Shown here: in pieces, positions 1 to 64,000 of the stretch
How the letters are laid out: every line of letters begins with the position of its first letter
Numbering within the stretch: the first letter of the stretch is position 1
DNA from: Nevskiaceae bacterium
Lineage (GTDB): Bacteria > Pseudomonadota > Gammaproteobacteria > Nevskiales > Nevskiaceae
Direction: 5' to 3'
Length of the DNA stretch: 64,000 nucleotides
Assembly (NCBI GenBank): GCA_008012115.1
Contig: SSEB01000019.1
Coordinates: 1-64,000 of the forward strand
The notes under the pieces: generated by a model
What the model was told of the DNA's origin: nothing
What the model saw: only the letters and a program-made list of their open reading frames with translations
Databases searched by the model: none
Position numbers and translations under genes: made by a program

Positions 1-831
1 CGCGCCGGACTGGCCGACCCGAACCGCCCGAATGGCTCCTTCCTGTTCCTTGGCCCGACCGGTGTCGGCAAGACCGAGCTGTGCAAGGCACTCGCCAGCT
101 TCCTGTTCGACACCGAAGAGGCGATGGTGCGGATCGACATGTCCGAGTTCATGGAGAAGCACTCGGTGTCGCGGCTGATCGGCGCACCGCCGGGCTATGT
201 CGGCTATGAGGAAGGCGGCACGCTCACCGAGGCGGTGCGGCGCCGGCCCTACTCCGTGATCCTGCTCGACGAGGTCGAGAAGGCGCACGCCGACGTGTTC
301 AACGTGCTATTGCAGGTGCTGGACGACGGCCGCCTCACCGACGGCCAGGGCCGCACCGTGGATTTCCGCAACACCGTGGTGGTGATGACCTCCAACCTCG
401 GCTCGCAGGTGATCCAGGAGATGATGAGCAGCACCACCACGCAGCACGACTACGAGGCGATCAAGCAGGCGGTGATGGGTATCGTCGGCCAGCATTTCCG
501 GCCGGAGTTCGTCAACCGCATCGACGAGGCGGTGGTGTTCCACCCGCTGGGCAGCGCGCAGATCCGCCGCATCGCGGCGATCCAGGTCCAGCGCGTCGAG
601 CAGCGCATGGCCGAGCGCGGCATCGCGCTGAGCTTCACCGACGCGGCGCTGGACCAGCTGGCGCAGGCCGGCTTCGACCCGGTCTACGGCGCGCGGCCGC
701 TGAAGCGCGCGGTGCAGACGCTGGTGGAGAACCCGCTGGCGCGCAGCGTGCTCGACGGCCAGTTCGCCAACGGCGACCGCGTCGAGGTCGACACCAGGGA
801 CGGCGCGCTGACCTTCACGCGCAAGGCTTGA
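1..831 (+). CDS. clpB: ClpB disaggregase, C-terminal part (5' truncated by window edge)
   Basis: The frame is open from base 1 to a TGA at 829-831 and gives 276 residues of the second AAA+ module of ClpB, the ATP-driven chaperone that threads aggregated proteins together with DnaK. Visible are Walker A GPTGVGKT (residues 18-25), the substrate-gripping pore loop GYVGYEEGG (about 65-73), Walker B VILLDE (about 86-91), and the C-terminal small domain with [10 protein letters not shown] near the end. An Asp-rich acidic tail follows, as in the family. The N-terminal domain, first AAA+ module and coiled-coil middle domain lie outside the window. ClpA/ClpC are the alternatives, but the pore-loop and C-terminal sequence fit ClpB best. 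A G/C-rich hairpin at 844-871 follows the stop. Confidence 0.95.
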
Positions 832-843
832 CCGGCTTCGGCC

Positions 844-871
844 GACCCTCTCCCGCACGCGGGGGAGGGTC
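844..871 (+). terminator. Hairpin after clpB, no T-tract
   Basis: GACCCTCTCCC (844-854) can pair with GGGGGAGGGTC (861-871) around a 6-base loop, with one wobble position. It sits 13 bp after the clpB stop. No run of T follows, so it is either a weak terminator or 3'-end stabiliser, or one of the CCCTCTCCC-type intergenic repeats common in GC-rich proteobacteria. Confidence 0.45.
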
Positions 872-968
872 GCGCCGCGTCTCGCCGCCGCCAGCCCGTC
901 GGGCCGTCCTCCCCTGCGAACAAGGCGCACCCGAGGGCCTCAACGCCAGCCCATCGGCCGTGCCACTG

Positions 969-1080
969 CCACCCGCTGTCGCCGTTTCGCCTGGGCATTG
1001 AGTTATATTTTATTTATCAATTTAATTTTAGATAAATAATTTATAACGATTCCTCCCGTGTAAATACCTGCAGCGGGTGA
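969..1080. repeat. 112-bp dyad repeat element, copy 1
   Basis: Left end CCACCCGCTG (969-978), right end CAGCGGGTGA (1071-1080, one mismatch). The AT core at 1002-1047 begins GTTATATTTTATTTATC and ends GATAAATAATTTATAAC, arms that are complementary at 15 of 17 positions. The 23-bp arms lie between ends and core. It sits between clpB and hpnN, both on the plus strand. Confidence 0.9.
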
Positions 1081-1108
1081 CCGTGCGGCAGGCCCGCACG
1101 GCTAAAAT
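1081..1108 (+). promoter_or_regulatory. Perfect 8-bp inverted repeat plus -10-like box before hpnN
   Basis: Immediately after repeat copy 1, CCGTGCGG (1081-1088) and CCGCACGG (1094-1101) form a perfect inverted repeat with a 5-bp centre. TAAAAT (1103-1108) follows at once and resembles a sigma70 -10 box, 28 bp before the hpnN ATG at 1136. No good -35 is seen at standard spacing. The inverted repeat could be an operator or a 5' hairpin. Confidence 0.3.
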
Positions 1109-1135
1109 GCGCGCTTTGTGGCCCTTGCCCTCCGC

Positions 1136-3754
1136 ATGACCTCGCACACACCGCCCATCGTCACCCGCGCCCTCACCGCCTGGACGCGCACCGTCCAGCG
1201 CCACGCCATGGCGGTGATCCTGGCCTTCGCCGCGCTCACCGCACTGGCCGGCGGCTACGCCGCGAAGCACCTGGAGATCGACGCCGACCCGGCCTCGCTG
1301 CTGTCGCGCGACCTGCCATGGCGGCGCGCCGAAATCGCCGTCGCCAAGGCTTTCCCCGATCAGGAGAAGACCATCGTCGCGGTCATCGACCAGGCGACGC
1401 CGGAACAGGCCGACGCGGCGCTGGCTGCGCTGAGCCGGACGCTGTCGGCGGACCCGGCCTTCAGCAAGGTCTACTCCATGGGCAGCGGCGAATTCTTCGA
1501 GCGCAACGCCCTGCTCTATCTCGACCCGCCGCAACTCGACGACCTGATCACCGGCCTGGAGACGGCCCAGCCTTTCCTCGGCCGCCTCACCGACGATCCC
1601 AGCCTCGCCGGACTGTTCGGCCTGCTCAGCCAGGCGATGAGCCAGACCGCGGTCGATCTGCCCTTCGATCTCGCCCGCATCACCGCGCCGATTGCGCAGA
1701 CGCTGGACGCCGCCGCGCAGGGCCGCAGCCAGCCGCTGTCCTGGCAGTCGCTGATGATGCCGACGGACCTCAGCGGCGGCATGCGCTTTCTCACCATCAA
1801 GCCGCGCGATCCCTCGGCCGACCGCGCGGCGGTGCAACGGGTGCGTGACACCATCGCCCGGCTGCAGCTCGATCCGGCGCACGGCGTGCGCGTGCGCCTG
1901 ACCGGCGAAATCCCGATGTGGCTGGACGAGATGGGCTCCGCCTTCGACGGCGCCATCGTCTCGGCGCTGGCCTCGCTGCTGCTGGTGGCCGGATTCCTCT
2001 ACGCCGGCCTGCGTTCGCTGCGCATGGTCGCGTCGTGCCTGATCGCGCTGCTGGCGGGCCTGGTGCTCACGGCGGGTTTCGCCGTGGTCGGCGTCGGCCG
2101 CCTCAACCTGATCTCGGTGGCCTTCGCCACGCTCTACATCGGCATCGCCATCGATTACGGCGTGCAGTTCGGCATGCGCTACCGCGAACTGGCCGCCGGC
2201 GGGCAGTCCAGCCACGACGCGCTGACGCGCACCGGCGGTGAGTTCGGCGAAGCCCTGCTGCTGTGCGCGCTGACCACGCTGGTCGGCTTCTACGCCTTCA
2301 TCCCCACCAGCTACCGCGGCGTCGCCGAGCTGGGCGTGATCGCCGGCACCGGCATCCTGATCGGCCTGTTCACCAGCCTGACCCTGCTGCCGGCGCTGAT
2401 CGAGCGCTGGCCGCCGCGTCCGGAGAGCACGAAGGCGCGGCCGCTGCCGGCATTCGTCACCTGGATCGGCGACCTGCCGGTGCGTCGTCCGCGTCAGGTG
2501 CGCATCGCCACCGCCGTGCTGGCGCTGGCCGGGCTCGCGGCGCTGCCGTGGGTGCGCTTCGACTACAACCCGATGCATCTCAAGCCGCCGCACACCGAGT
2601 CGCTGGCGGTGTATGACGACCTGATGGCGGGCAGCGAATCGCCGCTCAGCGCCACCGTGCTGGCGAAATCGCCGGAGGAAGTGGCGGCCATCGCGCAGAA
2701 GCTGCGGGGCGTGCCGGAAGTGCGCCGCGTGCTGAGCCTGCAGAGCTTCGTGCCGCAGGACCAGGACGACAAGCTCGCTGCGCTGGCCACGCTCAACCTG
2801 TCGCTGGGCCTCGGCATTCCCGAGAACCTCGCGCTCAAGCCGGTCGATGCCGCGCGCGATCTCGCCGCGCTGCGCGACTTCGCCAGTGCTGCGCAGGCCT
2901 ATCGCGGCAAGCCGGAGGACCAGGCCGCAGCGGCGCAACTGGCCGCGCGCGTCGATGCCTTCGTCGCGCCCCTGGCCAAGGCGGACGCCGCCACCCAGGC
3001 GCACCAGCTCACCCTGCTGCGCGACGCCCTGCTCGGCGGCATGCCGAAGCTGATGCAGCGCCTGCATCGCGCCCTCAACGCGCAGCCGGTGACGCTGGCC
3101 GATCTGCCGGCCGACCTCAAGGCGCAATGGCTGTCGGTCGACGGCCAGTACAAGATCGACGTGGCGCCGCGCGACAACCTCAACGACGACGCCCACCTGA
3201 TCCGCTTTGCCGAAGCCGTGCAGGCGGCCGTGCCGCAGGCCACCGGCGCGCCCATCGCCTACGTCGCGGGCGCGCGCACGGTCATGGGCGCGTTCACGCA
3301 GGCCTTCGTCAGCGCCTTCGTGCTGATCGTGATCCTGCTGCTGGTGCTGCTGCGCAGCGTCAAGGACACGCTGCGGACCCTGGTGCCCCTGGTGCTGGGC
3401 TCGCTGCTGCTGGCCGGCATCTCGGTGCTGATCGACCTGCGGCTCAACTTCGCCAACGTCATCGCCCTGCCGCTGCTGCTGGGCATCGGCGTGGACATCG
3501 GCGTCGTCATCCTCTGGCGCGCGCGTCATGCTGCCGCAGGCGAGCGCAATCCGGTGATGACCAGCACCGGCGCAGCGGTGGCGGTGTCGGCGCTGACCAC
3601 GCTGACCAGTTTCGCCTCGCTGATGCTGTCGGCGCACCGCGGCATGGCCAGCATGGGCCTGCTGCTGACGCTGGGCCTGCTGCTCTACCTGGCCTGCACC
3701 TTTATTGTGCTACCCTCCCTGCTGCCCGCCAGAGGCGCGAATTCCGCCTCCTGA
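1136..3754 (+). CDS. hpnN: HpnN-like RND/MMPL transporter (hopanoid trafficking)
   Basis: This 872-residue inner-membrane protein is of the RND/MMPL superfamily and resembles HpnN, which moves hopanoids toward the outer membrane. The N-terminus has a membrane segment, then the periplasmic start with the SRDLPWRRAE-type motif and the GSGEFFERNALLYL region. Two blocks of six membrane segments follow, separated by a second large periplasmic domain, with the GIAIDYGVQFGMRYRE and LLLGIGVDIGVVILWR segments in equivalent places. A GTG at 1118 is also in frame, but the ATG at 1136 gives the better N-terminus; neither has a clear ribosome site. The mlaC/hpnM-type gene follows 31 bp downstream, the usual hpnN partner. 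The squalene/hopene cyclase genes are not in the window. Confidence 0.85.
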   Translation: MTSHTPPIVTRALTAWTRTVQRHAMAVILAFAALTALAGGYAAKHLEIDADPASLLSRDLPWRRAEIAVAKAFPDQEKTIVAVIDQATPEQADAALAALSRTLSADPAFSKVYSMGSGEFFERNALLYLDPPQLDDLITGLETAQPFLGRLTDDPSLAGLFGLLSQAMSQTAVDLPFDLARITAPIAQTLDAAAQGRSQPLSWQSLMMPTDLSGGMRFLTIKPRDPSADRAAVQRVRDTIARLQLDPAHGVRVRLTGEIPMWLDEMGSAFDGAIVSALASLLLVAGFLYAGLRSLRMVASCLIALLAGLVLTAGFAVVGVGRLNLISVAFATLYIGIAIDYGVQFGMRYRELAAGGQSSHDALTRTGGEFGEALLLCALTTLVGFYAFIPTSYRGVAELGVIAGTGILIGLFTSLTLLPALIERWPPRPESTKARPLPAFVTWIGDLPVRRPRQVRIATAVLALAGLAALPWVRFDYNPMHLKPPHTESLAVYDDLMAGSESPLSATVLAKSPEEVAAIAQKLRGVPEVRRVLSLQSFVPQDQDDKLAALATLNLSLGLGIPENLALKPVDAARDLAALRDFASAAQAYRGKPEDQAAAAQLAARVDAFVAPLAKADAATQAHQLTLLRDALLGGMPKLMQRLHRALNAQPVTLADLPADLKAQWLSVDGQYKIDVAPRDNLNDDAHLIRFAEAVQAAVPQATGAPIAYVAGARTVMGAFTQAFVSAFVLIVILLLVLLRSVKDTLRTLVPLVLGSLLLAGISVLIDLRLNFANVIALPLLLGIGVDIGVVILWRARHAAAGERNPVMTSTGAAVAVSALTTLTSFASLMLSAHRGMASMGLLLTLGLLLYLACTFIVLPSLLPARGANSAS

Positions 3755-3785
3755 CTGCCGATTCCGGATGATTCTGAGCTGCCGC

Positions 3786-4385
3786 ATGCGCCTTGCCCGA
3801 TTCCTGCCCCTGCTCGCCCTGCTGACCTTGACCCCGGCCCGCGCCGAGTCAACGCCTGCGAGCGTGGTCAACGCCTTCCAGAACCTGTTGCTCGACAACA
3901 TGCACCAGGGCGCGGCGCAGAGCTGCGACACCCGCCAGCAGCGGCTGCTGCCCTCGGTCGAGAACACCTTCGACCTGCCCTACCTCGCCCAGCACATCCT
4001 GCGTCCGCACTGGGCGGAGCTGAACGACGCCCAGAAGAGCCAGTTCACCGAGACCTTGCAGGACATGGTGGTGGCCACCTACGCCAGCCAGTTCGCGCGC
4101 TCCGGCGGCGAGACCTTCACGACGCTGGACACCGACGACATGGCCGGCAATCTGCGCGTGGTGCACGCGCGACTGGAGCCCAAATCCGGCGACCCGGTGC
4201 GCTTCGACTACGTGATGCATGAAACGCCGAAGGGCTGGCGCGTGATCAACGTGATCGCCGCCGGCGTCAGCGACCTGGCGCTGCGCTCGGCACAGTACAA
4301 CCGCGTGATCAAGGACAAGGGCTTCGACGGCCTGATCGGCCAGATCCGCGAAAAGACCGCACAGACCAAAACCAGCTGCTCGTGA
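3786..4385 (+). CDS. hpnM: HpnM/MlaC-family periplasmic lipid-binding protein
   Basis: 199 residues with a clear Sec signal peptide (MRLARFLPLLALLTLTPARA) and the MlaC/Ttg2D (toluene tolerance) fold pattern: conserved FDLPYLAQHILRPHW and the C-terminal GWRVINVIAAGVSDLALRSA stretch. MlaC-family proteins carry lipids across the periplasm; the version paired with HpnN is called HpnM. It probably forms an operon with hpnN, whose stop is at 3754. An in-frame ATG at 3768 would add six residues (MILSCR) before the signal peptide; 3786 is preferred on signal-peptide shape, without a strong ribosome site for either. The C-terminus ends with Cys-Ser. Confidence 0.85.
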   Translation: MRLARFLPLLALLTLTPARAESTPASVVNAFQNLLLDNMHQGAAQSCDTRQQRLLPSVENTFDLPYLAQHILRPHWAELNDAQKSQFTETLQDMVVATYASQFARSGGETFTTLDTDDMAGNLRVVHARLEPKSGDPVRFDYVMHETPKGWRVINVIAAGVSDLALRSAQYNRVIKDKGFDGLIGQIREKTAQTKTSCS

Positions 4386-4431
4386 CCGCAGCGCCATTGG
4401 CGCACGACGGTCCGCATGACTTGAGGATGAC

Positions 4432-6957
4432 ATGACGCATTCAGGATGGCGTGGCCTTCAGGCCTGCGCTCTCGCGACGCTGACGCTACCGACCTTGGGC
4501 CTCGCCAACATCGAGGACGAGGCGCAGCGCGTGCTGCCGACTGTGGTGGTGACGGCGCAGAAGACCAAGCAGACCCAGGAGCAGGTGCCGGTCTCGATGA
4601 CTACCATCGACGGCGATTTCATCAAGGAAATCGGCGCGCTCGACGTCGACACCATCCAGAACTACTCCGCCAACACCACGATCCTGATGACCTCGTCGGC
4701 GGCACAGGTGAGCGTGCGCGGCCTGGGCACACCCAACTCCAACCAGGCTTCGGACCCTTCCGTCGGCACCGTCGTCGACGGCGTGTTCTACGGCCGCTCC
4801 AGCTTCGCCACCGCCTTCATCGACGACCTCGACCGTTTCGAGGTGCTGCGTGGTCCCCAGGGCACGCTGTTCGGCAAGAACAGCACGGCCGGCCTGCTCA
4901 ATGTCACCACGCGCGCGCCGGAGGAAGACGCCAGCGCCCGCATGGTGGTGCTCACCGCCGGCTACGGCGAGCGCACCTACCGGCCGATGCTCAACCTGCC
5001 GATGATGCCGGGCGTGAAAGTGCGCGTGTCGGGCAACTATTCGATGAGCGACGGCATCCTCTACAACACCTACCTGCGGCGCGACGAGCGCAATCCGCAT
5101 CTCTACACCTCGCGCCTGCGCATCAGCGTCGAGCCGGTGGCGGGCTGGCGCGGCGATCTCGAGGGCTTCGTCTCCAACCAGTATCAGAACTTCAACATCT
5201 TCAAGATCACCTCGGCATCGCCGGCGATGCAGCAGCTGATCCAGAGCTACGACGCGAACTTCGACAGCAATCCGAAGAGCAACCGCAATTCCTCCAACGT
5301 GCCGTCGACCGAGTCGGCCCAGATCAGCGGCGCCAATCTCACGCTCACGCATGACATGGGCGGAACCTTCGGCATCCGCAACCTCGACCTGACCTCGATC
5401 ACCGCCTACGGCGAGCAGTACACCAAGGCGCGCGACCTCGACGCCGACTTCACGCCGGTGCCGTTCATCCGCGACACCCTGACCGAACCGAGTCCCTACC
5501 GTCAGTTCAGCCAGGAACTCCGCTTCAGCGGCGATCATCCCGACCTGTTCGGCTGGGGCCATGGTTTCTCCTTCGTGAGCGGCCTGTATTTCTTCAATTC
5601 CAACTTCCGCACCTCCGACAATTTCCAGATCGAGCGCCTGGATGCCGCCGGCAAGTATTTCTACGCCGCCAATACGCCGTCCGGCACGCCGTCGGTCGCC
5701 AACGGCGTGACCTATCGCCTGCTGACGCCGGTCGGCGATCTCATCAGCATCCTCAACGGCCTCAACGTGCCCGGCATCAACCTCGACCAGGCCGCCCGGG
5801 TCAACCTCAACCAGCGCGACAAGGCGTACGCGGTCTACGGCCAGTTCGAGCAGTTCTTCCTGCCGGAGTGGTCGCTGATCGGCGGCCTGCGCTTCGGCTT
5901 CGAGAAGAAGCAGGGACTCGCCAGCAGCCAGTCCAATTCGCTGCCGGCGGTCAACGCCGTCGCCGGCCTGCCGGTGGTGACCACGGTCATCTCGCAGGTC
6001 ACCGGCAAGCCCTCGAGCTGCGGCGTCTCGCTGATCTCCCTGATCGCGGACCAGTGCAACCACGTCACCGCGATTTCGAACAGTGAGCGCGATTTCTCGC
6101 CCAAGCTCGGCGTCAAGTGGTCGCCGGACAAGCGAACCAGCGCCTACGCCACCTTCTCGCGCGGCTTCAAGAGCGGTGGCTTCAACGCGCTGCCGCTGTC
6201 GCCGGACAACCTGCAGTTCGGGCCGGAGCGCGCCACCAGCTACGAGCTGGGCGCCAAGACGCGCCTGTTCGGCGGCTCGATGAACGTCTCGGCCTCGGTG
6301 TTCAACACCGACTTCGACAACCTGCAGATCTCGTCCTTCCAGAACAACAGCTTCGTCATCCTCAACGCCGCTGCCGCGCGCTCGCGCGGCTTCGAACTGG
6401 ACAGCCACTGGCTGCCGCCGGTTACCGGACTGTCGCTGTACAGCTCGGTGGGGTTCGCCGAGGCGCGCTACAAGAGCTACTACAACGCTCCGGCCAAATC
6501 CGGCAGCAAGTCGGGCGACCCCGGCGTGCACAACTGCACGGACAGCAGTGGCAGCGGAGCACCCACCAGCTCCAGCACACTCTGTCAGGACCTGTCGGGC
6601 AAGCCGCTGGCCTTCGCGCCGCTGTGGACCGCGAGCCTGGTGCCCTCGTACAGCCGCAACGTCGAGTCGCTGGGCCTGATCGCCACCTTCTCGATGGACC
6701 TGCTGTACCGCGACAGCCGCTACCTCGACGTGGACGACGACGACAAGAAGCTGCAGCCGTCGAACACCGTGATCAACGCGCGCGCCATCGTTGGCCGCCC
6801 GGATGAGAACTGGTCGGTGACGGTGGCGGCGCAGAATCTCACCAACCAGCTGATCTTCGACCAGGTGGTCGGCCAGCCGCTGGCGCCGGGCAATTTCGCC
6901 TCGGTGCGCACCGACCGCGGGCGCTTCTACACGGCCAGCCTGACGCTGAATTTCTGA
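4432..6957 (+). CDS. TonB-dependent outer-membrane receptor
   Basis: 841 residues. An N-terminal signal peptide is followed by a TonB-box-like VVVTAQK (about 36-42), a plug domain with VSVRGLG and the VEVLRGPQGTLFGKN-type motif (here FEVLRGPQGTLFGKN), and a 22-strand barrel ending in the typical aromatic C-terminus (ASLTLNF). Such receptors import siderophores, cobalamin, sugars or other large substrates using TonB-ExbBD energy. The sequence looks like the large class found in sphingomonad and Nevskiales-type genomes that includes substrate-unknown receptors. It starts 46 bp after hpnM and may share that transcript. No siderophore, vitamin or sugar gene adjoins it, so the substrate cannot be named. 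A strong bidirectional terminator follows. Confidence 0.9.
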   Translation: MTHSGWRGLQACALATLTLPTLGLANIEDEAQRVLPTVVVTAQKTKQTQEQVPVSMTTIDGDFIKEIGALDVDTIQNYSANTTILMTSSAAQVSVRGLGTPNSNQASDPSVGTVVDGVFYGRSSFATAFIDDLDRFEVLRGPQGTLFGKNSTAGLLNVTTRAPEEDASARMVVLTAGYGERTYRPMLNLPMMPGVKVRVSGNYSMSDGILYNTYLRRDERNPHLYTSRLRISVEPVAGWRGDLEGFVSNQYQNFNIFKITSASPAMQQLIQSYDANFDSNPKSNRNSSNVPSTESAQISGANLTLTHDMGGTFGIRNLDLTSITAYGEQYTKARDLDADFTPVPFIRDTLTEPSPYRQFSQELRFSGDHPDLFGWGHGFSFVSGLYFFNSNFRTSDNFQIERLDAAGKYFYAANTPSGTPSVANGVTYRLLTPVGDLISILNGLNVPGINLDQAARVNLNQRDKAYAVYGQFEQFFLPEWSLIGGLRFGFEKKQGLASSQSNSLPAVNAVAGLPVVTTVISQVTGKPSSCGVSLISLIADQCNHVTAISNSERDFSPKLGVKWSPDKRTSAYATFSRGFKSGGFNALPLSPDNLQFGPERATSYELGAKTRLFGGSMNVSASVFNTDFDNLQISSFQNNSFVILNAAAARSRGFELDSHWLPPVTGLSLYSSVGFAEARYKSYYNAPAKSGSKSGDPGVHNCTDSSGSGAPTSSSTLCQDLSGKPLAFAPLWTASLVPSYSRNVESLGLIATFSMDLLYRDSRYLDVDDDDKKLQPSNTVINARAIVGRPDENWSVTVAAQNLTNQLIFDQVVGQPLAPGNFASVRTDRGRFYTASLTLNF

Positions 6958-6989
6958 CCGCCCGCGCCGCACGGCGCATGAAACAAAAA

Positions 6990-7016
6990 AGGCCCGCAAA
7001 TGCGGGCCTCTTTTTT
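6990..7016. terminator. Bidirectional Rho-independent terminator
   Basis: AGGCCCGCA and TGCGGGCCT form a 9-bp stem with a 2-base loop (6990-7009). A T-run follows on the plus strand and an A-run (AAACAAAAAA) precedes it, so it can stop both the TonB receptor transcript and the convergent GMC gene transcript. Confidence 0.9.
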
Positions 7017-7032
7017 TGCGACGTGCGTCCGG

Positions 7033-8643
7033 TCAGGCGGCGGCCCGGGCGCGGCCCAGCGCGTCCGCCAGGGCGTTGGCGTTCTTCGCCGCCATGCCGT
7101 AGATCGACAACTGCGGATTGGCGCCGATGCTGGTGGGGAACAGCGAGCCGTCGTTGATGGTGAGATTCTCCACCTGGTGGTGACGGCCGAAACTGTCGGC
7201 CACCGACTGCTGTGCGTCCTCGCCCATCGCGCAGCCGCCCATCAAATGGGCGGTGAAGATCGCGGTGCGGAATTTCTTGTACGGCAGCGCCTCGATCTGC
7301 GCCTGCGCCTGCGCCCAGCTGTCGCTCCAGCGGCCATCCAGATGCGCCGGCATCACGCGCTTGGCACCCGCCGCGAACTGCGCCTCGGCCATGCGCAGAT
7401 AGGCGAGCTTGAAGCCGCGCCACAGGTAATCGCTGAAGTCGTAGTCCAGCAGCGGCATGCCGTTGCTGTCGATGCGCACGGTACCGCCCGGGCTGTCCGG
7501 GTGGAAGCCGTCGCGCAGCAGCGCCAGCACGGCCTGGGTATACGGCAGCTGCGACATGTCCTCGACCAGCGTGCGGCCGTGCGCGCCGAAGATCGCCGAG
7601 GTCAGCGACGGATACAGCGGAGGCACCTCCAGCTTGAAGCCGGGCTGCTGCGTGGTGTCGTGCTTCCACTGGAATTCATCGCTGGCGATGGACTGCGGCG
7701 CACCGTAAAAGCCGTCGACGCGCTCCGGCATCTGCGCGACGGTCATGTTGACCGGGTGGATGCAGGTGCGCTTGCCGAGCCGCTGATGCGGATCGGGCGC
7801 GCCGGAGCGCAGCAGCAGCGCCGGGTTGTTGATGGCGCCGCCGGCCAGCACGTAATGCCTTGCGCGGACGGTCACCCGCGCCCCGCCCGGCTGCAGGCAC
7901 TCGGCGTCCAGCGCCAGCCCGTCGAGGCTGGCGACCTTGCCGCCGCTGAAGTTGAGCTTCTGCACGCGCAGGTGATGCACCAGCTCGGCGCCATTGCGCA
8001 GCGCCGAGGGAATGGTGCTGACCAGCATCGACTGCTTGGCGTTGACCGGGCAGCCATAGCCGCAGTAGCCGCTGTTCCAGCAGCCGCGCACATTGCGCGG
8101 AATGACGTGCACCTCCCAGCCCAGCTTGTCGCAGCCGCGCTTGAGCGCGGCATTGTTGGCGTTGGGCGCCTGGCCCCAGGGCGCGACGCCGAGACGCTCT
8201 TCCATCTGCGCGAACCACGGCGCCATCTCGTCGGGGCTCATGCCCTTGACGCCGTGCGCCGCGCCCCAGTGCTTGAGCGTCTCCGTCGGCGTGCGGAAGC
8301 TGGAGGTCCAGTTGACCACGGTGGTGCCGCCGACCGCGCGGCCCTGGAAGATCGACACCGCACCATCGGAGCTCGCGCGACCCGCGGCCTCCTGGTAGAG
8401 ATCGGCGTAGGCGCGCGATTCGTCCATGTCCTTGAAGCTGGCCGAGGTCTTCAGCGGACCCTCCTCGAGGATCAGCACCTTGAGGCCGGCCTGGCTGAGA
8501 ATTTCGGCAGTGGTGCCGCCGCCGGCGCCGCTGCCGATGATGGCCACGTCGGCCTCGAACTGCTGGTCATCGCGGAACGTGGAGGCATCGTGCACCTTCC
8601 AGCCGGATGCGATGCCCGCGGTATAGATATCGTCGATCGCCAT
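7033..8643 (-). CDS. GMC-family FAD oxidoreductase
   Basis: 536 residues. The N-terminal dinucleotide-binding motif IIGSGAGGGTTAEIL (about 36-50) binds FAD. The C-terminal GMC signature region carries HLMGGCAMG and NPQLSIYGMAAKNA, holding the catalytic His and a second conserved polar position. GMC enzymes oxidise alcohols, sterols or sugar acids. It is encoded directly after (7 bp) a small Tat-signal lipoprotein, as in gluconate-2-dehydrogenase-type complexes where a small Tat subunit carries the flavoprotein to the periplasm. No signal peptide is visible here, which fits such hitch-hiking export. The family also contains cholesterol-oxidase-like members, so the substrate is open. No cytochrome c subunit gene is nearby. 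Confidence 0.85.
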   Translation of the reverse strand: MAIDDIYTAGIASGWKVHDASTFRDDQQFEADVAIIGSGAGGGTTAEILSQAGLKVLILEEGPLKTSASFKDMDESRAYADLYQEAAGRASSDGAVSIFQGRAVGGTTVVNWTSSFRTPTETLKHWGAAHGVKGMSPDEMAPWFAQMEERLGVAPWGQAPNANNAALKRGCDKLGWEVHVIPRNVRGCWNSGYCGYGCPVNAKQSMLVSTIPSALRNGAELVHHLRVQKLNFSGGKVASLDGLALDAECLQPGGARVTVRARHYVLAGGAINNPALLLRSGAPDPHQRLGKRTCIHPVNMTVAQMPERVDGFYGAPQSIASDEFQWKHDTTQQPGFKLEVPPLYPSLTSAIFGAHGRTLVEDMSQLPYTQAVLALLRDGFHPDSPGGTVRIDSNGMPLLDYDFSDYLWRGFKLAYLRMAEAQFAAGAKRVMPAHLDGRWSDSWAQAQAQIEALPYKKFRTAIFTAHLMGGCAMGEDAQQSVADSFGRHHQVENLTINDGSLFPTSIGANPQLSIYGMAAKNANALADALGRARAAA

Positions 8644-8650
8644 GTCGCCC

Positions 8651-9238
8651 TCAGCTGTTCACTGCCTTGTACATCCAGTCCAGCGGACCGGGATAGCCCG
8701 CCGATGCCCACACTGCCGGAGTGCCGTAGTTCGCCACCGCGATCAGCTTCGTCAGCACGCGGTAGCCCGCGTTGAACAGCCCGATGGAACTGCTGCGCCA
8801 GCGATCGAGGAAAGCCAGCGCATCGGCCTCGCTCACCTCGCTCCAGGGCGAGGACACGCCGGCCGCCAGCCGACGCGTGAGCCCGAAGTTGAGCAGGTCG
8901 AACAGCTTGCGCACTTCCTTCTGCGCCGGCGCACCCAGGCGCAGGCAGCTTCCGTCGATGCGGTGCAGGATCTCGGCGAAGCGCGCCTCGCGCGCCGCCG
9001 CTTCCGTCGGCAGCGTGCTGGCGGTCACCGCCGGAATCAGGCCGCGGAACAGCACCAGGTCGGCATCGCGCAGAAAGCGATAGCCCTGCGCCGCGGCTTC
9101 CTCGCGCCGGCCGCAGCCGCTGAGGCCAGCGCCGAGGCTGACCGTGCCCAGCGCCAGCGAACCGGCCAGGCCCAGCTTGAGCAAAGAACGTCTGCCGGGA
9201 TCGAAACCCTCCCCTGCGCCCGGATGCGTCTCACGCAT
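8651..9238 (-). CDS. Tat-signal lipoprotein, small partner of the GMC oxidoreductase
   Basis: 195 residues. The start at 9238 is chosen because GAGGAG lies just upstream; the frame stays open further 5' but without a signal peptide. The N-terminus has a twin-arginine signal (RRSLLKLG) followed by a hydrophobic stretch ending GAGLSGC, a lipobox-like site, so it is probably Tat-exported and lipidated. The rest is helical and ends with WASAGYPGPLDWMYK, a pattern seen in small Tat subunits of gluconate-2-dehydrogenase-like (subunit 3) complexes. It precedes the GMC flavoprotein by 7 bp, so the two are probably co-translated and form one periplasmic membrane-anchored dehydrogenase. The family assignment is by context and general resemblance. 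Confidence 0.65.
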   Translation of the reverse strand: MRETHPGAGEGFDPGRRSLLKLGLAGSLALGTVSLGAGLSGCGRREEAAAQGYRFLRDADLVLFRGLIPAVTASTLPTEAAAREARFAEILHRIDGSCLRLGAPAQKEVRKLFDLLNFGLTRRLAAGVSSPWSEVSEADALAFLDRWRSSSIGLFNAGYRVLTKLIAVANYGTPAVWASAGYPGPLDWMYKAVNS

Positions 9239-9355
9239 GGCGTGCTCCTCGTCTGATAATTGAACGGTCGGTATTTTGGTGAGCGACGCCCGGTCCGGCA
9301 AGCATTTCCGACGCTGCAGCGCAGCATCGGCCTGGGCGCAGAGGCGCATCTCGCG

Positions 9356-9378
9356 CATGCGATAATTCGTATCGCATG
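9356..9378. promoter_or_regulatory. Inverted-repeat operator candidate upstream of the Tat/GMC operon
   Basis: CATGCGATA (9356-9364) and TATCGCATG (9370-9378) are perfect 9-bp inverted repeats with a 5-bp centre, the size of a dimeric helix-turn-helix repressor site. The palindrome lies 118 bp upstream of the minus-strand gene starting at 9238. The remaining 9239-9614 region has no gene and includes repeat copy 2. No regulator gene is adjacent. Confidence 0.4.
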
Positions 9379-9478
9379 ATTGATGGTCGCTGGTCTCCCG
9401 CGCCGGCTGCGGGCGATCCCGCGGACGCCGGGCGCTGTTACCAGCACCATCCCATGCTTGCAGAACATGGTTTGCACG

Positions 9479-9590
9479 CCACCCGCTATTGCGGGTCTGG
9501 CGTTTGATGTCGTTATATTTTATTTAACGAAATAAAAATCAATAAATAAAATATAACTCATTTCCCAGGCCGCTCGCCGACAGCGGGTGG
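9479..9590. repeat. 112-bp dyad repeat element, copy 2
   Basis: Left end CCACCCGCTA (9479-9488), right end CAGCGGGTGG (9581-9590). Core 9512-9557 begins GTTATATTTTATTTA and ends with its exact 15-bp complement TAAATAAAATATAAC, the most symmetric core of the eight. Inside the left part ACCCGC (9481-9486) pairs with GCGGGT (9491-9496). It lies between divergent genes (Tat lipoprotein and mfd). Confidence 0.9.
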
Positions 9591-9614
9591 CCCCGAAAAA
9601 CGGCTTGCAGCGTG

Positions 9615-12600
9615 ATGTCGAACCTCTCATTTCCCTCCACACCCGGCGACACCCGCCACTGGCGCGGCCTGCCCGGCGCTGCCGCGGCGCTGATGGCCGC
9701 GCGCGCGGCGCAAAACCATCCGGCGCTGGTCGCGGTGATGGTCAGCGACGAACAGCATGCCTATCGGCTGGAACAGGAACTTCGTTTCTTCCTCGATCCG
9801 GCGCTGCCGCTGCTGCACTTTCCCGGCCCGGAGACGCTGCCCTACGACCCGTTCTCGCCGCACCAGGAAATCCTCTCCGACCGTCTCGCCGCGCTCTATC
9901 GCCTGCCCTCGCTGAAGCAGGGCCTGCTGCTGCTCACCGCCGATGCGCTGATCCAGCCGCTGCCGCCGCGCGCCTGGCTGGAAGGCCGCAGCTTCCTGCT
10001 CAAGGTCGGCGACAAGCTCGATCCGCAGGATTTCCGCGCGCGTCTGGTCGCTGCCGGCTATACCTCGGTCAGCGAGGTGCAGACGCAGGGCGAGTTCGCA
10101 GTGCGCGGCGCGCTGATCGACCTGTTCCCGATGGGCTCGGCCAGCGCCTACCGCATCGACCTGTTCGACGACGAGATCGAGACGCTGCGCACCTTCGACC
10201 CGGAGACGCAGCGCTCCGCCGACAAGGTGAGCGAGATCCGCCTGCTGCCGGCGCGCGAGTTCCCCACGGACCGCGAGGGCATCGAGACCTTCCGCCGCCG
10301 CTACCGCGAATACTTCAGCGGCGATCTCTCGCGCAGCCGCATCTACGCCGAAGTGAGCAAGCACCTGATGCCCGGCGGCATCGAGTCCTACCTGCCGCTG
10401 TTCTTCGCCGAGACCGCGAGCCTATTCGACTATCTGCCCGGCAACACGCTGGTGCTGGAGCTGGAAGACCTCGCCGCCGCGCTGACCGAAGACTGGCGCC
10501 AGATCGAGGAGCGCTACGAACGCTATCGCGGCGACATCGAGCGCCCGCTGATGCGGCCAGCGGACCTGTTCCGCGAACCGGCGACGGCGCTGGCGCGCCT
10601 GGCGCAGTATCCGCGCGTGCGCGTCGGCAGCGACGGCGACGACCTGCAGTTCGGCGCGCTCGCCACCGGCGCGGCGGAGGTCAAGCAGTACCTCGCCGAC
10701 ACGCAGGACCGCGTGCTGTTCATCGCCGAATCCGCCGGCCGTCGCGAGACCCTGCTGGACTGGCTCAAGCCGCTCGGCATCCAGCCACGCCTGCACGAGG
10801 GCTGGGCGGATTTCGAAACCGACCGCAACCGTTTCGGCATCACGCTGGGACCGCTGCAGGGCGGCTTCCGCAGCGCCAGCGAGCAGATCGGCGTGGTCTC
10901 GGAAGCGCAGGTGTTCGGCCTGCGCGCCCCGGCGCTCACGCGCAAGCGCGGTAAGGTGCGCGATCCGGAAACCATCCTGCGCGATCTCTCCTCGCTGAGC
11001 ATCGGCTCGCCGGTGGTGCATGCGCAGCATGGTGTCGGCCGCTATCTCGGCCTGCAGAAACTCGATGCCGGCGGTGTCGAAGCCGAGTACTTGGTGCTGG
11101 AGTACGCCAATCAGGACAAACTTTATGTGCCGGTCGGCGCGCTGTCGCTGATTCACCGCTATACCGGCGCCGAGGACAGCGCCGCGCCGCTGCACAGCCT
11201 CGGCTCCGAACGCTGGGCCAAGGCGCAGGCCAAGGCGCGCGAGCAGGCGCACGATGTCGCCGCGGAGCTGCTGCAGATCCAGGCGCGCCGCATGGCCAAA
11301 CCCGGCCTCAAGCTGGAGATCGACTGGAGCGACTACCAGGCGTTCTGCGCCGGCTTTCCGTTCAACACCACCGCCGACCAGCAGCAGGCCATCGACGCCG
11401 TGCTCGCCGACCTGCAGGCCGACAAGACCATGGACCGCGTGGTCTGCGGCGACGTCGGCTTCGGCAAGACCGAGGTGGCGCTGCGCGCCTGCTACGCGGT
11501 GGCGCGCGCCGGCCGCCAGGTCTGCATGCTGGCGCCGACCACGCTGCTGGTGCAGCAGCACGAGAAGAATTTCCGCGACCGCTTCGCCGGCCTGCCGATC
11601 CGCGTCGCCGCGCTCTCGCGCCTGCGCACCGCCAAAGAACAGGCGGCGATGCTCAAGGAGCTGGAGGCCGGCAGCCTCGACATCGTCATCGGCACGCATC
11701 GCCTGCTGCAGGACGATGTGCGCTTCAAGAACCTGGGCCTGGTGGTGGTCGACGAAGAGCATCGTTTCGGCGTACGCCACAAGGAGCGGCTCAAGAACCA
11801 GCGCGCGGAAGTCGATCTGCTGACACTCACCGCCACACCGATCCCGCGCACCCTCAACATGAGCCTCGCTGGCCTGCGTGATCTCTCGATCATCGCCACA
11901 CCGCCGGCGTCGCGCATCGCCATCAAGACCAGCGTCAGCGAGTGGAGCAATGCGCTGGTGCAGGAAGCCTGTCTCCGCGAGCTGCGCCGCGGCGGGCAGG
12001 TCTACATCCTGCACAACGAGGTCGCCGACATCGGCGTGTTCGCACAGAAGATCCAGGACCTGGTGCCCGAAGGCCGCGTGCGCTTCGCCCACGGCCAGAT
12101 GCGCGAGCGCGAGCTGGAGCAGGTGATGCTCGATTTCTACCACCAGCGCTTCAACATTCTGGTGTGCACGACGATCATCGAATCCGGCATCGATGTGCCT
12201 AGCGCCAATACCATCCTGATCGATCGCGCCGACCAGCTCGGCCTGGCGCAGCTGCACCAGCTGCGCGGGCGCGTCGGGCGTTCGCATCACCGCGCCTATG
12301 CCTATCTTCTGGTCCCGAGCCGGCGCGCGCTGACGCCCGACGCGGAGAAGCGCCTGGAAGCGATTGAAACGCTCGGCGATCTCGGTTCCGGCTTCGCGCT
12401 GGCGACGCACGACCTGGAAATCCGTGGCGCCGGCGAACTGCTGGGCGAGGAGCAGAGCGGCCAGATCTCCGAGGTCGGCTTCACCCTGTATGCCGACCTG
12501 CTGGCGCGCGCGGTGCGGGCGATCAAGTCCGGCAAGCTCGCCGATGCGCCCTTCGGCCAGAGCGACTGCGAGGTCGATCTCGGCGTCTCCGCGCTGATCC

Positions 12601-13019
12601 CCGAGGACTACGTCCCCGACGTGCATACGCGTCTGACGATGTACAAGCGCATCGCCGAGGCCGACAGCGAAGCGGCGCTGCATGAACTGAAAGTGGAGAT
12701 GATCGACCGTTTCGGTCTGCTGCCCTCGCAGGCGGAGCGGCTGTTCGATGCGGCGCTGCTGCGCGCGGCGGCGGTGCCGCTGGGCATCGCCCGCGTGCGC
12801 GTCGGCGCGCGCAGCGCGACGCTGGATTTCGGTCCGCAGCCCAAGATCGAGCCGCTGCGCCTGATCAAGCTGATCCAGACCCAGCCCAAGGTCTACAAGC
12901 TGGAAGGCCAGAAGCGCCTGCACTACTACGCCAATCTCGAAGACGCCGGGCAGCGCGCGGCGACGGTGCTGGCGTTGTTGGCTACACTGGCCGCACCCAC
13001 CTCGAGTGCCAAAGCATGA
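9615..13019 (+). CDS. mfd: Transcription-repair coupling factor Mfd
   Basis: 1134 residues, close to the family length of about 1150. Mfd pushes RNA polymerase stalled at DNA damage off the template and recruits UvrA. The N-terminal third is the UvrB-like damage-recognition region (PGPETLPYDPFSPH near residue 75). The CarD-like RNA-polymerase-interacting domain follows (HGVGRYLGL). The SF2 translocase has Walker A GDVGFGKTE, the DEEHRFG box, TATPIPRTL and QLRGRVGRS. The C-terminal D7 domain ends the protein. A GTG three bases earlier (9612) is also in frame. The start lies 25 bp after repeat copy 2. It overlaps the next gene by 4 bp (ATGA), implying coupling. Confidence 0.96.
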   Translation: MSNLSFPSTPGDTRHWRGLPGAAAALMAARAAQNHPALVAVMVSDEQHAYRLEQELRFFLDPALPLLHFPGPETLPYDPFSPHQEILSDRLAALYRLPSLKQGLLLLTADALIQPLPPRAWLEGRSFLLKVGDKLDPQDFRARLVAAGYTSVSEVQTQGEFAVRGALIDLFPMGSASAYRIDLFDDEIETLRTFDPETQRSADKVSEIRLLPAREFPTDREGIETFRRRYREYFSGDLSRSRIYAEVSKHLMPGGIESYLPLFFAETASLFDYLPGNTLVLELEDLAAALTEDWRQIEERYERYRGDIERPLMRPADLFREPATALARLAQYPRVRVGSDGDDLQFGALATGAAEVKQYLADTQDRVLFIAESAGRRETLLDWLKPLGIQPRLHEGWADFETDRNRFGITLGPLQGGFRSASEQIGVVSEAQVFGLRAPALTRKRGKVRDPETILRDLSSLSIGSPVVHAQHGVGRYLGLQKLDAGGVEAEYLVLEYANQDKLYVPVGALSLIHRYTGAEDSAAPLHSLGSERWAKAQAKAREQAHDVAAELLQIQARRMAKPGLKLEIDWSDYQAFCAGFPFNTTADQQQAIDAVLADLQADKTMDRVVCGDVGFGKTEVALRACYAVARAGRQVCMLAPTTLLVQQHEKNFRDRFAGLPIRVAALSRLRTAKEQAAMLKELEAGSLDIVIGTHRLLQDDVRFKNLGLVVVDEEHRFGVRHKERLKNQRAEVDLLTLTATPIPRTLNMSLAGLRDLSIIATPPASRIAIKTSVSEWSNALVQEACLRELRRGGQVYILHNEVADIGVFAQKIQDLVPEGRVRFAHGQMRERELEQVMLDFYHQRFNILVCTTIIESGIDVPSANTILIDRADQLGLAQLHQLRGRVGRSHHRAYAYLLVPSRRALTPDAEKRLEAIETLGDLGSGFALATHDLEIRGAGELLGEEQSGQISEVGFTLYADLLARAVRAIKSGKLADAPFGQSDCEVDLGVSALIPEDYVPDVHTRLTMYKRIAEADSEAALHELKVEMIDRFGLLPSQAERLFDAALLRAAAVPLGIARVRVGARSATLDFGPQPKIEPLRLIKLIQTQPKVYKLEGQKRLHYYANLEDAGQRAATVLALLATLAAPTSSAKA

Positions 13020-13591
13020 ATTTCCCCGCGCGCATCCTGATCCTGCTGACGCTGGCGATGCCCTTTGCGGCGCAGGCCGAAAGCTACCGCGTCGATCTCA
13101 TCGTGTTCCTCGACAAGGCTGGCGGCGGCGAATGGGGCCGCAAGCCGGCGCCGCCCGACCTGCGCCGCGCGCTCGAACTGGGCGACGCCGCCGCGCTCAA
13201 GTCTGCGGACATCACCCTGCTGCCGCCCGAGCAGTTCGCGCTCGCCTCGCAGTGGCAGCGCCTGCAGAACTCGAAGCGCTACCAGCCCCTGATCCGGCTC
13301 AGCTGGGTCCAGCAGTCACCGCCGGAGGACAACGGCCCTGCCCTGCATCTGCGCTGGGGCGAGCCGCTGGGCGGCGATGCCGCCGGATTCGCGCCGGTGG
13401 ACGGCACCGTGGCGCTGACCGCGGGGCACTACCTGCATCTCGACGCCAACCTCGCCTACACCCAGGCCACCGGCGACACGCACGTCAGCTACCGCCTGCG
13501 CGAGAACCGGCTGATGCGCCGCGACGAGCTGCATCATCTCGACAGCCCCCGGCTGGGCATCCTGGCCCGCGTGACCAAGGCCGGCAATTAA
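13016..13591 (+). CDS. CsiV-like periplasmic protein downstream of mfd
   Basis: 191 residues with a signal peptide (MNFPARILILLTLAMPFAAQA) and the pattern AESYRVDLIVFLDK typical of the CsiV family, named for a Vibrio cholerae peptidoglycan-binding regulator of septal synthesis that is also found after mfd in gammaproteobacteria. It starts within the mfd stop (ATGA), so it is probably translated from the same mRNA. The middle is poorly conserved; the C-terminal half (HVSYRLRENRLMRRDELHHLD) resembles the strand-rich family end. The function in this organism is inferred from position and family only. Confidence 0.65.
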   Translation: MNFPARILILLTLAMPFAAQAESYRVDLIVFLDKAGGGEWGRKPAPPDLRRALELGDAAALKSADITLLPPEQFALASQWQRLQNSKRYQPLIRLSWVQQSPPEDNGPALHLRWGEPLGGDAAGFAPVDGTVALTAGHYLHLDANLAYTQATGDTHVSYRLRENRLMRRDELHHLDSPRLGILARVTKAGN

Positions 13592-13599
13592 TTTGTCAC

Positions 13600-13620
13600 C
13601 AAGGACTGATTCAGTCCTTG
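13600..13620. promoter_or_regulatory. 21-bp perfect palindrome after csiV-like gene
   Basis: CAAGGACTGA and TCAGTCCTTG flank a single T. As RNA it would fold into a 7-bp stem with a 7-base loop, but only a weak T content follows, so it may be a poor terminator of the mfd operon or an operator for the downstream repeat-protein gene. The remaining 13621-13807 is AT-richer than its neighbours and presumably holds the promoter of the 13808 gene; no convincing -35/-10 pair was identified. Confidence 0.4.
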
Positions 13621-13807
13621 ATAGTTTAGAAAATCACCCCGAAACCTCGCCTCAAAAAAACCACGTCGCCGCGGTCGCAACTTTCCGATTTTTCCTACAG
13701 CAGCACGCTGACGCCTAGTATTAAATATCCATAAGAAGAACATTGCGTCACAGATAAGAACAACTCAGCATTTGTGCATAAGCTGCTAAACGCATCGGAG
13801 CGTGCCC

Positions 13808-15586
13808 GTGATCAAGAAAACTGCCATTTTTAGCCTCTCCCTGGTGGCCAGCACCGCGATGGCGCAAACCGCCTCGGGCGTCCCGGTTGTCAGCCCGCTG
13901 GTGACCGGGCTGGCCAATGCCCTCACCGCGTTGCCGACCACGCCGGGCAGCGGCCCGCTGGGCGTCACCATCCTCAAGAACGGCGCCGACGGTTCCGGCA
14001 TCGGCCAGGTGCTGGGCGTGGGCCTGGGCGGCGGCACCACGCCGAACATCATTGGTCAGCAGATCAACAACCGTCTGGTCACGCCGCTGGTCGGCCTCGA
14101 TGGCAACCAGGGCGCGCTGGCGGTAGGTGCTTTCAACGGTAACAACACGACCAATGCCGCCTCGAGCGGCGTTGCTGCGGTGTCCTTGATCTCGGGCAAC
14201 GACAACGGCAACGGCGGCCTGGCCGGTGTCGGCGCGCACAGCGGCAATAACACCGGCAACAGCCTGGTGGCGGGCGTCGGCGCACTCTCCGGCAACAACG
14301 CCGGCAATGGCGGTGTCGCCGGCGTCGGCGTGCTCAACGGCAGCAACAGCGGCAACGGCGCGGGCCTGTTGGGCCTGGGCGTGCTCAATGGCAGCAACAC
14401 CGGCAACAGCACCGGCGTCGGTGTCGGCGCGCTGTCGGGCAGCAACGCCGGCAACGGTGCGGTGGGTGTCGGCGCGCTCAACGGCGCCAACTCCGGCAAC
14501 GGCCAGTATCTTGCGGTGGGCGCGCTCTCGGGCAGCAACAGCGGCCAGTCGTCTCAGGGTCTTGGCGTCAGCCTGCTCAATACCGGCGATCCACTGTCGG
14601 TCTCGGCCGGCGGCAACAGCGTGGGCCTGACCTCGCTGGCGCAGCAGGCGCAGACCGCGATCCCCGCCACCACGATCCTTCCCGGCGTGCAGGTCGGCGG
14701 CGCCCAGACCACGACCTCCAACCCGCTGCTCAACGTCGGCGTGCTGTCGGGCGACAACGCCGGTAGCGGCGGCGCCGTTGGTGTGGCGGTCCTGGGCGGC
14801 AACAACACGGCGCGTTCCTCCACGCTGGGCGTCGGCGCGCTCAACGGCAGCAACAGCGCCAGTGGCAGCCCGCTGGCGGTGGCCGCGCTGGATGGCGCCA
14901 ATTCCGGTAACGGCACTTTCGTCGGCGCCGGTGCGCTGAGTGGCACCAACTCCGGCAACAGCGGCGGCGTCGGCGCGGGTGTACTCAACCCGGGCAACAC
15001 CGGCAACGGCGGCGTGGTCGGCGCCGGCATCCTCAACGGTCAGGCCGCCGGCACGGGCGACAACTCGGGTAATGGCGGTGTCCTCGGCGCCGGCGTGCTC
15101 AATGGCGCCAGCTCCGGCAATGGGGGTGTGATTGGCGGCGGCGTGCTCAACAGCGCCAATTCCGGCAATGGCGCAACGCTGGCCGGCGCGGGCGTGCTCA
15201 ATGGCGACAACTCGGGTAACGGCGCCGTCCTCGGCGGCGGTGTGCTCAACGGCAACAGTTCCGGCAACGGCGGCACCATCGGCGGCGGCGTGCTCAACGG
15301 CACCAAATCCGGCAATGGCGGCGTGATTGGCGGCGGCGTGATCAACGGCGCCGGCTCCGGCAACAGCGGCACTGTTGGTGCCGGCGTGCTCAATGGCGCG
15401 ACACCGACCGGCAACAACGGCGGCGGCAATGGTGGCAACACGGGCGGCAACAACGGCACCGGCAACCAGAAGGCCGATGACGGCGATCAGCTCTGCACCG
15501 CCAGCGACGAGAGCGGCAAGAAGCGCAACACCAAGCACGGCAAGCAGTCCTGCTCGCCGCAGGTCAAGGTGGCTCGCCAGCAGTAA
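13808..15586 (+). CDS. Secreted Gly/Asn-rich repeat protein (candidate partner of the downstream barrel)
   Basis: 592 residues from a GTG that lies 7 bases after GGAG; a GTG at 13802 is too close to that site. A signal peptide (MIKKTAIFSLSLVASTAMA) is followed by about 85 less repetitive residues. Then come two blocks (about 105-270 and 310-535) of roughly 16-residue repeats, consensus GVLNGxNSGNGGVxGG, broken by a non-repetitive spacer. A Gly/Asn linker and a basic tail with two cysteines (LCTASDESGKKRNTKHGKQSC) end it. The regular small-residue repeat suggests a beta-solenoid or beta-roll on the cell surface or outside. It lacks the TPS N-terminal motif of haemagglutinins, yet the next gene encodes an FhaC/ShlB-type barrel. 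I do not recognise a named family. Confidence 0.75.
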   Translation: MIKKTAIFSLSLVASTAMAQTASGVPVVSPLVTGLANALTALPTTPGSGPLGVTILKNGADGSGIGQVLGVGLGGGTTPNIIGQQINNRLVTPLVGLDGNQGALAVGAFNGNNTTNAASSGVAAVSLISGNDNGNGGLAGVGAHSGNNTGNSLVAGVGALSGNNAGNGGVAGVGVLNGSNSGNGAGLLGLGVLNGSNTGNSTGVGVGALSGSNAGNGAVGVGALNGANSGNGQYLAVGALSGSNSGQSSQGLGVSLLNTGDPLSVSAGGNSVGLTSLAQQAQTAIPATTILPGVQVGGAQTTTSNPLLNVGVLSGDNAGSGGAVGVAVLGGNNTARSSTLGVGALNGSNSASGSPLAVAALDGANSGNGTFVGAGALSGTNSGNSGGVGAGVLNPGNTGNGGVVGAGILNGQAAGTGDNSGNGGVLGAGVLNGASSGNGGVIGGGVLNSANSGNGATLAGAGVLNGDNSGNGAVLGGGVLNGNSSGNGGTIGGGVLNGTKSGNGGVIGGGVINGAGSGNSGTVGAGVLNGATPTGNNGGGNGGNTGGNNGTGNQKADDGDQLCTASDESGKKRNTKHGKQSCSPQVKVARQQ

Positions 15587-15595
15587 AAGCAGCAC

Positions 15596-15658
15596 CCGGC
15601 CTGCGGCGCGCCGGGACGCGCCCACCGCAGGCCGGCATTGATCCTGAGAGCAGGATCA
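15596..15658 (+). promoter_or_regulatory. Two consecutive perfect hairpins between repeat protein and barrel genes
   Basis: CCGGCCTGCGG (15596-15606) pairs exactly with CCGCAGGCCGG (15625-15635), and TGATCCTG (15639-15646) pairs exactly with CAGGATCA (15651-15658). Neither is followed by a T-run, so they look like intercistronic RNA stems that could stabilise the upstream mRNA end or lower read-through into the barrel gene. Confidence 0.6.
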
Positions 15659-15728
15659 GCAAGACTCAGGGCGCGGCGTCCGGATTCCGGATAGACCGCA
15701 ATACATAACAAGCCGTACAGGGACCGTC

Positions 15729-17318
15729 ATGAGCGTAGAACTTCCACCACCCGCCACCCCGCAACAGGGCACCGTCGATCAGCTGCAGTCGCAGGCCGGT
15801 AGCGGTGTGGTCGTCGCCTTCCAGACCTATCAACTGCATGTCGCCGCCAGCGGCATCCTGGATGAGGCGGCGATCCAGAACGCCGTCGGCCTCGCCGACA
15901 ATCTGTCGAACGCGGTGCGCAACATCGGGGCCGCGGCCTATCTCGCCGGCTACCCGGCGTCGCAGGTGACCTACGCCCTCTCTGGCAACGATCTCTACGT
16001 GCTGGTGCTGCCGGGCAAGATTTCCGGTGTGAAGGCCAGCGACGCGCTCAAGCCTTACCTGAATGGTCTCGAAAGCGCCGATCCGATGCGCGACAGCGAT
16101 CTCATCGGCCACACCACGCTGGCCAGCCTCGCCGCCGACCGCGCCGGCATTGACGTCTACCCGGTGTTCGAGCCCGACGGCAACGGCGGCCAAGTGCTGG
16201 ACTTCGAGAAGAACAACAAGGATGCCGACCCGACCACGGTGCGCGTGGAATTCGGCAACCCCGGCAACCGCTTTGCCAGCCGCTACTTCCTCGACATGGA
16301 CCTGAAAACCGGTTCGATCTGGGGCGATGAATTCCGCGTGTTTGCGCGCGAGGGCATCCAGAACCTCGATGACAAGGGCAAGCCGGGCGACTATCACGAG
16401 CAGGATCTGGTGTGGACGCGGGTCACGCCCTGGGGCCTGTTCGGTCTCGACGGACGCTTCGTCAACTACAACTACACCTCGCCCGTCGTTGCACCCGCCA
16501 CCACCGGCACCAATGTCCTGGGCCGCATCTGGGTCGGCGAGGCGCAGTGGCTTTACCCGCTGTTCGCCAACTTCAACAGCCGCTGGACGGTGCAGGCCAA
16601 GGCCGACCGCACCAGCAAGAGCGGCAAGCTGGACAGCAGCGCCGGCTCGCCGAGCCAGGAGTACCAGCGCGAGCTTTACACCAGCGGCGAACTGGGCACG
16701 ACCTACCTGCGCAACTTCGCCTTCCTCGGCCATCGCTGGGATCTCGCCAGCGGCGTGTCGGTGCGCAAGGGTTTTGGCGACAGGACGCCGGACACCAGCT
16801 TCAACCCCGCAGCCGGTGACACCAGTCCGATGCATGGCGACGAGGGCTACCTGCTGTTCCGCCCCACCGCCAGCCTCAAGTTCTACTGGACCGGCGCCCT
16901 GGTCACCGGCGTCGAAGCCAGTGGCCAGTTCAGCAACGACAGCGTGCCGGAGCAGCAGCAGTGGGTGCTTGGCGGCCTCGGCAACCTGACCAGCTCCCTG
17001 CCCGGCGTGGCGGTCGGCGACAAGGGCTATCTGGCCCGCGCCTACACCGAGCTGACGCTGCCGCTGATCGCCGGCATCGAGCTGAAGCCGCGCGTGCTGA
17101 TCGAGCACGGTGCCGCCAAGTTCGCCAAGCCGCTCGCTGGCCAGAGCACCGATACGCAGCAGGTGACCGACGCCGGCCTGGAGTTGGGTTTCAAGTTCAC
17201 GCAGATCGTCGACGGCACCCTGGCCTACGCCAAGTCCTTCGACGACAAGGGTGTCACCTCGTCCACCAAGCAGGACGCCGACGCCCGCGTCTACTTCCGC
17301 ATCAGCATTAAGCTCTAG
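15729..17318 (+). CDS. FhaC/ShlB-like outer-membrane translocator (TpsB-type)
   Basis: 529 residues. The first 110 or so residues contain a POTRA-like stretch (AAYLAGYPASQVTYALSGND, then LYVLVLPGKISGVK), the pattern of ShlB/FhaC-type activators that export a partner protein. The rest is strand-rich barrel, with the family-like region around FFGDEFR-type strands, and ends in YFRISIKL. The ATG has a good ribosome site (AGGGA), and the frame is open further 5' only to a TGA at 15645 without another usual start codon. Oddity: no signal peptide precedes the POTRA region (MSVELPPPATPQQG), so either a rare start codon is used or the export signal is atypical. It follows the repeat-protein gene by 142 bp and is closed by a terminator. 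Confidence 0.75.
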   Translation: MSVELPPPATPQQGTVDQLQSQAGSGVVVAFQTYQLHVAASGILDEAAIQNAVGLADNLSNAVRNIGAAAYLAGYPASQVTYALSGNDLYVLVLPGKISGVKASDALKPYLNGLESADPMRDSDLIGHTTLASLAADRAGIDVYPVFEPDGNGGQVLDFEKNNKDADPTTVRVEFGNPGNRFASRYFLDMDLKTGSIWGDEFRVFAREGIQNLDDKGKPGDYHEQDLVWTRVTPWGLFGLDGRFVNYNYTSPVVAPATTGTNVLGRIWVGEAQWLYPLFANFNSRWTVQAKADRTSKSGKLDSSAGSPSQEYQRELYTSGELGTTYLRNFAFLGHRWDLASGVSVRKGFGDRTPDTSFNPAAGDTSPMHGDEGYLLFRPTASLKFYWTGALVTGVEASGQFSNDSVPEQQQWVLGGLGNLTSSLPGVAVGDKGYLARAYTELTLPLIAGIELKPRVLIEHGAAKFAKPLAGQSTDTQQVTDAGLELGFKFTQIVDGTLAYAKSFDDKGVTSSTKQDADARVYFRISIKL

Positions 17319-17336
17319 ACCGCATGGCCCGCATGG

Positions 17337-17361
17337 AAAGCCCGCTTCGGCGGGCTTTTTT
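17337..17361 (+). terminator. Rho-independent terminator after the barrel gene
   Basis: AAAGCCCGC, loop TTCG, GCGGGCTTT with a T-run to 17361. Repeat copy 3 begins only 3 bp later. Confidence 0.92.
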
Positions 17362-17364
17362 GCG

Positions 17365-17476
17365 TCACCCGCTGTCGATGATGGACGAGACGAAATTGTT
17401 TTAATTTATACACTAAATAAATTTTAATAAAATAAATTAAAACATAATGTCCCGCCTGGCGAGCTAGAGCGGGTGG
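17365..17476. repeat. 112-bp dyad repeat element, copy 3
   Basis: Left end TCACCCGCTG (17365-17374), right end GAGCGGGTGG (17467-17476), each with one mismatch. Core 17398-17443 begins GTTTTAATTTAT and ends with its exact complement ATAAATTAAAAC, a compensated variant of the usual GTTATA arms. It lies between convergent genes, 3 bp after a terminator. CCCGC (17451-17455) can pair with GCGGG (17469-17473) of the right end. Confidence 0.88.
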
Positions 17477-17503
17477 CCTTCTGCAAGACGCAGCGTCGGC
17501 ATT

Positions 17504-19285
17504 TCAGGCCGCCGGTGTCAGCGCCAGCACTTCCTCCAGCGAGGTAAGGCCCTGGGTGACCTTCATCAGGCCGGCGATGCGTAGCGGCACCAGGCCCTCG
17601 CGCAGGGCCGCGCTGCGCAGCGCCACGAAATCGGTGTCCTTGCGAATCTGTTCGTGCAAGGCGTCATTGAGCCGCATGATCTCGTAGATGCCGCTGCGGC
17701 CGAGATAGCCAGTCTCGCGGCACTCCAGGCAGCCCACGGCCTCGTAAATCTGCGGCGGGCATGGCAACGCCCAGCCCTGCGCGATCTCCCGCCAGCGCGC
17801 CTCGCGGATCTCCAGCGGACGCTTGCAGTGCGGGCACAGGCGGCGCAGCAGGCGCTGTGCGACCACGCCGATCAGCGTCGCCTTGATCAGGTACGGCGGC
17901 ACGCCGAGATCGAGCAGGCGCACGATGGCGCTGCTGGCGTCGTTGGTGTGCAGCGTCGACAGTACGAGATGACCCGTCAGCGCCGCCTGCACGGCAATCT
18001 CGGCGGTTTCCAGGTCACGGATTTCGCCGACCATGATGATGTCCGGGTCCTGGCGCAGCAGGGCGCGCACGCCGTCGGCAAAGTTCAGGTTGATGGCGGG
18101 ATTGACCTGCATCTGGTTGAAGCTGGGCTCGACCAGTTCGATCGGATCCTCGATGGTGCAGACGTTGACCGCCGCCACCGCCAGGTTCTTGAGCGTTGAG
18201 TACAGCGTGGTGGTCTTGCCCGAGCCCGTCGGACCGGTGACCAGGATGATGCCGTGCGGCTGGTCGATCATCTCGCGCCAGCTGCGCTCCTCCTCCGGCG
18301 CGAAGCCGAGCTGCGCGAAATCGCGCACCAGCACCTCGGGATCGAAGATACGCAGCACCAGCTTTTCGCCGAACGCCGTCGGCAGGCTGGAGCCGCGCAA
18401 CTCCACTTCCTTGCCAGCCGGCGTGCGCGTCTTGATGCGGCCGTCCTGCGGCTTGCGCTTCTCGGCCACGTCCATGCGCGCGAGGATCTTGATGCGGCTG
18501 GTCACCGCCACCATCACCGCCGAAGGGATCTGGTAAACGTCGTGCAGCAGGCCGTCGATGCGGAACCGGATGTTGCCGATCTCTCGGCGCGGCTCCAGGT
18601 GGATGTCGCTGGCGCGCTGCTCGAAGGCGTATTGCAGCAGCCAATCGACGATGGCGACGACGTGCTGGTTGTTGGCGTCCAGCTTGCCGCTACGGCCCAG
18701 TTCGATCAGCTGTTCCAGGTTCTGGACATTGCTCAGGCCCGCCTGGCTGCGCTCGTTCTCGCTGGCCTTGACCGAGCGCGCCAGGGCGTAGAACTCCAGC
18801 AGGTAGCGCTCGATATCCGCCGGATTGGCCAGCACGCGCACGATCTTCTGCTTGAGCATCGGCGCAAGCTCGCGCTCCCACTCATGCAGGTACGGCTCGC
18901 ACACCGCCACCATCACCTCGCCGGCATTCACGGCCACCGGCAGGATCCTGGCGCGCGCCGCGTAGGCGTAGGGAATCACCGAGGTCACCTTGGTGACGTC
19001 GATCTTGAGCGGATCGATCCGCAGGTACGGCAGGCCGATGCGCTCGGCCAGCCACTGCGTCAGCGCTTCGGCGGTCAGCTTGCGCCCGGGCGCCTTCGGA
19101 TGCGGCCATTGCGCGTCGGCCAGCGTCAGCAGCGGATGCTGCATCCTGCCGCCGCCGGCATCGAGCTTCACCAGCAGATCGCGCGCCTGCGCGGGCGGCA
19201 CCAGGCCATCCGCCATCAGCGCTTCCAGCAGTTCGCGCAGTTCGAGCCGGTGCTCACGGTACGGGCTGCGCGCGGGCTGTGTCAT
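17504..19285 (-). CDS. GspE/PilB-type secretion ATPase (orphan)
   Basis: 593 residues. The start at 19285 overlaps the upstream stop in an ATGA, so the two genes are coupled. The N-terminal third is a GspE/MshE-type N-domain. Motifs follow in order: ASDIHLEPR (about 225-233), Walker A GPTGSGKT (351-358), Asp box with EDPIE, Walker B VGEIRD, the His box TGHLVLSTLHTND, and the zinc-site cysteines CPHC and CLEC. Such hexameric ATPases drive type II secretion or type IV pilus assembly in the cytoplasm. No gspF/pilC, prepilin or secretin gene lies nearby; it sits after an acyltransferase in a lipid/envelope run, so its machine is unknown. Repeat copy 3 lies just downstream. Confidence 0.88.
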   Translation of the reverse strand: MTQPARSPYREHRLELRELLEALMADGLVPPAQARDLLVKLDAGGGRMQHPLLTLADAQWPHPKAPGRKLTAEALTQWLAERIGLPYLRIDPLKIDVTKVTSVIPYAYAARARILPVAVNAGEVMVAVCEPYLHEWERELAPMLKQKIVRVLANPADIERYLLEFYALARSVKASENERSQAGLSNVQNLEQLIELGRSGKLDANNQHVVAIVDWLLQYAFEQRASDIHLEPRREIGNIRFRIDGLLHDVYQIPSAVMVAVTSRIKILARMDVAEKRKPQDGRIKTRTPAGKEVELRGSSLPTAFGEKLVLRIFDPEVLVRDFAQLGFAPEEERSWREMIDQPHGIILVTGPTGSGKTTTLYSTLKNLAVAAVNVCTIEDPIELVEPSFNQMQVNPAINLNFADGVRALLRQDPDIIMVGEIRDLETAEIAVQAALTGHLVLSTLHTNDASSAIVRLLDLGVPPYLIKATLIGVVAQRLLRRLCPHCKRPLEIREARWREIAQGWALPCPPQIYEAVGCLECRETGYLGRSGIYEIMRLNDALHEQIRKDTDFVALRSAALREGLVPLRIAGLMKVTQGLTSLEEVLALTPAA

Positions 19286-20190
19286 GCGCCGGACTTGGCC
19301 TGCGCCAGCAGTTCGCCGATGCGCTGGTCCTTTTGCGACCACAGGCTGGCGATCCACTGCTGAAAACGCGCGCGGTAGGCCGGATCGTTTTCGTAGTCAC
19401 CCTGGTACATCTCGTGCGGCACCTGCAGCTGCCGCACCTCGACCACGACCTTGCGCATACGGCCGCAGGCGAAATCCCAGAAGCCAACCGCGCCGCCCGG
19501 ATAGACGATGCTGACGTCGAGCAGCGAATTCAGCCGCTCGCCGAGCGCGGACAGGGTGAAGGCAAATCCGCCGGCCTTGGGCTTGAGCAGATACCGATAC
19601 GGCGAGCCCTGCTTGTCGTGCTTGGCCTGGGTGAAGCGCGTGCCTTCGAGAAAATTCAGCACCAGCGCCGGCTGGTTCTTGAACGCCTCGCAGGCCTTGC
19701 GGGTGGTCTCGAGGTCCTTGCCCTTCAGCGCAGGATTCTTCTCGATCTGCTCCTTGCTGTAGCGCTTCATGAACGGGTAATCCAGTCCCCACCAAGCCAG
19801 TCCCAGGATCGGCACCCAGATGAGTTCCTGCTTGATGAAGAACTTGAAGAACGGCGCACGCCGGCCGAAAGCGGTCATTAGCACAAAGATATCGTTCCAG
19901 GTCTGGTGATTGGCGCAGACCAGGTACTGCCCGCCGGGCTGCACCGTGGCGTCGATGCGGATGTCCCACTCGACGCGCATGAAGACGCGCACCAGCAGGG
20001 TGTTGGTCACCGCCCAGTGCTGCGCCAGCCAGGCGACGCCGCGCGAGATGCGGTCCCGCAGACCGCCCTTGGGCGTCAGCACCTTCAGCAGGATCATCAG
20101 GTAGACCGGCACGGCCCAGAACACCGTGTTGACGATCAGCAGCACCATGATCACCGCCCCATGCAGCGGTGCAGGCAGGACGCTCAACAT
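19282..20190 (-). CDS. PlsC-type acyltransferase (YihG-like)
   Basis: 302 residues. The start at 20190 is chosen because GGGGAGGGG lies directly upstream; an in-frame TTG at 20205 would include that ribosome site. The N-terminal membrane segment (VIMVLLIVNTVFWAVPVYLMILL) is followed by the acyltransferase HX4D motif NHQTWND (about residues 92-98) and the FLEGTRFT box that binds glycerol phosphate. This is the pattern of YihG/PlsC-like enzymes that add the sn-2 acyl chain to lysophosphatidic acid at the inner membrane. It shares a 4-bp overlap with the ATPase gene downstream. It could act on another acyl acceptor. Confidence 0.85.
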   Translation of the reverse strand: MLSVLPAPLHGAVIMVLLIVNTVFWAVPVYLMILLKVLTPKGGLRDRISRGVAWLAQHWAVTNTLLVRVFMRVEWDIRIDATVQPGGQYLVCANHQTWNDIFVLMTAFGRRAPFFKFFIKQELIWVPILGLAWWGLDYPFMKRYSKEQIEKNPALKGKDLETTRKACEAFKNQPALVLNFLEGTRFTQAKHDKQGSPYRYLLKPKAGGFAFTLSALGERLNSLLDVSIVYPGGAVGFWDFACGRMRKVVVEVRQLQVPHEMYQGDYENDPAYRARFQQWIASLWSQKDQRIGELLAQAKSGA

Positions 20191-20226
20191 CGACCCCTCC
20201 CCCAATCTTGTCGTGATGCGACGATT

Positions 20227-20889
20227 CTAGGGACCGGACCGCGGACTGTCTGCATCCGGTGATGGCGGCACGGCCGGTGCCGGTACCGCGGTCGTCGGTG
20301 CCAGCTGCAACGACGCGCCATCCTGCGGCGCCGGCGTCGAGGGCGCCGCGGGCGCGGCGGCACCGGGCTGCGGCTCCTCCGGTATCGGCCGGCTGTGCGC
20401 CGACCAGTGGATGTGCGCGATACGCCATCCTTCGGCACGATGACGCAGGATCATGGTCTCGGTCTGCTGCAGATCGACATTCTGGTCGCCGAAAATGCCC
20501 TGCACGGTGGCCTGCGTCAGCACCCAGGCGGTCTCGCCCTCCTGCAGCACCTGCCGATGCTGCACCTGATAGTCGGTGACGCCGGCAAAATCGGCATCGT
20601 CGCTGACATGATTCTGCGCGTAGTCGTCGCGCGATTGCCCGGCATAACCGGTCTCGAAGACCACCGCGTCCTCGGTCAGCAGGGCCAGTACCTCCGCCCG
20701 CTTGCCCTGCCGTAACAGCTCGTGAAAGTCGTCGACGATCCCGGCAGGACCGATTTCCGCCTGGGCCGGCGCCACCACCGGCGCCGGGGGCGTCGCCTTG
20801 CGCGACGTCGTCTTTTTCGCCGCCTGGGTCTGCAATGGCAACGCCGCCGCCGCAACGAGGATCAGCAGGCCACGCAGGGGCAGGCGCAT
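20227..20889 (-). CDS. Secreted NTF2/SnoaL-like domain protein with Pro/Ala tail
   Basis: 220 residues with a signal peptide (MRLPLRGLLILVAAAALPLQTQA), a Lys/Pro linker, one NTF2-like (DUF4440/SnoaL) cone domain from about residue 45 to 150 (FHELLRQGKRAEVLALLTEDAVVF ... GWRIAHIHWS), and a Pro/Ala-rich tail to the end. Most such domains bind small ligands or act in assemblies; no enzyme residues can be assigned. Two starts are possible: ATG 20895 overlaps the upstream stop as ATGA, while ATG 20889 has AAGGA at better spacing. It is the third gene of a minus-strand envelope run, and is followed by the acyltransferase after 36 bp. Confidence 0.7.
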   Translation of the reverse strand: MRLPLRGLLILVAAAALPLQTQAAKKTTSRKATPPAPVVAPAQAEIGPAGIVDDFHELLRQGKRAEVLALLTEDAVVFETGYAGQSRDDYAQNHVSDDADFAGVTDYQVQHRQVLQEGETAWVLTQATVQGIFGDQNVDLQQTETMILRHRAEGWRIAHIHWSAHSRPIPEEPQPGAAAPAAPSTPAPQDGASLQLAPTTAVPAPAVPPSPDADSPRSGP

Positions 20890-20891
20890 CG

Positions 20892-21386
20892 TCATTCCTT
20901 GTTCAGCGTCGAAGCCTGCACCACACCCGACTGGTTCATCACCACCACAGCGCGATAGAAATCAGGCGGCAGCGCCATCAATACGCAGGGGCTGGTTTCA
21001 ACCTGCGCCTGGGTGCTGCCTTCCGCCGGCGAAAAATAGGTGCTGCTCAGCACCAGCATGTCCTTGCGGATTCCGGCTTTGCGGCTGATGACCACGCCGT
21101 AGCCGCTGCTGGGGCGCAGGCCCATTTCCACCAGGGCGTAGGGTCCCGCCGGCATAGCGCCGGTGTCGATCAGGTGCAGGCCGCGGCTCTGCTGCCAGCG
21201 TTCCACTTCGGCGGCATCGGCGAACAGGCTGACGGCGCTCAGTTCCTGCTGCGTACCGCAGACATTGGCGCGTGCCAGTTCGCGCACCTCGACCTTCTTC
21301 TCGCTGGCGAACATCAGCGACCAGCCCAGGTCCGACGCACAGCCGGACAGCAGCATCGCCAACAGTGCGGAACTCCAGAATTTCAT
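20892..21386 (-). CDS. PrcB-domain lipoprotein
   Basis: 164 residues. GAGGAG precedes the ATG at 21386. The leader MKFWSSALLAMLLSGC ends in a lipobox, so the mature protein is probably anchored at Cys16. The C-terminal part (GPYALVEMGLRPSSGYGVVI ... YFSPAEGSTQAQVETSPCVLMALP) matches the PrcB_C pattern first described as a subunit of the Treponema dentilisin protease complex. Outside spirochetes the role is unknown. The downstream stop overlaps or abuts the NTF2-like gene. Two Cys besides the lipobox may pair. Confidence 0.65.
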   Translation of the reverse strand: MKFWSSALLAMLLSGCASDLGWSLMFASEKKVEVRELARANVCGTQQELSAVSLFADAAEVERWQQSRGLHLIDTGAMPAGPYALVEMGLRPSSGYGVVISRKAGIRKDMLVLSSTYFSPAEGSTQAQVETSPCVLMALPPDFYRAVVVMNQSGVVQASTLNKE

Positions 21387-21476
21387 GCGTCTCCTCGGAC
21401 TACGGAACCCATCGCCCCGGCCCGACCGGATCTCGGGGTAACGAAGCCTCGCATGAAGACCGACGCTGCTCAAGCC

Positions 21477-22133
21477 TCAGAACGGAATGACGGACGCCTC
21501 ACGCGTGTAGTTCACATAGCCGAGGCTGGCGCCCGCGCGCAGACCGACACCGGTACGGATCGGCGCCAGCGTGACGTTGCCGGAGCGCTGGTAGTTCATG
21601 CCGACACCCGCGACCACGTAGAGGCTGCCATCGACCGCGGGAAACCGCTGGAAGAGCTCATAGGTGCTGCGCAGGTTGTAGACCAGCGTGAACACCTTGG
21701 AGGCATTGCCGCCGAAATCCCAGCCGATCGACGGTCCCTGCCAGTAAACCGTCATCGAATCGCCACCCTTGTAGTGCAGCACGCCCTTGCCGTAGCGCAG
21801 GCCGACGACGGCGGCACCGGAGCCCTCGTCGCCAACGATGTAGGCGTTGGGACGGCCGTAGTCCTTGAACGCCTTTTCCAGCGCCTGCGCGATGCCCTGG
21901 CTGGCGCCGCCGAAAAACTGGTTGGCATCGCGGATCAGTTCTTCGCTGCTGTAGGTTTCGTCGCCGATCGGGCGGTCGGCCGCCGCTGGCGCAGCGGATG
22001 CGGCCGCAGGCGCGGAGGCATCCGCAGCGACCTGCTGCGAGGCCATACGAGGGGTATCCGCATCGTAGGGCGCCTCGCTGGCGCAGGCGGTCAGCAGCAG
22101 GGCGCTGCTCAGGATGGCAATGGTCTGGCGCAT
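21477..22133 (-). CDS. EipA-like (DUF1134) envelope lipoprotein
   Basis: 218 residues starting at MRQTIAILSSALLLTAC, with a lipobox at LTAC and an Ala/Ser-rich linker. From about residue 60 it carries the DUF1134 fold: LRYGKGVLHYKGGDSMTVYW, QGPSIGWDFGGNASKVF and VYNLRSTYELFQRFPAVDGS. The best-studied member is EipA of Brucella, a periplasmic protein needed for envelope integrity. The family is widespread in Alphaproteobacteria and some Gammaproteobacteria. An in-frame ATG at 22175 would add 14 residues without giving a better leader. It is followed by the PrcB-domain lipoprotein gene after 90 bp. Confidence 0.8.
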   Translation of the reverse strand: MRQTIAILSSALLLTACASEAPYDADTPRMASQQVAADASAPAAASAAPAAADRPIGDETYSSEELIRDANQFFGGASQGIAQALEKAFKDYGRPNAYIVGDEGSGAAVVGLRYGKGVLHYKGGDSMTVYWQGPSIGWDFGGNASKVFTLVYNLRSTYELFQRFPAVDGSLYVVAGVGMNYQRSGNVTLAPIRTGVGLRAGASLGYVNYTREASVIPF

Positions 22134-22236
22134 GGGGGCATCCGGGGTCTGGGTGTGATGTCTTACCGACCGCAAGCGGCCGGTCGAGTTCAGGCGAATT
22201 CAGCCAGCGACCGACCCGATTTGCAACCCATTGGGT

Positions 22237-22491
22237 TCAACCGCCGATCAGACCGTACAGCAAGGCAAGCCCCAGGGCCCAACGCCGCGGCAGCAGCCCA
22301 ATGAGCGCCAGCAACACCGCGACCGCCCCCATCACACCCGCGGTGATTTCCACGGTCTGCGGATCGTCGTCCGCATACGCCACGCCGAAAGCGGGCAGCC
22401 GCATCAGCACCGCGGCCGCCAGCGCCGCCATCCCCAGCACCTGGGCAAAAAAACGGCGCGCCGCCGCGCTCAACGGGGTCGCGCGGCTCAT
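22237..22491 (-). CDS. Small two-helix membrane protein
   Basis: 84 residues starting MSRATPLSAAARRFF, with two predicted membrane segments (about 18-38 and 54-80) and a short loop YADDDPQTVE between them. The ATG overlaps the stop of the upstream hydrolase gene as ATGA, which supports this being a real coupled gene. I do not recognise the family. Position suggests an accessory of the large lipoprotein or an unrelated small membrane protein. Confidence 0.55.
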   Translation of the reverse strand: MSRATPLSAAARRFFAQVLGMAALAAAVLMRLPAFGVAYADDDPQTVEITAGVMGAVAVLLALIGLLPRRWALGLALLYGLIGG

Positions 22492-25400
22492 GGCTGCGGA
22501 TTGAACCCTCTCGTCGTGCAGGGCTTGCCACCGCAAGTGTCGACGACACTGCCGCCGGTCTTGAGGAATTCCGACTTCATCAGCCGGTCCGCGAAGGTGC
22601 TGCGCGGAAATTCATGGGGATCGGCGCCATAGCCCAGGTCCGGCCGCGGCGGGCGGTTGTCGGTGGGCGGCGGCGCCACACCATTGCTGTTGGCCGAGCC
22701 GTCGGCGTTGACGATGGGGCCACTGTCCCACACCGCCAGCGCCGAGCCCAAATACGGATAGGCGCTGATACAGGGAATGCCGTAGTAGGGCACGTCGTCG
22801 GGATGACGGCGGCCATGACTCAGGTCAGGCCGCGCCTTGGCCTCGGCCAGCACCGCGGGGTGCGCGCCGGGCTGCACGGCCGGTGTGTCCTGCACGTCGG
22901 CGCCGGCGACCACCGCCGGGCAGTGCACCTGGGCACCGATGGTCCGTGCCATGACTTCCGCGGTCCACATGCTGACCTGGTGATCGCCGAAGGCCGGCGT
23001 CAGCAGCACGCGCTTGGGCGGCGTGTGCGGCAGCGGGTTGGTGGCGTTGAGGTGTTGCGCATAGCCATTGTTTTCGGCGCGATCCCACAGCATCTGCATC
23101 AGCGACAACACCAACTGCTGATCCAGCGAGGCACCGTAGGACGCATAGAGAATGCTGGCATAGGTATCGAAATCGACGCTGCGCTGCAGCAGGGTCGAGT
23201 AGTTCATGCCCGGCACGCCCAGTACGCCGGCATTGATGTCGGGCGAGACCGCCACCAGCGCGCCGCCGATGATGCCGCCCTGCGAATTGCCGTCGTAGAA
23301 CAGTTCGCGGCGATCGATCAGACACTGGCCTTTGACCTTGAAGGCGTCGAGCTTGCAGAAGCCGTCCGGGTGCAGGATGGCGCGGCCCAGATAGCTGAAA
23401 TTGATCAGGCTCTGCTGCACGCGGTCCGCCAGGGACGGGAAATTCGACACGTCGAGCAGGATGGTGAAGACGTTGAGCACGTCGCCGAATGGCGGATCGT
23501 AGTAGGTGGTGTCGATCTGCCCATTGAGAATGCTGCTGTCATGCGAGGCCATGCCGATCCAGTCGGTGGCGCAGTAGATGAAGCCGTTCTCCTGGATCAT
23601 GTCACCGATCTGTCCGCTGCCCTCCGATTTAGAGCCGAGCAGGCCGTGCCCGTACAGCGACGGCCGCTCGACCTCGCTGTCCGTGGCGCTGGCCGGATCG
23701 CTGGCGCCCTTGAAGGCGCGCCGTGGAATGCGGCACAGAAAATCGAAGGTCTGGTTGGCGGTGAACGGATTGCGTCCCGGCAGGTTGCTGCCGGACGGAT
23801 AGTAGAAGCGCGAGCCGGCGGTGCCGTTCGGGAGATTGAGGTAGGACGGTACGCTGATGACGCCGCGCACCTCGCGCGCAATATTGCCGCTGTTGTGATC
23901 GGTGACCGTGACGTTGCTGATGGTCGGTGCCGCGCCCTGGACGATGCCGTCGCCGGGCGTGGTGTCGCCAAGCGCGGCCAGCGCATCGTCGCGGACATGC
24001 AGGATGCGTTCGGAGAGATTGCGCTCGCTGGCCACCGTGAAGTCCCAGGCCAGGTACAGGCTGTCGCGGCGGATGCCGGCGGCGCCAAGCTTGGCGAACA
24101 GTTCCTCCATGTGCGCGCGGCGGTTGTTGACCTGCGGCAGCAGGCTGCTGTGGTTGTCGCGGTAAATCTGGAAGGCGGCAGGCGCGGCGATGGTGTTGCC
24201 GCTGCCGTCCTTGAGGTTGCGCAACGCGACGATGTAGCGATGGCCCTCCTTGAAGTTGACCGCCGGCCGGATGATCAGCGCAGGGCCGGGATCATCGAGT
24301 GGGTTGACGATGGTCGGCAATGACCTGCAGGCGGCGACCAACTGGTCGACGAAGCTGCGCAACTGATCGGCCGCGGGCAGTCCGGCGTCACCGCCAATGC
24401 CGAGCAGCGCATCCAGCGGCCGGATCGAATCGCAGCCGGTGAACTTGGAAATGTTGGCATCCAGCTCGCTCCAGATCAGCTGACGCTCGCCGGTCGCGGC
24501 ATCGATCACGACCACCGGCTGGCTGTCGCGGAAGCTGTCGGCGATATGGGTGAGCGGCACTGCGCCCGTCTTCTTGGTGTCGAGATTGGGGACACGCACC
24601 AGGATCGCCTGGCCTGGCGAGAAACCGTCGTTGCGATTCCACTCGGTCGGATCGATCGGCTTGCCGAGGATGTTGCGTGGCATCGACAGGATATTGAGAT
24701 TGACGCGCCGTCCGGTGTCGGTGCTGGCGTCGGCCGTGGTGAAGTAGTCGTTCGGCCACGGGAACAGGCAGTAGTGGTTGTCGAGGAAATCGCAGCGGTC
24801 GGCCGTCAGCACGTCCCCGAGAATCTGCTGGTCCATGTTGCCGGCCGGCGGCGGCACGCTGCTCTCGATGGTGCCGATGGCCTGATCCGCGTTGCTGGCC
24901 AGGACGGCATTGGCCGGGCGGCTCAGCAGCAGCTTGAAGCTCACCGTGCCGGTGCTGCTGCCGTCGTTGACGGTATTGACCGCCAGCGTCTTCTGCTGCT
25001 CGCCAGGCGCGAAGCTCAGCGTGCCGCTGGCCGCGACGTAGTCCTTGCCGGCCTTGGCGGTATCGTCCTGCGTGACGTAATCGACGCTGATGGTCCGGCC
25101 GCTGGCGCGGTCCAGGGTCAGCTTGAAATTCAGCTTGCCGTCGGTGCGGTAGCCCGTGGCGTCGTCGATATTGATCTGCCGCGCACGATCGTCGTCGACG
25201 ATGGTGCCGGTGGCCTGCGAGCGGGCCAGCGTGGCACCGTGCACAGCGCTCAGGTTCAGCGTCAGCGTGCGGTTGGCCTGGACGTCCTCGTTGCCGATCA
25301 CCGGCACTTCGACCGTCTTGAGCGTTTCGCCGGCGGCGAAGCTCAGGCTGCCACTCACGGCGTTGTAATCGGTGCCGGCCACCGCAGTGCCGTCGGCCGT

Positions 25401-25964
25401 GGCGTAATCGACGGTGATGGCCTGCGCGCCGGCCTTGTCCAGCACCACGGCAAACTGCAGCTTGCTGGTTCCGCCGATGTCGCCTTCGGCGACGCTGGCG
25501 TCCTGCACCGTCAGGCGCGGCAGCTGGTAGACGATGGTCCCCGTGGCGGCGTCGCGTACCAGATCGCCGTGGACCGGCGCCGACAACTGCAGGCGCAGGG
25601 CACGGTCCTCCTTGCGACCGGCGTTGGCCAGCACCGGGACGTTGACGACCTGGCTCGTCACCCCAGGGGCGAACTGCAGCGTGCCGCTCTGCTGGGTGTA
25701 ATCGACGGCGGGCACAGCGCTATCGCCGACCGTGGCATAAGCGACCGAGACCGTTTGCGTGGTGATCTGCGAGAGGCTGACCGTGAACTGCAGCGTATCG
25801 CCCGGGTCAGCGGCATCTTTCGGCGAGCGCGCGTCGGCGACACTGATCGATGGCCGCACTGCGGCCTGTGACGCGCTGCGCGGAACGGCGCCGCCATCGC
25901 AGGCCGTCAGCAACGCTAGAAGGACTGGGCCGACGGCGCGGACGCCGATCTGGAATAGACGCAT
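22488..25964 (-). CDS. Large Calx-beta lipoprotein with C-terminal alpha/beta-hydrolase
   Basis: 1158 residues. A strong ribosome site (GAGGAGAGAGGAG) precedes the ATG at 25964. The leader MRLFQIGVRAVGPVLLALLTAC ends in a lipobox. Residues about 40-330 hold three Calx-beta-like repeats with the recurring VDYATADGTAVAGTDY and SGTLSFAPGE elements, which usually bind calcium. The remaining 800 residues look like a hydrolase with a nucleophile elbow GNSQGG (near 890) and NRDDG-type loops. It is likely a surface or periplasmic esterase/lipase-like enzyme; the substrate is unknown. An upstream in-frame start at 26045 would extend into repeat copy 4 and is rejected. The downstream small gene overlaps by 4 bp. 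Confidence 0.8.
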   Translation of the reverse strand: MRLFQIGVRAVGPVLLALLTACDGGAVPRSASQAAVRPSISVADARSPKDAADPGDTLQFTVSLSQITTQTVSVAYATVGDSAVPAVDYTQQSGTLQFAPGVTSQVVNVPVLANAGRKEDRALRLQLSAPVHGDLVRDAATGTIVYQLPRLTVQDASVAEGDIGGTSKLQFAVVLDKAGAQAITVDYATADGTAVAGTDYNAVSGSLSFAAGETLKTVEVPVIGNEDVQANRTLTLNLSAVHGATLARSQATGTIVDDDRARQINIDDATGYRTDGKLNFKLTLDRASGRTISVDYVTQDDTAKAGKDYVAASGTLSFAPGEQQKTLAVNTVNDGSSTGTVSFKLLLSRPANAVLASNADQAIGTIESSVPPPAGNMDQQILGDVLTADRCDFLDNHYCLFPWPNDYFTTADASTDTGRRVNLNILSMPRNILGKPIDPTEWNRNDGFSPGQAILVRVPNLDTKKTGAVPLTHIADSFRDSQPVVVIDAATGERQLIWSELDANISKFTGCDSIRPLDALLGIGGDAGLPAADQLRSFVDQLVAACRSLPTIVNPLDDPGPALIIRPAVNFKEGHRYIVALRNLKDGSGNTIAAPAAFQIYRDNHSSLLPQVNNRRAHMEELFAKLGAAGIRRDSLYLAWDFTVASERNLSERILHVRDDALAALGDTTPGDGIVQGAAPTISNVTVTDHNSGNIAREVRGVISVPSYLNLPNGTAGSRFYYPSGSNLPGRNPFTANQTFDFLCRIPRRAFKGASDPASATDSEVERPSLYGHGLLGSKSEGSGQIGDMIQENGFIYCATDWIGMASHDSSILNGQIDTTYYDPPFGDVLNVFTILLDVSNFPSLADRVQQSLINFSYLGRAILHPDGFCKLDAFKVKGQCLIDRRELFYDGNSQGGIIGGALVAVSPDINAGVLGVPGMNYSTLLQRSVDFDTYASILYASYGASLDQQLVLSLMQMLWDRAENNGYAQHLNATNPLPHTPPKRVLLTPAFGDHQVSMWTAEVMARTIGAQVHCPAVVAGADVQDTPAVQPGAHPAVLAEAKARPDLSHGRRHPDDVPYYGIPCISAYPYLGSALAVWDSGPIVNADGSANSNGVAPPPTDNRPPRPDLGYGADPHEFPRSTFADRLMKSEFLKTGGSVVDTCGGKPCTTRGFNPQP

Positions 25965-26017
25965 GCTCCTCTCTCCTCTCGCTGACGGGATGCGCGGCTT
26001 TGCGCCCCGGCCGATCC

Positions 26018-26129
26018 GCACCCGCTCTCCGGCAGGCTGCAGCATATTGTGTTATTTTTTATTTTATTATTTTTATTTTGGCAAATGTTTAATCACGCAA
26101 AAAATGGCCACCCCGGAACCAGCGGGTGG
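26018..26129. repeat. 112-bp dyad repeat element, copy 4 (degenerate core)
   Basis: Left end GCACCCGCTC (26018-26027, two mismatches), right end CAGCGGGTGG (26120-26129). Core 26051-26096 is AT-rich and starts GTTAT but ends AATCAC, with little palindrome left. The total length is still 112 bp. On the minus strand CCACCC and GGGTGG (plus positions 26108-26113 and 26124-26129) form a hairpin followed by six T, a terminator-like signal. It lies between divergent genes; 26130-26327 holds no gene, only a small inverted repeat TGGTCC/GGACCA at 26145-26162. Confidence 0.82.
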
Positions 26130-26327
26130 CGCATTCAATAGCGATGGTCCGCTCAAGGACCACGCTCCCCTCCCCCCAAAACAACGATCACGACCGCTGC
26201 GCGATTTACACCCCGCGATGCCGATGCGCTGCGCCATGAATCACTTTATCCGCCAACACAGCAAGCTGACTGCGCCGTCTGCAGGTGGAGATTTTTTCCT
26301 CACGGAGTATGCTTCGCGCTCAAAACG

Positions 26328-27350
26328 ATGCACGATAGTAAAAAGCACTCAAAACAGGGCCCTGCGAAGATGGAGGTGAACGCGATTCCGAACGTGGTCG
26401 ATCCGGTCGACCAGTACATCGCCAAACTCTATCGCTCGGCGCTGGCGGTGCCCGCCACGGAATACCGGGTCTGGGCGCTGCGTGAACTGGGGCATCTGAT
26501 CGGACACGACGCGGGCATCTGGGGCAGTGGCAGCCTCAGCCGGTTGCGCTTCCATACTTGCACGGTCGCCGGTCTTCCGGACAGCTACCCGGCGGCTCTG
26601 GAAGCGACCACCGACATCAATCCGATCCTGCCGCGCATGCTGCAGAATCTCGACGAACCCGTCGACATGCGCGACGTGATGCGCGACAGCGAGTTCTTCG
26701 ACTCGGAAATCTACAAGCGCGTCTTTGGCCCGCACGGCATTTCCCGCATCCTGGCGACGGTGCATTTCGATCAGCGCAGCGGCCTCTACTCGCTGGTGTC
26801 GCTGTACCGCCGCGATCGCCGCCATGTATTCACCGCCGACGAGCGCGCTCGGCAGAAGCGCATCACCTACCATCTGTTCAGCGCGGTCTCGCACGCGTTC
26901 TTCCTGCACCTGGCCCGCGACCGTCAGCGCCCGCTCAACAGCGCGTCGGCGGTGGTCGACCAGGAGCGCTGCTTCCATCAGGCGCAGCCTCGCTTCCTCG
27001 ATCTGCTGGAACAGCATTTCCCCGGTCGCAACGATCCCTACACCCTGCCCTTCGACCTGCCAACGCCAGGGGAGACGCGCGTGATGGGCGAACTGTGCAT
27101 CCGCAGCGAACCCTACAACGACGTGTTCATCATCGATATCTGGCCAGCCGGTCCGCTCGACCGCCTGACACAGCGCGAGCGCGAGATCGTGCTGTCCGTC
27201 GCCCAGGGCCTGTCATTCAAACAGGCAGCGAAGAAGATCGGGGTGGCGCCCTCGACCGTTGCCAACCATCTGTACCGTGTCTATCGCAAGCTCGGCGTCT
27301 ACAGCCGCACCGAGCTGGCAGCGCTGGTGCACCCGGGCGCCAGAAGCTGA
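26328..27350 (+). CDS. LuxR-type (HTH) transcriptional regulator
   Basis: 340 residues from the ATG at 26328; an alternative ATG at 26370 would remove 14 charged residues, and neither has a good ribosome site. The C-terminal 65 residues form the LuxR/FixJ DNA-binding domain: LTQREREIVLSVAQGLSFKQ, then KKIGVAPSTVANHLYRVYRKL and the final helix. The N-terminal 260 residues have no motif that I can name; no receiver Asp pocket or acyl-homoserine-lactone-binding pattern is clear. No luxI-type gene is nearby. It may be a one-component sensor. It sits 47 bp before the rhodanese gene, divergent from the Calx-beta lipoprotein gene. Confidence 0.8.
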   Translation: MHDSKKHSKQGPAKMEVNAIPNVVDPVDQYIAKLYRSALAVPATEYRVWALRELGHLIGHDAGIWGSGSLSRLRFHTCTVAGLPDSYPAALEATTDINPILPRMLQNLDEPVDMRDVMRDSEFFDSEIYKRVFGPHGISRILATVHFDQRSGLYSLVSLYRRDRRHVFTADERARQKRITYHLFSAVSHAFFLHLARDRQRPLNSASAVVDQERCFHQAQPRFLDLLEQHFPGRNDPYTLPFDLPTPGETRVMGELCIRSEPYNDVFIIDIWPAGPLDRLTQREREIVLSVAQGLSFKQAAKKIGVAPSTVANHLYRVYRKLGVYSRTELAALVHPGARS

Positions 27351-27397
27351 AAAACGCTGTGCTAGACTCGCGCAGCTTCCGCTGACCCCGACCTGTC

Positions 27398-27709
27398 ATG
27401 CAGACCTTAACCCCCCAGCAGCTCAAGGAAAAAATGGCCTCGGGCCTCGTCGTGCTGGACGTGCGCCAGCCCGAGGAACTCGCGCTCGCCGCACTCGGCC
27501 AGACGATCAATATCCCGATGGCGGAACTGCCGGCGCGGCTGGGCGAATTGAATCCTCAGCAACCCATCGCCGTGCTCTGCCATCACGGCATGCGCAGCGA
27601 GATGGCCGCGCGCTTCCTCGAAAAGAACGGCTTCGTCGATGTCGCCAATGTCGCTGGCGGCATCGACGCCTGGTCCGCAACGGTCGATGCCAGCGTGCCG
27701 CGTTACTGA
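27398..27709 (+). CDS. Single-domain rhodanese
   Basis: 103 residues forming one rhodanese domain: VVLDVRQPEELA near the start, INIPMAELPARL, and the active-site loop CHHGMRSE with Cys as sulfur carrier (about residue 65), then GFVDVANVAGGIDAW. Single-domain rhodaneses move sulfane sulfur to acceptors. No signal peptide is seen, so it is cytoplasmic. It precedes the tolC-type gene by 29 bp, an arrangement seen in several gammaproteobacteria whose meaning is unclear. Confidence 0.9.
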   Translation: MQTLTPQQLKEKMASGLVVLDVRQPEELALAALGQTINIPMAELPARLGELNPQQPIAVLCHHGMRSEMAARFLEKNGFVDVANVAGGIDAWSATVDASVPRY

Positions 27710-27738
27710 ACATTCCCTCATCCGACCCGGGGCCCTTC

Positions 27739-29070
27739 ATGCGATTGACTGCCTTGTTCCTGTGCGCTGCCCTCGGCCTGCCGGGCGCCGCGCAAGCCAA
27801 CGAACTGCTGCACATCTACGAACTGGCGCAGCAGAACGATGCCCAGTTCCAGGCCGCCGCCGCGCAGCGCGATGCCGCCATCGAGGCCAAGCCGCAGGCA
27901 CGTGCCGCTTTCCTGCCGCAGATTTCGGCCGGCTACGCGCGTGGCCGTAACTACCAGAACACCAGCTACAACAACGTGACCGAATTCGGTCCACCTCGTC
28001 ACGACGTATTCACCTCCGACGGCCTGCAAGTCACGCTCAACCAGACGCTGTTCGACTGGCAGGCTTTCGAGAAGCTGCGCCAGTCCGATGACCAGGTGGC
28101 GCTGGCCGCTGCCGCCTACAATTCAGCGCAGCAGGGGCTGGTGCTGCGCGTCGCGCAGGCCTACTTCAATGTGCTCTCCGCCGCCGACAGCCTGCGCTCC
28201 AGCCAGGCCGAGAACGCTGCGCTCGAGCGGCAGCTCGATCTGGCCAAGAAACGCTTCGAGGTGGGTCTCGCCGCCATCACCGACGTACAGGATGCACAAG
28301 CCCGCTACGACCTCGTGCTGGCCACTCGCATCCAGGCCCAGCAGGCCTTGGACAACGCCAAGGAAGCGCTCGCGGTGATCACCGGCACCTCCGCCGCGCA
28401 ACTCACCACGCTGCAGGACGATTTCCCTCTGCCCTCGCCCGATCCCAGCAATATCGACCAGTGGGTCAGCAATGCCAAGAAAGGCAACTTCGACCTGCTG
28501 ACCGCGCAGTTGCAGGCGGATATTTCCAAGCGGGGCATCGACGTGGCGTGGGCCCGGCATCTGCCCACCGTCGGCCTGCTCGGTCAGTACTCTGACGGCG
28601 AGCAGGGCGGCCTGTTGGCTGCCCAGCAAACGACCAGACAGATACAGCTCCAGGTCAGTGTTCCCATTTTCTCTGGCGGCGCCACACAGTCGGGCGTGCG
28701 GCAGGCCAAGGCGACGTACCGGCAGTACCTGGCCCAGCTCGAAAACCAGACACGCCTCACCGAGCAGCAGACGCGCAGCGCCTACCTCGGAGTGCTTGCC
28801 GGCGGTGCGCTGGTCAAGGCGCGCAAGCAGGCCGTGCTGTCCAACACCACCGCACTGGACGCCAGCGAGACCGGCCTGCAGGTCGGCACGCGCACCCAGG
28901 TCGATGTCCTCAACGCCGAGCAATTGCTGTACACGGCCCAGCGCGACTACTACAAATCGCGTTATGACTATCTCTACGCCGTCCTGCAACTCAAGGCCGC
29001 AGCGGGCAAGCTCACCGTGCAGGATCTCGCCGAAATCGACCGTCTGCTGATCCCGGTTGCGGCGGGCTGA
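27739..29070 (+). CDS. tolC: TolC-family outer-membrane channel
   Basis: 443 residues with a signal peptide (MRLTALFLCAALGLPGAAQA). Two TolC repeats cover the mature part: the first begins NELLHIYELAQQNDAQFQAA, with QVTLNQTLFDWQAFEKL as its strand, and the second has VSVPIFSGGATQSGVRQAKA. Long helical heptads form the periplasmic tunnel. Such trimers accept substrates from tripartite efflux pumps and type I secretion. No pump gene lies beside it, as is usual for a housekeeping tolC. The ATG at 27739 is preferred over further upstream in-frame codons because it begins the signal peptide. A strong terminator follows. Confidence 0.93.
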   Translation: MRLTALFLCAALGLPGAAQANELLHIYELAQQNDAQFQAAAAQRDAAIEAKPQARAAFLPQISAGYARGRNYQNTSYNNVTEFGPPRHDVFTSDGLQVTLNQTLFDWQAFEKLRQSDDQVALAAAAYNSAQQGLVLRVAQAYFNVLSAADSLRSSQAENAALERQLDLAKKRFEVGLAAITDVQDAQARYDLVLATRIQAQQALDNAKEALAVITGTSAAQLTTLQDDFPLPSPDPSNIDQWVSNAKKGNFDLLTAQLQADISKRGIDVAWARHLPTVGLLGQYSDGEQGGLLAAQQTTRQIQLQVSVPIFSGGATQSGVRQAKATYRQYLAQLENQTRLTEQQTRSAYLGVLAGGALVKARKQAVLSNTTALDASETGLQVGTRTQVDVLNAEQLLYTAQRDYYKSRYDYLYAVLQLKAAAGKLTVQDLAEIDRLLIPVAAG

Positions 29071-29088
29071 TCCCGACATGATCAACCG

Positions 29089-29123
29089 GGCCCGTCCGTG
29101 GCATTGCCACGGACGGGCCTTTT
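29089..29123 (+). terminator. Rho-independent terminator after tolC
   Basis: A perfect 14-bp stem (29089-29102 with 29106-29119), loop ATT, then TTTT. It separates tolC from the SDR gene at 29140. Confidence 0.9.
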
Positions 29124-29139
29124 CATTTGCGGAGGGTGC

Positions 29140-30114
29140 ATGAGCACTGTCCTTGTCAGCGGCGGCTCCGGTTTCGTGGGGCGCAACCTGATTCGTGCGC
29201 TCGTACAGCGCGGTGATACCGTGCGGGCGCTCGCGCGCAGCGACAGCGCCGCGCGTGCCGTCGAGGCACTGGGCGCACACGCGGTTTACGGTGACCTTGT
29301 GGACACCGCGGGCCAGCGCGACGCCCTCGCCGGCTGCGCCACGGTCTTCCACGCCGCCGCGCTGGTGGCCGAGTGGGGACCTCGCCAGGAATTTGAAGCC
29401 GTCAATGTCGAAGGCACCCGGCAGCTGCTGGCCGCGGCACAGACCGCAGGTGTCTCCACCTTCGTGCACGTCAGCACGGAAGCCTGCTTTGCCGACGGTT
29501 CACCGTTGATCAACATCGACGAGACCCGGCCTTTTCCCGAACATCCCCTGCCGCGCTACCCCGCAACCAAAGCGCGGGCGGAACGCCTGGTGCTCGCCGC
29601 CAATACCGCCACGCTGCGCACGGTGGCGGTGCGTCCGCGGCTGATCTGGGGTGGTGACGACAGCTCGCTGCTGCCACAGATCGTCGACGCCGTGCGCCAA
29701 GGCCGCTTCGCCTGGATCGGCGGCGGACGGCACCTGAGCTCCACCTGCCATATCGACAACGTGATTGAAGGCTGCCTGTTGGCGGAACAACAAGGACGCG
29801 GCGGCCAGGCTTACTTCCTGAGCGACGGCGCTCCCTTGCCGTTTCGCGATTTCCTGAGCCGGCTGCTCGCCACGCAGGGCGTCGACGCCGGCGGACGTTC
29901 GCTGCCGCGCGGCCTGGCATGGACGCTGGGCGGTACCTGCGAGTGGCTCTGGGAGCACCTGCCGCTGCGGGGTGCGCCACCGGCGACGCGCATGGTCGCC
30001 AACCTGTTCGGGCAGGAAGTCACCGTCAACGACGGCAAAGCGCGGCGAGAGCTGGGCTATGTCGGCCGCATGTCCGTCGATGCCGGGCTGCGCGCCTTGG
30101 CCGGGCAAGGATAG
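29140..30114 (+). CDS. Extended SDR / 3-beta-hydroxysteroid dehydrogenase-like epimerase
   Basis: 324 residues. GGAGGG sits 4 bases before the ATG. The N-terminus has the NAD(P) Rossmann motif GGSGFVG (about residues 8-14), and the active site has the S-T-E region and YPATK (Tyr and Lys of the YxxxK pair, near residue 140). The pattern FHAAALVAEWG and VNVEGTRQLL is that of the 3-beta-HSD/NAD-dependent epimerase branch. Substrates in this branch include sterols, hopanoid-type molecules and sugars, and cannot be chosen here. It sits alone between the tolC terminator and the sulfate operon, so it may be its own transcription unit or read into the porin. Confidence 0.8.
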   Translation: MSTVLVSGGSGFVGRNLIRALVQRGDTVRALARSDSAARAVEALGAHAVYGDLVDTAGQRDALAGCATVFHAAALVAEWGPRQEFEAVNVEGTRQLLAAAQTAGVSTFVHVSTEACFADGSPLINIDETRPFPEHPLPRYPATKARAERLVLAANTATLRTVAVRPRLIWGGDDSSLLPQIVDAVRQGRFAWIGGGRHLSSTCHIDNVIEGCLLAEQQGRGGQAYFLSDGAPLPFRDFLSRLLATQGVDAGGRSLPRGLAWTLGGTCEWLWEHLPLRGAPPATRMVANLFGQEVTVNDGKARRELGYVGRMSVDAGLRALAGQG

Positions 30115-30208
30115 ATATTTTCTGTTATATAAAAACAACTTAATATTCTTTTTAATTTTTCCCTGTCATCTTCAACATTGCGCCACCCAATCACGGAGTG
30201 GACATCAC
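30115..30208 (+). promoter_or_regulatory. AT-rich leader of the sulfate uptake operon
   Basis: 94 bp without a gene, with a very AT-rich stretch (30116-30168) ahead of the porin. TATTCT around 30142 may be a -10 box. CTGTTAT and CTGTCAT occur but not with the 11-bp spacing of a Pho box. In other gammaproteobacteria CysB activates such operons at AT-rich sites, so CysB control is plausible but no consensus was matched. Confidence 0.35.
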
Positions 30209-31624
30209 ATGTTGCAGAAAAAGAATTTCAAGGGAGCTTTCCAGCTGTCACTGGTCGCGCTGGCCGCTGGCGCCTTCTCGGCGCAGAGCTTTGCCGCCGA
30301 GAGCGACGCCAGCGTGCAGGATCTCGACCAGCGCGTCCGCATTCTCGAGCGCCAGCTCGAGATTCAGAAAGAAGAAGCGGACGCCAAAGCCAAGGAAGCT
30401 GCCGTGGTCACGGCAGACAGCAAGGGCTTTTCGATCAAGAACGCCAAGGGCGATTACGAGTTGCAGTTCCACAGCCTGATTCAGGCCGACGCGCGCTTCT
30501 ACAACGGCGACAGCCTGGGTGGCACGCCGGGTCGCCTGAGCGACAACTTCCTGCTGCGCCGTGTCGAGCCGACGCTGTCCGGCAGCCTCGGCAAGTACGT
30601 CGGCTTCCTGGTCACGCCGGAATTCGGCGGCAACTCGCCCGCCCTGCTCGATTTCTGGGGTGAACTGCGCTTCGACCCGGCCGCCAATGTCCGTGCGGGG
30701 CGTTTCAAGGAACCGGTTGGACTCGAGAACCTGCAATCCAGCGGCGCACTGACCTTCATCGAGCGTGGCCTGCCGACAGACCTCGTGCCCGGCCGCGACA
30801 TCGGCCTGCAGGTGCACGGTCAGCTCCTGTCGCAGACGCTGAGCTACGCCGTGGGCTACTTCAACGGCGCTGCCGATGGTGGCGATGCCACCCCGCCGGA
30901 TACGGACAACCGCCATGACCTGGCTGCCCGCCTCTTCGCCGAGCCGTTCAAGAACAATCCGGGCATCGTGCAAAACCTCGGCGTCGGGATCGCCGGCACC
31001 ATCGGCTCCGTGGCCGGTACCGCAGGCTCCGGCGCGGGGACTGCCGCCAACAGCGCCGCCATCGTCAGCGGCTACAAGACGGTCGGCCAGAACACCTTCT
31101 TCAGCTATCGCGGCGCGACCGTGGCGGAGGGCACGCGCTCGCACCTGTCGCCGCAGGCGTATTGGTACTACAACAACTACGGGGTGCTCGCCGAGTACGT
31201 GATTTCGCGGCAGCGTCTCGTCAACGGCGCCAATGCCGGCAGCATCAAGAACCAGGCCTATGAAGTCACGGCCAGCTACGTGATCACCGGCGAGGACACC
31301 GGCTACAAGGGGGTCAAGCCGCAGTCGCCCTTCCGCCTGGGCGCTGACGGCTGGGGTGCGTTCGAAGTGGCCGCCCGCACCGGTGGCATCAACATCGATT
31401 CCCGTGCCTTTGCCGGCGCCGGCACCAGCAGCTTCGCGGATATCACCAGCAGCGCGCAGGTCGCCCGCGAGTACGGCGTGGCGTTCAACTGGTATCTCAA
31501 CAACAACGCCAAGGTGGCGGTGAACTACGAGGAGACCCGTTTCGACGGTGGCGCCACTGCTGCCCAGGGCGGCAACCGTCAGAACGAGCGCGCCATCCTC
31601 GCCCGCCTGCAAGTGGCCTTCTAA
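30209..31624 (+). CDS. OprO/OprP-type outer-membrane porin of the sulfate operon
   Basis: 471 residues. The ATG at 30209 starts a signal peptide (MLQKKNFKGAFQLSLVALAA ... FAA). A short coiled coil (VQDLDQRVRILERQLEIQK) anchors the trimer, as in OprP/OprO. The barrel follows, with strand-like pairs and the motif AGRFKEPVGLENLQSSGALTFIERG. It ends ILARLQVAF, the aromatic C-terminus of outer-membrane barrels. The family takes up phosphate, pyrophosphate or other anions. The sbp gene begins 24 bp downstream, so this porin very probably admits sulfate for the operon. Confidence 0.85.
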   Translation: MLQKKNFKGAFQLSLVALAAGAFSAQSFAAESDASVQDLDQRVRILERQLEIQKEEADAKAKEAAVVTADSKGFSIKNAKGDYELQFHSLIQADARFYNGDSLGGTPGRLSDNFLLRRVEPTLSGSLGKYVGFLVTPEFGGNSPALLDFWGELRFDPAANVRAGRFKEPVGLENLQSSGALTFIERGLPTDLVPGRDIGLQVHGQLLSQTLSYAVGYFNGAADGGDATPPDTDNRHDLAARLFAEPFKNNPGIVQNLGVGIAGTIGSVAGTAGSGAGTAANSAAIVSGYKTVGQNTFFSYRGATVAEGTRSHLSPQAYWYYNNYGVLAEYVISRQRLVNGANAGSIKNQAYEVTASYVITGEDTGYKGVKPQSPFRLGADGWGAFEVAARTGGINIDSRAFAGAGTSSFADITSSAQVAREYGVAFNWYLNNNAKVAVNYEETRFDGGATAAQGGNRQNERAILARLQVAF

Positions 31625-31648
31625 TCTCCAGAAAAAACGGACCTCGCA

Positions 31649-32653
31649 ATGAAAATCTCGAAAACCCTATCGGCAGCGCTGGCAACAGCGCTGCTCATTC
31701 CGGCCGTCAGTCACGCCGCCAACGTGCAGTTGCTCAACGTTTCCTACGATCCCACGCGCGAGCTGTATCGCGACATCAACGCCAAGTTCGCGGAACAGTG
31801 GAAAGCCAAGACCGGCGACACGGTGACGATCCAGCAGTCGCATGGCGGCTCGGGCAAGCAGGCTCGCGCCATCATCGACGGTCTGGAAGCGGACGTCGCC
31901 ACGCTCGGCCTGGGCTATGACGTCGACGCGCTCTCCGAAAAGGGCAAGCTGATTCCGAAGGACTGGCAGAAGCGCCTGCCCAATAATTCGGCTCCCTACA
32001 CCTCGACCATCGTGTTTCTCGTCCGCAAGGGCAATCCCAAGGGCATCAAGGACTGGAACGATCTGGTCAAGCCCGGCGTCTCGGTGATTTCGCCCAATCC
32101 CAAGACCAGTGGCGGCGCGCGCTGGAACTATCTGGCGGCCTGGGCCTACGCCCAGAAGCAGTCGGGAGGCGACGAGGCCAAGACCCGTGATTTCCTCACC
32201 CGGCTCTACAAGAACGTGCCGGTGCTGGACTCCGGTGCCCGCGGCGCCACCACCACGTTCGTGCAGCGCGGCATCGGCGACGTGCTGATCGCCTGGGAAA
32301 ACGAGGCCTTCTTGGCGCTCGACGAGTTTGGCGCCGGCAAGTTCGAGATCGTCGCCCCGTCGATTTCGATACTGGCGGAGCCGCCGGTCACCGTCGTCGA
32401 CAAATTCGTCGACAAGCACGGTACGCGCAAGGTCGCCGAGGCTTATCTCCAGTTCCTCTACAGTGACGAGGCGCAGGAAATCATTGCCAAGGACTACTAC
32501 CGGCCGATCAACCCCGCCATCGCCGCCAAGTACGCCTCGCGCTATCCCAAGCTGAACCTCGTCACCATTGCCGACTTCGGCGGCTGGAGCAAGGCGCAGA
32601 ACACGCACTTCGCCGACGGCGGAGTGTTCGATCAGATCTACGGCGTGAAGTAA
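31649..32653 (+). CDS. sbp: Sulfate-binding protein (ABC transporter)
   Basis: 334 residues with a signal peptide ([23 protein letters not shown]) and the Sbp/CysP pattern: [41 protein letters not shown], and the anion site near [19 protein letters not shown]. The periplasmic protein binds sulfate (or thiosulfate) and delivers it to CysT-CysW. A second Sbp paralogue is encoded 897 bp downstream in the same operon. It is followed by the Mop gene after 4 bp. Confidence 0.92.
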
Positions 32654-32657
32654 GGCC

Positions 32658-32876
32658 ATGAGCATCACCGCCATCAACACCCGCAACCAGTTCCGCGGCA
32701 CGATCGTCGGCATCAATCGCGGTCCCATCGTCTCGGAAGTCGAGATCGAAACCGCGGCTGGCATCGTCGGCGCCATCGTCACCTCCAGCTCCATCGACAA
32801 TCTGCGCTTGCAGGTCGGTAACGAGGCACTGGCGATTTTCAAGGCGACCGAAGTGCTGGTGGCCAAACTCGGCTGA
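32658..32876 (+). CDS. Molbindin-like TOBE-domain protein (Mop)
   Basis: 72 residues that make up a single TOBE/Mop domain: RNQFRGTIVGINRGPIVSEVEIE and IVTSSSIDNLRLQVGNEALAIFKATEV. Mop proteins form hexamers that hold molybdate or tungstate in the cytoplasm. Its place between sbp and an amidotransferase inside a sulfate operon is unusual: it may sense or buffer a tetrahedral oxyanion, possibly molybdate entering with sulfate. The start has AAGG only 3 bp upstream. Confidence 0.9.
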   Translation: MSITAINTRNQFRGTIVGINRGPIVSEVEIETAAGIVGAIVTSSSIDNLRLQVGNEALAIFKATEVLVAKLG

Positions 32877-32898
32877 AAGAACGTTCTGGAGCAAGCCC

Positions 32899-33522
32899 AT
32901 GTGCCTCATCATCCATAAACCGCGCGGCGTCGAAATCCCTGCGGATCTTCTGGAAGCTGCCGTCTCGCTGAACCGGGACGGCTGGGGGCTCATGGGCTTC
33001 TCTCCGCAGGGCAACCTGCTGGTCGAGCGCCATGCCCAGGTGGTTCTCGCGGACATCCTCGACACCGAGCGTCGTCACCGCGATGCCGAATACGTCCTAC
33101 ACCTGCGCAAGCGCACGCGCGGTGCGGCCAATGCCGACAACGCCCATCCCTTCAAGGTGGTCGACGGCGTTTACATCATGCACAACGGCACCATCAAGCT
33201 GGATACGCGCGTCGCCGGCATGTCGGACAGTTGGCACTTTGTCAGCGATATCCTGCGGCCGCTGGCCCAGCGCCGTCCTGGCGTGCTGCTCGACAATGCC
33301 TTTCTCCGCCTGCTCGAGATCGCCGTCAAACCCGAGAACAAGCTCGCCCTGCTCGACTATCCCTCGCGCCGCATCGTGCTGCTCAACCGCGCACATGGCG
33401 CGGAATTCGACGGACTCTGGCTGAGCAGCACGCGCTGGATCGACCGGCGACTGCTGCCGCTGGCCACCACGCCGCAGCCGCAGGAGCGCAGCTATGCCCC
33501 ATCGGAAATCCGCTTCCTGTGA
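32899..33522 (+). CDS. Ntn-hydrolase, class II glutamine amidotransferase-like
   Basis: 207 residues beginning MCLIIHKP, so after Met removal Cys becomes the N-terminal nucleophile typical of class II amidotransferases. RDGWGLMGF (about 33-41), LHLRKRTRGAANADNAHPF and the VDGVYIMHNGTI segment support the fold (glutamine-binding Asn-Gly). GGAG lies 7 bp before the ATG. No acceptor domain is fused, so the reaction is unknown; it may be an amidase or a signalling hydrolase. It lies inside the sulfate operon, between Mop and the second sbp, with gaps of 22 and 28 bp, which is an uncommon companion of sulfate uptake genes. Confidence 0.75.
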   Translation: MCLIIHKPRGVEIPADLLEAAVSLNRDGWGLMGFSPQGNLLVERHAQVVLADILDTERRHRDAEYVLHLRKRTRGAANADNAHPFKVVDGVYIMHNGTIKLDTRVAGMSDSWHFVSDILRPLAQRRPGVLLDNAFLRLLEIAVKPENKLALLDYPSRRIVLLNRAHGAEFDGLWLSSTRWIDRRLLPLATTPQPQERSYAPSEIRFL

Positions 33523-33550
33523 CCCTGCACCGCATTTTTAGCGAGCTGCC

Positions 33551-34552
33551 ATGACCCGAAGATCCCTGCTGCTTCTCTTGACCTTCATCCTGGCACTGGA
33601 CGCCCGCGTGGCGTCGGCCGGAAATGAACTGCTCAACGCGTCGTATGACGTGACGCGCGGCTTCTACCGAGACTTCAATCCGGCCTTTGCCGCCGACTGG
33701 AAACAGAAAACCGGCGAGGATGTCCGCATCAATCAGTCGCACGGCGGCTCCACCAAGCAGGCCCGCGCCATCATCGATGGCCTGGAGGCGGATGTGGTGA
33801 CCTCCAACAACCCGCTCGACATCGATGCCATCGTCGACAAGGCCCACCTGATTCCGAGGGACTGGGCATCGAAATTCCCGCACAACAGCGCGCCGTCCTG
33901 GTCGACCATCCTGTTCGTCGTGCGCAAGGGCAATCCCAAGGGCATCCGGGACTGGAGCGACCTCGCCAAGCCCGGTGTCTCGGTGATCGTGCCCAACCCC
34001 AAGACTTCCGGCAACGGTCGCTACAGCTATCTCGCCGCATGGGAATGGGCCAAGCGCAACAATGGCGGCAATGAAGCCGCCGCACGCGACTTCGTCACCC
34101 GCCTGTTCCGCCATGTGCCGGTGCTGGACACCGGTGGCCGCGGCGCCACCACCACCTTCGCCCATCGCGGCATCGGCGATGTGCTGCTGACCTTCGAGAA
34201 CGAGGTGCGCCTCATCCAGAGCGAGCTCGGCGACCGCTTCGAGGTGGTCGTGCCGTCACTGACCGTGCGCGCCGACAACCCGGTGGCCGTGGTCGAGAAA
34301 GTGGCGGCGAAGAAAGGTACGACCCGAGTGGCGCAGGCCTACCTCGCGTTCCACTATTCCGACGCCGGTCAAGAACTATTTGCGAATAACGATATTCGCC
34401 CCGTGAATGATGCCATTCTGAAAAAATACGCCTCGCGCTTTCCGCCGCTCAACACCTTCGATGTCGACCAGGCTTTCGGTGGCTGGGCCCGGGCTCAGGC
34501 GGTACATTTCGCTGATGGCGGCATTTTCGACCAGATTTATCAAGGCAACTGA
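33551..34552 (+). CDS. sbp: Second sulfate-binding protein paralogue
   Basis: 333 residues with a signal peptide and the same Sbp pattern as the gene at 31649 ([60 protein letters not shown]), but clearly diverged in the rest. Two such binding proteins in one operon suggest different affinity or different anions (sulfate and thiosulfate). cysT starts 3 bp after its stop. Whether the duplication is local or old cannot be judged from one window. Confidence 0.92.
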   Translation: MTRRSLLLLLTFILALDARVASAGNELLNASYDVTRGFYRDFNPAFAADWKQKTGEDVRINQSHGGSTKQARAIIDGLEADVVTSNNPLDIDAIVDKAHLIPRDWASKFPHNSAPSWSTILFVVRKGNPKGIRDWSDLAKPGVSVIVPNPKTSGNGRYSYLAAWEWAKRNNGGNEAAARDFVTRLFRHVPVLDTGGRGATTTFAHRGIGDVLLTFENEVRLIQSELGDRFEVVVPSLTVRADNPVAVVEKVAAKKGTTRVAQAYLAFHYSDAGQELFANNDIRPVNDAILKKYASRFPPLNTFDVDQAFGGWARAQAVHFADGGIFDQIYQGN

Positions 34553-34555
34553 TTC

Positions 34556-35413
34556 ATGACCACCGTGTCCAAAGCGGGGCGGCGCAAGCCGCCCCGCTCC
34601 GTTATTCCCGGCTTCGGCATCACGCTCGGCTTCACGCTGGCCTACCTGTCGCTGATCGTGCTGATTCCGCTGGCCGGCGTGTTCTTCAAGAGCGCCGGCC
34701 TGGGCTGGGAGGGCATCTGGCACGTGGTCAGCTCGCCACGCGTGCTGGCCGCGCTCAAGCTCAGCTTTGGTGCCGCCCTGATCGCCGCCCTGATCAACGC
34801 CGTGTTCGGGCCGCTGGTGGCCTGGGTCTTCGTGCGCTACCGCTTCCCCGGCAAGCGCTTCTTCGACGCCGTCATCGACCTGCCGTTTGCGCTGCCCACG
34901 GCGGTCGCCGGCATCGCGCTGACCGCGCTCTACTCCGCCAACGGCTGGGTCGGGCAATTTCTGGAGCCGCTGGGCATCAAGGTCGCCTTCACCCCCGTCG
35001 GCGTCATCGTCGCCATGACCTTCATCGGCCTGCCCTTCGTGGTCCGCACCGTGCAGCCGGTCTTGGAGGAAGCCGAGAAGGAGCTGGAAGAGGCGGCGGC
35101 GACGCTCGGCGCCAGCCGCTGGCAGACCATCAGCCAGGTGATTCTGCCGACCGTGCTGCCGGCGCTGCTGACCGGCTTCGCCCTGGCCTTCGCGCGCGCG
35201 GTCGGCGAATACGGCTCGGTGATCTTCATCGCCGGCAATTTGCCGATGGTCTCGGAGATCGCGCCCCTGCTGATCATCATCAAGCTGGAAGAATTTGATT
35301 ACGCGGGCGCCACCGCCATCGCCGCGACCATGCTGGTGCTGTCGTTCAGCCTGCTGCTGATGATCAATGGCCTGCAGGCCTGGGCGCGCCGGAGGCACGG
35401 TCATGGCCGCTAG
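34556..35413 (+). CDS. cysT: Sulfate ABC transporter permease CysT
   Basis: 285 residues with about six membrane segments, the inner-membrane half-channel paired with CysW. The cytoplasmic coupling loop has [19 protein letters not shown], the EAA motif that contacts CysA, and [19 protein letters not shown] is the conserved segment of the sulfate/molybdate permease family. It overlaps cysW by 11 bp, so translation is coupled. Confidence 0.93.
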
Positions 35414-36329
35414 CGCCAACGAAGTGCGCCCCACGCCGCCAACCGACGCAGGCTCGTCGGCCCCGCCCCCCTTCGAGCCGCTGATGCAGCGCAACGCCGC
35501 CATCACCGAGCCCGGCTGGGTGCGCTGGACGCTGACCGGCGTCGCCGTCGTGTTCCTTTCGCTGTTCCTGCTGCTGCCGCTGGTCAGCGTCTTCACCGAG
35601 GCGCTGCGCAACGGCGTCGGCGCCTATCTCAGCGCCATCGCGGAGCCGGACACCCTGTCGTCGATCCGCTTGACCCTGATCGCCGCCGCCATCGCGGTGC
35701 CGCTCAACCTGCTGCTGGGCGTCAGCGCCGCCTGGGCCATCACCAAGTTCGAATTCCGCGGCAAGAGCGTGCTGATCTCGCTGATCGATCTGCCGTTCTC
35801 GGTCTCGCCGGTGGTCTCGGGCCTGATCTACGTGCTGATCTTCGGCCGTCAGGGCTATCTCGGTCCCTGGGTGGCGGATCACGACATCAAGATCCTGTTC
35901 GCGGTGCCGGGCATCGTGCTGGCGACCATCTTTGTGACCTTCCCCTTCATTGCCCGCGAACTGATCCCGCTGATGCAGGAGCAGGGCACCGAGAGTGAGC
36001 AGGCCGCGCTGTCGCTGGGCGCCAGCGGCTGGCAGACCTTCTGGCACGTCACCCTGCCGAACATCAAGTGGGGTCTGCTCTACGGTGTGCTGCTGTGCAA
36101 CGCCCGCGCCATGGGCGAGTTCGGTGCGGTCAGCGTCGTGTCCGGTCACATCCGCGGTCAGACCAACACCATGCCGCTGCAGATCGAGATTCTCTACAAC
36201 GAGTACTCGTTCTCCGCGGCCTTCGCGGTCGCCTCGCTGCTGGCCGGCCTTGCACTGGTGACGCTGGGCGTGAAGAGCCTGCTCGAGTGGCGATACGGTG
36301 ACGAACTCGCCGCCTCGCGGCGGCATTGA
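35403..36329 (+). CDS. cysW: Sulfate ABC transporter permease CysW
   Basis: 308 residues; the ATG at 35403 follows GGAGGCAC and starts before the end of cysT. The N-terminal 40 residues are Pro-rich and cytoplasmic, longer than in E. coli. The EAA-loop is [22 protein letters not shown] and [18 protein letters not shown] is the family segment. Together with CysT it makes the membrane channel driven by CysA. Confidence 0.93.
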
Positions 36330-36405
36330 TTCTGCGGACCACGACCGCGCTCCGACACTTTTTATCGTCGCGCAGCCCACCCGGCCGCGTCAGAGTATTG
36401 AGACC

Positions 36406-37539
36406 ATGGACATTCAGATTCGCGAGATTCACAAGGGCTTCGGCAATTTCCCCGCGCTGCGCGGGGTCAATCTCGACATCCACTCGGGCGAGTTGATCGC
36501 CCTGCTCGGCCCCTCCGGCTCCGGCAAGACCACCTTGCTGCGCACCATCGCCGGACTCGAACTGCCGGACGCCGGCCAGATTCTCTTCGGCGGGACCGAC
36601 ACCGCGCCGCTGCCGGTGCGCGAGCGCCGCGTCGGTTTCGTGTTCCAGCACTACGCGCTGTTCAAGCACAAGACCGTGCAAGACAACGTCGCCTTCGGCC
36701 TGCGCGTCCGCAAGGGGCCGGATCGCCCGTCGGAGAGTGTCATCCGGCAGCGCGTGCTGGAGCTGCTCGACCTCGTGCAGCTCTCGGGTCTGGAGAAGCG
36801 CTACCCGGCGCAGCTCTCCGGCGGACAGCGCCAGCGCGTGGCGCTGGCACGCGCGCTGGCGATCGAACCGCGCGTGCTGCTGCTCGACGAGCCCTTCGGC
36901 GCGCTCGACGCCAAGGTGCGCAAGGATCTGCGCCGCTGGCTGCGCGAGCTGCACGACAAGACCGGCTACACCACCATCTTCGTGACCCACGATCAGGAGG
37001 AGGCGCTGGAACTGGCCGACCGCGTGGTGGTGATGAATCGCGGCCGCATCGAACAGGTCGGCACCACCAGCGAGGTCTACGAGCAGCCGGCGACGCCCTT
37101 CGTGTTCGATTTCCTCGGCAGCGTGAACGTCCTGGCCGGCGAGGTGCAGGGCCGCCACCTGCGCATCGACGGCACCGAACTGACGCTCGACACCGACCGC
37201 GAGCACCCGGCGGGCGCGGTGGACGTCTACGTCCGCCCGCACGACCTGCGCCTGGTCGAGGACAGCAGCCCCGGCCTGGGCGCCGCCGTGCGCTCGGTGC
37301 AGCGCACCGGCGCGGTGGTGCGGCTCACCGCCGAGCTGGATCACAGCGGCGAGACGGTGGAGGTGGAGCTCTCCCACCTGGACCCGTTCGCGCTGAATCG
37401 CCGCGGCGGCGACCGCATCCGCGTGCTGCCGGCGGTCTACGGTCTGTTCCCGCGCGCGCCACATGCGGCCCTGCGCACCCTGCCCGACGTCGATCCCAAG
37501 TCAGTGCCGGAGCATCGCGAACGCGGCCGCCTGGGCTAG
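36406..37539 (+). CDS. cysA: Sulfate ABC transporter ATPase CysA
   Basis: 377 residues. Walker [10 protein letters not shown] (about 35-43), Q-loop FVFQHYAL, signature LSGGQRQR, Walker [12 protein letters not shown] and switch His in FVTHDQEE are all present, followed by the regulatory C-terminal region with the RPHDLRL strand typical of CysA. The ATG at 36406 is preferred because [15 protein letters not shown] is the usual N-terminus; the frame is open upstream to 36298 without one. A 76-bp gap with no terminator separates it from cysW. The operon ends with the hairpin at 37594. Confidence 0.94.
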
Positions 37540-37593
37540 ACTCGCGGCAAGCCTCGGACGGGGCCCTGCCGCCATTCGTTAGAATTGCCAAGA

Positions 37594-37615
37594 GCCCGCT
37601 CGCTGCGGGCTTTTT
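37594..37615 (+). terminator. Rho-independent terminator of the sulfate operon
   Basis: GCCCGC and GCGGGC form a 6-bp stem with loop TCGCT, followed by TTTTT, 55 bp after the cysA stop. Confidence 0.88.
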
Positions 37616-37644
37616 GTATTCTGCGGTTTTGCCGGGGGAGACTC

Positions 37645-38475
37645 ATGAATCTGGACTTTTTCATTCGCGTTGACGCCTGGCTGTCGGCGCTGGTTTTGGC
37701 ATTCCTGATGATTCTCGGCTGGATGCTGGGCTCGCAGCTGCGCGTCTGGCGCGGCACCCCCGTCACCCCCCGCTCGACCCGGATCGAGGACGGCGGACTC
37801 GCGCTGTTCGGCCTGCTGCTGGCGTTCTGTTTCTCCGGCGCTACTTCGCGCTACGAGGCGCGCAAGGGCCTGTTGCTCGACGACTCGATCGCCATCGGCG
37901 AGCTGGCCACCGTCAGCGCGGCGCTCGAGGAACCGGAGCGCTCCGAGCTCCGGAACGAAGTGGTCACCTACGTGCGGCAGCGGCTTGTGTTCGGCCCGAT
38001 GCGCCTGGACGATCCACGCATGCCCCAGGTCGTCGCACAAGGCACGGAGTCCCAGGCCCGCATGCTGACGATCATCCGGCACGCCATCGCCAGCAAGAAC
38101 ACGCCCTCCATCCACACGCCGCTGTTGAATGCCTACAACGGCCTGCTCACGGCACACGACAAACGGCTCTACGGCGTCAGGAACCAGGTCAACGGCGGCA
38201 TCGTCGTCATGCTGGTGCTGTTCGGCGTCTTCACCACCTTCACCATGGGCCGGCTGCACGATCAGCAGGGCAGGAGCATCACCGGCCTGCTGCGGATCGG
38301 TAGCTACGTCGGCCTGGTCGCGCTGGTGTTCTACATCATCATCGATCTCGAGCAGCCGCGCCGCGGACTCGTACTGGTGTCGCAGGCGCCGATGCAGGAC
38401 CTGCTGTCGTCCCTGACCGGTGACGGCAGACCCGTCATCCCCTCCGCAAGCACCCCTGAGCAGCCCACCCGCTGA
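37645..38475 (+). CDS. DUF4239-like (bestrophin-type fold) membrane protein
   Basis: 276 residues, with GGGGGAG just before the ATG. Two membrane segments near the N-terminus (WLSALVLAFLMILGWMLG; GLALFGLLLAFCFSGA) are followed by a polar 120-residue region and two more segments (GGIVVMLVLFGVFTTF; VGLVALVFYIII). The segment SRYEARKGLLLDDSIAIGEL matches the DUF4239 pattern, whose function is unknown. Notable: the last codons and stop (QPTR, TGA 38473-38475) fall inside the left end of repeat copy 5. Confidence 0.7.
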   Translation: MNLDFFIRVDAWLSALVLAFLMILGWMLGSQLRVWRGTPVTPRSTRIEDGGLALFGLLLAFCFSGATSRYEARKGLLLDDSIAIGELATVSAALEEPERSELRNEVVTYVRQRLVFGPMRLDDPRMPQVVAQGTESQARMLTIIRHAIASKNTPSIHTPLLNAYNGLLTAHDKRLYGVRNQVNGGIVVMLVLFGVFTTFTMGRLHDQQGRSITGLLRIGSYVGLVALVFYIIIDLEQPRRGLVLVSQAPMQDLLSSLTGDGRPVIPSASTPEQPTR

Positions 38476-38576
38476 CACACCGGAGGACTCTCCGGGTGAT
38501 TTATTTTATTGAATATATTTATTTTCGATAAATAATTAAAAACAGCCGCCACACGGCTGGCGCCGTTAGCGGGTGG
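38465..38576. repeat. 112-bp dyad repeat element, copy 5 (overlaps a stop codon)
   Basis: Left end CCACCCGCTG (38465-38474), right end TAGCGGGTGG (38567-38576, one mismatch). Core 38498-38543 starts GATTTATTTTATT and ends GATAAATAATTAAAAAC. The left end encodes the last residues of the upstream gene and most of its TGA. The left arm contains CCGGAG/CTCCGG (38480-38485 and 38490-38495), a 6-bp hairpin that is followed by a T-rich part of the core and could terminate the upstream gene. Confidence 0.88.
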
Positions 38577-38619
38577 CGCAGGGACGCGCACCCAGGGGGT
38601 TGGAAAATCCGCGAGGTCT

Positions 38620-38652
38620 CGCCAGGGATGGCTAGGCTTCCGGCCGCATCTG
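38620..38652 (-). repeat. Duplicated 3' end of lysS
   Basis: These 33 bp match 38747-38779 (the end of lysS plus 12 bp beyond it) at 30 positions. Read on the minus strand, the extra copy again encodes the ending QMRPEA and a stop. The offset is exactly 127 bp. It lies in the gap between repeat copy 5 and lysS. Confidence 0.7.
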
Positions 38653-38687
38653 CGGGGTTTTTTAGCACACGAAGCATCGCTTCGTGC

Positions 38688-38719
38688 AAAAGAAAATGGG
38701 TGGCCAGGGATGGCCACCC
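38688..38719 (-). terminator. lysS: Terminator of lysS
   Basis: On the minus strand GGGTGGCCA and TGGCCACCC form a perfect 9-bp stem with loop TCCC, followed by ATTTTCTTTT. It sits 40 bp after the lysS stop, between the two copies of its 3' end. A second hairpin (GCAC ... GTGC near 38665-38687) lies beyond it. Confidence 0.8.
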
Positions 38720-38758
38720 GGGCGGTGGTGCAATGGCGAATCGTCGCGCCAGAGATGG

Positions 38759-40261
<1,503 letters not shown>

Positions 40262-40285
40262 GTCACTTTTTCCGCGTTTGGGGCG

Positions 40286-40397
40286 CCACCCGCTGTCGCG
40301 GTCCGACGCTGTAGGATTGTTATAATTTAACTATCAAATTTAAAATATAAAAATAAAATATCACTAATTTGCGACCGTAACGCATAACAGCGGGTGG
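40286..40397. repeat. 112-bp dyad repeat element, copy 6
   Basis: Left end CCACCCGCTG (40286-40295), right end CAGCGGGTGG (40388-40397), both perfect. Core 40319-40364 starts GTTATAATTTAACTATC and ends AAAAATAAAATATCAC; read on the minus strand it fits the orientation of the other cores better, so this copy may be inverted. It is the insert between prfB and lysS, genes that usually sit close together. Confidence 0.9.
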
Positions 40398-40407
40398 CCG
40401 CGAAAAC

Positions 40408-41503
40408 TCACAGCCCCTGCTTCAGGCTGGCCTCGATGAAAGGATCGAGATGGCCGTTCAGCACCTTGGTGGTGTCGGCGATCTCGACGCCGGTGCGCAG
40501 GTCCTTGATCCGCGACTGGTCGAGCACGTAGCTGCGGATCTGGTGGCCCCACTCGATGTCCGCCTTGGAGTCCTCCAGCTTCTGCTTCTCGGCGTTGCGC
40601 TTCTCCATCTCGCGCTCGTAGAGCTTGGCCTGCAGCATCTTCATGGCGCGGTCGCGGTTGGCGTGCTGACTGCGCTGCGTCTGGCAGGCGACGACGATGC
40701 CGGTGGGGATATGCGTGATGCGGATCGCCGACTCGGTCTTGTTGACGTGCTGGCCGCCGGCGCCGGAGGAGCGGTAGGTCACGGCGCTGATGTCCGCCGG
40801 ATTGATCTCGATCTCGAAGCTGTCGTCGATCTCCGGCGACACGAACACGCCGGCGAACGAGGTGTGGCGGCGGTTGCCGGAGTCGAACGGCGACTTGCGC
40901 ACCAGGCGGTGCACGCCGATCTCGGTGCGCAGCCAGCCGAAGGCGTACGGCCCCTCGATGTAGACGCTGGCCGACTTGATGCCGGCGACTTCGCCCGCCG
41001 AGCATTCCAGGATTTCCGCCTTGAAGCCCTTGCCGTTGGCCCACTGCAGGTACATGCGCAGCAGCATTTCGGCCCAGTCCTGCGCCTCGGTGCCACCGGA
41101 GCCGGCCTGGATGTCGAGATAGGCATTGGTGTTGTCCATCTCGCCGGAGAACATGCGGCGGAATTCCATGTCGTCCGCCAGCTTGCCCAGCGCCAGCACG
41201 TCACGCTCCACCTCGGCAATGGTGGCGGTGTCGTTCTCGGCCTCGGCCAGTTCCAGCAGGTCGCCGGCGTCGCGCAGGCCGCTGTCGGCCTTGTCCAGCG
41301 GCTGGATCACCGCCTCGAGCTTGGCCCGCTCGCGGCCGGTCTCCTGGGCCTTTTTATTGTCGTTCCAGAAATCCGGGCGTTCCATCTCGGCGGTGACTTC
41401 CGCCAGCCGGTCCCGCTTGGTTTCGTAGTCAAAGATAGCCCCGGAGCGCGTCGAAACGCGCTCGCAGGGCCGTGATCTCACTTCTGATCTGATTCGGTTC
41501 CAT
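40408..41503 (-). CDS. prfB: Peptide chain release factor 2 (programmed +1 frameshift)
   Basis: About 364 residues are made only after a +1 frameshift. From ATG 41503, the first 24 codons read [20 protein letters not shown] and then RGYL before an in-frame TGA at 41431-41429. The sequence CTT TGA C preceded by GGGG is the classic RF2 autoregulation site; shifting continues at [12 protein letters not shown]. The rest has the SPF anticodon-like tripeptide (RKSPFDSG) and the GGQ motif ([14 protein letters not shown]). RF2 releases peptides at TGA and TAA and so controls its own synthesis. The length equals that of E. coli RF2. Confidence 0.96.
41428..41434 (-). promoter_or_regulatory. prfB: prfB recoding site CTTTGAC
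   Basis: The slippery CTT and the weak stop TGA C are placed as in E. coli, with an upstream GGGGC that can act as the internal Shine-Dalgarno-like stimulator (CGGGGCTATCTTTGAC in total). Low RF2 favours the shift. Confidence 0.93.
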
Positions 41504-41531
41504 GGGTACCGGGAAATTTTCGAGGGCGCGA

Positions 41532-41655
41532 AGTATAGCGGATGAGGCTCCGTCCACGGTGTTCGCCTACGTCCCGCCGGTTGTCTCCACCCCGCGGCCC
41601 ATGTTAAAAAAACACAGTTTTCGGCGCAGACGCGCGCAGACGCGGCTGCTATAGT
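41532..41655. promoter_or_regulatory. Divergent prfB / OmpA-like promoter region with tandem 10-bp repeats
   Basis: On the minus strand TATACT (41537-41532) is a -10 candidate for prfB, 29 bp before its ATG. On the plus strand TATAGT (41650-41655) is a -10 candidate for the OmpA-like gene. GCGCAGACGC occurs twice in tandem (41624-41643), ending 6 bp before that -10 where a -35 box would lie; two 10-bp direct repeats look like sites for a response-regulator-type activator. Confidence 0.45.
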
Positions 41656-41700
41656 CCGTCAACAAAATTTTTCGCAGTCGGAACCGCTCAGGGGAGAATT

Positions 41701-43281
41701 ATGAAATACCGTTCCGGTCTTTTGGCCGTGCTGTTGGGCATCGCAATCGCGCTGCCATCGTTCGCGCAGACCGGAGGTGACGCCGGCGCCGCACCCGCCG
41801 CCACCGACAGCAGCGCGCCCCCCGCCGACGCCGCGCCGGCCAGCGATGCCGCCGCACCTGCGGACACCGCCAGCGCCCCTGCAGACGCTTCGGCCGCACC
41901 GGCTGAAGCGCCCCCGGCGGACACGGCAGCGGCGCCCGCCGATGCCGCGCCTGCGGAAGCGGCGGCCCCGGCTGGCGATACCGCCGCCGCACCGGCCGAC
42001 TCTGGCTCCAGCGCCAGCAGCGACACCTCGGCCTCCTCGGACAGCGGCAGCTCCGGCGGTTCCGGCGGCAGCGAGTCGGCCAAGGCGCCGCACGCCTTCT
42101 ACGTCTCGCCGATGTTCTCCTACAGCCTGGTGGATCACCACCGCGCCACCAAGAACGGTCTCGGCGGCGTCATGTCGGTCGGCAAGCGCATGACCGATGG
42201 CCTGAGCCTCGAACTCAACACCTTCTACTCGGTGATGAAGGGCGACTCCCAGGCCAAGGCCGGCGGCTACACCGGCAACGCCAAGCTCAAAGGCGTCGGC
42301 CTGACCGCCCTGCTCTTCCCCTTCTCCTCCTGGCTGCAGAATTCCTACGGACTGGTCAGCGTCGATTACGGCACGGGCGCGAACGCTCCCTATGGCCAGC
42401 CGCTGAACTCGGGCAGCCCGACCGCCGTCTCGGCGCTGGACTACCACACCACCGTGTTTGACCTGGGCGCGGGCTATCTGCTCCCGATCACCCACAACAT
42501 CCTGCTGCGCGCCGAAGCGCGCTACCGCATGGATTCCCACGGTCGCGAGTACCTGGGCATCCACAACGGCGACCGCAGCGCCTTCTACGAGGGCGTGTTC
42601 AACATCGGCCTGCTGATCCCGCTGGGCGTGCACCCGGCCGCACCGGCGCCGGCTGCGCCGGCGGAAGTGGTTCCCGCGGCGGCCCCGGCTGCGGAAGCCG
42701 ACAGCGACGGCGACGGCGTGCCCGACAGCCGCGACAAGTGCCCCAACACCCCGGCCGGCACCAAGGTCAACGAAGACGGCTGCCCGCTGGATTCCGACGG
42801 CGACGGCGTGCCCGACGACATCGACGAATGCCCGCACACCCCGGCCGGCGCCAAGGTGCTCGCCAACGGTTGCGCGCTGAAGGATGACTGCCGCACGCCG
42901 AAGGCCGGTGAGGCTGTCGATGAAAACGGCTGCGCCGTCAACAAGGCGTTCATCCTCAAGGGCGTGAACTTCGAGTTCGACTCCGACCGCCTGACGCCGG
43001 AAGCCAAGGAAATCCTCAACGGCGTGGCCGAGACCCTGAAGTCCTATGCGGACCTCAAGATCGAAGTGGCGGGCCACACCGACGACGTCGGCACCGAGGC
43101 GTACAACCTGGGCCTGTCCGAGCGCCGTGCGCACTCGGTCGTGACCTACCTGGGCAACGCCGGTGTCGACACCACGCGCCTGACCCCGGTCGGCTACGGC
43201 AAGACCAAGCCGCTGGTCGAGGGCACGACGGATGAAGACCGCGCCAAGAACCGCCGCGTGGAACTCAACGTCAAAGACTGA
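41701..43281 (+). CDS. OmpA-family outer-membrane protein with Ala/Pro-rich insert
   Basis: 526 residues. AGGGGAG precedes the ATG. Signal peptide MKYRSGLLAVLLGIAIALPS ending in FAQ, then about 100 residues of Ala/Pro/Asp-rich low complexity and a Ser/Gly stretch, then an eight-strand-type barrel (HAFYVSPMFSYSLVDHH ... YEGVFNIGLLIPLGV). A linker carries two or three calcium-type repeats (SDGDGVPDSRDKCPNTPAG). The C-terminal OmpA domain (FEFDSDRLTPEAKEILNGV; GHTDDVGTEAYNLGLSERRA) binds peptidoglycan. It is longer than E. coli OmpA chiefly because of the N-terminal insert. A perfect terminator follows. Confidence 0.92.
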   Translation: MKYRSGLLAVLLGIAIALPSFAQTGGDAGAAPAATDSSAPPADAAPASDAAAPADTASAPADASAAPAEAPPADTAAAPADAAPAEAAAPAGDTAAAPADSGSSASSDTSASSDSGSSGGSGGSESAKAPHAFYVSPMFSYSLVDHHRATKNGLGGVMSVGKRMTDGLSLELNTFYSVMKGDSQAKAGGYTGNAKLKGVGLTALLFPFSSWLQNSYGLVSVDYGTGANAPYGQPLNSGSPTAVSALDYHTTVFDLGAGYLLPITHNILLRAEARYRMDSHGREYLGIHNGDRSAFYEGVFNIGLLIPLGVHPAAPAPAAPAEVVPAAAPAAEADSDGDGVPDSRDKCPNTPAGTKVNEDGCPLDSDGDGVPDDIDECPHTPAGAKVLANGCALKDDCRTPKAGEAVDENGCAVNKAFILKGVNFEFDSDRLTPEAKEILNGVAETLKSYADLKIEVAGHTDDVGTEAYNLGLSERRAHSVVTYLGNAGVDTTRLTPVGYGKTKPLVEGTTDEDRAKNRRVELNVKD

Positions 43282-43300
43282 TCCGCGTCTGGTATCACCG

Positions 43301-43331
43301 ACCCCGCCGGAGCGATCCGGCGGGGTTTTTT
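43301..43331 (+). terminator. Rho-independent terminator of the OmpA-like gene
   Basis: ACCCCGCCGGA, loop GCGA, TCCGGCGGGGT: a perfect 11-bp stem followed by a T-run. Confidence 0.93.
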
Positions 43332-43412
43332 ATTGCCCGCTGCGCCGCGCGCAAGGCACGAAGCCGCCTCCGGCCCTTGCGCCGGAGGAGTCTCAACTCG
43401 TGATGCGGAGGA

Positions 43413-45263
43413 TCAGCCGCGCGGCGGCTTGCCGGCGGGCTTCTTCTTGTGCGGGCGCGGCGCCGGCGCCGCTGCGCCATCACCGGGCCGGCTGATGCGC
43501 AGCTGCTGGCCGCAGACCCAGACCTTCTGCAGGTCGCGGAAAATCCGCCGGGGCATGCCCTCCGGCAGGTCGATCAGGCTGTGGTCGTCGAAAATCTCGA
43601 TGCGGCCGATGTACTGGCTGTCGAGGCCCGCCTCGTTGGCGATGGCGCCGACGATATTGCCCGGCTTGACGTTGTGGACATGGCCGACTTCGACGCGGAA
43701 GGTTTCCATGCCCGCTTCCGGCTGCTGCTCGCGCGGTTTGCGCGCGGGCGCTGCGGGGCGCTCGGCGGACGTCGGGGTCGCCGTGACCGGCGCCTCCACT
43801 GCCGTGCGCGTGGCGCGCACTGGCGGCGTCTGCCGCGGCGGCGCGTCATCGGCAGGCGTCCGGGTATCGAACATGTTGCGGCGCTCCGGCCCGGCCGCCA
43901 CCGCGGCGCGACGCTCGCTGGCACCCTCGGTCGGCAGCAGCGGCTTGTCGCCCAGCGCCATCCGCGCCAGCGCCGCCGCGATATCGATCAGCGGCACACC
44001 CTGCTGCTGCTCAAACTGCTCGACGGCCGCGCGCAGCGGCTCGAGGCCGCCGGCCGCCAGTGTCTCGCCGATCTTCTGCTTGAAGCGCACCAGGCGCAGG
44101 TCGTTGACCGCGGCGGCGCTGGGCAGCTCCATCGGCGTGATGCGCTGGCGCGTGGCGCGCTCGATGGTCTGCAGCAGGTGCCGCTCGCGCGAGGCGATGA
44201 ACAGGATGGCCTCGCCGCTGCGACCGGCGCGGCCGGTGCGGCCGATACGGTGGACGTAGGACTCGGTATCGGTGGGAATGTCGAAATTGACGACGTGGCT
44301 GATGCGCTCGACATCCAGGCCGCGCGCCGCGACATCGGTGGCGACGACGATATCGAGCTGGCCGCTCTTGAGCCGGTTGACGGTGCGCTCACGCTGCGCC
44401 TGCACGATGTCGCCGTTGAGGGCGGCGCAGGCATAGCCGCGCGCCTCCAGCTTTTCCGCCAGCTCGGTGGTGGCCGATTTGGTGCGCGCGAAGATGATCA
44501 TGCCATCGAAGGGTTCGGCCTCGAGGATGCGGGTCAGCGCGTTGAGCTTGTACTCCATGCCGCTGGCCATGAGGTAGCGCTGGCGGATGTTGGCGGCGGT
44601 CGTGGTCTTGCTCTTGATGGTGACCTCGGCCGGCTCGCGCAGGTAGGTCTGCGCGATGCGACGGATCGCCGTCGGCATGGTCGCCGAGAACAGGGCCACC
44701 TGCCGCTGCGGCGGCGTCTGCCGCAGCACTTCCTCGACATCGTCGATGAAGCCCATGCGCAGCATCTCGTCGGCTTCGTCCAGCACCAGGCAGCGCAGGG
44801 CATCGAGCCGCAGGGTGCCGCGCTTCATGTGGTCCAGCACCCGTCCCGGCGTACCGACGACGACGTGCACGCCACGCTTGAGCGCCTTGAGCTGGGGCTC
44901 GTAGGACTGGCCGCCGTAGATCGGCAGGACGTGGAAGTTCTTCAACTGCGAGGCGTATTTCTGGAACGCCTCCGCGACCTGGATCGCCAGCTCCCGCGTC
45001 GGCGCCAGCACCAGGGCCTGCGGCGCGGTCTGGCCGAGATTGATGTGCGAGAGGATCGGCAGCGCGAAGGCGGCGGTCTTGCCGGTGCCGGTCTGGGCCT
45101 GGCCCAGAACATCGCGGCCGGCCAGGAGATGCGGAATGGTCGCCGCCTGGATCGGCGACGGCGACTCGTAGCCGACGGCGTCCAGCGCCCTGAGGACCGG
45201 CTCGCTGAGTGCCAGATCGCGAAAGGCGATCGCGGGCGCGGTATCGGAGGTATCGGCGGACAT
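43413..45263 (-). CDS. deaD: DEAD-box RNA helicase (DeaD/CsdA type)
   Basis: 616 residues. Q motif FRDLALSEPVLRALDAVGYESPSPIQ (split here: FRDLALSEPV and GYESPSPIQ), motif I AQTGTGKT, Ib TPGRVLDH, II LDEADEML, III SAT, and VI HRIGRTGRAG are all seen in the first 370 residues. A C-terminal RNA-binding fold of the DbpA/CsdA type (near ETFRVEVGHVHNVKPGNIVG) and a Lys/Pro-rich tail follow. CsdA-type helicases remodel rRNA and mRNA, mostly at low temperature. The extra middle segment is Ala/Pro-rich and variable. Confidence 0.94.
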   Translation of the reverse strand: MSADTSDTAPAIAFRDLALSEPVLRALDAVGYESPSPIQAATIPHLLAGRDVLGQAQTGTGKTAAFALPILSHINLGQTAPQALVLAPTRELAIQVAEAFQKYASQLKNFHVLPIYGGQSYEPQLKALKRGVHVVVGTPGRVLDHMKRGTLRLDALRCLVLDEADEMLRMGFIDDVEEVLRQTPPQRQVALFSATMPTAIRRIAQTYLREPAEVTIKSKTTTAANIRQRYLMASGMEYKLNALTRILEAEPFDGMIIFARTKSATTELAEKLEARGYACAALNGDIVQAQRERTVNRLKSGQLDIVVATDVAARGLDVERISHVVNFDIPTDTESYVHRIGRTGRAGRSGEAILFIASRERHLLQTIERATRQRITPMELPSAAAVNDLRLVRFKQKIGETLAAGGLEPLRAAVEQFEQQQGVPLIDIAAALARMALGDKPLLPTEGASERRAAVAAGPERRNMFDTRTPADDAPPRQTPPVRATRTAVEAPVTATPTSAERPAAPARKPREQQPEAGMETFRVEVGHVHNVKPGNIVGAIANEAGLDSQYIGRIEIFDDHSLIDLPEGMPRRIFRDLQKVWVCGQQLRISRPGDGAAAPAPRPHKKKPAGKPPRG

Positions 45264-45320
45264 GGAGCACCAGGGGCTGGAGACGCGGCCGCTTATTATC
45301 CGCTCTGCGACGCCACGACG

Positions 45321-46208
45321 CTAACGCAGGCCAATCACCATCGCCACGCCGCTGACGGCGACCATCACACCGGCGATCTGGCGCGCGGCCGGCCTCTCGC
45401 CCAGAAATACGATGGCGAAGCCCAGGATGAACACCGCCGCCAGTTCGTTCAGCACGGCGGCGATCGAGGCCTGCGTGTACTTGTAGCCGGCCAGCCACAG
45501 CATCATCGACAGATAACTGCCCACCACCGCACCGGCCACCACCTGCGGCCAGTGGCGGACGCGGCGGTAGGCGTCCGGCAACGCCGCGAAGCGTCCCAAC
45601 AGGGCCGCCTCCACCAGCATGCCGGCGAGTCCGCCGGCGATGCGCAGCGCCACCACCCAGAGAAAGTCGTAGCGCTCCAGCAGGGGCTTGGCCATGACGA
45701 TGCCGGCGGCCATCAGCAGCATCGCCAGCGCCGCCTGCCCCACGCCGCGCAGCGTCCGCGCCGCGTCCGCCCGCCGCGCCGCCTGGCGAACATAGGTCAC
45801 CAGCAGGATGCCGCCCAGCACCAGCAGCACCCCAGCGCCCTGGCCCCAGTGCAGCCGCTCGCCCAGAAAAATCATCGACAGCAGGATGACGAATGGGGAA
45901 TACAGGGTCTGCGCCACCGCCATGCGGCTGGCGCCGATGGTGTTGAGCGCGTGGAAGTACAGCGTGTCTCCCAGGCCGATGCCGAGCACGCCCGACAGCA
46001 GCATCAGCAACAGGGCGCTCGGCGGAATCCCGGGCCACGCCGCCGCGGTCAGCCACAGGGTGACGCCGAGCAGCAGCAGCGACAGCGCGTTCTTGAACAG
46101 GTTAAGCGCGAACGGCGCGAGGCTCTCGCCGGATTTCTTGAACAGGATGACGGCCGCCGCCCAGGCGACGGCACAGCTCAACGCATAGACCTCTCCGGGG
46201 CCGATCAT
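45321..46208 (-). CDS. EamA/DMT-family transporter
   Basis: 295 residues with about ten membrane segments in two EamA halves (first half begins EVYALSCAVAWAAAVILFKK; second half near LAMLLMAAGIVMAKPL). The DMT superfamily exports amino acids, nucleotide-linked or drug-like molecules; substrate cannot be told. The end of the protein (AAVSGVAMVIGLR) closes the last helix. It is separated from the helicase gene by 57 bp and from the amidohydrolase by 40 bp on the same strand, so it may be in one transcription unit. Confidence 0.88.
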   Translation of the reverse strand: MIGPGEVYALSCAVAWAAAVILFKKSGESLAPFALNLFKNALSLLLLGVTLWLTAAAWPGIPPSALLLMLLSGVLGIGLGDTLYFHALNTIGASRMAVAQTLYSPFVILLSMIFLGERLHWGQGAGVLLVLGGILLVTYVRQAARRADAARTLRGVGQAALAMLLMAAGIVMAKPLLERYDFLWVVALRIAGGLAGMLVEAALLGRFAALPDAYRRVRHWPQVVAGAVVGSYLSMMLWLAGYKYTQASIAAVLNELAAVFILGFAIVFLGERPAARQIAGVMVAVSGVAMVIGLR

Positions 46209-46248
46209 GCGCGCGAGTCTATGCGCGCACGATGCCGGCGGTCACGCC

Positions 46249-48165
46249 TCAGGCCGCCAGCGCCTGCCGCGGCGGCGCGAGATGTTCGCGGTTCAGCAGC
46301 ACGCGCCCCAGCGGCTCGCGGCCGAAGATCGGCGTGTAGCGGCCCTCTTCCCAGGCCACGCGGCCATTGATCAGCGTGCGCACAACGACGCCGCGCGGCC
46401 GGTTGACCAGCTGGTGGTGCTCGAACCCGGCGCGGTAGACGTACTCGATGCATGCCTCCGGCTGGTAGCGGCGCAGGGCTTCGGGATCGACCTGCACGAG
46501 ATCGGCCCGCGCACCGACCTCGATGCGTCCGGCATCGACGCCGAAGAATTCGGCCGGCTCGCGAGTCAAGCGATGCACTGCCTGCGCGACTTTGGCCTCG
46601 CCGTCCTCCTGCGCGAACTTCAGCGTGCGCAGGTTGCCGTCATAGAAGGCCATGTTGGTCAGGTGCGCGCCGCTGTCGTTGAAGCCCGGCAGCAGCAGCG
46701 GGTCGAACAGCAGTTCCTTGGTGGTCCGGTCATTGCGATTGGCCGTGACCGTCCACCAGCGCAGGTCGGTGTCGAAACGACGCAGCAGGTGCAGGAAGAA
46801 GTCACCGTCATCGACGTTCTGCGCAAAACTGGCGAACGCCTCGCGCTCCGCCTCGCTGCGTGCGCCGGACGCGCCACCGCCGCCCTGCTGCCAGGCCAGC
46901 AGACGGCGATGCACCACGTCCATGCGCTCGCCGCACCAGTCGGGCACCGGGCAGGATTCGATGGTCATGTCGCGCAGTTCGCGCGTCAGCACGTTGTCGG
47001 ACAGGCCCAGCCAGTGCTTCAGCCGCGCCAGGCCAAAGCCGCGCTTGCCATGCCACCACATGCGGCGAAATTCTGCCTGCCACTGCGGGTCGGCCATGAT
47101 GGCGGCGCGGCCCTCGCGGTCCTCGAGATCGCGCTCGTTGAGCCGGCGCAGCACCGGAATCTCCTCGGCGATGGGCGTGATCACGCCATCGCTCCAGATC
47201 TTGAACGGCGCCGACAGCGCCTGCAGGCGGAAATGTCCACGCAGAAATTTCGAATTGAGCAGCCGCGACATCAGGCGGCCGAGCCGCAGCAGCGAGCGGT
47301 TGGTGGCGACGTCGATCGCCGCCACCGCCGTGACCTTGAGCGCGCGGCCGTAGAGCCGGCCGGACGTCAGCAGGAAGTTGCGGAACACCGCCAGCTTGTC
47401 ATCCTTGGGCGGCGTGGCCTGCCAGACGCGGCCCCAGTTGCGCACGATCTGCGTCAGCCGCTTGAGCTCGGCAAACGGCGCGAACTGCGTCGGAATCTGC
47501 TTGTGCGTGTTCGGCCGGTTGGCGAGGTAATGGAACGGCAGCGCGTCGGTGGAGAAACCGACGTAGCCCTCGCGCATGCCCCGCTCGACCAGCGCTTCCA
47601 TACGCTGCAGCTCGGCCTCGGTCGGCGCTCTCGTCACCGAGTCCTGCAGGCCCATGACCTCGATCCGCAGCATGGAGTGCGGAATCATCGGCACGATGTT
47701 CGGCCCCAGCGGCAGGCGGCCGAAGTGGTCGAGATAGCCCTGCGAGTCGCTCCAGGTCACGCGGTCCGCGACCTTGCGCAGCACATGCTTGGGCACGTTC
47801 TCGACGCGTGCGAAGCAATCGACGATGGGGTCGGCGCCGTCGCGGCGCTGCGCGCCGTAGGCGATGCCCAGCGAGCAGTTGGCGACCACCGCGGTGGTGG
47901 TGCCGTGGCGCACGGCCTCCGGCAGGCCGGGCTCCAGTTCCACTTCCAGGTCGAAGTGGGTATGGATGTCGAGCAAACCCGGCATCAGCCAATGCCCGGC
48001 GGCATCGATGACGCGACTCGCGTTGTCCTGCGGCAGCGCCGCACCGAGGGCGGCGATGCGCCCGTCGCGGATGGCGACGTCCTGCCGCAGCGGCGGCTGG
48101 CCGCTGCCGTCGAACACCAGTGCGTTCCTGATCAGCGTGTCCCAGTTCGGGCTGCTGCCATCCAT
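46249..48165 (-). CDS. D-aminoacylase-like amidohydrolase
   Basis: 638 residues. AGGAGA lies upstream of ATG 48165; the 27 bp upstream in frame are not needed. The start of the TIM barrel has the metal site DIHTHFDLE (about residues 65-73). The family pattern SLGIAYG, the conserved Asp in FNDSGAHLTNMAF and the C-terminal small beta-domain (GARADLVQVDPEALRRY; TLINGRVAWEEG) match N-acyl-D-amino-acid deacylases. Such enzymes free D-amino acids from N-acyl forms. No transporter for such substrates except the adjoining EamA gene is present. The metal-binding Cys-containing loop (AVVANCSLGI) is kept. Confidence 0.88.
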   Translation of the reverse strand: MDGSSPNWDTLIRNALVFDGSGQPPLRQDVAIRDGRIAALGAALPQDNASRVIDAAGHWLMPGLLDIHTHFDLEVELEPGLPEAVRHGTTTAVVANCSLGIAYGAQRRDGADPIVDCFARVENVPKHVLRKVADRVTWSDSQGYLDHFGRLPLGPNIVPMIPHSMLRIEVMGLQDSVTRAPTEAELQRMEALVERGMREGYVGFSTDALPFHYLANRPNTHKQIPTQFAPFAELKRLTQIVRNWGRVWQATPPKDDKLAVFRNFLLTSGRLYGRALKVTAVAAIDVATNRSLLRLGRLMSRLLNSKFLRGHFRLQALSAPFKIWSDGVITPIAEEIPVLRRLNERDLEDREGRAAIMADPQWQAEFRRMWWHGKRGFGLARLKHWLGLSDNVLTRELRDMTIESCPVPDWCGERMDVVHRRLLAWQQGGGGASGARSEAEREAFASFAQNVDDGDFFLHLLRRFDTDLRWWTVTANRNDRTTKELLFDPLLLPGFNDSGAHLTNMAFYDGNLRTLKFAQEDGEAKVAQAVHRLTREPAEFFGVDAGRIEVGARADLVQVDPEALRRYQPEACIEYVYRAGFEHHQLVNRPRGVVVRTLINGRVAWEEGRYTPIFGREPLGRVLLNREHLAPPRQALAA

Positions 48166-48264
48166 AGCGACTCTCCTGCTTGACCGGGCCATGTTAAGAC
48201 CCGGCGACAGCGCCCAAGATGGGAAAAATAACCCCGGGGAGCCTGGCCATAGCGCCGAATTCCG

Positions 48265-48376
48265 CCACCCGCTCTCGGCGGCGAACCCTGGCTGTTCGTT
48301 ATATTTTATATATCAAATTGATTTTCGTTAAATAATTTATAACGAATATTACCGGCCCGCCGGGCACAGCGGGTGG
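48265..48376. repeat. 112-bp dyad repeat element, copy 7
   Basis: Left end CCACCCGCTC (48265-48274, one mismatch), right end CAGCGGGTGG (48367-48376). Core 48298-48343 starts GTTATATTTTATATATC and ends GTTAAATAATTTATAAC, a clear palindrome. CCCGC (48356-48360) can pair with GCGGG (48369-48373). It lies between the amidohydrolase (minus, start side) and hldE (minus, end side). Confidence 0.9.
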
Positions 48377-48392
48377 CCGTCTCAGGAGCGAC

Positions 48393-49826
<1,434 letters not shown>

Positions 49827-49841
49827 GCGCAGCTCCCTGCT

Positions 49842-49884
49842 CCTGCTCCCGCTCCCGCCCTTTCCCGCACGGGGAAGGAGCAGG
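49842..49884. terminator. Nested hairpin between hldE and ilvE
   Basis: CCTGCTCC (49842-49849) pairs with GGAGCAGG (49877-49884), and CCTTTCCC/GGGGAAGG pair inside. It follows ilvE on the minus strand, then hldE begins. No T-run is present, so it may be a repeat-like stem or a weak terminator. Confidence 0.4.
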
Positions 49885-49893
49885 CGGGCCCTG

Positions 49894-50817
49894 TCAGATG
49901 TGGCTCAGCCACTCGCGGTACTGGTCGCTCTCACCCTTCACCAGCTTGAGGTAGGCCGCCTGCAGCTTTTCGGTGATCGGGCCGCGCTTGCCGCTGCCGA
50001 TGCTGCGGTTGTCGACCTCGCGCACCGGCGTCACTTCCGCAGCGGTGCCGGTGAAGAACACCTCGTCGGCGATGTACAACTCGTCGCGGGTGATGCGGCG
50101 CTCCACCACCGGGATGCCGAAGTCGGCGGCGAGCTGGATCACCGTGCGGCGGGTGATGCCGTCGAGGCAGGCATTGAGGTCCGGCGTATGCAGCCGGCCT
50201 TCGCTGACCACGAAGATGTTTTCGGCACTGCCCTCGGCGACGTGACCGCTGGTATCGAGCGTGATCGCCTCGTCGTAGCCGTCACGCAGGACTTCGTTGA
50301 GCGCCAGCATCGAGTTGATGTACTGGCCATTGGCCTTGGCGCGATGCATGTTGGAATTGGCGAAGCCGCGCGTGAACGAGCTGGTCTTGACGCGGATGCC
50401 ACGCTCCATGTTGTCAGCGCCGAGGTAAGAACCCCAGGTCCAGGCGGCGACGATGATGTGGGTCTTGAGGTTGTCGGCGCGCAGGCCCATGCCTTCGGCC
50501 CCGTAGAACACCATCGGCCGCAGGTAGGCGGAGTCGAGCTTGTTGGCGCGCAGCACGTCGAGCTGCGCCTCGTTGATCTGCTCCGGCGAGAACGGCATCT
50601 TCATGCCGAGGATCTTCGCCGAGTTGAACAGGCGACGGGTGTGGTCCTGCAGACGGAAGATGGCGGTGCCCTTGGGGGTCTTGTAGGCGCGGACGCCCTC
50701 GAAGCAGCCGACGCCGTAATGCAGCGAATAGGTCAGGACGTGGGTGGTGCACTCGCGCCAGGGCTTGAGTTCACCGTCATACCAGATAAAACCGTCGCGG
50801 TCGGCAAAGCTGCTCAT
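49894..50817 (-). CDS. ilvE: Branched-chain amino acid aminotransferase
   Basis: 307 residues (E. coli IlvE is 309). The ATG at 50817 begins [17 protein letters not shown]. Markers are [17 protein letters not shown] (about residues 30-46), the pyridoxal-lysine region near [11 protein letters not shown], and [10 protein letters not shown]. The enzyme makes or degrades Leu, Ile and Val from the keto acids. Here it divides hldE from the LPS block, as ilvE sits beside LPS core genes in Pseudomonas. It is divergent from the GT9 gene over 90 bp. Confidence 0.95.
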
Positions 50818-50907
50818 GGATCGTCTGTCCGAAGGATTTTCAATAAAACCGCAGTTAGCGGTACAAGCTAATATTATAGACAGTCCCTCCCCCGTACTGC
50901 TCACTCG
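50818..50907. promoter_or_regulatory. Divergent ilvE / LPS-block promoter region
   Basis: ATTATA (50873-50878; TATAAT on the minus strand) and TATTAT (50872-50877, plus) are -10 candidates that overlap. ACCGC-AGTTA-GCGGT (50849-50863) is a short dyad. No -35 box is convincing. Confidence 0.35.
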
Positions 50908-51957
50908 ATGGCCTTATCGGAGTCCCTGCCGGTTCGCGGACCGCAGCCGCGCATCCTGATCGTGCGCCTGTCGGCCCTCGGGGACATCGTCTTCGCCACG
51001 GCGCTGCTGGGCAACCTGCGGACACGCTTCCCCGGTGCCCACATCGCCTGGCTGGCGCAGCAGGATTTCGCCGGCGTCATCGACGGGGACCCGCGTCTCG
51101 ACGAGTTGATCACGATCCCGCGGGAAACCCTGACCTCCCCTGCCGCACTGCTGCGACTGCGCCGCCAGCTCACGGAGCGCCGTTTCGACTGGGTCATCGA
51201 CAGCCAGGGCCTGCTGAAATCGCGGATTCTCGCCCGCCTCGCCGGCGGTGCGACGCGCATCGGCTTTGAATCCAAGGAACCCGGCGCCGTCTTCATGCAC
51301 CACCTGCTGCCCAAGGGCGGTGCGGAGGACGCGATCGCCGCCGAGTACCGCGAGCTGGCGCAGCGGATCACCGGTGTGGTGGCCGACCCGCCACGCCTGA
51401 TGATCACCCCGGCGATGCGCGACCGTATTGCCGTCGCGATGGCCGGATATGGCCTCAAGCCGGGCTTCATCGCGCTTTGCCCGTTCACCACGCGGCCCCA
51501 GAAACACTGGGTCGCCGACTACTGGGCGCCACTGGCAAAGACCCTGGCCGACGCCGGCCACGGACCGTTCGTGATTTTCGGCGGGCCGGCCAACCGCGAC
51601 GACGCCGAGCGCATCCTCGCCCAATTGCCGGCACCGAGTTTCAACCTCGCGGGCAAGACGCGCCTGCCGGAACTCGGCGCCTGGCTGGCTCAAGCGGGCC
51701 TGGTCATCGGCGTCGATACCGGCCTCACCCACATCGGCATTGCCGTGCGCCGGCCGACGCTGGCCTTGTTCGGCTCGACCCGTCCCTACCTCCTTGGCGC
51801 CGAGTCGCCGCTGACCGTGCTCTACGAAGACTTGCCCTGCGCCCCCTGCCGACGCAACCCGACCTGCGGCGGCGACTGGACCTGCATGCGGCGATTGACG
51901 CCACAGCGGGTCGCCACGGCCGCGCGACAACTTCTGACCCGCGAGTGCGCCGCATGA
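50908..51957 (+). CDS. GT9 heptosyltransferase-like LPS enzyme
   Basis: 349 residues. The N-terminal Rossmann half has PRILIVRLSALGDIVFATALL (about 14-33), and the C-terminal half has the GT9 donor-binding pattern VIGVDTGLTHIGIAVRRPTLALFG. Such cytoplasmic enzymes add heptose to lipid A-Kdo, as WaaC or WaaF. WaaC and WaaF cannot be distinguished by eye. It overlaps the next glycosyltransferase by 4 bp (ATGA), so the block is one operon. Confidence 0.88.
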   Translation: MALSESLPVRGPQPRILIVRLSALGDIVFATALLGNLRTRFPGAHIAWLAQQDFAGVIDGDPRLDELITIPRETLTSPAALLRLRRQLTERRFDWVIDSQGLLKSRILARLAGGATRIGFESKEPGAVFMHHLLPKGGAEDAIAAEYRELAQRITGVVADPPRLMITPAMRDRIAVAMAGYGLKPGFIALCPFTTRPQKHWVADYWAPLAKTLADAGHGPFVIFGGPANRDDAERILAQLPAPSFNLAGKTRLPELGAWLAQAGLVIGVDTGLTHIGIAVRRPTLALFGSTRPYLLGAESPLTVLYEDLPCAPCRRNPTCGGDWTCMRRLTPQRVATAARQLLTRECAA

Positions 51958-53048
51958 AGATCATGCACGTCGAGGCCGGCATGAGCCTGTATGGCGGCGC
52001 GCTGCAGGTGAAGAACCTCATCGAGGGGCTGCAGCGGCGCGGCGTCGCCAACGTGCTGGTCTGTCCTCACGGCGCCGTCATCGGGCAACACATCGCCAAC
52101 GCCGGTATCCCGGTGCACGAAATCGGGCTGTCGGGCGACCTCGACATCGGCGCCATCGGCCGCATCTCGCGGCTCATCCGCCAGGAACGGCCCGACATCG
52201 TGCATCTGCACAGTCGTCGCGGCGCCGACCTGATGGGCGGCCTCGCCGCACGTCGTTGCGGCGTGCGCGCCGTGCACTCGCGCCGCAACGAGAATCCGGA
52301 GCCGCGCTGGTTCGCCCGCTACAAATACGGCCTGTTTGACCGGGTCGTCGCCATTTCCGGTGCCATCCGCGACGTCCTGCTGGGCTACGGGTTGCCGCCG
52401 TCCAAGGTGGTGCTGGTCCGCAGTGCCTACGAGCCGCCCGCAGGGCTGACGGTGGCCAGCCGGGCGGAGCTCTGCGAGCGCTTCTCCCTGCCCGGCGACA
52501 GCTTCGTCATCGGCGTGATCGCCCAACTCATCGAACGCAAAGGGCACCGCTATCTGATCCAGGCGCTGCCGGAGGTACTGGCTCGCCACCCGCTCGTGCA
52601 GGTCCTGTTCTTTGGACAGGGCGGCGAACAGGAACGCCTGGAACGACAGATTCGCGACGCCGGGCTGCAACGCTCCGTGCACCTGGTGGGCTTCCATGCC
52701 GACCTGATGCACTGGCTGGGCGCCCTCGATCTGGTGGTGCATCCGGCGCTGATGGAAGGGCTCGGCGTGTCGCTGCTACAGGCCTCGTCGCTGGGCATCC
52801 CGATCATCGCCAGCCGCGCCGGCGGCATTCCGGAGGCGGTGCGCGACGGGCTCAACGGCCTGCTGGTGCCGCCCGCCGATGTGGCGGCGCTCACGCAAGC
52901 GCTGCTGAGACTGATTCCCGACGACGCCCTGCGCCGGCAGTTCGGCGATGCCGGCAAAAAACTCGTGGACGAGGAGTTTTCGTTTGCGAAGATGGTCGAT
53001 GGTAATCTCGCGGTCTACCAGGACTTGTTGACCAGGGCGCCCCGGTGA
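51954..53048 (+). CDS. GT4 glycosyltransferase
   Basis: 364 residues starting MKIMHVEAGMSLYGGALQV, an N-terminal acceptor domain, and the GT4 C-terminal donor site with EGLGVSLLQASSLGIPII (the E-x7-E pair that binds the nucleotide sugar) near residue 265. The start overlaps the previous stop and it overlaps the deacetylase GTG by 4 bp. Probably adds a sugar to the LPS core or another surface glycan; the sugar cannot be read from the sequence. Confidence 0.88.
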   Translation: MKIMHVEAGMSLYGGALQVKNLIEGLQRRGVANVLVCPHGAVIGQHIANAGIPVHEIGLSGDLDIGAIGRISRLIRQERPDIVHLHSRRGADLMGGLAARRCGVRAVHSRRNENPEPRWFARYKYGLFDRVVAISGAIRDVLLGYGLPPSKVVLVRSAYEPPAGLTVASRAELCERFSLPGDSFVIGVIAQLIERKGHRYLIQALPEVLARHPLVQVLFFGQGGEQERLERQIRDAGLQRSVHLVGFHADLMHWLGALDLVVHPALMEGLGVSLLQASSLGIPIIASRAGGIPEAVRDGLNGLLVPPADVAALTQALLRLIPDDALRRQFGDAGKKLVDEEFSFAKMVDGNLAVYQDLLTRAPR

Positions 53049-53803
53049 GCGGCATCAGCATCTTTATGTACCATCAGGTCGGCCGCTTCCCGGAAATGCG
53101 GGAGCACAGGGCGAGCTATTGCGACACCGACCGCTTCCGCGGCCACATGCGCTATCTCAAATTCATCGGCGCCAACGTCATGTCGATGAGCGCGGCGGTG
53201 GCAGCCCTCCAGGGTCAGCACCCCATCCCGCCGCGCGCGGTGGTCCTCACCTTCGACGATGGCTGCGAAAACTTCTACGAAAACGCGCTGCCCATCCTCC
53301 AGGAATATGGCTTTCCGGCGATCGTCTACGCCATTGCCGGAATGACCGGGAAAAGCGCGCAATGGCTTGCGGCCTCGGGGCATCCCACCCCGCCGCTGAT
53401 GACAGACGCCCGCCTGCGCGAAGTCGCCGCCAGCGGCATCGAGATCGGCAGCCATGCCTACGACCATATCCATCTGGCTGGCCTGCCCGAAAGCGCATTG
53501 CGACACGAGGTGAGTGACAGCAAGCGACGTCTGGAGGACGCGCTGGGCCGGACTGTCGAGCACTTCTGCTATCCCTACGGCTCGCACGATCTGGCTGCGA
53601 TCCTGGCCACGGCCGAAGCGGGCTACCGCTCGGCGGTGACCTGCCAGCGCGGCGCGGCGACGCCCGACTTCGACGTGCTGGCGCTGCCCCGCAAGGGCGT
53701 GTCTTACGGCGACGATGCGATCGGCTTTGCCTGGAAGCTGCACATGAAAAACAAGCCGAAAGGTCTGGCCCTGAGCCGGGCCCATGTCCCTGGGCGGCAA
53801 TAG
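53045..53803 (+). CDS. Polysaccharide deacetylase (NodB-type)
   Basis: 252 residues starting at GTG 53045, coupled to the GT4 stop. The NodB pattern is complete: VVLTFDDGCENFYENAL (metal Asp-Asp), GIEIGSHAYDHIHL (the two metal-binding His), and FCYPYGSHDL. No signal peptide is visible, so it may act in the cytoplasm on a lipid-linked sugar rather than on exported polysaccharide. It would remove N-acetyl groups from a glycan intermediate and give a free amine on the LPS core or related surface sugar. Confidence 0.88.
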   Translation: MSGISIFMYHQVGRFPEMREHRASYCDTDRFRGHMRYLKFIGANVMSMSAAVAALQGQHPIPPRAVVLTFDDGCENFYENALPILQEYGFPAIVYAIAGMTGKSAQWLAASGHPTPPLMTDARLREVAASGIEIGSHAYDHIHLAGLPESALRHEVSDSKRRLEDALGRTVEHFCYPYGSHDLAAILATAEAGYRSAVTCQRGAATPDFDVLALPRKGVSYGDDAIGFAWKLHMKNKPKGLALSRAHVPGRQ

Positions 53804-53885
53804 CCTTGATTCCGGCCCCAGTTTGCCGCAGCGCCTTACCGGCGGGTCGCTTCCCTCAGCGTCCCAGACGCGGGTGTGACTGATC

Positions 53886-54950
53886 GTGCGCATCTGCATC
53901 GTCGCGCATAGCCACATCCTCGGAGGCATGGAGCGGCATGCGTTGAACCTGATGACCTCGCTTGCCGAAGCCGGCCAAACCGTGAGCTACGCTGGCCCCG
54001 GGGATAGCTGGCTGGCCGAGCAATGCCATGCACGCCACATCACCCATCTCGACCTGGGCATGCACGGCATGGCGGATCTGGGCTCCATGCTTCGCCTTGC
54101 CCGTTTTCTTCGCCGGTGGCAGGCCGATGTCGTGCATGGGCACTCACAACGCGGCACCCACTATGCGGTCTGGTCCGGGCGCCTCAGCGGCTGCGCCACG
54201 GTCGCCACCGCGCACTCCACCAACGCCTATCGCCGCTTCAATGGCGCCAGGCGCGTTATCTGCGTATCGGACGCCGTGCGCGATTTTCTGATCGGCCACG
54301 GACTGCCCCCAGCGAAATTGCGCCGCATCTACTCCGGGGTTGACGACCTGTCTGTGCGCGCGCCCACGCGCGATGAGGCCCGCAGCAGGCTCGGCGCGAC
54401 AGGGCATCCACACGTGCTGGGTCTCGTCGCCCGTTTTGAACGCGATAAAGGCCACGATGTGGCCGTCGACGCGATCAGGCGGCTGGCCAGAAAAGACACC
54501 CTGCTCCTGCTCGCGGGAGACCACAGCACCAAGTACGGTCAGGAAATCCTGCGGCAAGTCGGCGAATTCGGGCTGTCCGACCAGATCCGCTTCCTGGGCC
54601 AACGCTCGGACGTGGAGACGGTGTATGCCGCCTGCGACCTGCTGCTGGCGCCCTCGCGCCGCGAGGCGCTGTCCCTGAGCCTGATCGAAGCCGCTTCCGT
54701 GGGCCTTCCCGCAGTCGCCAGCCGCGTCGGCGGCATCCCCGAGGCGGTGGAGGATGGTGTGACCGGCGTCCTGGTGCCCCCGGAGGACAGCGCCGCGCTG
54801 GCGGCCACGATCCGGTCGCTGCTGGAGCAGCCCGCCCTGCGCGCCAATATGCGGCTGGCAGCGAGACAGCGCTACCTCAAGCTGTTCGGGCTGGCCGCCA
54901 TGTGCGATGCCGTCGTACAGGTGTACCGGGAAGCGGCAAGCGGCGCCTAG
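53886..54950 (+). CDS. GT4 glycosyltransferase
   Basis: 354 residues from GTG 53886: MRICIVAHSHILGGMERHAL, then donor site with APSRREALSLSLIEAASVG and RVGGIPEAV. The GT4 fold is the same class as the gene at 51954 but with only distant similarity. It sits 82 bp after the deacetylase on the same strand, so it is part of the glycan block. Acceptor and donor are unknown. Confidence 0.85.
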   Translation: MRICIVAHSHILGGMERHALNLMTSLAEAGQTVSYAGPGDSWLAEQCHARHITHLDLGMHGMADLGSMLRLARFLRRWQADVVHGHSQRGTHYAVWSGRLSGCATVATAHSTNAYRRFNGARRVICVSDAVRDFLIGHGLPPAKLRRIYSGVDDLSVRAPTRDEARSRLGATGHPHVLGLVARFERDKGHDVAVDAIRRLARKDTLLLLAGDHSTKYGQEILRQVGEFGLSDQIRFLGQRSDVETVYAACDLLLAPSRREALSLSLIEAASVGLPAVASRVGGIPEAVEDGVTGVLVPPEDSAALAATIRSLLEQPALRANMRLAARQRYLKLFGLAAMCDAVVQVYREAASGA

Positions 54951-54981
54951 GCACGCCGCTGAACCAACGCTATCGCCAGGC

Positions 54982-55788
54982 TCAGTTGCGGCGAATCTTG
55001 GGCTGCGCGTCGAGCGTCTTGAGCGCCGCGTACTTATGAAACGCATACTGGGCGAGGATCATCGAGATGAGAAATCCGCGCCAGCCGTCAAGAACGGAAA
55101 GCCGCAGCACGTACTGCTGAAAAAAATCGGTAAAGAGACGCACGGTGGCCCAGATGAGACTGCCGTGCTTGCCTGCGGCGTGTTTCTGTTCCGCCAGCAG
55201 CGCCGCATACTTCAGGTGCTTCTCCTGCACGTGCACATAGTCCCGCCAGCTGTAGTGATCCAGCGGCGCCTTGAGCACGCCTTCCTTGCGCAGCGGCATC
55301 AGCAGCGACTCGTGCACCAGATGATCCCGGTAGCGGGCGCCTTCGCGCTTGAACAGCTTGCCCTGCGGCGAGGTGTAGCGGCCGAAACGCAGCGGCGCGC
55401 CGAAGAAATAGGTGCGCCATGGCATCTTCAGCATGGTGCAGTCCATGGCAGGATCGGACAACCGGCGATCGATTTCCGCACGCAGCTCCGGCGTGACCCG
55501 CTCATCGGCATCAATCGACAGCACCCAGTCGCCCGCGCAGCGCTCGAGCGCGCGATTGCGTTGCGCGCCATAGCCCGGCCAGTCGGTCACCCAGACCTTG
55601 TCGGTATAACGACGGGCGATTTCCACCGTGCCGTCGGTGCTGCCGCTGTCCAGCACGATGACCTCGTCGGCCCAGCCCGCAACCGATTGCAGGCAGGGTT
55701 CGATACGATCCGCCTCGTTTTTGCAGATCAGCAGTACGGAAATGGAACGCAGGCGCTTTTTATTTTCTTCAATCACTGGCTTTGGCAT
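54982..55788 (-). CDS. GT2 glycosyltransferase, WaaE/KdtX-like
   Basis: 268 residues, cytoplasmic GT2 fold: SISVLLICKNEADRIEPCLQ, VLDSGSTDGT (DXD-adjacent), WVLSIDADERVTPEL (DAD nucleotide-sugar site), and the C-terminal pattern HYSWRDYVHVQEKHLKYA, which is typical of the WaaE/KdtX class of LPS core beta-glucosyltransferases. Runs opposite to the adjoining genes, and ends 31 bp after the stop of the GT4 at 54950 (convergent). Confidence 0.82.
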   Translation of the reverse strand: MPKPVIEENKKRLRSISVLLICKNEADRIEPCLQSVAGWADEVIVLDSGSTDGTVEIARRYTDKVWVTDWPGYGAQRNRALERCAGDWVLSIDADERVTPELRAEIDRRLSDPAMDCTMLKMPWRTYFFGAPLRFGRYTSPQGKLFKREGARYRDHLVHESLLMPLRKEGVLKAPLDHYSWRDYVHVQEKHLKYAALLAEQKHAAGKHGSLIWATVRLFTDFFQQYVLRLSVLDGWRGFLISMILAQYAFHKYAALKTLDAQPKIRRN

Positions 55789-56112
55789 TTTCGTGCTCTA
55801 AATCCCGTTCATCGACCGACGTCCATCCACGTCCTGCCAAGCAATCTGCCGGGGGCTGTCCATCACGTTGACCCCCAAAACGCCCCATTGATCTGCCAAA
55901 TCCTGCGATGGGGCAATTCGTCACGTAAACCCCGCACGAATATAATCGTTATACCAGTATCGGGAGCGCCAATGCGGCCTGCTTGACGCGGATGAGCAAA
56001 AGGCAAGTGCTCCCCGAAACCCAAGCAGATCCAGTTGCTCCCAGGTGGTATTCCGCCTCCGCAAATTGTTTCACAAAACCGAGTCACCCTGTCGTAAGGG
56101 AGCAAAAAAACA
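55789..56112. promoter_or_regulatory. Gene-free divergent region with a sigma70-type promoter
   Basis: 324 bp without a gene between the divergent GT2 and UXS genes. TATAAT (55941-55946) preceded by TCGTCA (55918-55923) at 17-bp spacing is a reasonable plus-strand sigma70 promoter for uxs, leaving a leader of about 160 bases. GCCCCAT (55882-55888) and ATGGGGC (55908-55914) are inverted. AAGGGAG lies before the GTG start at 56113. Confidence 0.5.
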
Positions 56113-57081
56113 GTGAGAATTCAAAGGGAGTTTGGCACCAAGAGGATTCTGGTGACGGGCGGGGCCGGCTTCATCGGCTCGCACTTGTGCCGCAGACTTC
56201 TCGAATTGGGCCACGAGGTTTTGTGTGTCGACAACTTCTACACCGGCACCCGCGCCAACCTCTCCGACCTTTTTCAATACCATCGCTTCGAGTTGATGCG
56301 GCACGACGTCACGTTTCCCCTTCATGTCGAAGTGGACGCAATCTACAACCTCGCCTGTCCGGCCTCGCCGGTTCATTACCAGTTCGACCCGGTGCAGACC
56401 ACCAAGACGAGCGTTCACGGCGCAATCAACATGCTCGGGCTCGCCAAGCGTCTCAAGTGCACGATCCTGCAGGCTTCGACCAGCGAAGTTTACGGAGACC
56501 CGCGGATGCATCCCCAGAACGAGGAATACTGGGGCAACGTCAACCCGATCGGACCAAGATCCTGCTACGACGAAGGGAAACGCTGCGCGGAGACGCTGTT
56601 CTTCGATTATCACCGTCAGCACGCCTTGAACATCAAAGTGGCCCGCATCTTCAATACCTACGGGCCGAACATGCATCCCAACGACGGGCGTGTGGTCTCA
56701 AATTTCATCGTCCAGGCACTGCTGAACCGTCCGATCACGCTGTTCGGTGATGGTTCCCAGACGCGTTCCTTCTGCTACGTGGACGATCTGGTGGAAGGGC
56801 TGATCCGCCTGATGAACTCCCCCAACGACGTCACCGGGCCGGTCAATCTCGGCAACCCGGGCGAGTTCAGCATGCGTCAGCTCGCCGAGCTGGTGCTGCA
56901 ACTGACGGGCTCCAAGTCGGAGATCATTCTTCAACCGCTGCCGAAGGATGATCCCAAGCAGCGCAAGCCGGATATCGCCCTGGCGCGTCGCCTGCTGGAC
57001 TGGGAGCCCCATATTCCGCTGCGCCAGGGACTGGAGAAAACAATCCCCTACTTCGCCGCGCTCGTGGCCAACCGACGTTGA
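56113..57081 (+). CDS. UDP-glucuronate decarboxylase (UDP-xylose synthase)
   Basis: 322 residues from GTG 56113. It is an extended SDR: NAD site [12 protein letters not shown] (about 14-25), substrate loop STSEVYGDP, and [11 protein letters not shown] with the catalytic Tyr-Lys. The sequence [18 protein letters not shown] is a UXS family signature. It turns UDP-glucuronate into UDP-xylose, a donor for glycosyltransferases. It is followed by a GT2 gene with a 4-bp overlap (TTGA), which suggests that the xylose or a derivative is used by this block. Confidence 0.9.
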
Positions 57082-58064
57082 CCGCGTCGCAACTCAACGA
57101 AGACCCCGACGTGAACCACCCGCCGATGCCAGCAGATCGAAAACTAAGTTTCTCGGTCGTCATCACCAACTACAACTACGGCAAATTCCTGCCGGAGGCG
57201 ATTGACAGCGCGCTGAATCAAAGCCTGACCCCGCTGGAAATCATCGTGGTGGACGATGGCTCGACCGACGACAGCTGCGATGTGGTGGCGACACGTTACG
57301 GCCAGCATCCCTTGCTGAAACTCGTTCGGCAGAGCAACCGGGGGCAGCTTGCCGCATTTCAGACGGGAATCGCCTCGGTACGCGGCGATATCGTGGCACT
57401 GCTGGACGCCGATGATATCTGGGAACCCCACTATCTCGAACGGGTGGCGGAGGTCTATGCGCGAGCCCCCTCGCCGGACTTCGTCTACACCAACATGTCC
57501 TTTTTCGGCGCGCGCAGCGGCACCGTGCTCACCGACCAACGCGCCGGCGATCTGGGTTTATCGGTTCTGCTGGGCGCCTTCAACACGATTTGGCAAGGCG
57601 CCCCGACCTCGGGAAACAGTCTCCGGCGAGAGCTGGCCGTCCGGCTGACGCGCCTGCCCGACACCATCATCGAGGCCTGGCGCACACGAGCGGACGACTG
57701 CATTGTCTGCGGCGCGGATATTCTCGGCGCACGCAAATACCACCTGCCCGAAGCTCTGGTGCGGTATCGCACCCACGAGCAGAACGCGTGGCTCGGGAAA
57801 AAGCAGGATCCTGTGGCGTCGCTGCGGCACTGGATGCGGGTCGAGACCATGCTGGAGCATTATCGGCAGACGATCGGCGCCAACAGGCGATGGCTGCGTT
57901 TCGTCAAGCATGAGTTCCGCACGAAAACGGCACCGGGTTATCGCGAATTCGGCGTCTACTGGGACCTGGTTGGCATGAGCGATCTGTCCCTGATCAAGCG
58001 TATCGAGGCCCGCGCAGCCATTTTTGCGCATTTCATTGGTTTCAAATATCGCAAGAACCGCTGA
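57078..58064 (+). CDS. GT2 glycosyltransferase
   Basis: About 328 residues. The start is uncertain: TTG 57078 overlaps the uxs stop, GTG 57111 and ATG 57126 are in frame. GT2 motifs are [27 protein letters not shown] and [15 protein letters not shown]. It probably transfers a sugar in the block, possibly from UDP-xylose made by the preceding enzyme. Acceptor unknown. It ends 38 bp before the convergent GT2 stop. Confidence 0.82.
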
Positions 58065-58102
58065 GTCGCCTCCGCACCGCGTTCGCAGACCCGGCGAGCG
58101 CG

Positions 58103-58966
58103 TCATCGCGGTCGAAGCATCCACATCCGCAACGCTCGCAGCAGCAATTTCCGGTTGAGCCGCCAGCGCAGCGGCAGGGACCGGTACACGCGCCAGAATC
58201 CATCCGGATTCCGCCCGTGGAAAAACTTTCCTGCGAGGGCGTAGTAGTAGTCGCGCAGCAGCACGGGATCACGCGACAGCAGCGGCGCATAGCGTTGCAG
58301 CAAGAGTTCGTCGTCCCGCCCGGAGGCGATGGCCCGGGCGGGATCATGTCGCACATTGCTTAAACGTGGGCCCTCGTGGTCGTGCACGCGCACCAGCGCC
58401 TCCGGCAGGGCCGCGTAGCGGCAACCGGCGGCAACCAGGCGGAACAGGAGTTCCCGGTCTTCCGAAGTGCGAAGACCGGTGTCGAAGCCACCATGGGCAT
58501 CGACCACGGCGCGCCGGATCATCAGCCCGCAAGAGGCGGCAATCTGCACGATGAAGCGCAGGCTGTCCGACTTCTCCGAGCTCACATCCCATAGCCGGTC
58601 GGGACCGCGTTCGCCCAGGCGGGTGCCGCACCACGCCAAATCCAGCCCGTGCTCACGGGCGAACGGCAGCATGCGCGCGAGAAAATCCGGCAAAAGCTCG
58701 TCGTCGTCGTCGAGAAATGCCAGCCATTCCCCCGACGAAGCGGCGATGCCGGCATTTCGCGCCGCAGACACACCCAGGCGGCCCGAGGTGCGCAACCAGC
58801 GCACACGCGAATCGTTGATGTGGCGGAACTCTTCGCTCAACTCCCGGGTGCCGTCGTTGACGACAATCAGCTCCCAATCGGCCGCACTCTGCGCAAACAC
58901 GCTTTGCAAGGCCCGCTTGAGCAGACTTTCGCGATCACATGTCGGCAGAATAATGGAGGTGGTCAT
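58103..58966 (-). CDS. GT2 glycosyltransferase
   Basis: 287 residues from ATG 58966: MTTSIILPTCDRESLLKRAL, VVNDGTRE, and WLAFLDDDDELLPDF (nucleotide-sugar site). The frame is open 204 bp further upstream to 59170, but that part overlaps the glnE end and lacks family pattern. Acceptor unknown. 58967-59138 has no gene besides that upstream part; no terminator for glnE was seen there. Confidence 0.82.
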   Translation of the reverse strand: MTTSIILPTCDRESLLKRALQSVFAQSAADWELIVVNDGTRELSEEFRHINDSRVRWLRTSGRLGVSAARNAGIAASSGEWLAFLDDDDELLPDFLARMLPFAREHGLDLAWCGTRLGERGPDRLWDVSSEKSDSLRFIVQIAASCGLMIRRAVVDAHGGFDTGLRTSEDRELLFRLVAAGCRYAALPEALVRVHDHEGPRLSNVRHDPARAIASGRDDELLLQRYAPLLSRDPVLLRDYYYALAGKFFHGRNPDGFWRVYRSLPLRWRLNRKLLLRALRMWMLRPR

Positions 58967-59138
58967 CGCTACGTTCTCATCGGCATCGCGTCTCCGCCAT
59001 ATTGCCAGTGCCGACGGGTCGACAGAAGGCTTGAAATGAAGATCGAGCGCTTTTCTCGGCAGAACGCACGCGACGGTCCTGCCGCCCGCGCGCGTGCAGA
59101 AGACCCTTCGCCACAGCCGGTCATCGATAGCCTGACTG

Positions 59139-61961
59139 TCATTTGAAAAAGCAGGACCAGACCTGAGCAATCGATGCGCGCTCGTGTTCGAACTCCTCCA
59201 GCGGTGCCATTGCCGAAGCCAGCTGCAATCCGCGCTTGTGGGCCCAGGCCCTGTAGGCCCGGTAAGAGTCGATCAAGACACTCTTCTGCATTGCTGTCAC
59301 CGACCCTGCGCGCTCCAGCGCGTCCAGCTGCCGCCAGTTGTCGCTCCATTCCACCAGGGCCGGATCTTTGTGCGCGTCCCGCAGCACCAGGAACTGGGTG
59401 ATGAACTCGACCTCGACCATGCCCCCCTCGCCCTGCTTCACGTCCCATTTTCCGGGCACTTTCTTCTCGAGGTTGGCGCGCATCTTGGCGCGCATGTCGA
59501 TGATGTCCCGGCGCAGCAGGGTCTCGTCGCGTGGCTGTGTCAGCACCTCGGCACGGATCGCCTTGAACGCCTCCGCCAGCACCGCGTCGCCGGCGACGGG
59601 CCGGGCACGGGTCAGCGCCTGGTGCTCCCAGGTCCAGGCGTGGTGCCGCTGGTAGTCCGCGAAACCGGCGAGGCTCGTCACCAGCGCCCCGGAGTTGCCG
59701 TTGGGCCGCAGTTCCATGTCGATTTCGTAGGCGCGGCCCGCCGGGGTCTGTGTGGCCAGCCAATTGATCAGGCGTTGCGCCAGGCGCGAGAAATAGACCG
59801 CGTTGTTGATGGCGCGCGGACCGTCGACGCTCTCCTCGTCCAGGGCATCGCAGTCGTGGAGAAACACCAGGTCCAGGTCGGAGGTGTACCCCATCTCGAT
59901 GCCGCCGAACTTGCCGTAGGCCACCACCAGGAACGACGCCGGCGTGCCGTCCGCGCGCAGGGGCTGCCCGTACTGGGCGCGCATCTCGGCCCAGGCGAAT
60001 TCCAGCGCCCGCGCCACGATCACTTCGGCAAGCCAGGTCAGGCGGTCGCTGATCTTGACCAGCGGCAGCGCATGCATGACGTCGGCAGCGGCGACGCGCA
60101 GCGTGATCTCCTTCTGGTAGCGGCGCAGCAGGTCCATTGCCGCCTCGGTGTCGCCCGGCCCGAAATGGGCACAACGTGCGGCCAGCTCCTGCGCCATCTC
60201 GGCGCGCTCGGGCGGCGCGTACAGCGAGCGCGGGTCGAGCAGGTGATCGAGCAGCGCCGGCGTCTGCGCCAGCAGGTCGGTCAGCCACGGGCTGGCGGCG
60301 CAGAGCTGCACCAGTTGTGTCCGGGCGGTGGCGCTCTCGTGCAGCAGGGTGATGTAGTTAGCGCGCCCGGCGATGGCGGCGAGCACCTGTAATGCGCGCA
60401 GCGCGGCCTGGCTCGGATACGGCTGCCGTCGGCATTCCTCGAACAGCGGCGTCAGCAGCGACAGCAGCCTCAACACCGTGGCTTCCTGCATGGCGCGCAC
60501 CAGGCGTGCGTGCTTGAGGTCGCGCAGCGCGGTGGCGATGGCCGCGGCATCGTCGCCGAAACCCGCCGCCTGCAGGGACGCCGCCGCCTCCTCGGCGGTG
60601 ACCAGGCCATTCCAGATCGGCGCGATCACACTGGTCAGTTCGTCGTCGGCAGGCTTCCTGGGCGCTTCGGGCTCGCCGAATACGCGCTCGAACTCGCGCA
60701 CGACCAGCGCCCGCATCGCGTCGAGCTGCAGCATCAGCGACGGCCAGTCGGGGAAATCCAGTGCCGTGCACAGCGCCGCACGCGCGGCCTCGGACGCCGG
60801 CAGCGCGTGGGTCTGCTCGTCGGCGTATATCTGGATGGCGTTCTCGAGCCGGCGCAGGAACACATACGCCTGGTCCAGCGCCAGCGCGATGTCGCCACCG
60901 AGATGGCCGGCCTGCGCCAGGTAGCGCAGCACCGGCCGCAGGCGCGCGTCGCGCAGCGGCGCCTCCTGCCCGCCTCGCACCAGCTGGAAGGACTGCACGA
61001 TGAACTCGATCTCGCGGATGCCGCCGGCACCGAGCTTGATGTTCTGCTCCATGCCCTTGCGCTTGACCTCATCGCTGATGAGTTTCTTGAGTGCGCGCAG
61101 GCTGACGATGGCGCTGTAGTCGAGATAGCGGCGGTAGACGAAAGGACGCAGTGCCCGCAGCAGCGACCTGCCGGCCTCGAGATCGCCCGCGATCGGCCGC
61201 GCCTTGATGAAGGCGTATCGCTCCCACTCGCGGCCGTGGACCTGGTAGTAGTCCTCCATCGCCGACACGCTCCATGCCGGCGCGCCGGCCGAGCCGAATG
61301 GCCGCAGCATGGTGTCGACGCGAAATACAAAGCCATCTTCGGTCCGTGCGGACAGGATGCGCGCCGTGTCCTGCGCCAGGCGGTTGAAATACTCCTCGTT
61401 GCTGACGCTGCGCGGGCCCTCGCGGGTGTCGCCGCCTGCGGTGTAGCAGAAGATCAGGTCGATGTCGGAGGAGAAGTTCAGCTCGTGGCCGCCCAGCTTG
61501 CCCATGCCCAGCACCACCGGCCGCGCCTCGGTGCCGCTCCCGTCGCGCGGAACGCCCCAGCGCGCCTGCAGCGCGCGCGCGGCAAAGTGCAGCGCCTGCT
61601 CGCAACAGGCGTCGGCGAGTTCCGAGAGATCGCGCAAGGTCTCGTCCAGCGGCGCCAGCAACGCAAGGTCACGAAAAGCGATGCGCAGCATCTCGCGCCG
61701 CCGCAGGCGGCGCAGCGCGCGCATCAGCGCCGCCTCGTCGGCGGCATCGGCGCAGGCAGCGGCCACGACGCGCACGGTGTCGCCCTCGGCACGCCGCTGT
61801 TCGAACAGGCCGCTTTCGATCCAGTCCGGCAATTCCGTCAGGTCGCGCTCACCCGCCTCGCGCGCAAACAGGCTGGCGGCGAACACCTTGCGCGCAGCAT
61901 CGCCCAACGCCGGGCGCAGGCGCTGGAAAATCGCCAGGGGTGTCTCAGCAGCCTCAGTCAT
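59139..61961 (-). CDS. glnE: Glutamine synthetase adenylyltransferase/deadenylase
   Basis: 940 residues, the same as the usual length (about 945). Two nucleotidyltransferase sites are seen: N-terminal (removes AMP) with GKLGGHELNFSSDIDLIF near residue 155, and C-terminal (adds AMP) with GKFGGIEMGYTSDLDLVF near residue 680. The helical linker binds PII. The enzyme adjusts glutamine synthetase activity to nitrogen supply. It is adjacent to the LPS block, as glnE-ilvE-waa in Pseudomonas. Repeat copy 8 begins 14 bp upstream of the ATG. Confidence 0.96.
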   Translation of the reverse strand: MTEAAETPLAIFQRLRPALGDAARKVFAASLFAREAGERDLTELPDWIESGLFEQRRAEGDTVRVVAAACADAADEAALMRALRRLRRREMLRIAFRDLALLAPLDETLRDLSELADACCEQALHFAARALQARWGVPRDGSGTEARPVVLGMGKLGGHELNFSSDIDLIFCYTAGGDTREGPRSVSNEEYFNRLAQDTARILSARTEDGFVFRVDTMLRPFGSAGAPAWSVSAMEDYYQVHGREWERYAFIKARPIAGDLEAGRSLLRALRPFVYRRYLDYSAIVSLRALKKLISDEVKRKGMEQNIKLGAGGIREIEFIVQSFQLVRGGQEAPLRDARLRPVLRYLAQAGHLGGDIALALDQAYVFLRRLENAIQIYADEQTHALPASEAARAALCTALDFPDWPSLMLQLDAMRALVVREFERVFGEPEAPRKPADDELTSVIAPIWNGLVTAEEAAASLQAAGFGDDAAAIATALRDLKHARLVRAMQEATVLRLLSLLTPLFEECRRQPYPSQAALRALQVLAAIAGRANYITLLHESATARTQLVQLCAASPWLTDLLAQTPALLDHLLDPRSLYAPPERAEMAQELAARCAHFGPGDTEAAMDLLRRYQKEITLRVAAADVMHALPLVKISDRLTWLAEVIVARALEFAWAEMRAQYGQPLRADGTPASFLVVAYGKFGGIEMGYTSDLDLVFLHDCDALDEESVDGPRAINNAVYFSRLAQRLINWLATQTPAGRAYEIDMELRPNGNSGALVTSLAGFADYQRHHAWTWEHQALTRARPVAGDAVLAEAFKAIRAEVLTQPRDETLLRRDIIDMRAKMRANLEKKVPGKWDVKQGEGGMVEVEFITQFLVLRDAHKDPALVEWSDNWRQLDALERAGSVTAMQKSVLIDSYRAYRAWAHKRGLQLASAMAPLEEFEHERASIAQVWSCFFK

Positions 61962-61974
61962 GCGCTATTTCCCG

Positions 61975-62086
61975 CCACCCGCTGTCACCGCTCAGGCTTC
62001 GCATAGTGTTATATTTTGTAGATCAAATTTTTATTTGATAAATAATTTATAACATCCATGGCGGGCGAACGGACGACAGCGGGTGG
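61975..62086. repeat. 112-bp dyad repeat element, copy 8
   Basis: Left end CCACCCGCTG (61975-61984), right end CAGCGGGTGG (62077-62086), both perfect. Core 62008-62053 starts GTTATATTTTGTAGATC and ends GATAAATAATTTATAAC. It starts 14 bp before the glnE ATG, so the glnE promoter or leader must lie within or beyond it. The amidase gene ends 22 bp past the right end. Confidence 0.9.
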
Positions 62087-62107
62087 CACGTTTTCCCGCT
62101 CAACGCG

Positions 62108-63589
62108 CTACAGCGCCGGCCGCCGATCCCGCCAGGGCCGCGCTTGCTCCAGCTGCGCGGCCAGCCGGAGCAGCGTCGCCTCGTCGCCGAAGCGCGCGAC
62201 GAATTGAACACCCACCGGCAGGCCGGCGGCCGTCCAGTGCAGCGGCACGCTCATCGACGGCGTGCCGGTCAGGTTGGAGAGTTGCGTGAACGGAACGCGT
62301 GCCAGGCTCTCGCGCGCCATCTTCTGCACCATGCCGCTGCGCAGCAGCAGGCCGCCGAGGTCGAGCGCCAGCAGGGGCTTGAGCGCGGCGTGCTGCCAGC
62401 GCGGCGTGTCCTGCTCACCGATGCGCGCCGGCGGCCTCGCCAGCGTCGGTGTCAGGTAGAGGTCGTATTGCTCGTGGAAGCGGCCGAGTGCGCGCGCAAA
62501 ATCGTTCCAGCGCCGGTGCGCGCGCACGTAGTCGCCAGCCGGCAGGCTGCGGCCCAGCAACGCCAGCGCGCGAGTGTCCATCTCGAACACCGTCTCGCGT
62601 GCGCCCGTGCGCTCCCGCGCCTCGGCCACCGTGGCGGCAACCTGGCCGAGGTACATGGTCAGGAAACTCTCCGCCAGCGCCGCGCCGTCGATTTTCGGCT
62701 CGGCCTCCACCACCGTATGCCCCAGGCTTTCCAGCAGACGCGCGGCGTCCTGCACCGCCTGCACGCATTCGGGATCGACACCGAGGTCGATCGGCGAGCG
62801 CGTCGAGAAGCCGATGCGCAGCCGCCCCGGCTCGCGGCGCGCTTCCTCCAGGTACGACCGCTCCGGCGGCGCGATGCGGAAAGGATCGCCGCAGGCTCCG
62901 CCGTGCAGAACGTCGAGCATCGCCGCGCTGTCGCGCACCGTGCGCGTGATGACGTGCTCGCTGGAAGCGCCCTCCCAGATCTCCCCCACCGCCGGTCCCG
63001 CGCTGACGCGGCCGCGCGAGGGGCGCAGGCCGAACAGGCCGCAGCAGGCCGCCGGAATGCGGATGGAACCGCCGCCGTCGCTGGCACCCGCCATCGGCAC
63101 GATGCCCGCCGCCACTGCCGCCGCTGCGCCGCCGCTGGAGCCGCCGCTGGTGTGGTCGAGGTTCCAGGGATTGCGCGTCGGCCCGAACAGCTCGGGCTCC
63201 GTGGTGCCCTTGAGCGCCAGCTCCGGCGTATTGGTCTTGCCGAAAATCACCGTGCCGGCATCGAGCAGGCGCTGCACGAAGTGGGCGTGCGTGGCGGGTC
63301 GCCAGTCGCGGAAGGCGCGGCTGCCGGAAGAGGTCGGCACACCGGCATAGTCCTGCTGGATATCCTTGATCAGGAACGGCACACCGGCGAAAGGCCCGCC
63401 CAGCGGCTGCCGGGTACGCTCACGCGCGATGTGGTCCATCGGCACCACCACGGCATTGATGCGCGGATTGACCTCGGCATTGCGGGCCAGGGCGACGTCG
63501 AGCAGTTCCGCCGCCGTCACCTCGCGCCGGCGTACCAGTTCAGCCAGTCCCAGGGCATCCTGCTGCAGATATTCGGCCAAGGCGATCAC
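62108..63589 (-). CDS. Amidase-signature family hydrolase
   Basis: 493 residues. GTG 63589 is chosen because GGGGAG lies 7 bases upstream; the frame is open to 63877 without a ribosome site. The amidase triad is complete: Lys in FAGVPFLIKDIQQ, and Ser-cis-Ser in TSGGSSGGAAAAVAAGIV (nucleophile in the GGSSGGAA segment), with DGGGSIRIPAACCGL. Family members cleave amides such as acetamide, aryl amides or peptides; substrate unknown. Close to glnE on the same strand but separated by repeat copy 8. Divergent from the gene at 63660. Confidence 0.9.
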   Translation of the reverse strand: MIALAEYLQQDALGLAELVRRREVTAAELLDVALARNAEVNPRINAVVVPMDHIARERTRQPLGGPFAGVPFLIKDIQQDYAGVPTSSGSRAFRDWRPATHAHFVQRLLDAGTVIFGKTNTPELALKGTTEPELFGPTRNPWNLDHTSGGSSGGAAAAVAAGIVPMAGASDGGGSIRIPAACCGLFGLRPSRGRVSAGPAVGEIWEGASSEHVITRTVRDSAAMLDVLHGGACGDPFRIAPPERSYLEEARREPGRLRIGFSTRSPIDLGVDPECVQAVQDAARLLESLGHTVVEAEPKIDGAALAESFLTMYLGQVAATVAEARERTGARETVFEMDTRALALLGRSLPAGDYVRAHRRWNDFARALGRFHEQYDLYLTPTLARPPARIGEQDTPRWQHAALKPLLALDLGGLLLRSGMVQKMARESLARVPFTQLSNLTGTPSMSVPLHWTAAGLPVGVQFVARFGDEATLLRLAAQLEQARPWRDRRPAL

Positions 63590-63659
63590 GCGACATCTCC
63601 CCTTTCGTTGGAATGGGGCATAGAGTAACCGCACGCGCCACCGACCGCCGAGCACCGCC

Positions 63660-64000
63660 ATGCCGACTGCAGCTCCAGCAACGTCCGCCGTCGCTCCCCA
63701 GGCTGCGCCCGCTTGGGCCGCAAGCCTGCGCCGCTTCAACGATCTCTGGATGCACGACCTCCTCGGCGGCCCGCGCGTACTCAAGTTCGCCTGGGTGATC
63801 AACACGCAGAAGGCCGGCACCTTCTTCTTTCTGGGCTTCCTGATGTGGTGGTACGCCGGCAAAAGCGCCACGGCCACCGCGCCTGCGGCGTGGATTTACC
63901 TGGCCATGCACGGCAGCTATGGCATCGCCTGGATCATCAAGGACCTCGCGTTTCCCGACCCCAACTGGCAGGTGCGCATCACCTGGGGCAGCGCGCTGGC
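63660..64000 (+). CDS. Membrane protein, 3' truncated by window edge (ICMT/DUF1295-like?)
   Basis: 113 codons from ATG 63660. An Ala/Pro-rich N-terminus is followed by VLKFAWVINTQKAGTFFFLG and FLMWWYAG (membrane segment), then AAWIYLAMHGSYGIAWIIKD, which fits a second segment. The pattern resembles polytopic isoprenylcysteine-methyltransferase/DUF1295-type proteins, but the catalytic C-terminal part is outside the window, so the call is tentative. Starts 70 bp from the divergent amidase. Confidence 0.5.
   Translation, partial: MPTAAPATSAVAPQAAPAWAASLRRFNDLWMHDLLGGPRVLKFAWVINTQKAGTFFFLGFLMWWYAGKSATATAPAAWIYLAMHGSYGIAWIIKDLAFPDPNWQVRITWGSAL

Follow-up and report, generated by a model that had tools for sequence, protein, structure and literature searches.

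A signal-less TpsB-like barrel and its linked repeat protein in the Nevskiales

A cleaved Sec signal is regarded as a requirement for bacterial outer-membrane barrels, and a barrel that lacks one is, by the textbook rule, expected to remain in the cytosol. Our literature search on TpsBs without signal peptides found no such papers. A two-partner secretion (TPS) system is defined by a TPS domain, a signal peptide and the lid-lock Arg. The lid lock of FhaC is a salt bridge between this Arg and an Asp (PMC4490367), and FhaC activity requires the VRGY motif (PMC5422565). The plug helix H1 is predicted in most TpsBs; in FhaC it is dispensable, and the linker is required (PMC5422565). Among the exported partners, HMW1 and HxuA use a C-terminal disulphide loop as an anchor (PMC5422565).

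The locus and its repeat protein

The window analysed here comprises 64,000 nt of a 3.25-Mb genome, the closest named relative of which is the nevskialean gammaproteobacterium Stenotrophobium rhamnosiphilum (barrel identity 68-70%). A repeat-protein gene and a barrel gene, both on the + strand, are located 3' of mfd (named from sequence) and of a CsiV-domain gene. The coordinates in an initial annotation of the window were correct, and the features of the two genes are the following.

13808 (GTG)..15586, + strand: repeat-protein gene, candidate exported partner, 592 aa (ORF; orthologues 5' of the barrel in relatives)
13808..13864, + strand: repeat-protein Sec signal peptide, MIKKTAIFSLSLVASTAMA (identified by eye; leaders aligned in relatives)
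13865..14251, + strand: conserved N-terminal region of the repeat protein, LGVTxLxxGADGSGI...LVTPLLGLDGN, not the Pfam TPS domain (alignment; Pfam)
14252..14503, + strand: repeat block 1, 16-residue units (periodicity; AF2 model)
14564..14722, + strand: conserved non-repeat spacer between the repeat blocks, LGVSLLN...TSNPLLNVG (alignment)
14903..15367, + strand: repeat block 2, GVLNGxNSGNG units (periodicity)
15464..15583, + strand: C-terminal tail of the repeat protein with Cys563 and Cys582 (sequence; alignment)
15719..15723, + strand: Shine-Dalgarno AGGGA, 5 nt 5' of the barrel ATG (sequence)
15729..17318, + strand: signal-less TpsB/ShlB-like barrel gene, 529 aa (ORF, profiles, AF2, fold search)
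15729..15809, + strand: N-terminal tail of the barrel protein, MSVELPPPATPQQ..., occupying the position of signal peptide, H1 and linker (conservation; profile alignment)
15810..16223, + strand: two POTRA domains of the barrel protein, residues 28-165 (profile alignment to ordinary TpsB; AF2 secondary structure)
16224..17315, + strand: 16-stranded barrel with C-terminal beta-signal VYFRISIKL (AF2; family terminal-residue tally)
16986..16997, + strand: L6 tip LTSS of the barrel, at the position of (V/I)RG(Y/F) in ordinary TpsB (family comparison)
17103..17105, + strand: Glu459 of the barrel, where (F/G)xDxG has the lid-lock Asp (family comparison)
17337..17361, + strand: putative intrinsic terminator AAAGCCCGCTTCGGCGGGCTTTTTT, 3' of the barrel gene (by eye)

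The putative terminator at 17337..17361 is absent from the list of a program scan. Between the two genes lies an inverted repeat, GATCCTG...CAGGATC, at 15641-15659, which is a possible attenuator. Antisense to the repeat gene, a 625-codon open frame extends over 13748-15625 on the minus strand and most likely arises as a side effect of the GC-rich repeats.

The initial annotation had described the upstream protein as one with a signal peptide, two blocks of about 16-residue repeats and a basic two-Cys tail but no TPS-type N-terminal domain, and this anatomy was borne out, beginning with the leader MIKKTAIFSLSLVASTAMA. The autocorrelation of the protein peaked at 16 residues, with 31.1% identity as opposed to 18.5% in the best of 500 shuffles. 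SGNG-like motifs recur 15-17 residues apart, with a single interval of 22, in two blocks covering residues 149-232 and 366-520. Cys563 and Cys582 are located in a tail bearing eight K/R versus five D/E, and a near-C-terminal Cys pair is found in 9 of 10 aligned repeat proteins. The alignments gave a common family order of conserved N-terminal region, repeat block, conserved spacer, second block and two-Cys tail, from which the most distant member, L076, deviates. A Pfam search of the repeat protein and nine relatives returned zero matches and hence no TPS domain; in this genome PF05860 matched another locus only (E 2e-39) and never the repeat protein.

The AF2 model of the repeat protein had a pLDDT of 60 overall and of 70-82 within the repeats, where each 16-residue unit contains one 5-residue strand. 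The protein is predicted from this model to fold as a beta-solenoid with 16 residues per turn; the comparison of the model with PDB folds returned nothing significant.

A TpsB homologue without a signal peptide

Homology places the barrel among the Omp85/TpsB proteins, which upholds the initial reading of an FhaC/ShlB-like protein with a POTRA-like start and a barrel end. The window protein alone gave no significant match, ShlB included, in Pfam, NCBIfam or PDB sequences, and a first scan of genome contigs with this single protein was empty. A family profile built from 28 relatives later gave matches, and this profile matched CdiB at E 0.0015. In the HMM comparison with the ShlB profile that the initial annotation had suggested, PF03865 matched 24 of the 28 relatives (best 1.5e-11), albeit not the window protein by itself, and many relatives scored above its curated cut-off. 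Alignment of the family with ordinary TpsBs from the same genome set by hhalign resulted in a probability of 99.75 and an E of 2.8e-27, with family residues 28-511 aligned to residues 74-555 of the ordinary TpsBs, covering both POTRAs and the barrel. The AF2 model of the barrel protein (pLDDT 85.2, pTM 0.81) contains two POTRA-like domains and 16 strands, and its top five Foldseek matches in the PDB were CdiB and FhaC, with E down to 8.7e-20. The N-terminal tail is ordered in the model, at a pLDDT of 85-91. The beta-signal is kept, the C-terminal residue being F/Y/L/W/I in 49 of 50 family members, and the family is poor in Cys. A classical autotransporter barrel was unsupported, PF03797 being without a match in this genome.

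The open frame 5' of the barrel ATG reads EQDQQDSGRGVRIPDRPQYITSRTGTV and contains no in-frame signal peptide. The absence already noted in the initial annotation is real and family-wide: reading of the N-termini found no signal peptide in any of the 51 members examined (46 from the order, four from two other families and one from a phylum sample), the family being spread over several GTDB families, mainly Nevskiales. The start site is common to all 51 barrels, with the motif M-[ASPTG]-[IV]-x-[LF]-PPP and, in almost every member, the form M-small-[IV]-x-[LFMV]-P. Residues 1-8 average 3.33 bits each, the 99th percentile of the protein, and the 50 members tallied have only Ala, Pro, Ser, Thr or Gly at position 2, a single apparent Val being traced to a start placed one codon too late, where the DNA encodes Pro; a small residue at this position fits Met removal. 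A Shine-Dalgarno 4-mer stands ahead of 34 of the 50 starts, as opposed to 16.6 in shuffles.

Where the same genomes encode ordinary TpsBs, these carry hydrophobic leaders. The mean N-terminal hydropathy was 0.93 for the signal-less barrels versus 2.29 for the ordinary TpsBs, a comparison generous to the latter because their starts were chosen to favour hydrophobicity. When 17 additional signal-less members were given equal freedom, their best in-frame start still reached only 1.67 versus the mean of 2.29. We found no shared hydrophobic segment 5' of the barrel in any frame at 50 loci, the three marginal exceptions not being shared, which led us to reject a leader concealed in another upstream frame. 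The N-terminal motif had one exact non-barrel match among the other proteins of 41 genomes, so that nothing points to a general tag. We also considered co-export with the partner by the twin-arginine route and set it aside, as the partner leaders read by eye show no RR motif.

The lid lock is also altered. POTRA1 begins at barrel residue 28, the counterpart of residue 87 in an ordinary TpsB, so that nothing but a short linker remains and the plug helix H1 is lost; H1 is absent in all 51 family members, whereas ordinary TpsBs of the same genomes retain it. The Arg at the L6 tip, within (V/I)RG(Y/F), is found in only 11 of 50 family members as opposed to all 22 ordinary TpsBs, and 49 of the 50 carry Ala or Ser where the motif has Gly. 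The lid-lock partner, which belongs to (F/G)xDxG on strand 13, is Glu in 48 of 50 family members, whereas 21 of the 22 ordinary TpsBs have Asp there. The signal-less barrels form one well-separated clade with a support of 100 in a quick tree, in which some long branches were flagged.

Genomic linkage and other neighbours

The repeat protein and the barrel are closely linked. Full-length barrels (46 members) are encoded by 41 of the 85 genomes of the order, and the repeat protein is present in 11 of these 41 versus none of the other 44 (Fisher p 1.5e-4, relatedness ignored). In the eleventh repeat-protein genome the contig ends 150 bases beyond the repeat gene; in all 10 testable cases of the order the repeat protein is located directly 5' of the barrel on the same strand, "directly" referring to the nearest larger gene, as one small reading frame intervenes in some. 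The pairing, initially drawn from adjacency, thus goes further in that the repeat protein occurs in the order only with the barrel and beside it. The reverse does not hold: 36 of the 46 barrels in the order have a different upstream neighbour or none, so that the genes stand apart in most relatives when counted from the barrel, but adjoin in 10 of 10 cases when counted from the repeat protein. The repeat protein therefore depends on the barrel, and not the barrel on the repeat protein. A distant repeat protein of 869 aa (G052) is not beside the barrel of its own genome, and in a gammaproteobacterial MAG (L076/L135) the repeat protein, an OmpA-like protein and the barrel follow in series.

In several lineages, other barrels have different small signal-peptide proteins on their 5' side, including a 108-aa protein, and such varied small secreted neighbours suggest one transporter type serving several substrates. 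At L049, L050 and L144-L149, small signal-peptide proteins of ~120-130 aa ending in PLPGPAFLN... replace the repeat protein 5' of the barrel, and they are in tandem in L049 and L050. Secreted EF-hand-like proteins (DRDGDGMISAGE) occupy this position in L056, L057 and L059, which form one paralogous branch. Beside the barrel, loci of different lineages repeatedly encode an outer-membrane protein whose C-terminus is OmpA-like, a family recognised by eye; it is located 3' of the barrel in L032, 5' in L042 and L053, and between repeat protein and barrel in L135. In L032, L036, L037 and L047, but not in the window, the interval separating repeat gene and barrel appears to code for a small helical-looking protein with an IDLLDGLxxRLE-like motif.

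Possible function and relation to known systems

We consider that the pair is probably a divergent type Vb-like unit, in which a signal-less TpsB exports and tethers a Cys-looped beta-solenoid partner. The repeat protein would enter the periplasm by Sec, be threaded by the POTRAs through the barrel across the outer membrane and fold outside as a solenoid, and its C-terminal Cys loop would probably act like that of HMW1 and HxuA, retaining the protein within or at the pore. The barrel would have lost the signal peptide together with H1, beginning directly at the short, strongly conserved LPPP tail. We infer the outer-membrane location of the barrel, the secretion of the repeat protein and its tethering from the anatomy of the two proteins. 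Export of the barrel without a signal peptide is favoured over a cytosolic role because of the retained beta-signal and the scarcity of Cys, both of which argue for assembly from the periplasm; our preferred guess is export by Sec via mature-chain signals, with participation of the conserved N-terminus.

Several observations speak against the Vb-like reading. The textbook rule leaves a signal-less barrel in the cytosol, the window barrel itself scores no Pfam ShlB match, and the repeat partner has no TPS domain. Moreover, 36 of 46 order barrels are without this partner, the G052 repeat protein is apart from its genome's barrel, and the solenoid model is only moderately confident, with a pLDDT of 60 and no significant PDB match. 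The VRGY Arg is mostly lost, although VRGY is essential in FhaC (PMC5422565). The initial proposal of two-partner secretion is thus upheld by the TpsB homology and the linkage but not by a partner without a TPS domain and a barrel without a signal peptide and the lid-lock Arg. As several defining features of canonical TPS are missing, the pair should be called a TpsB-derived variant and not a full TPS member.

Could the barrel be an ordinary TpsB after all, its signal peptide hidden by a wrong start, a frameshift or a recoded upstream leader? The assumed need of outer-membrane barrels for a Sec signal, and its presence in the ordinary TpsBs of the same genomes, would favour this explanation. 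We regard it as very improbable, because 51 proteins from several GTDB families share an identical start and the absence of a signal peptide, no frame holds an upstream hydrophobic stretch (bar three marginal, unshared exceptions in 50), Shine-Dalgarno sequences mark 34 of 50 starts, and residues 1-8 are among the most conserved, with residue 2 always small.

An unlikely, albeit more serious, alternative is that the POTRA-barrel acts inside the cell or arrives by another route and is not a TPS transporter, the repeat protein being exported independently and linked to it otherwise. The conserved beta-signal and the marked rarity of Cys, both features of barrels that assemble from the periplasm, the retention of two POTRAs and a complete barrel, and the other small signal-peptide proteins as immediate 5' neighbours in several lineages speak against this scenario, whereas the missing signal peptide, the lost lid-lock Arg, the partner without a TPS domain and the many barrels without a repeat partner agree with it. 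The loss of the L6-tip Arg also suggests an altered mechanism, and the neighbours include several unrelated secreted proteins (tandem ~130-aa, EF-hand-like and 108-aa proteins), as might be expected if the barrel resided in the outer membrane but were not the pore for the repeat protein. It could then be, for instance, a pore for small molecules or a factor of general assembly, to which the repeat protein only binds. This seems distinctly unlikely to us, given that the transporters FhaC and CdiB are closest by both profile and fold and that the repeat protein is directly beside the barrel in 10 of 10 testable order cases.

Extending the Vb-like reading from the pair to the clade, we tentatively propose, at slightly less than an even chance, that these barrels reach the periplasm without an N-terminal signal, by mature-chain Sec or an M-[ASPTG]-[IV]-x-L-P-P-P route, secrete partners without a TPS domain and have a rewired lid lock. 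The route of a signal-less pore to the outer membrane is a puzzle that is now open to test, and a signal-less clade with eight conserved first residues offers a natural test of outer-membrane protein export without a signal. The clade also supplies natural variants of the Omp85 lid lock, and partners devoid of the TPS domain are useful for probing substrate recognition.

Compared with the TpsBs FhaC, CdiB and ShlB (PF03865), the family shares the two POTRAs, the 16-stranded barrel, the C-terminal beta-signal, an L6 region with conserved GG and GD.G, and a gene position next to a secreted repeat protein. It differs in having neither signal peptide nor H1, in the VRGY Arg being mostly lost, in Glu replacing the Asp of (F/G)xDxG, and in forming one separate clade. 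The repeat protein has a Sec signal peptide, a long predicted beta-solenoid body and paired Cys at the extreme C-terminus in common with the TpsAs HMW1 and HxuA, but it is small (about 450-740 aa), consists of 16-residue Gly/Asn-rich units and lacks PF05860. The same genome also encodes an ordinary TPS pair (L138, G000 contig C8), with a TpsB ORF of 562 codons and a TpsA of 1837 aa. This pair shares the TpsB fold family with the locus described here, whereas it has a signal peptide, VRGY, a TPS domain (E 2e-39) and the gene order B then A.
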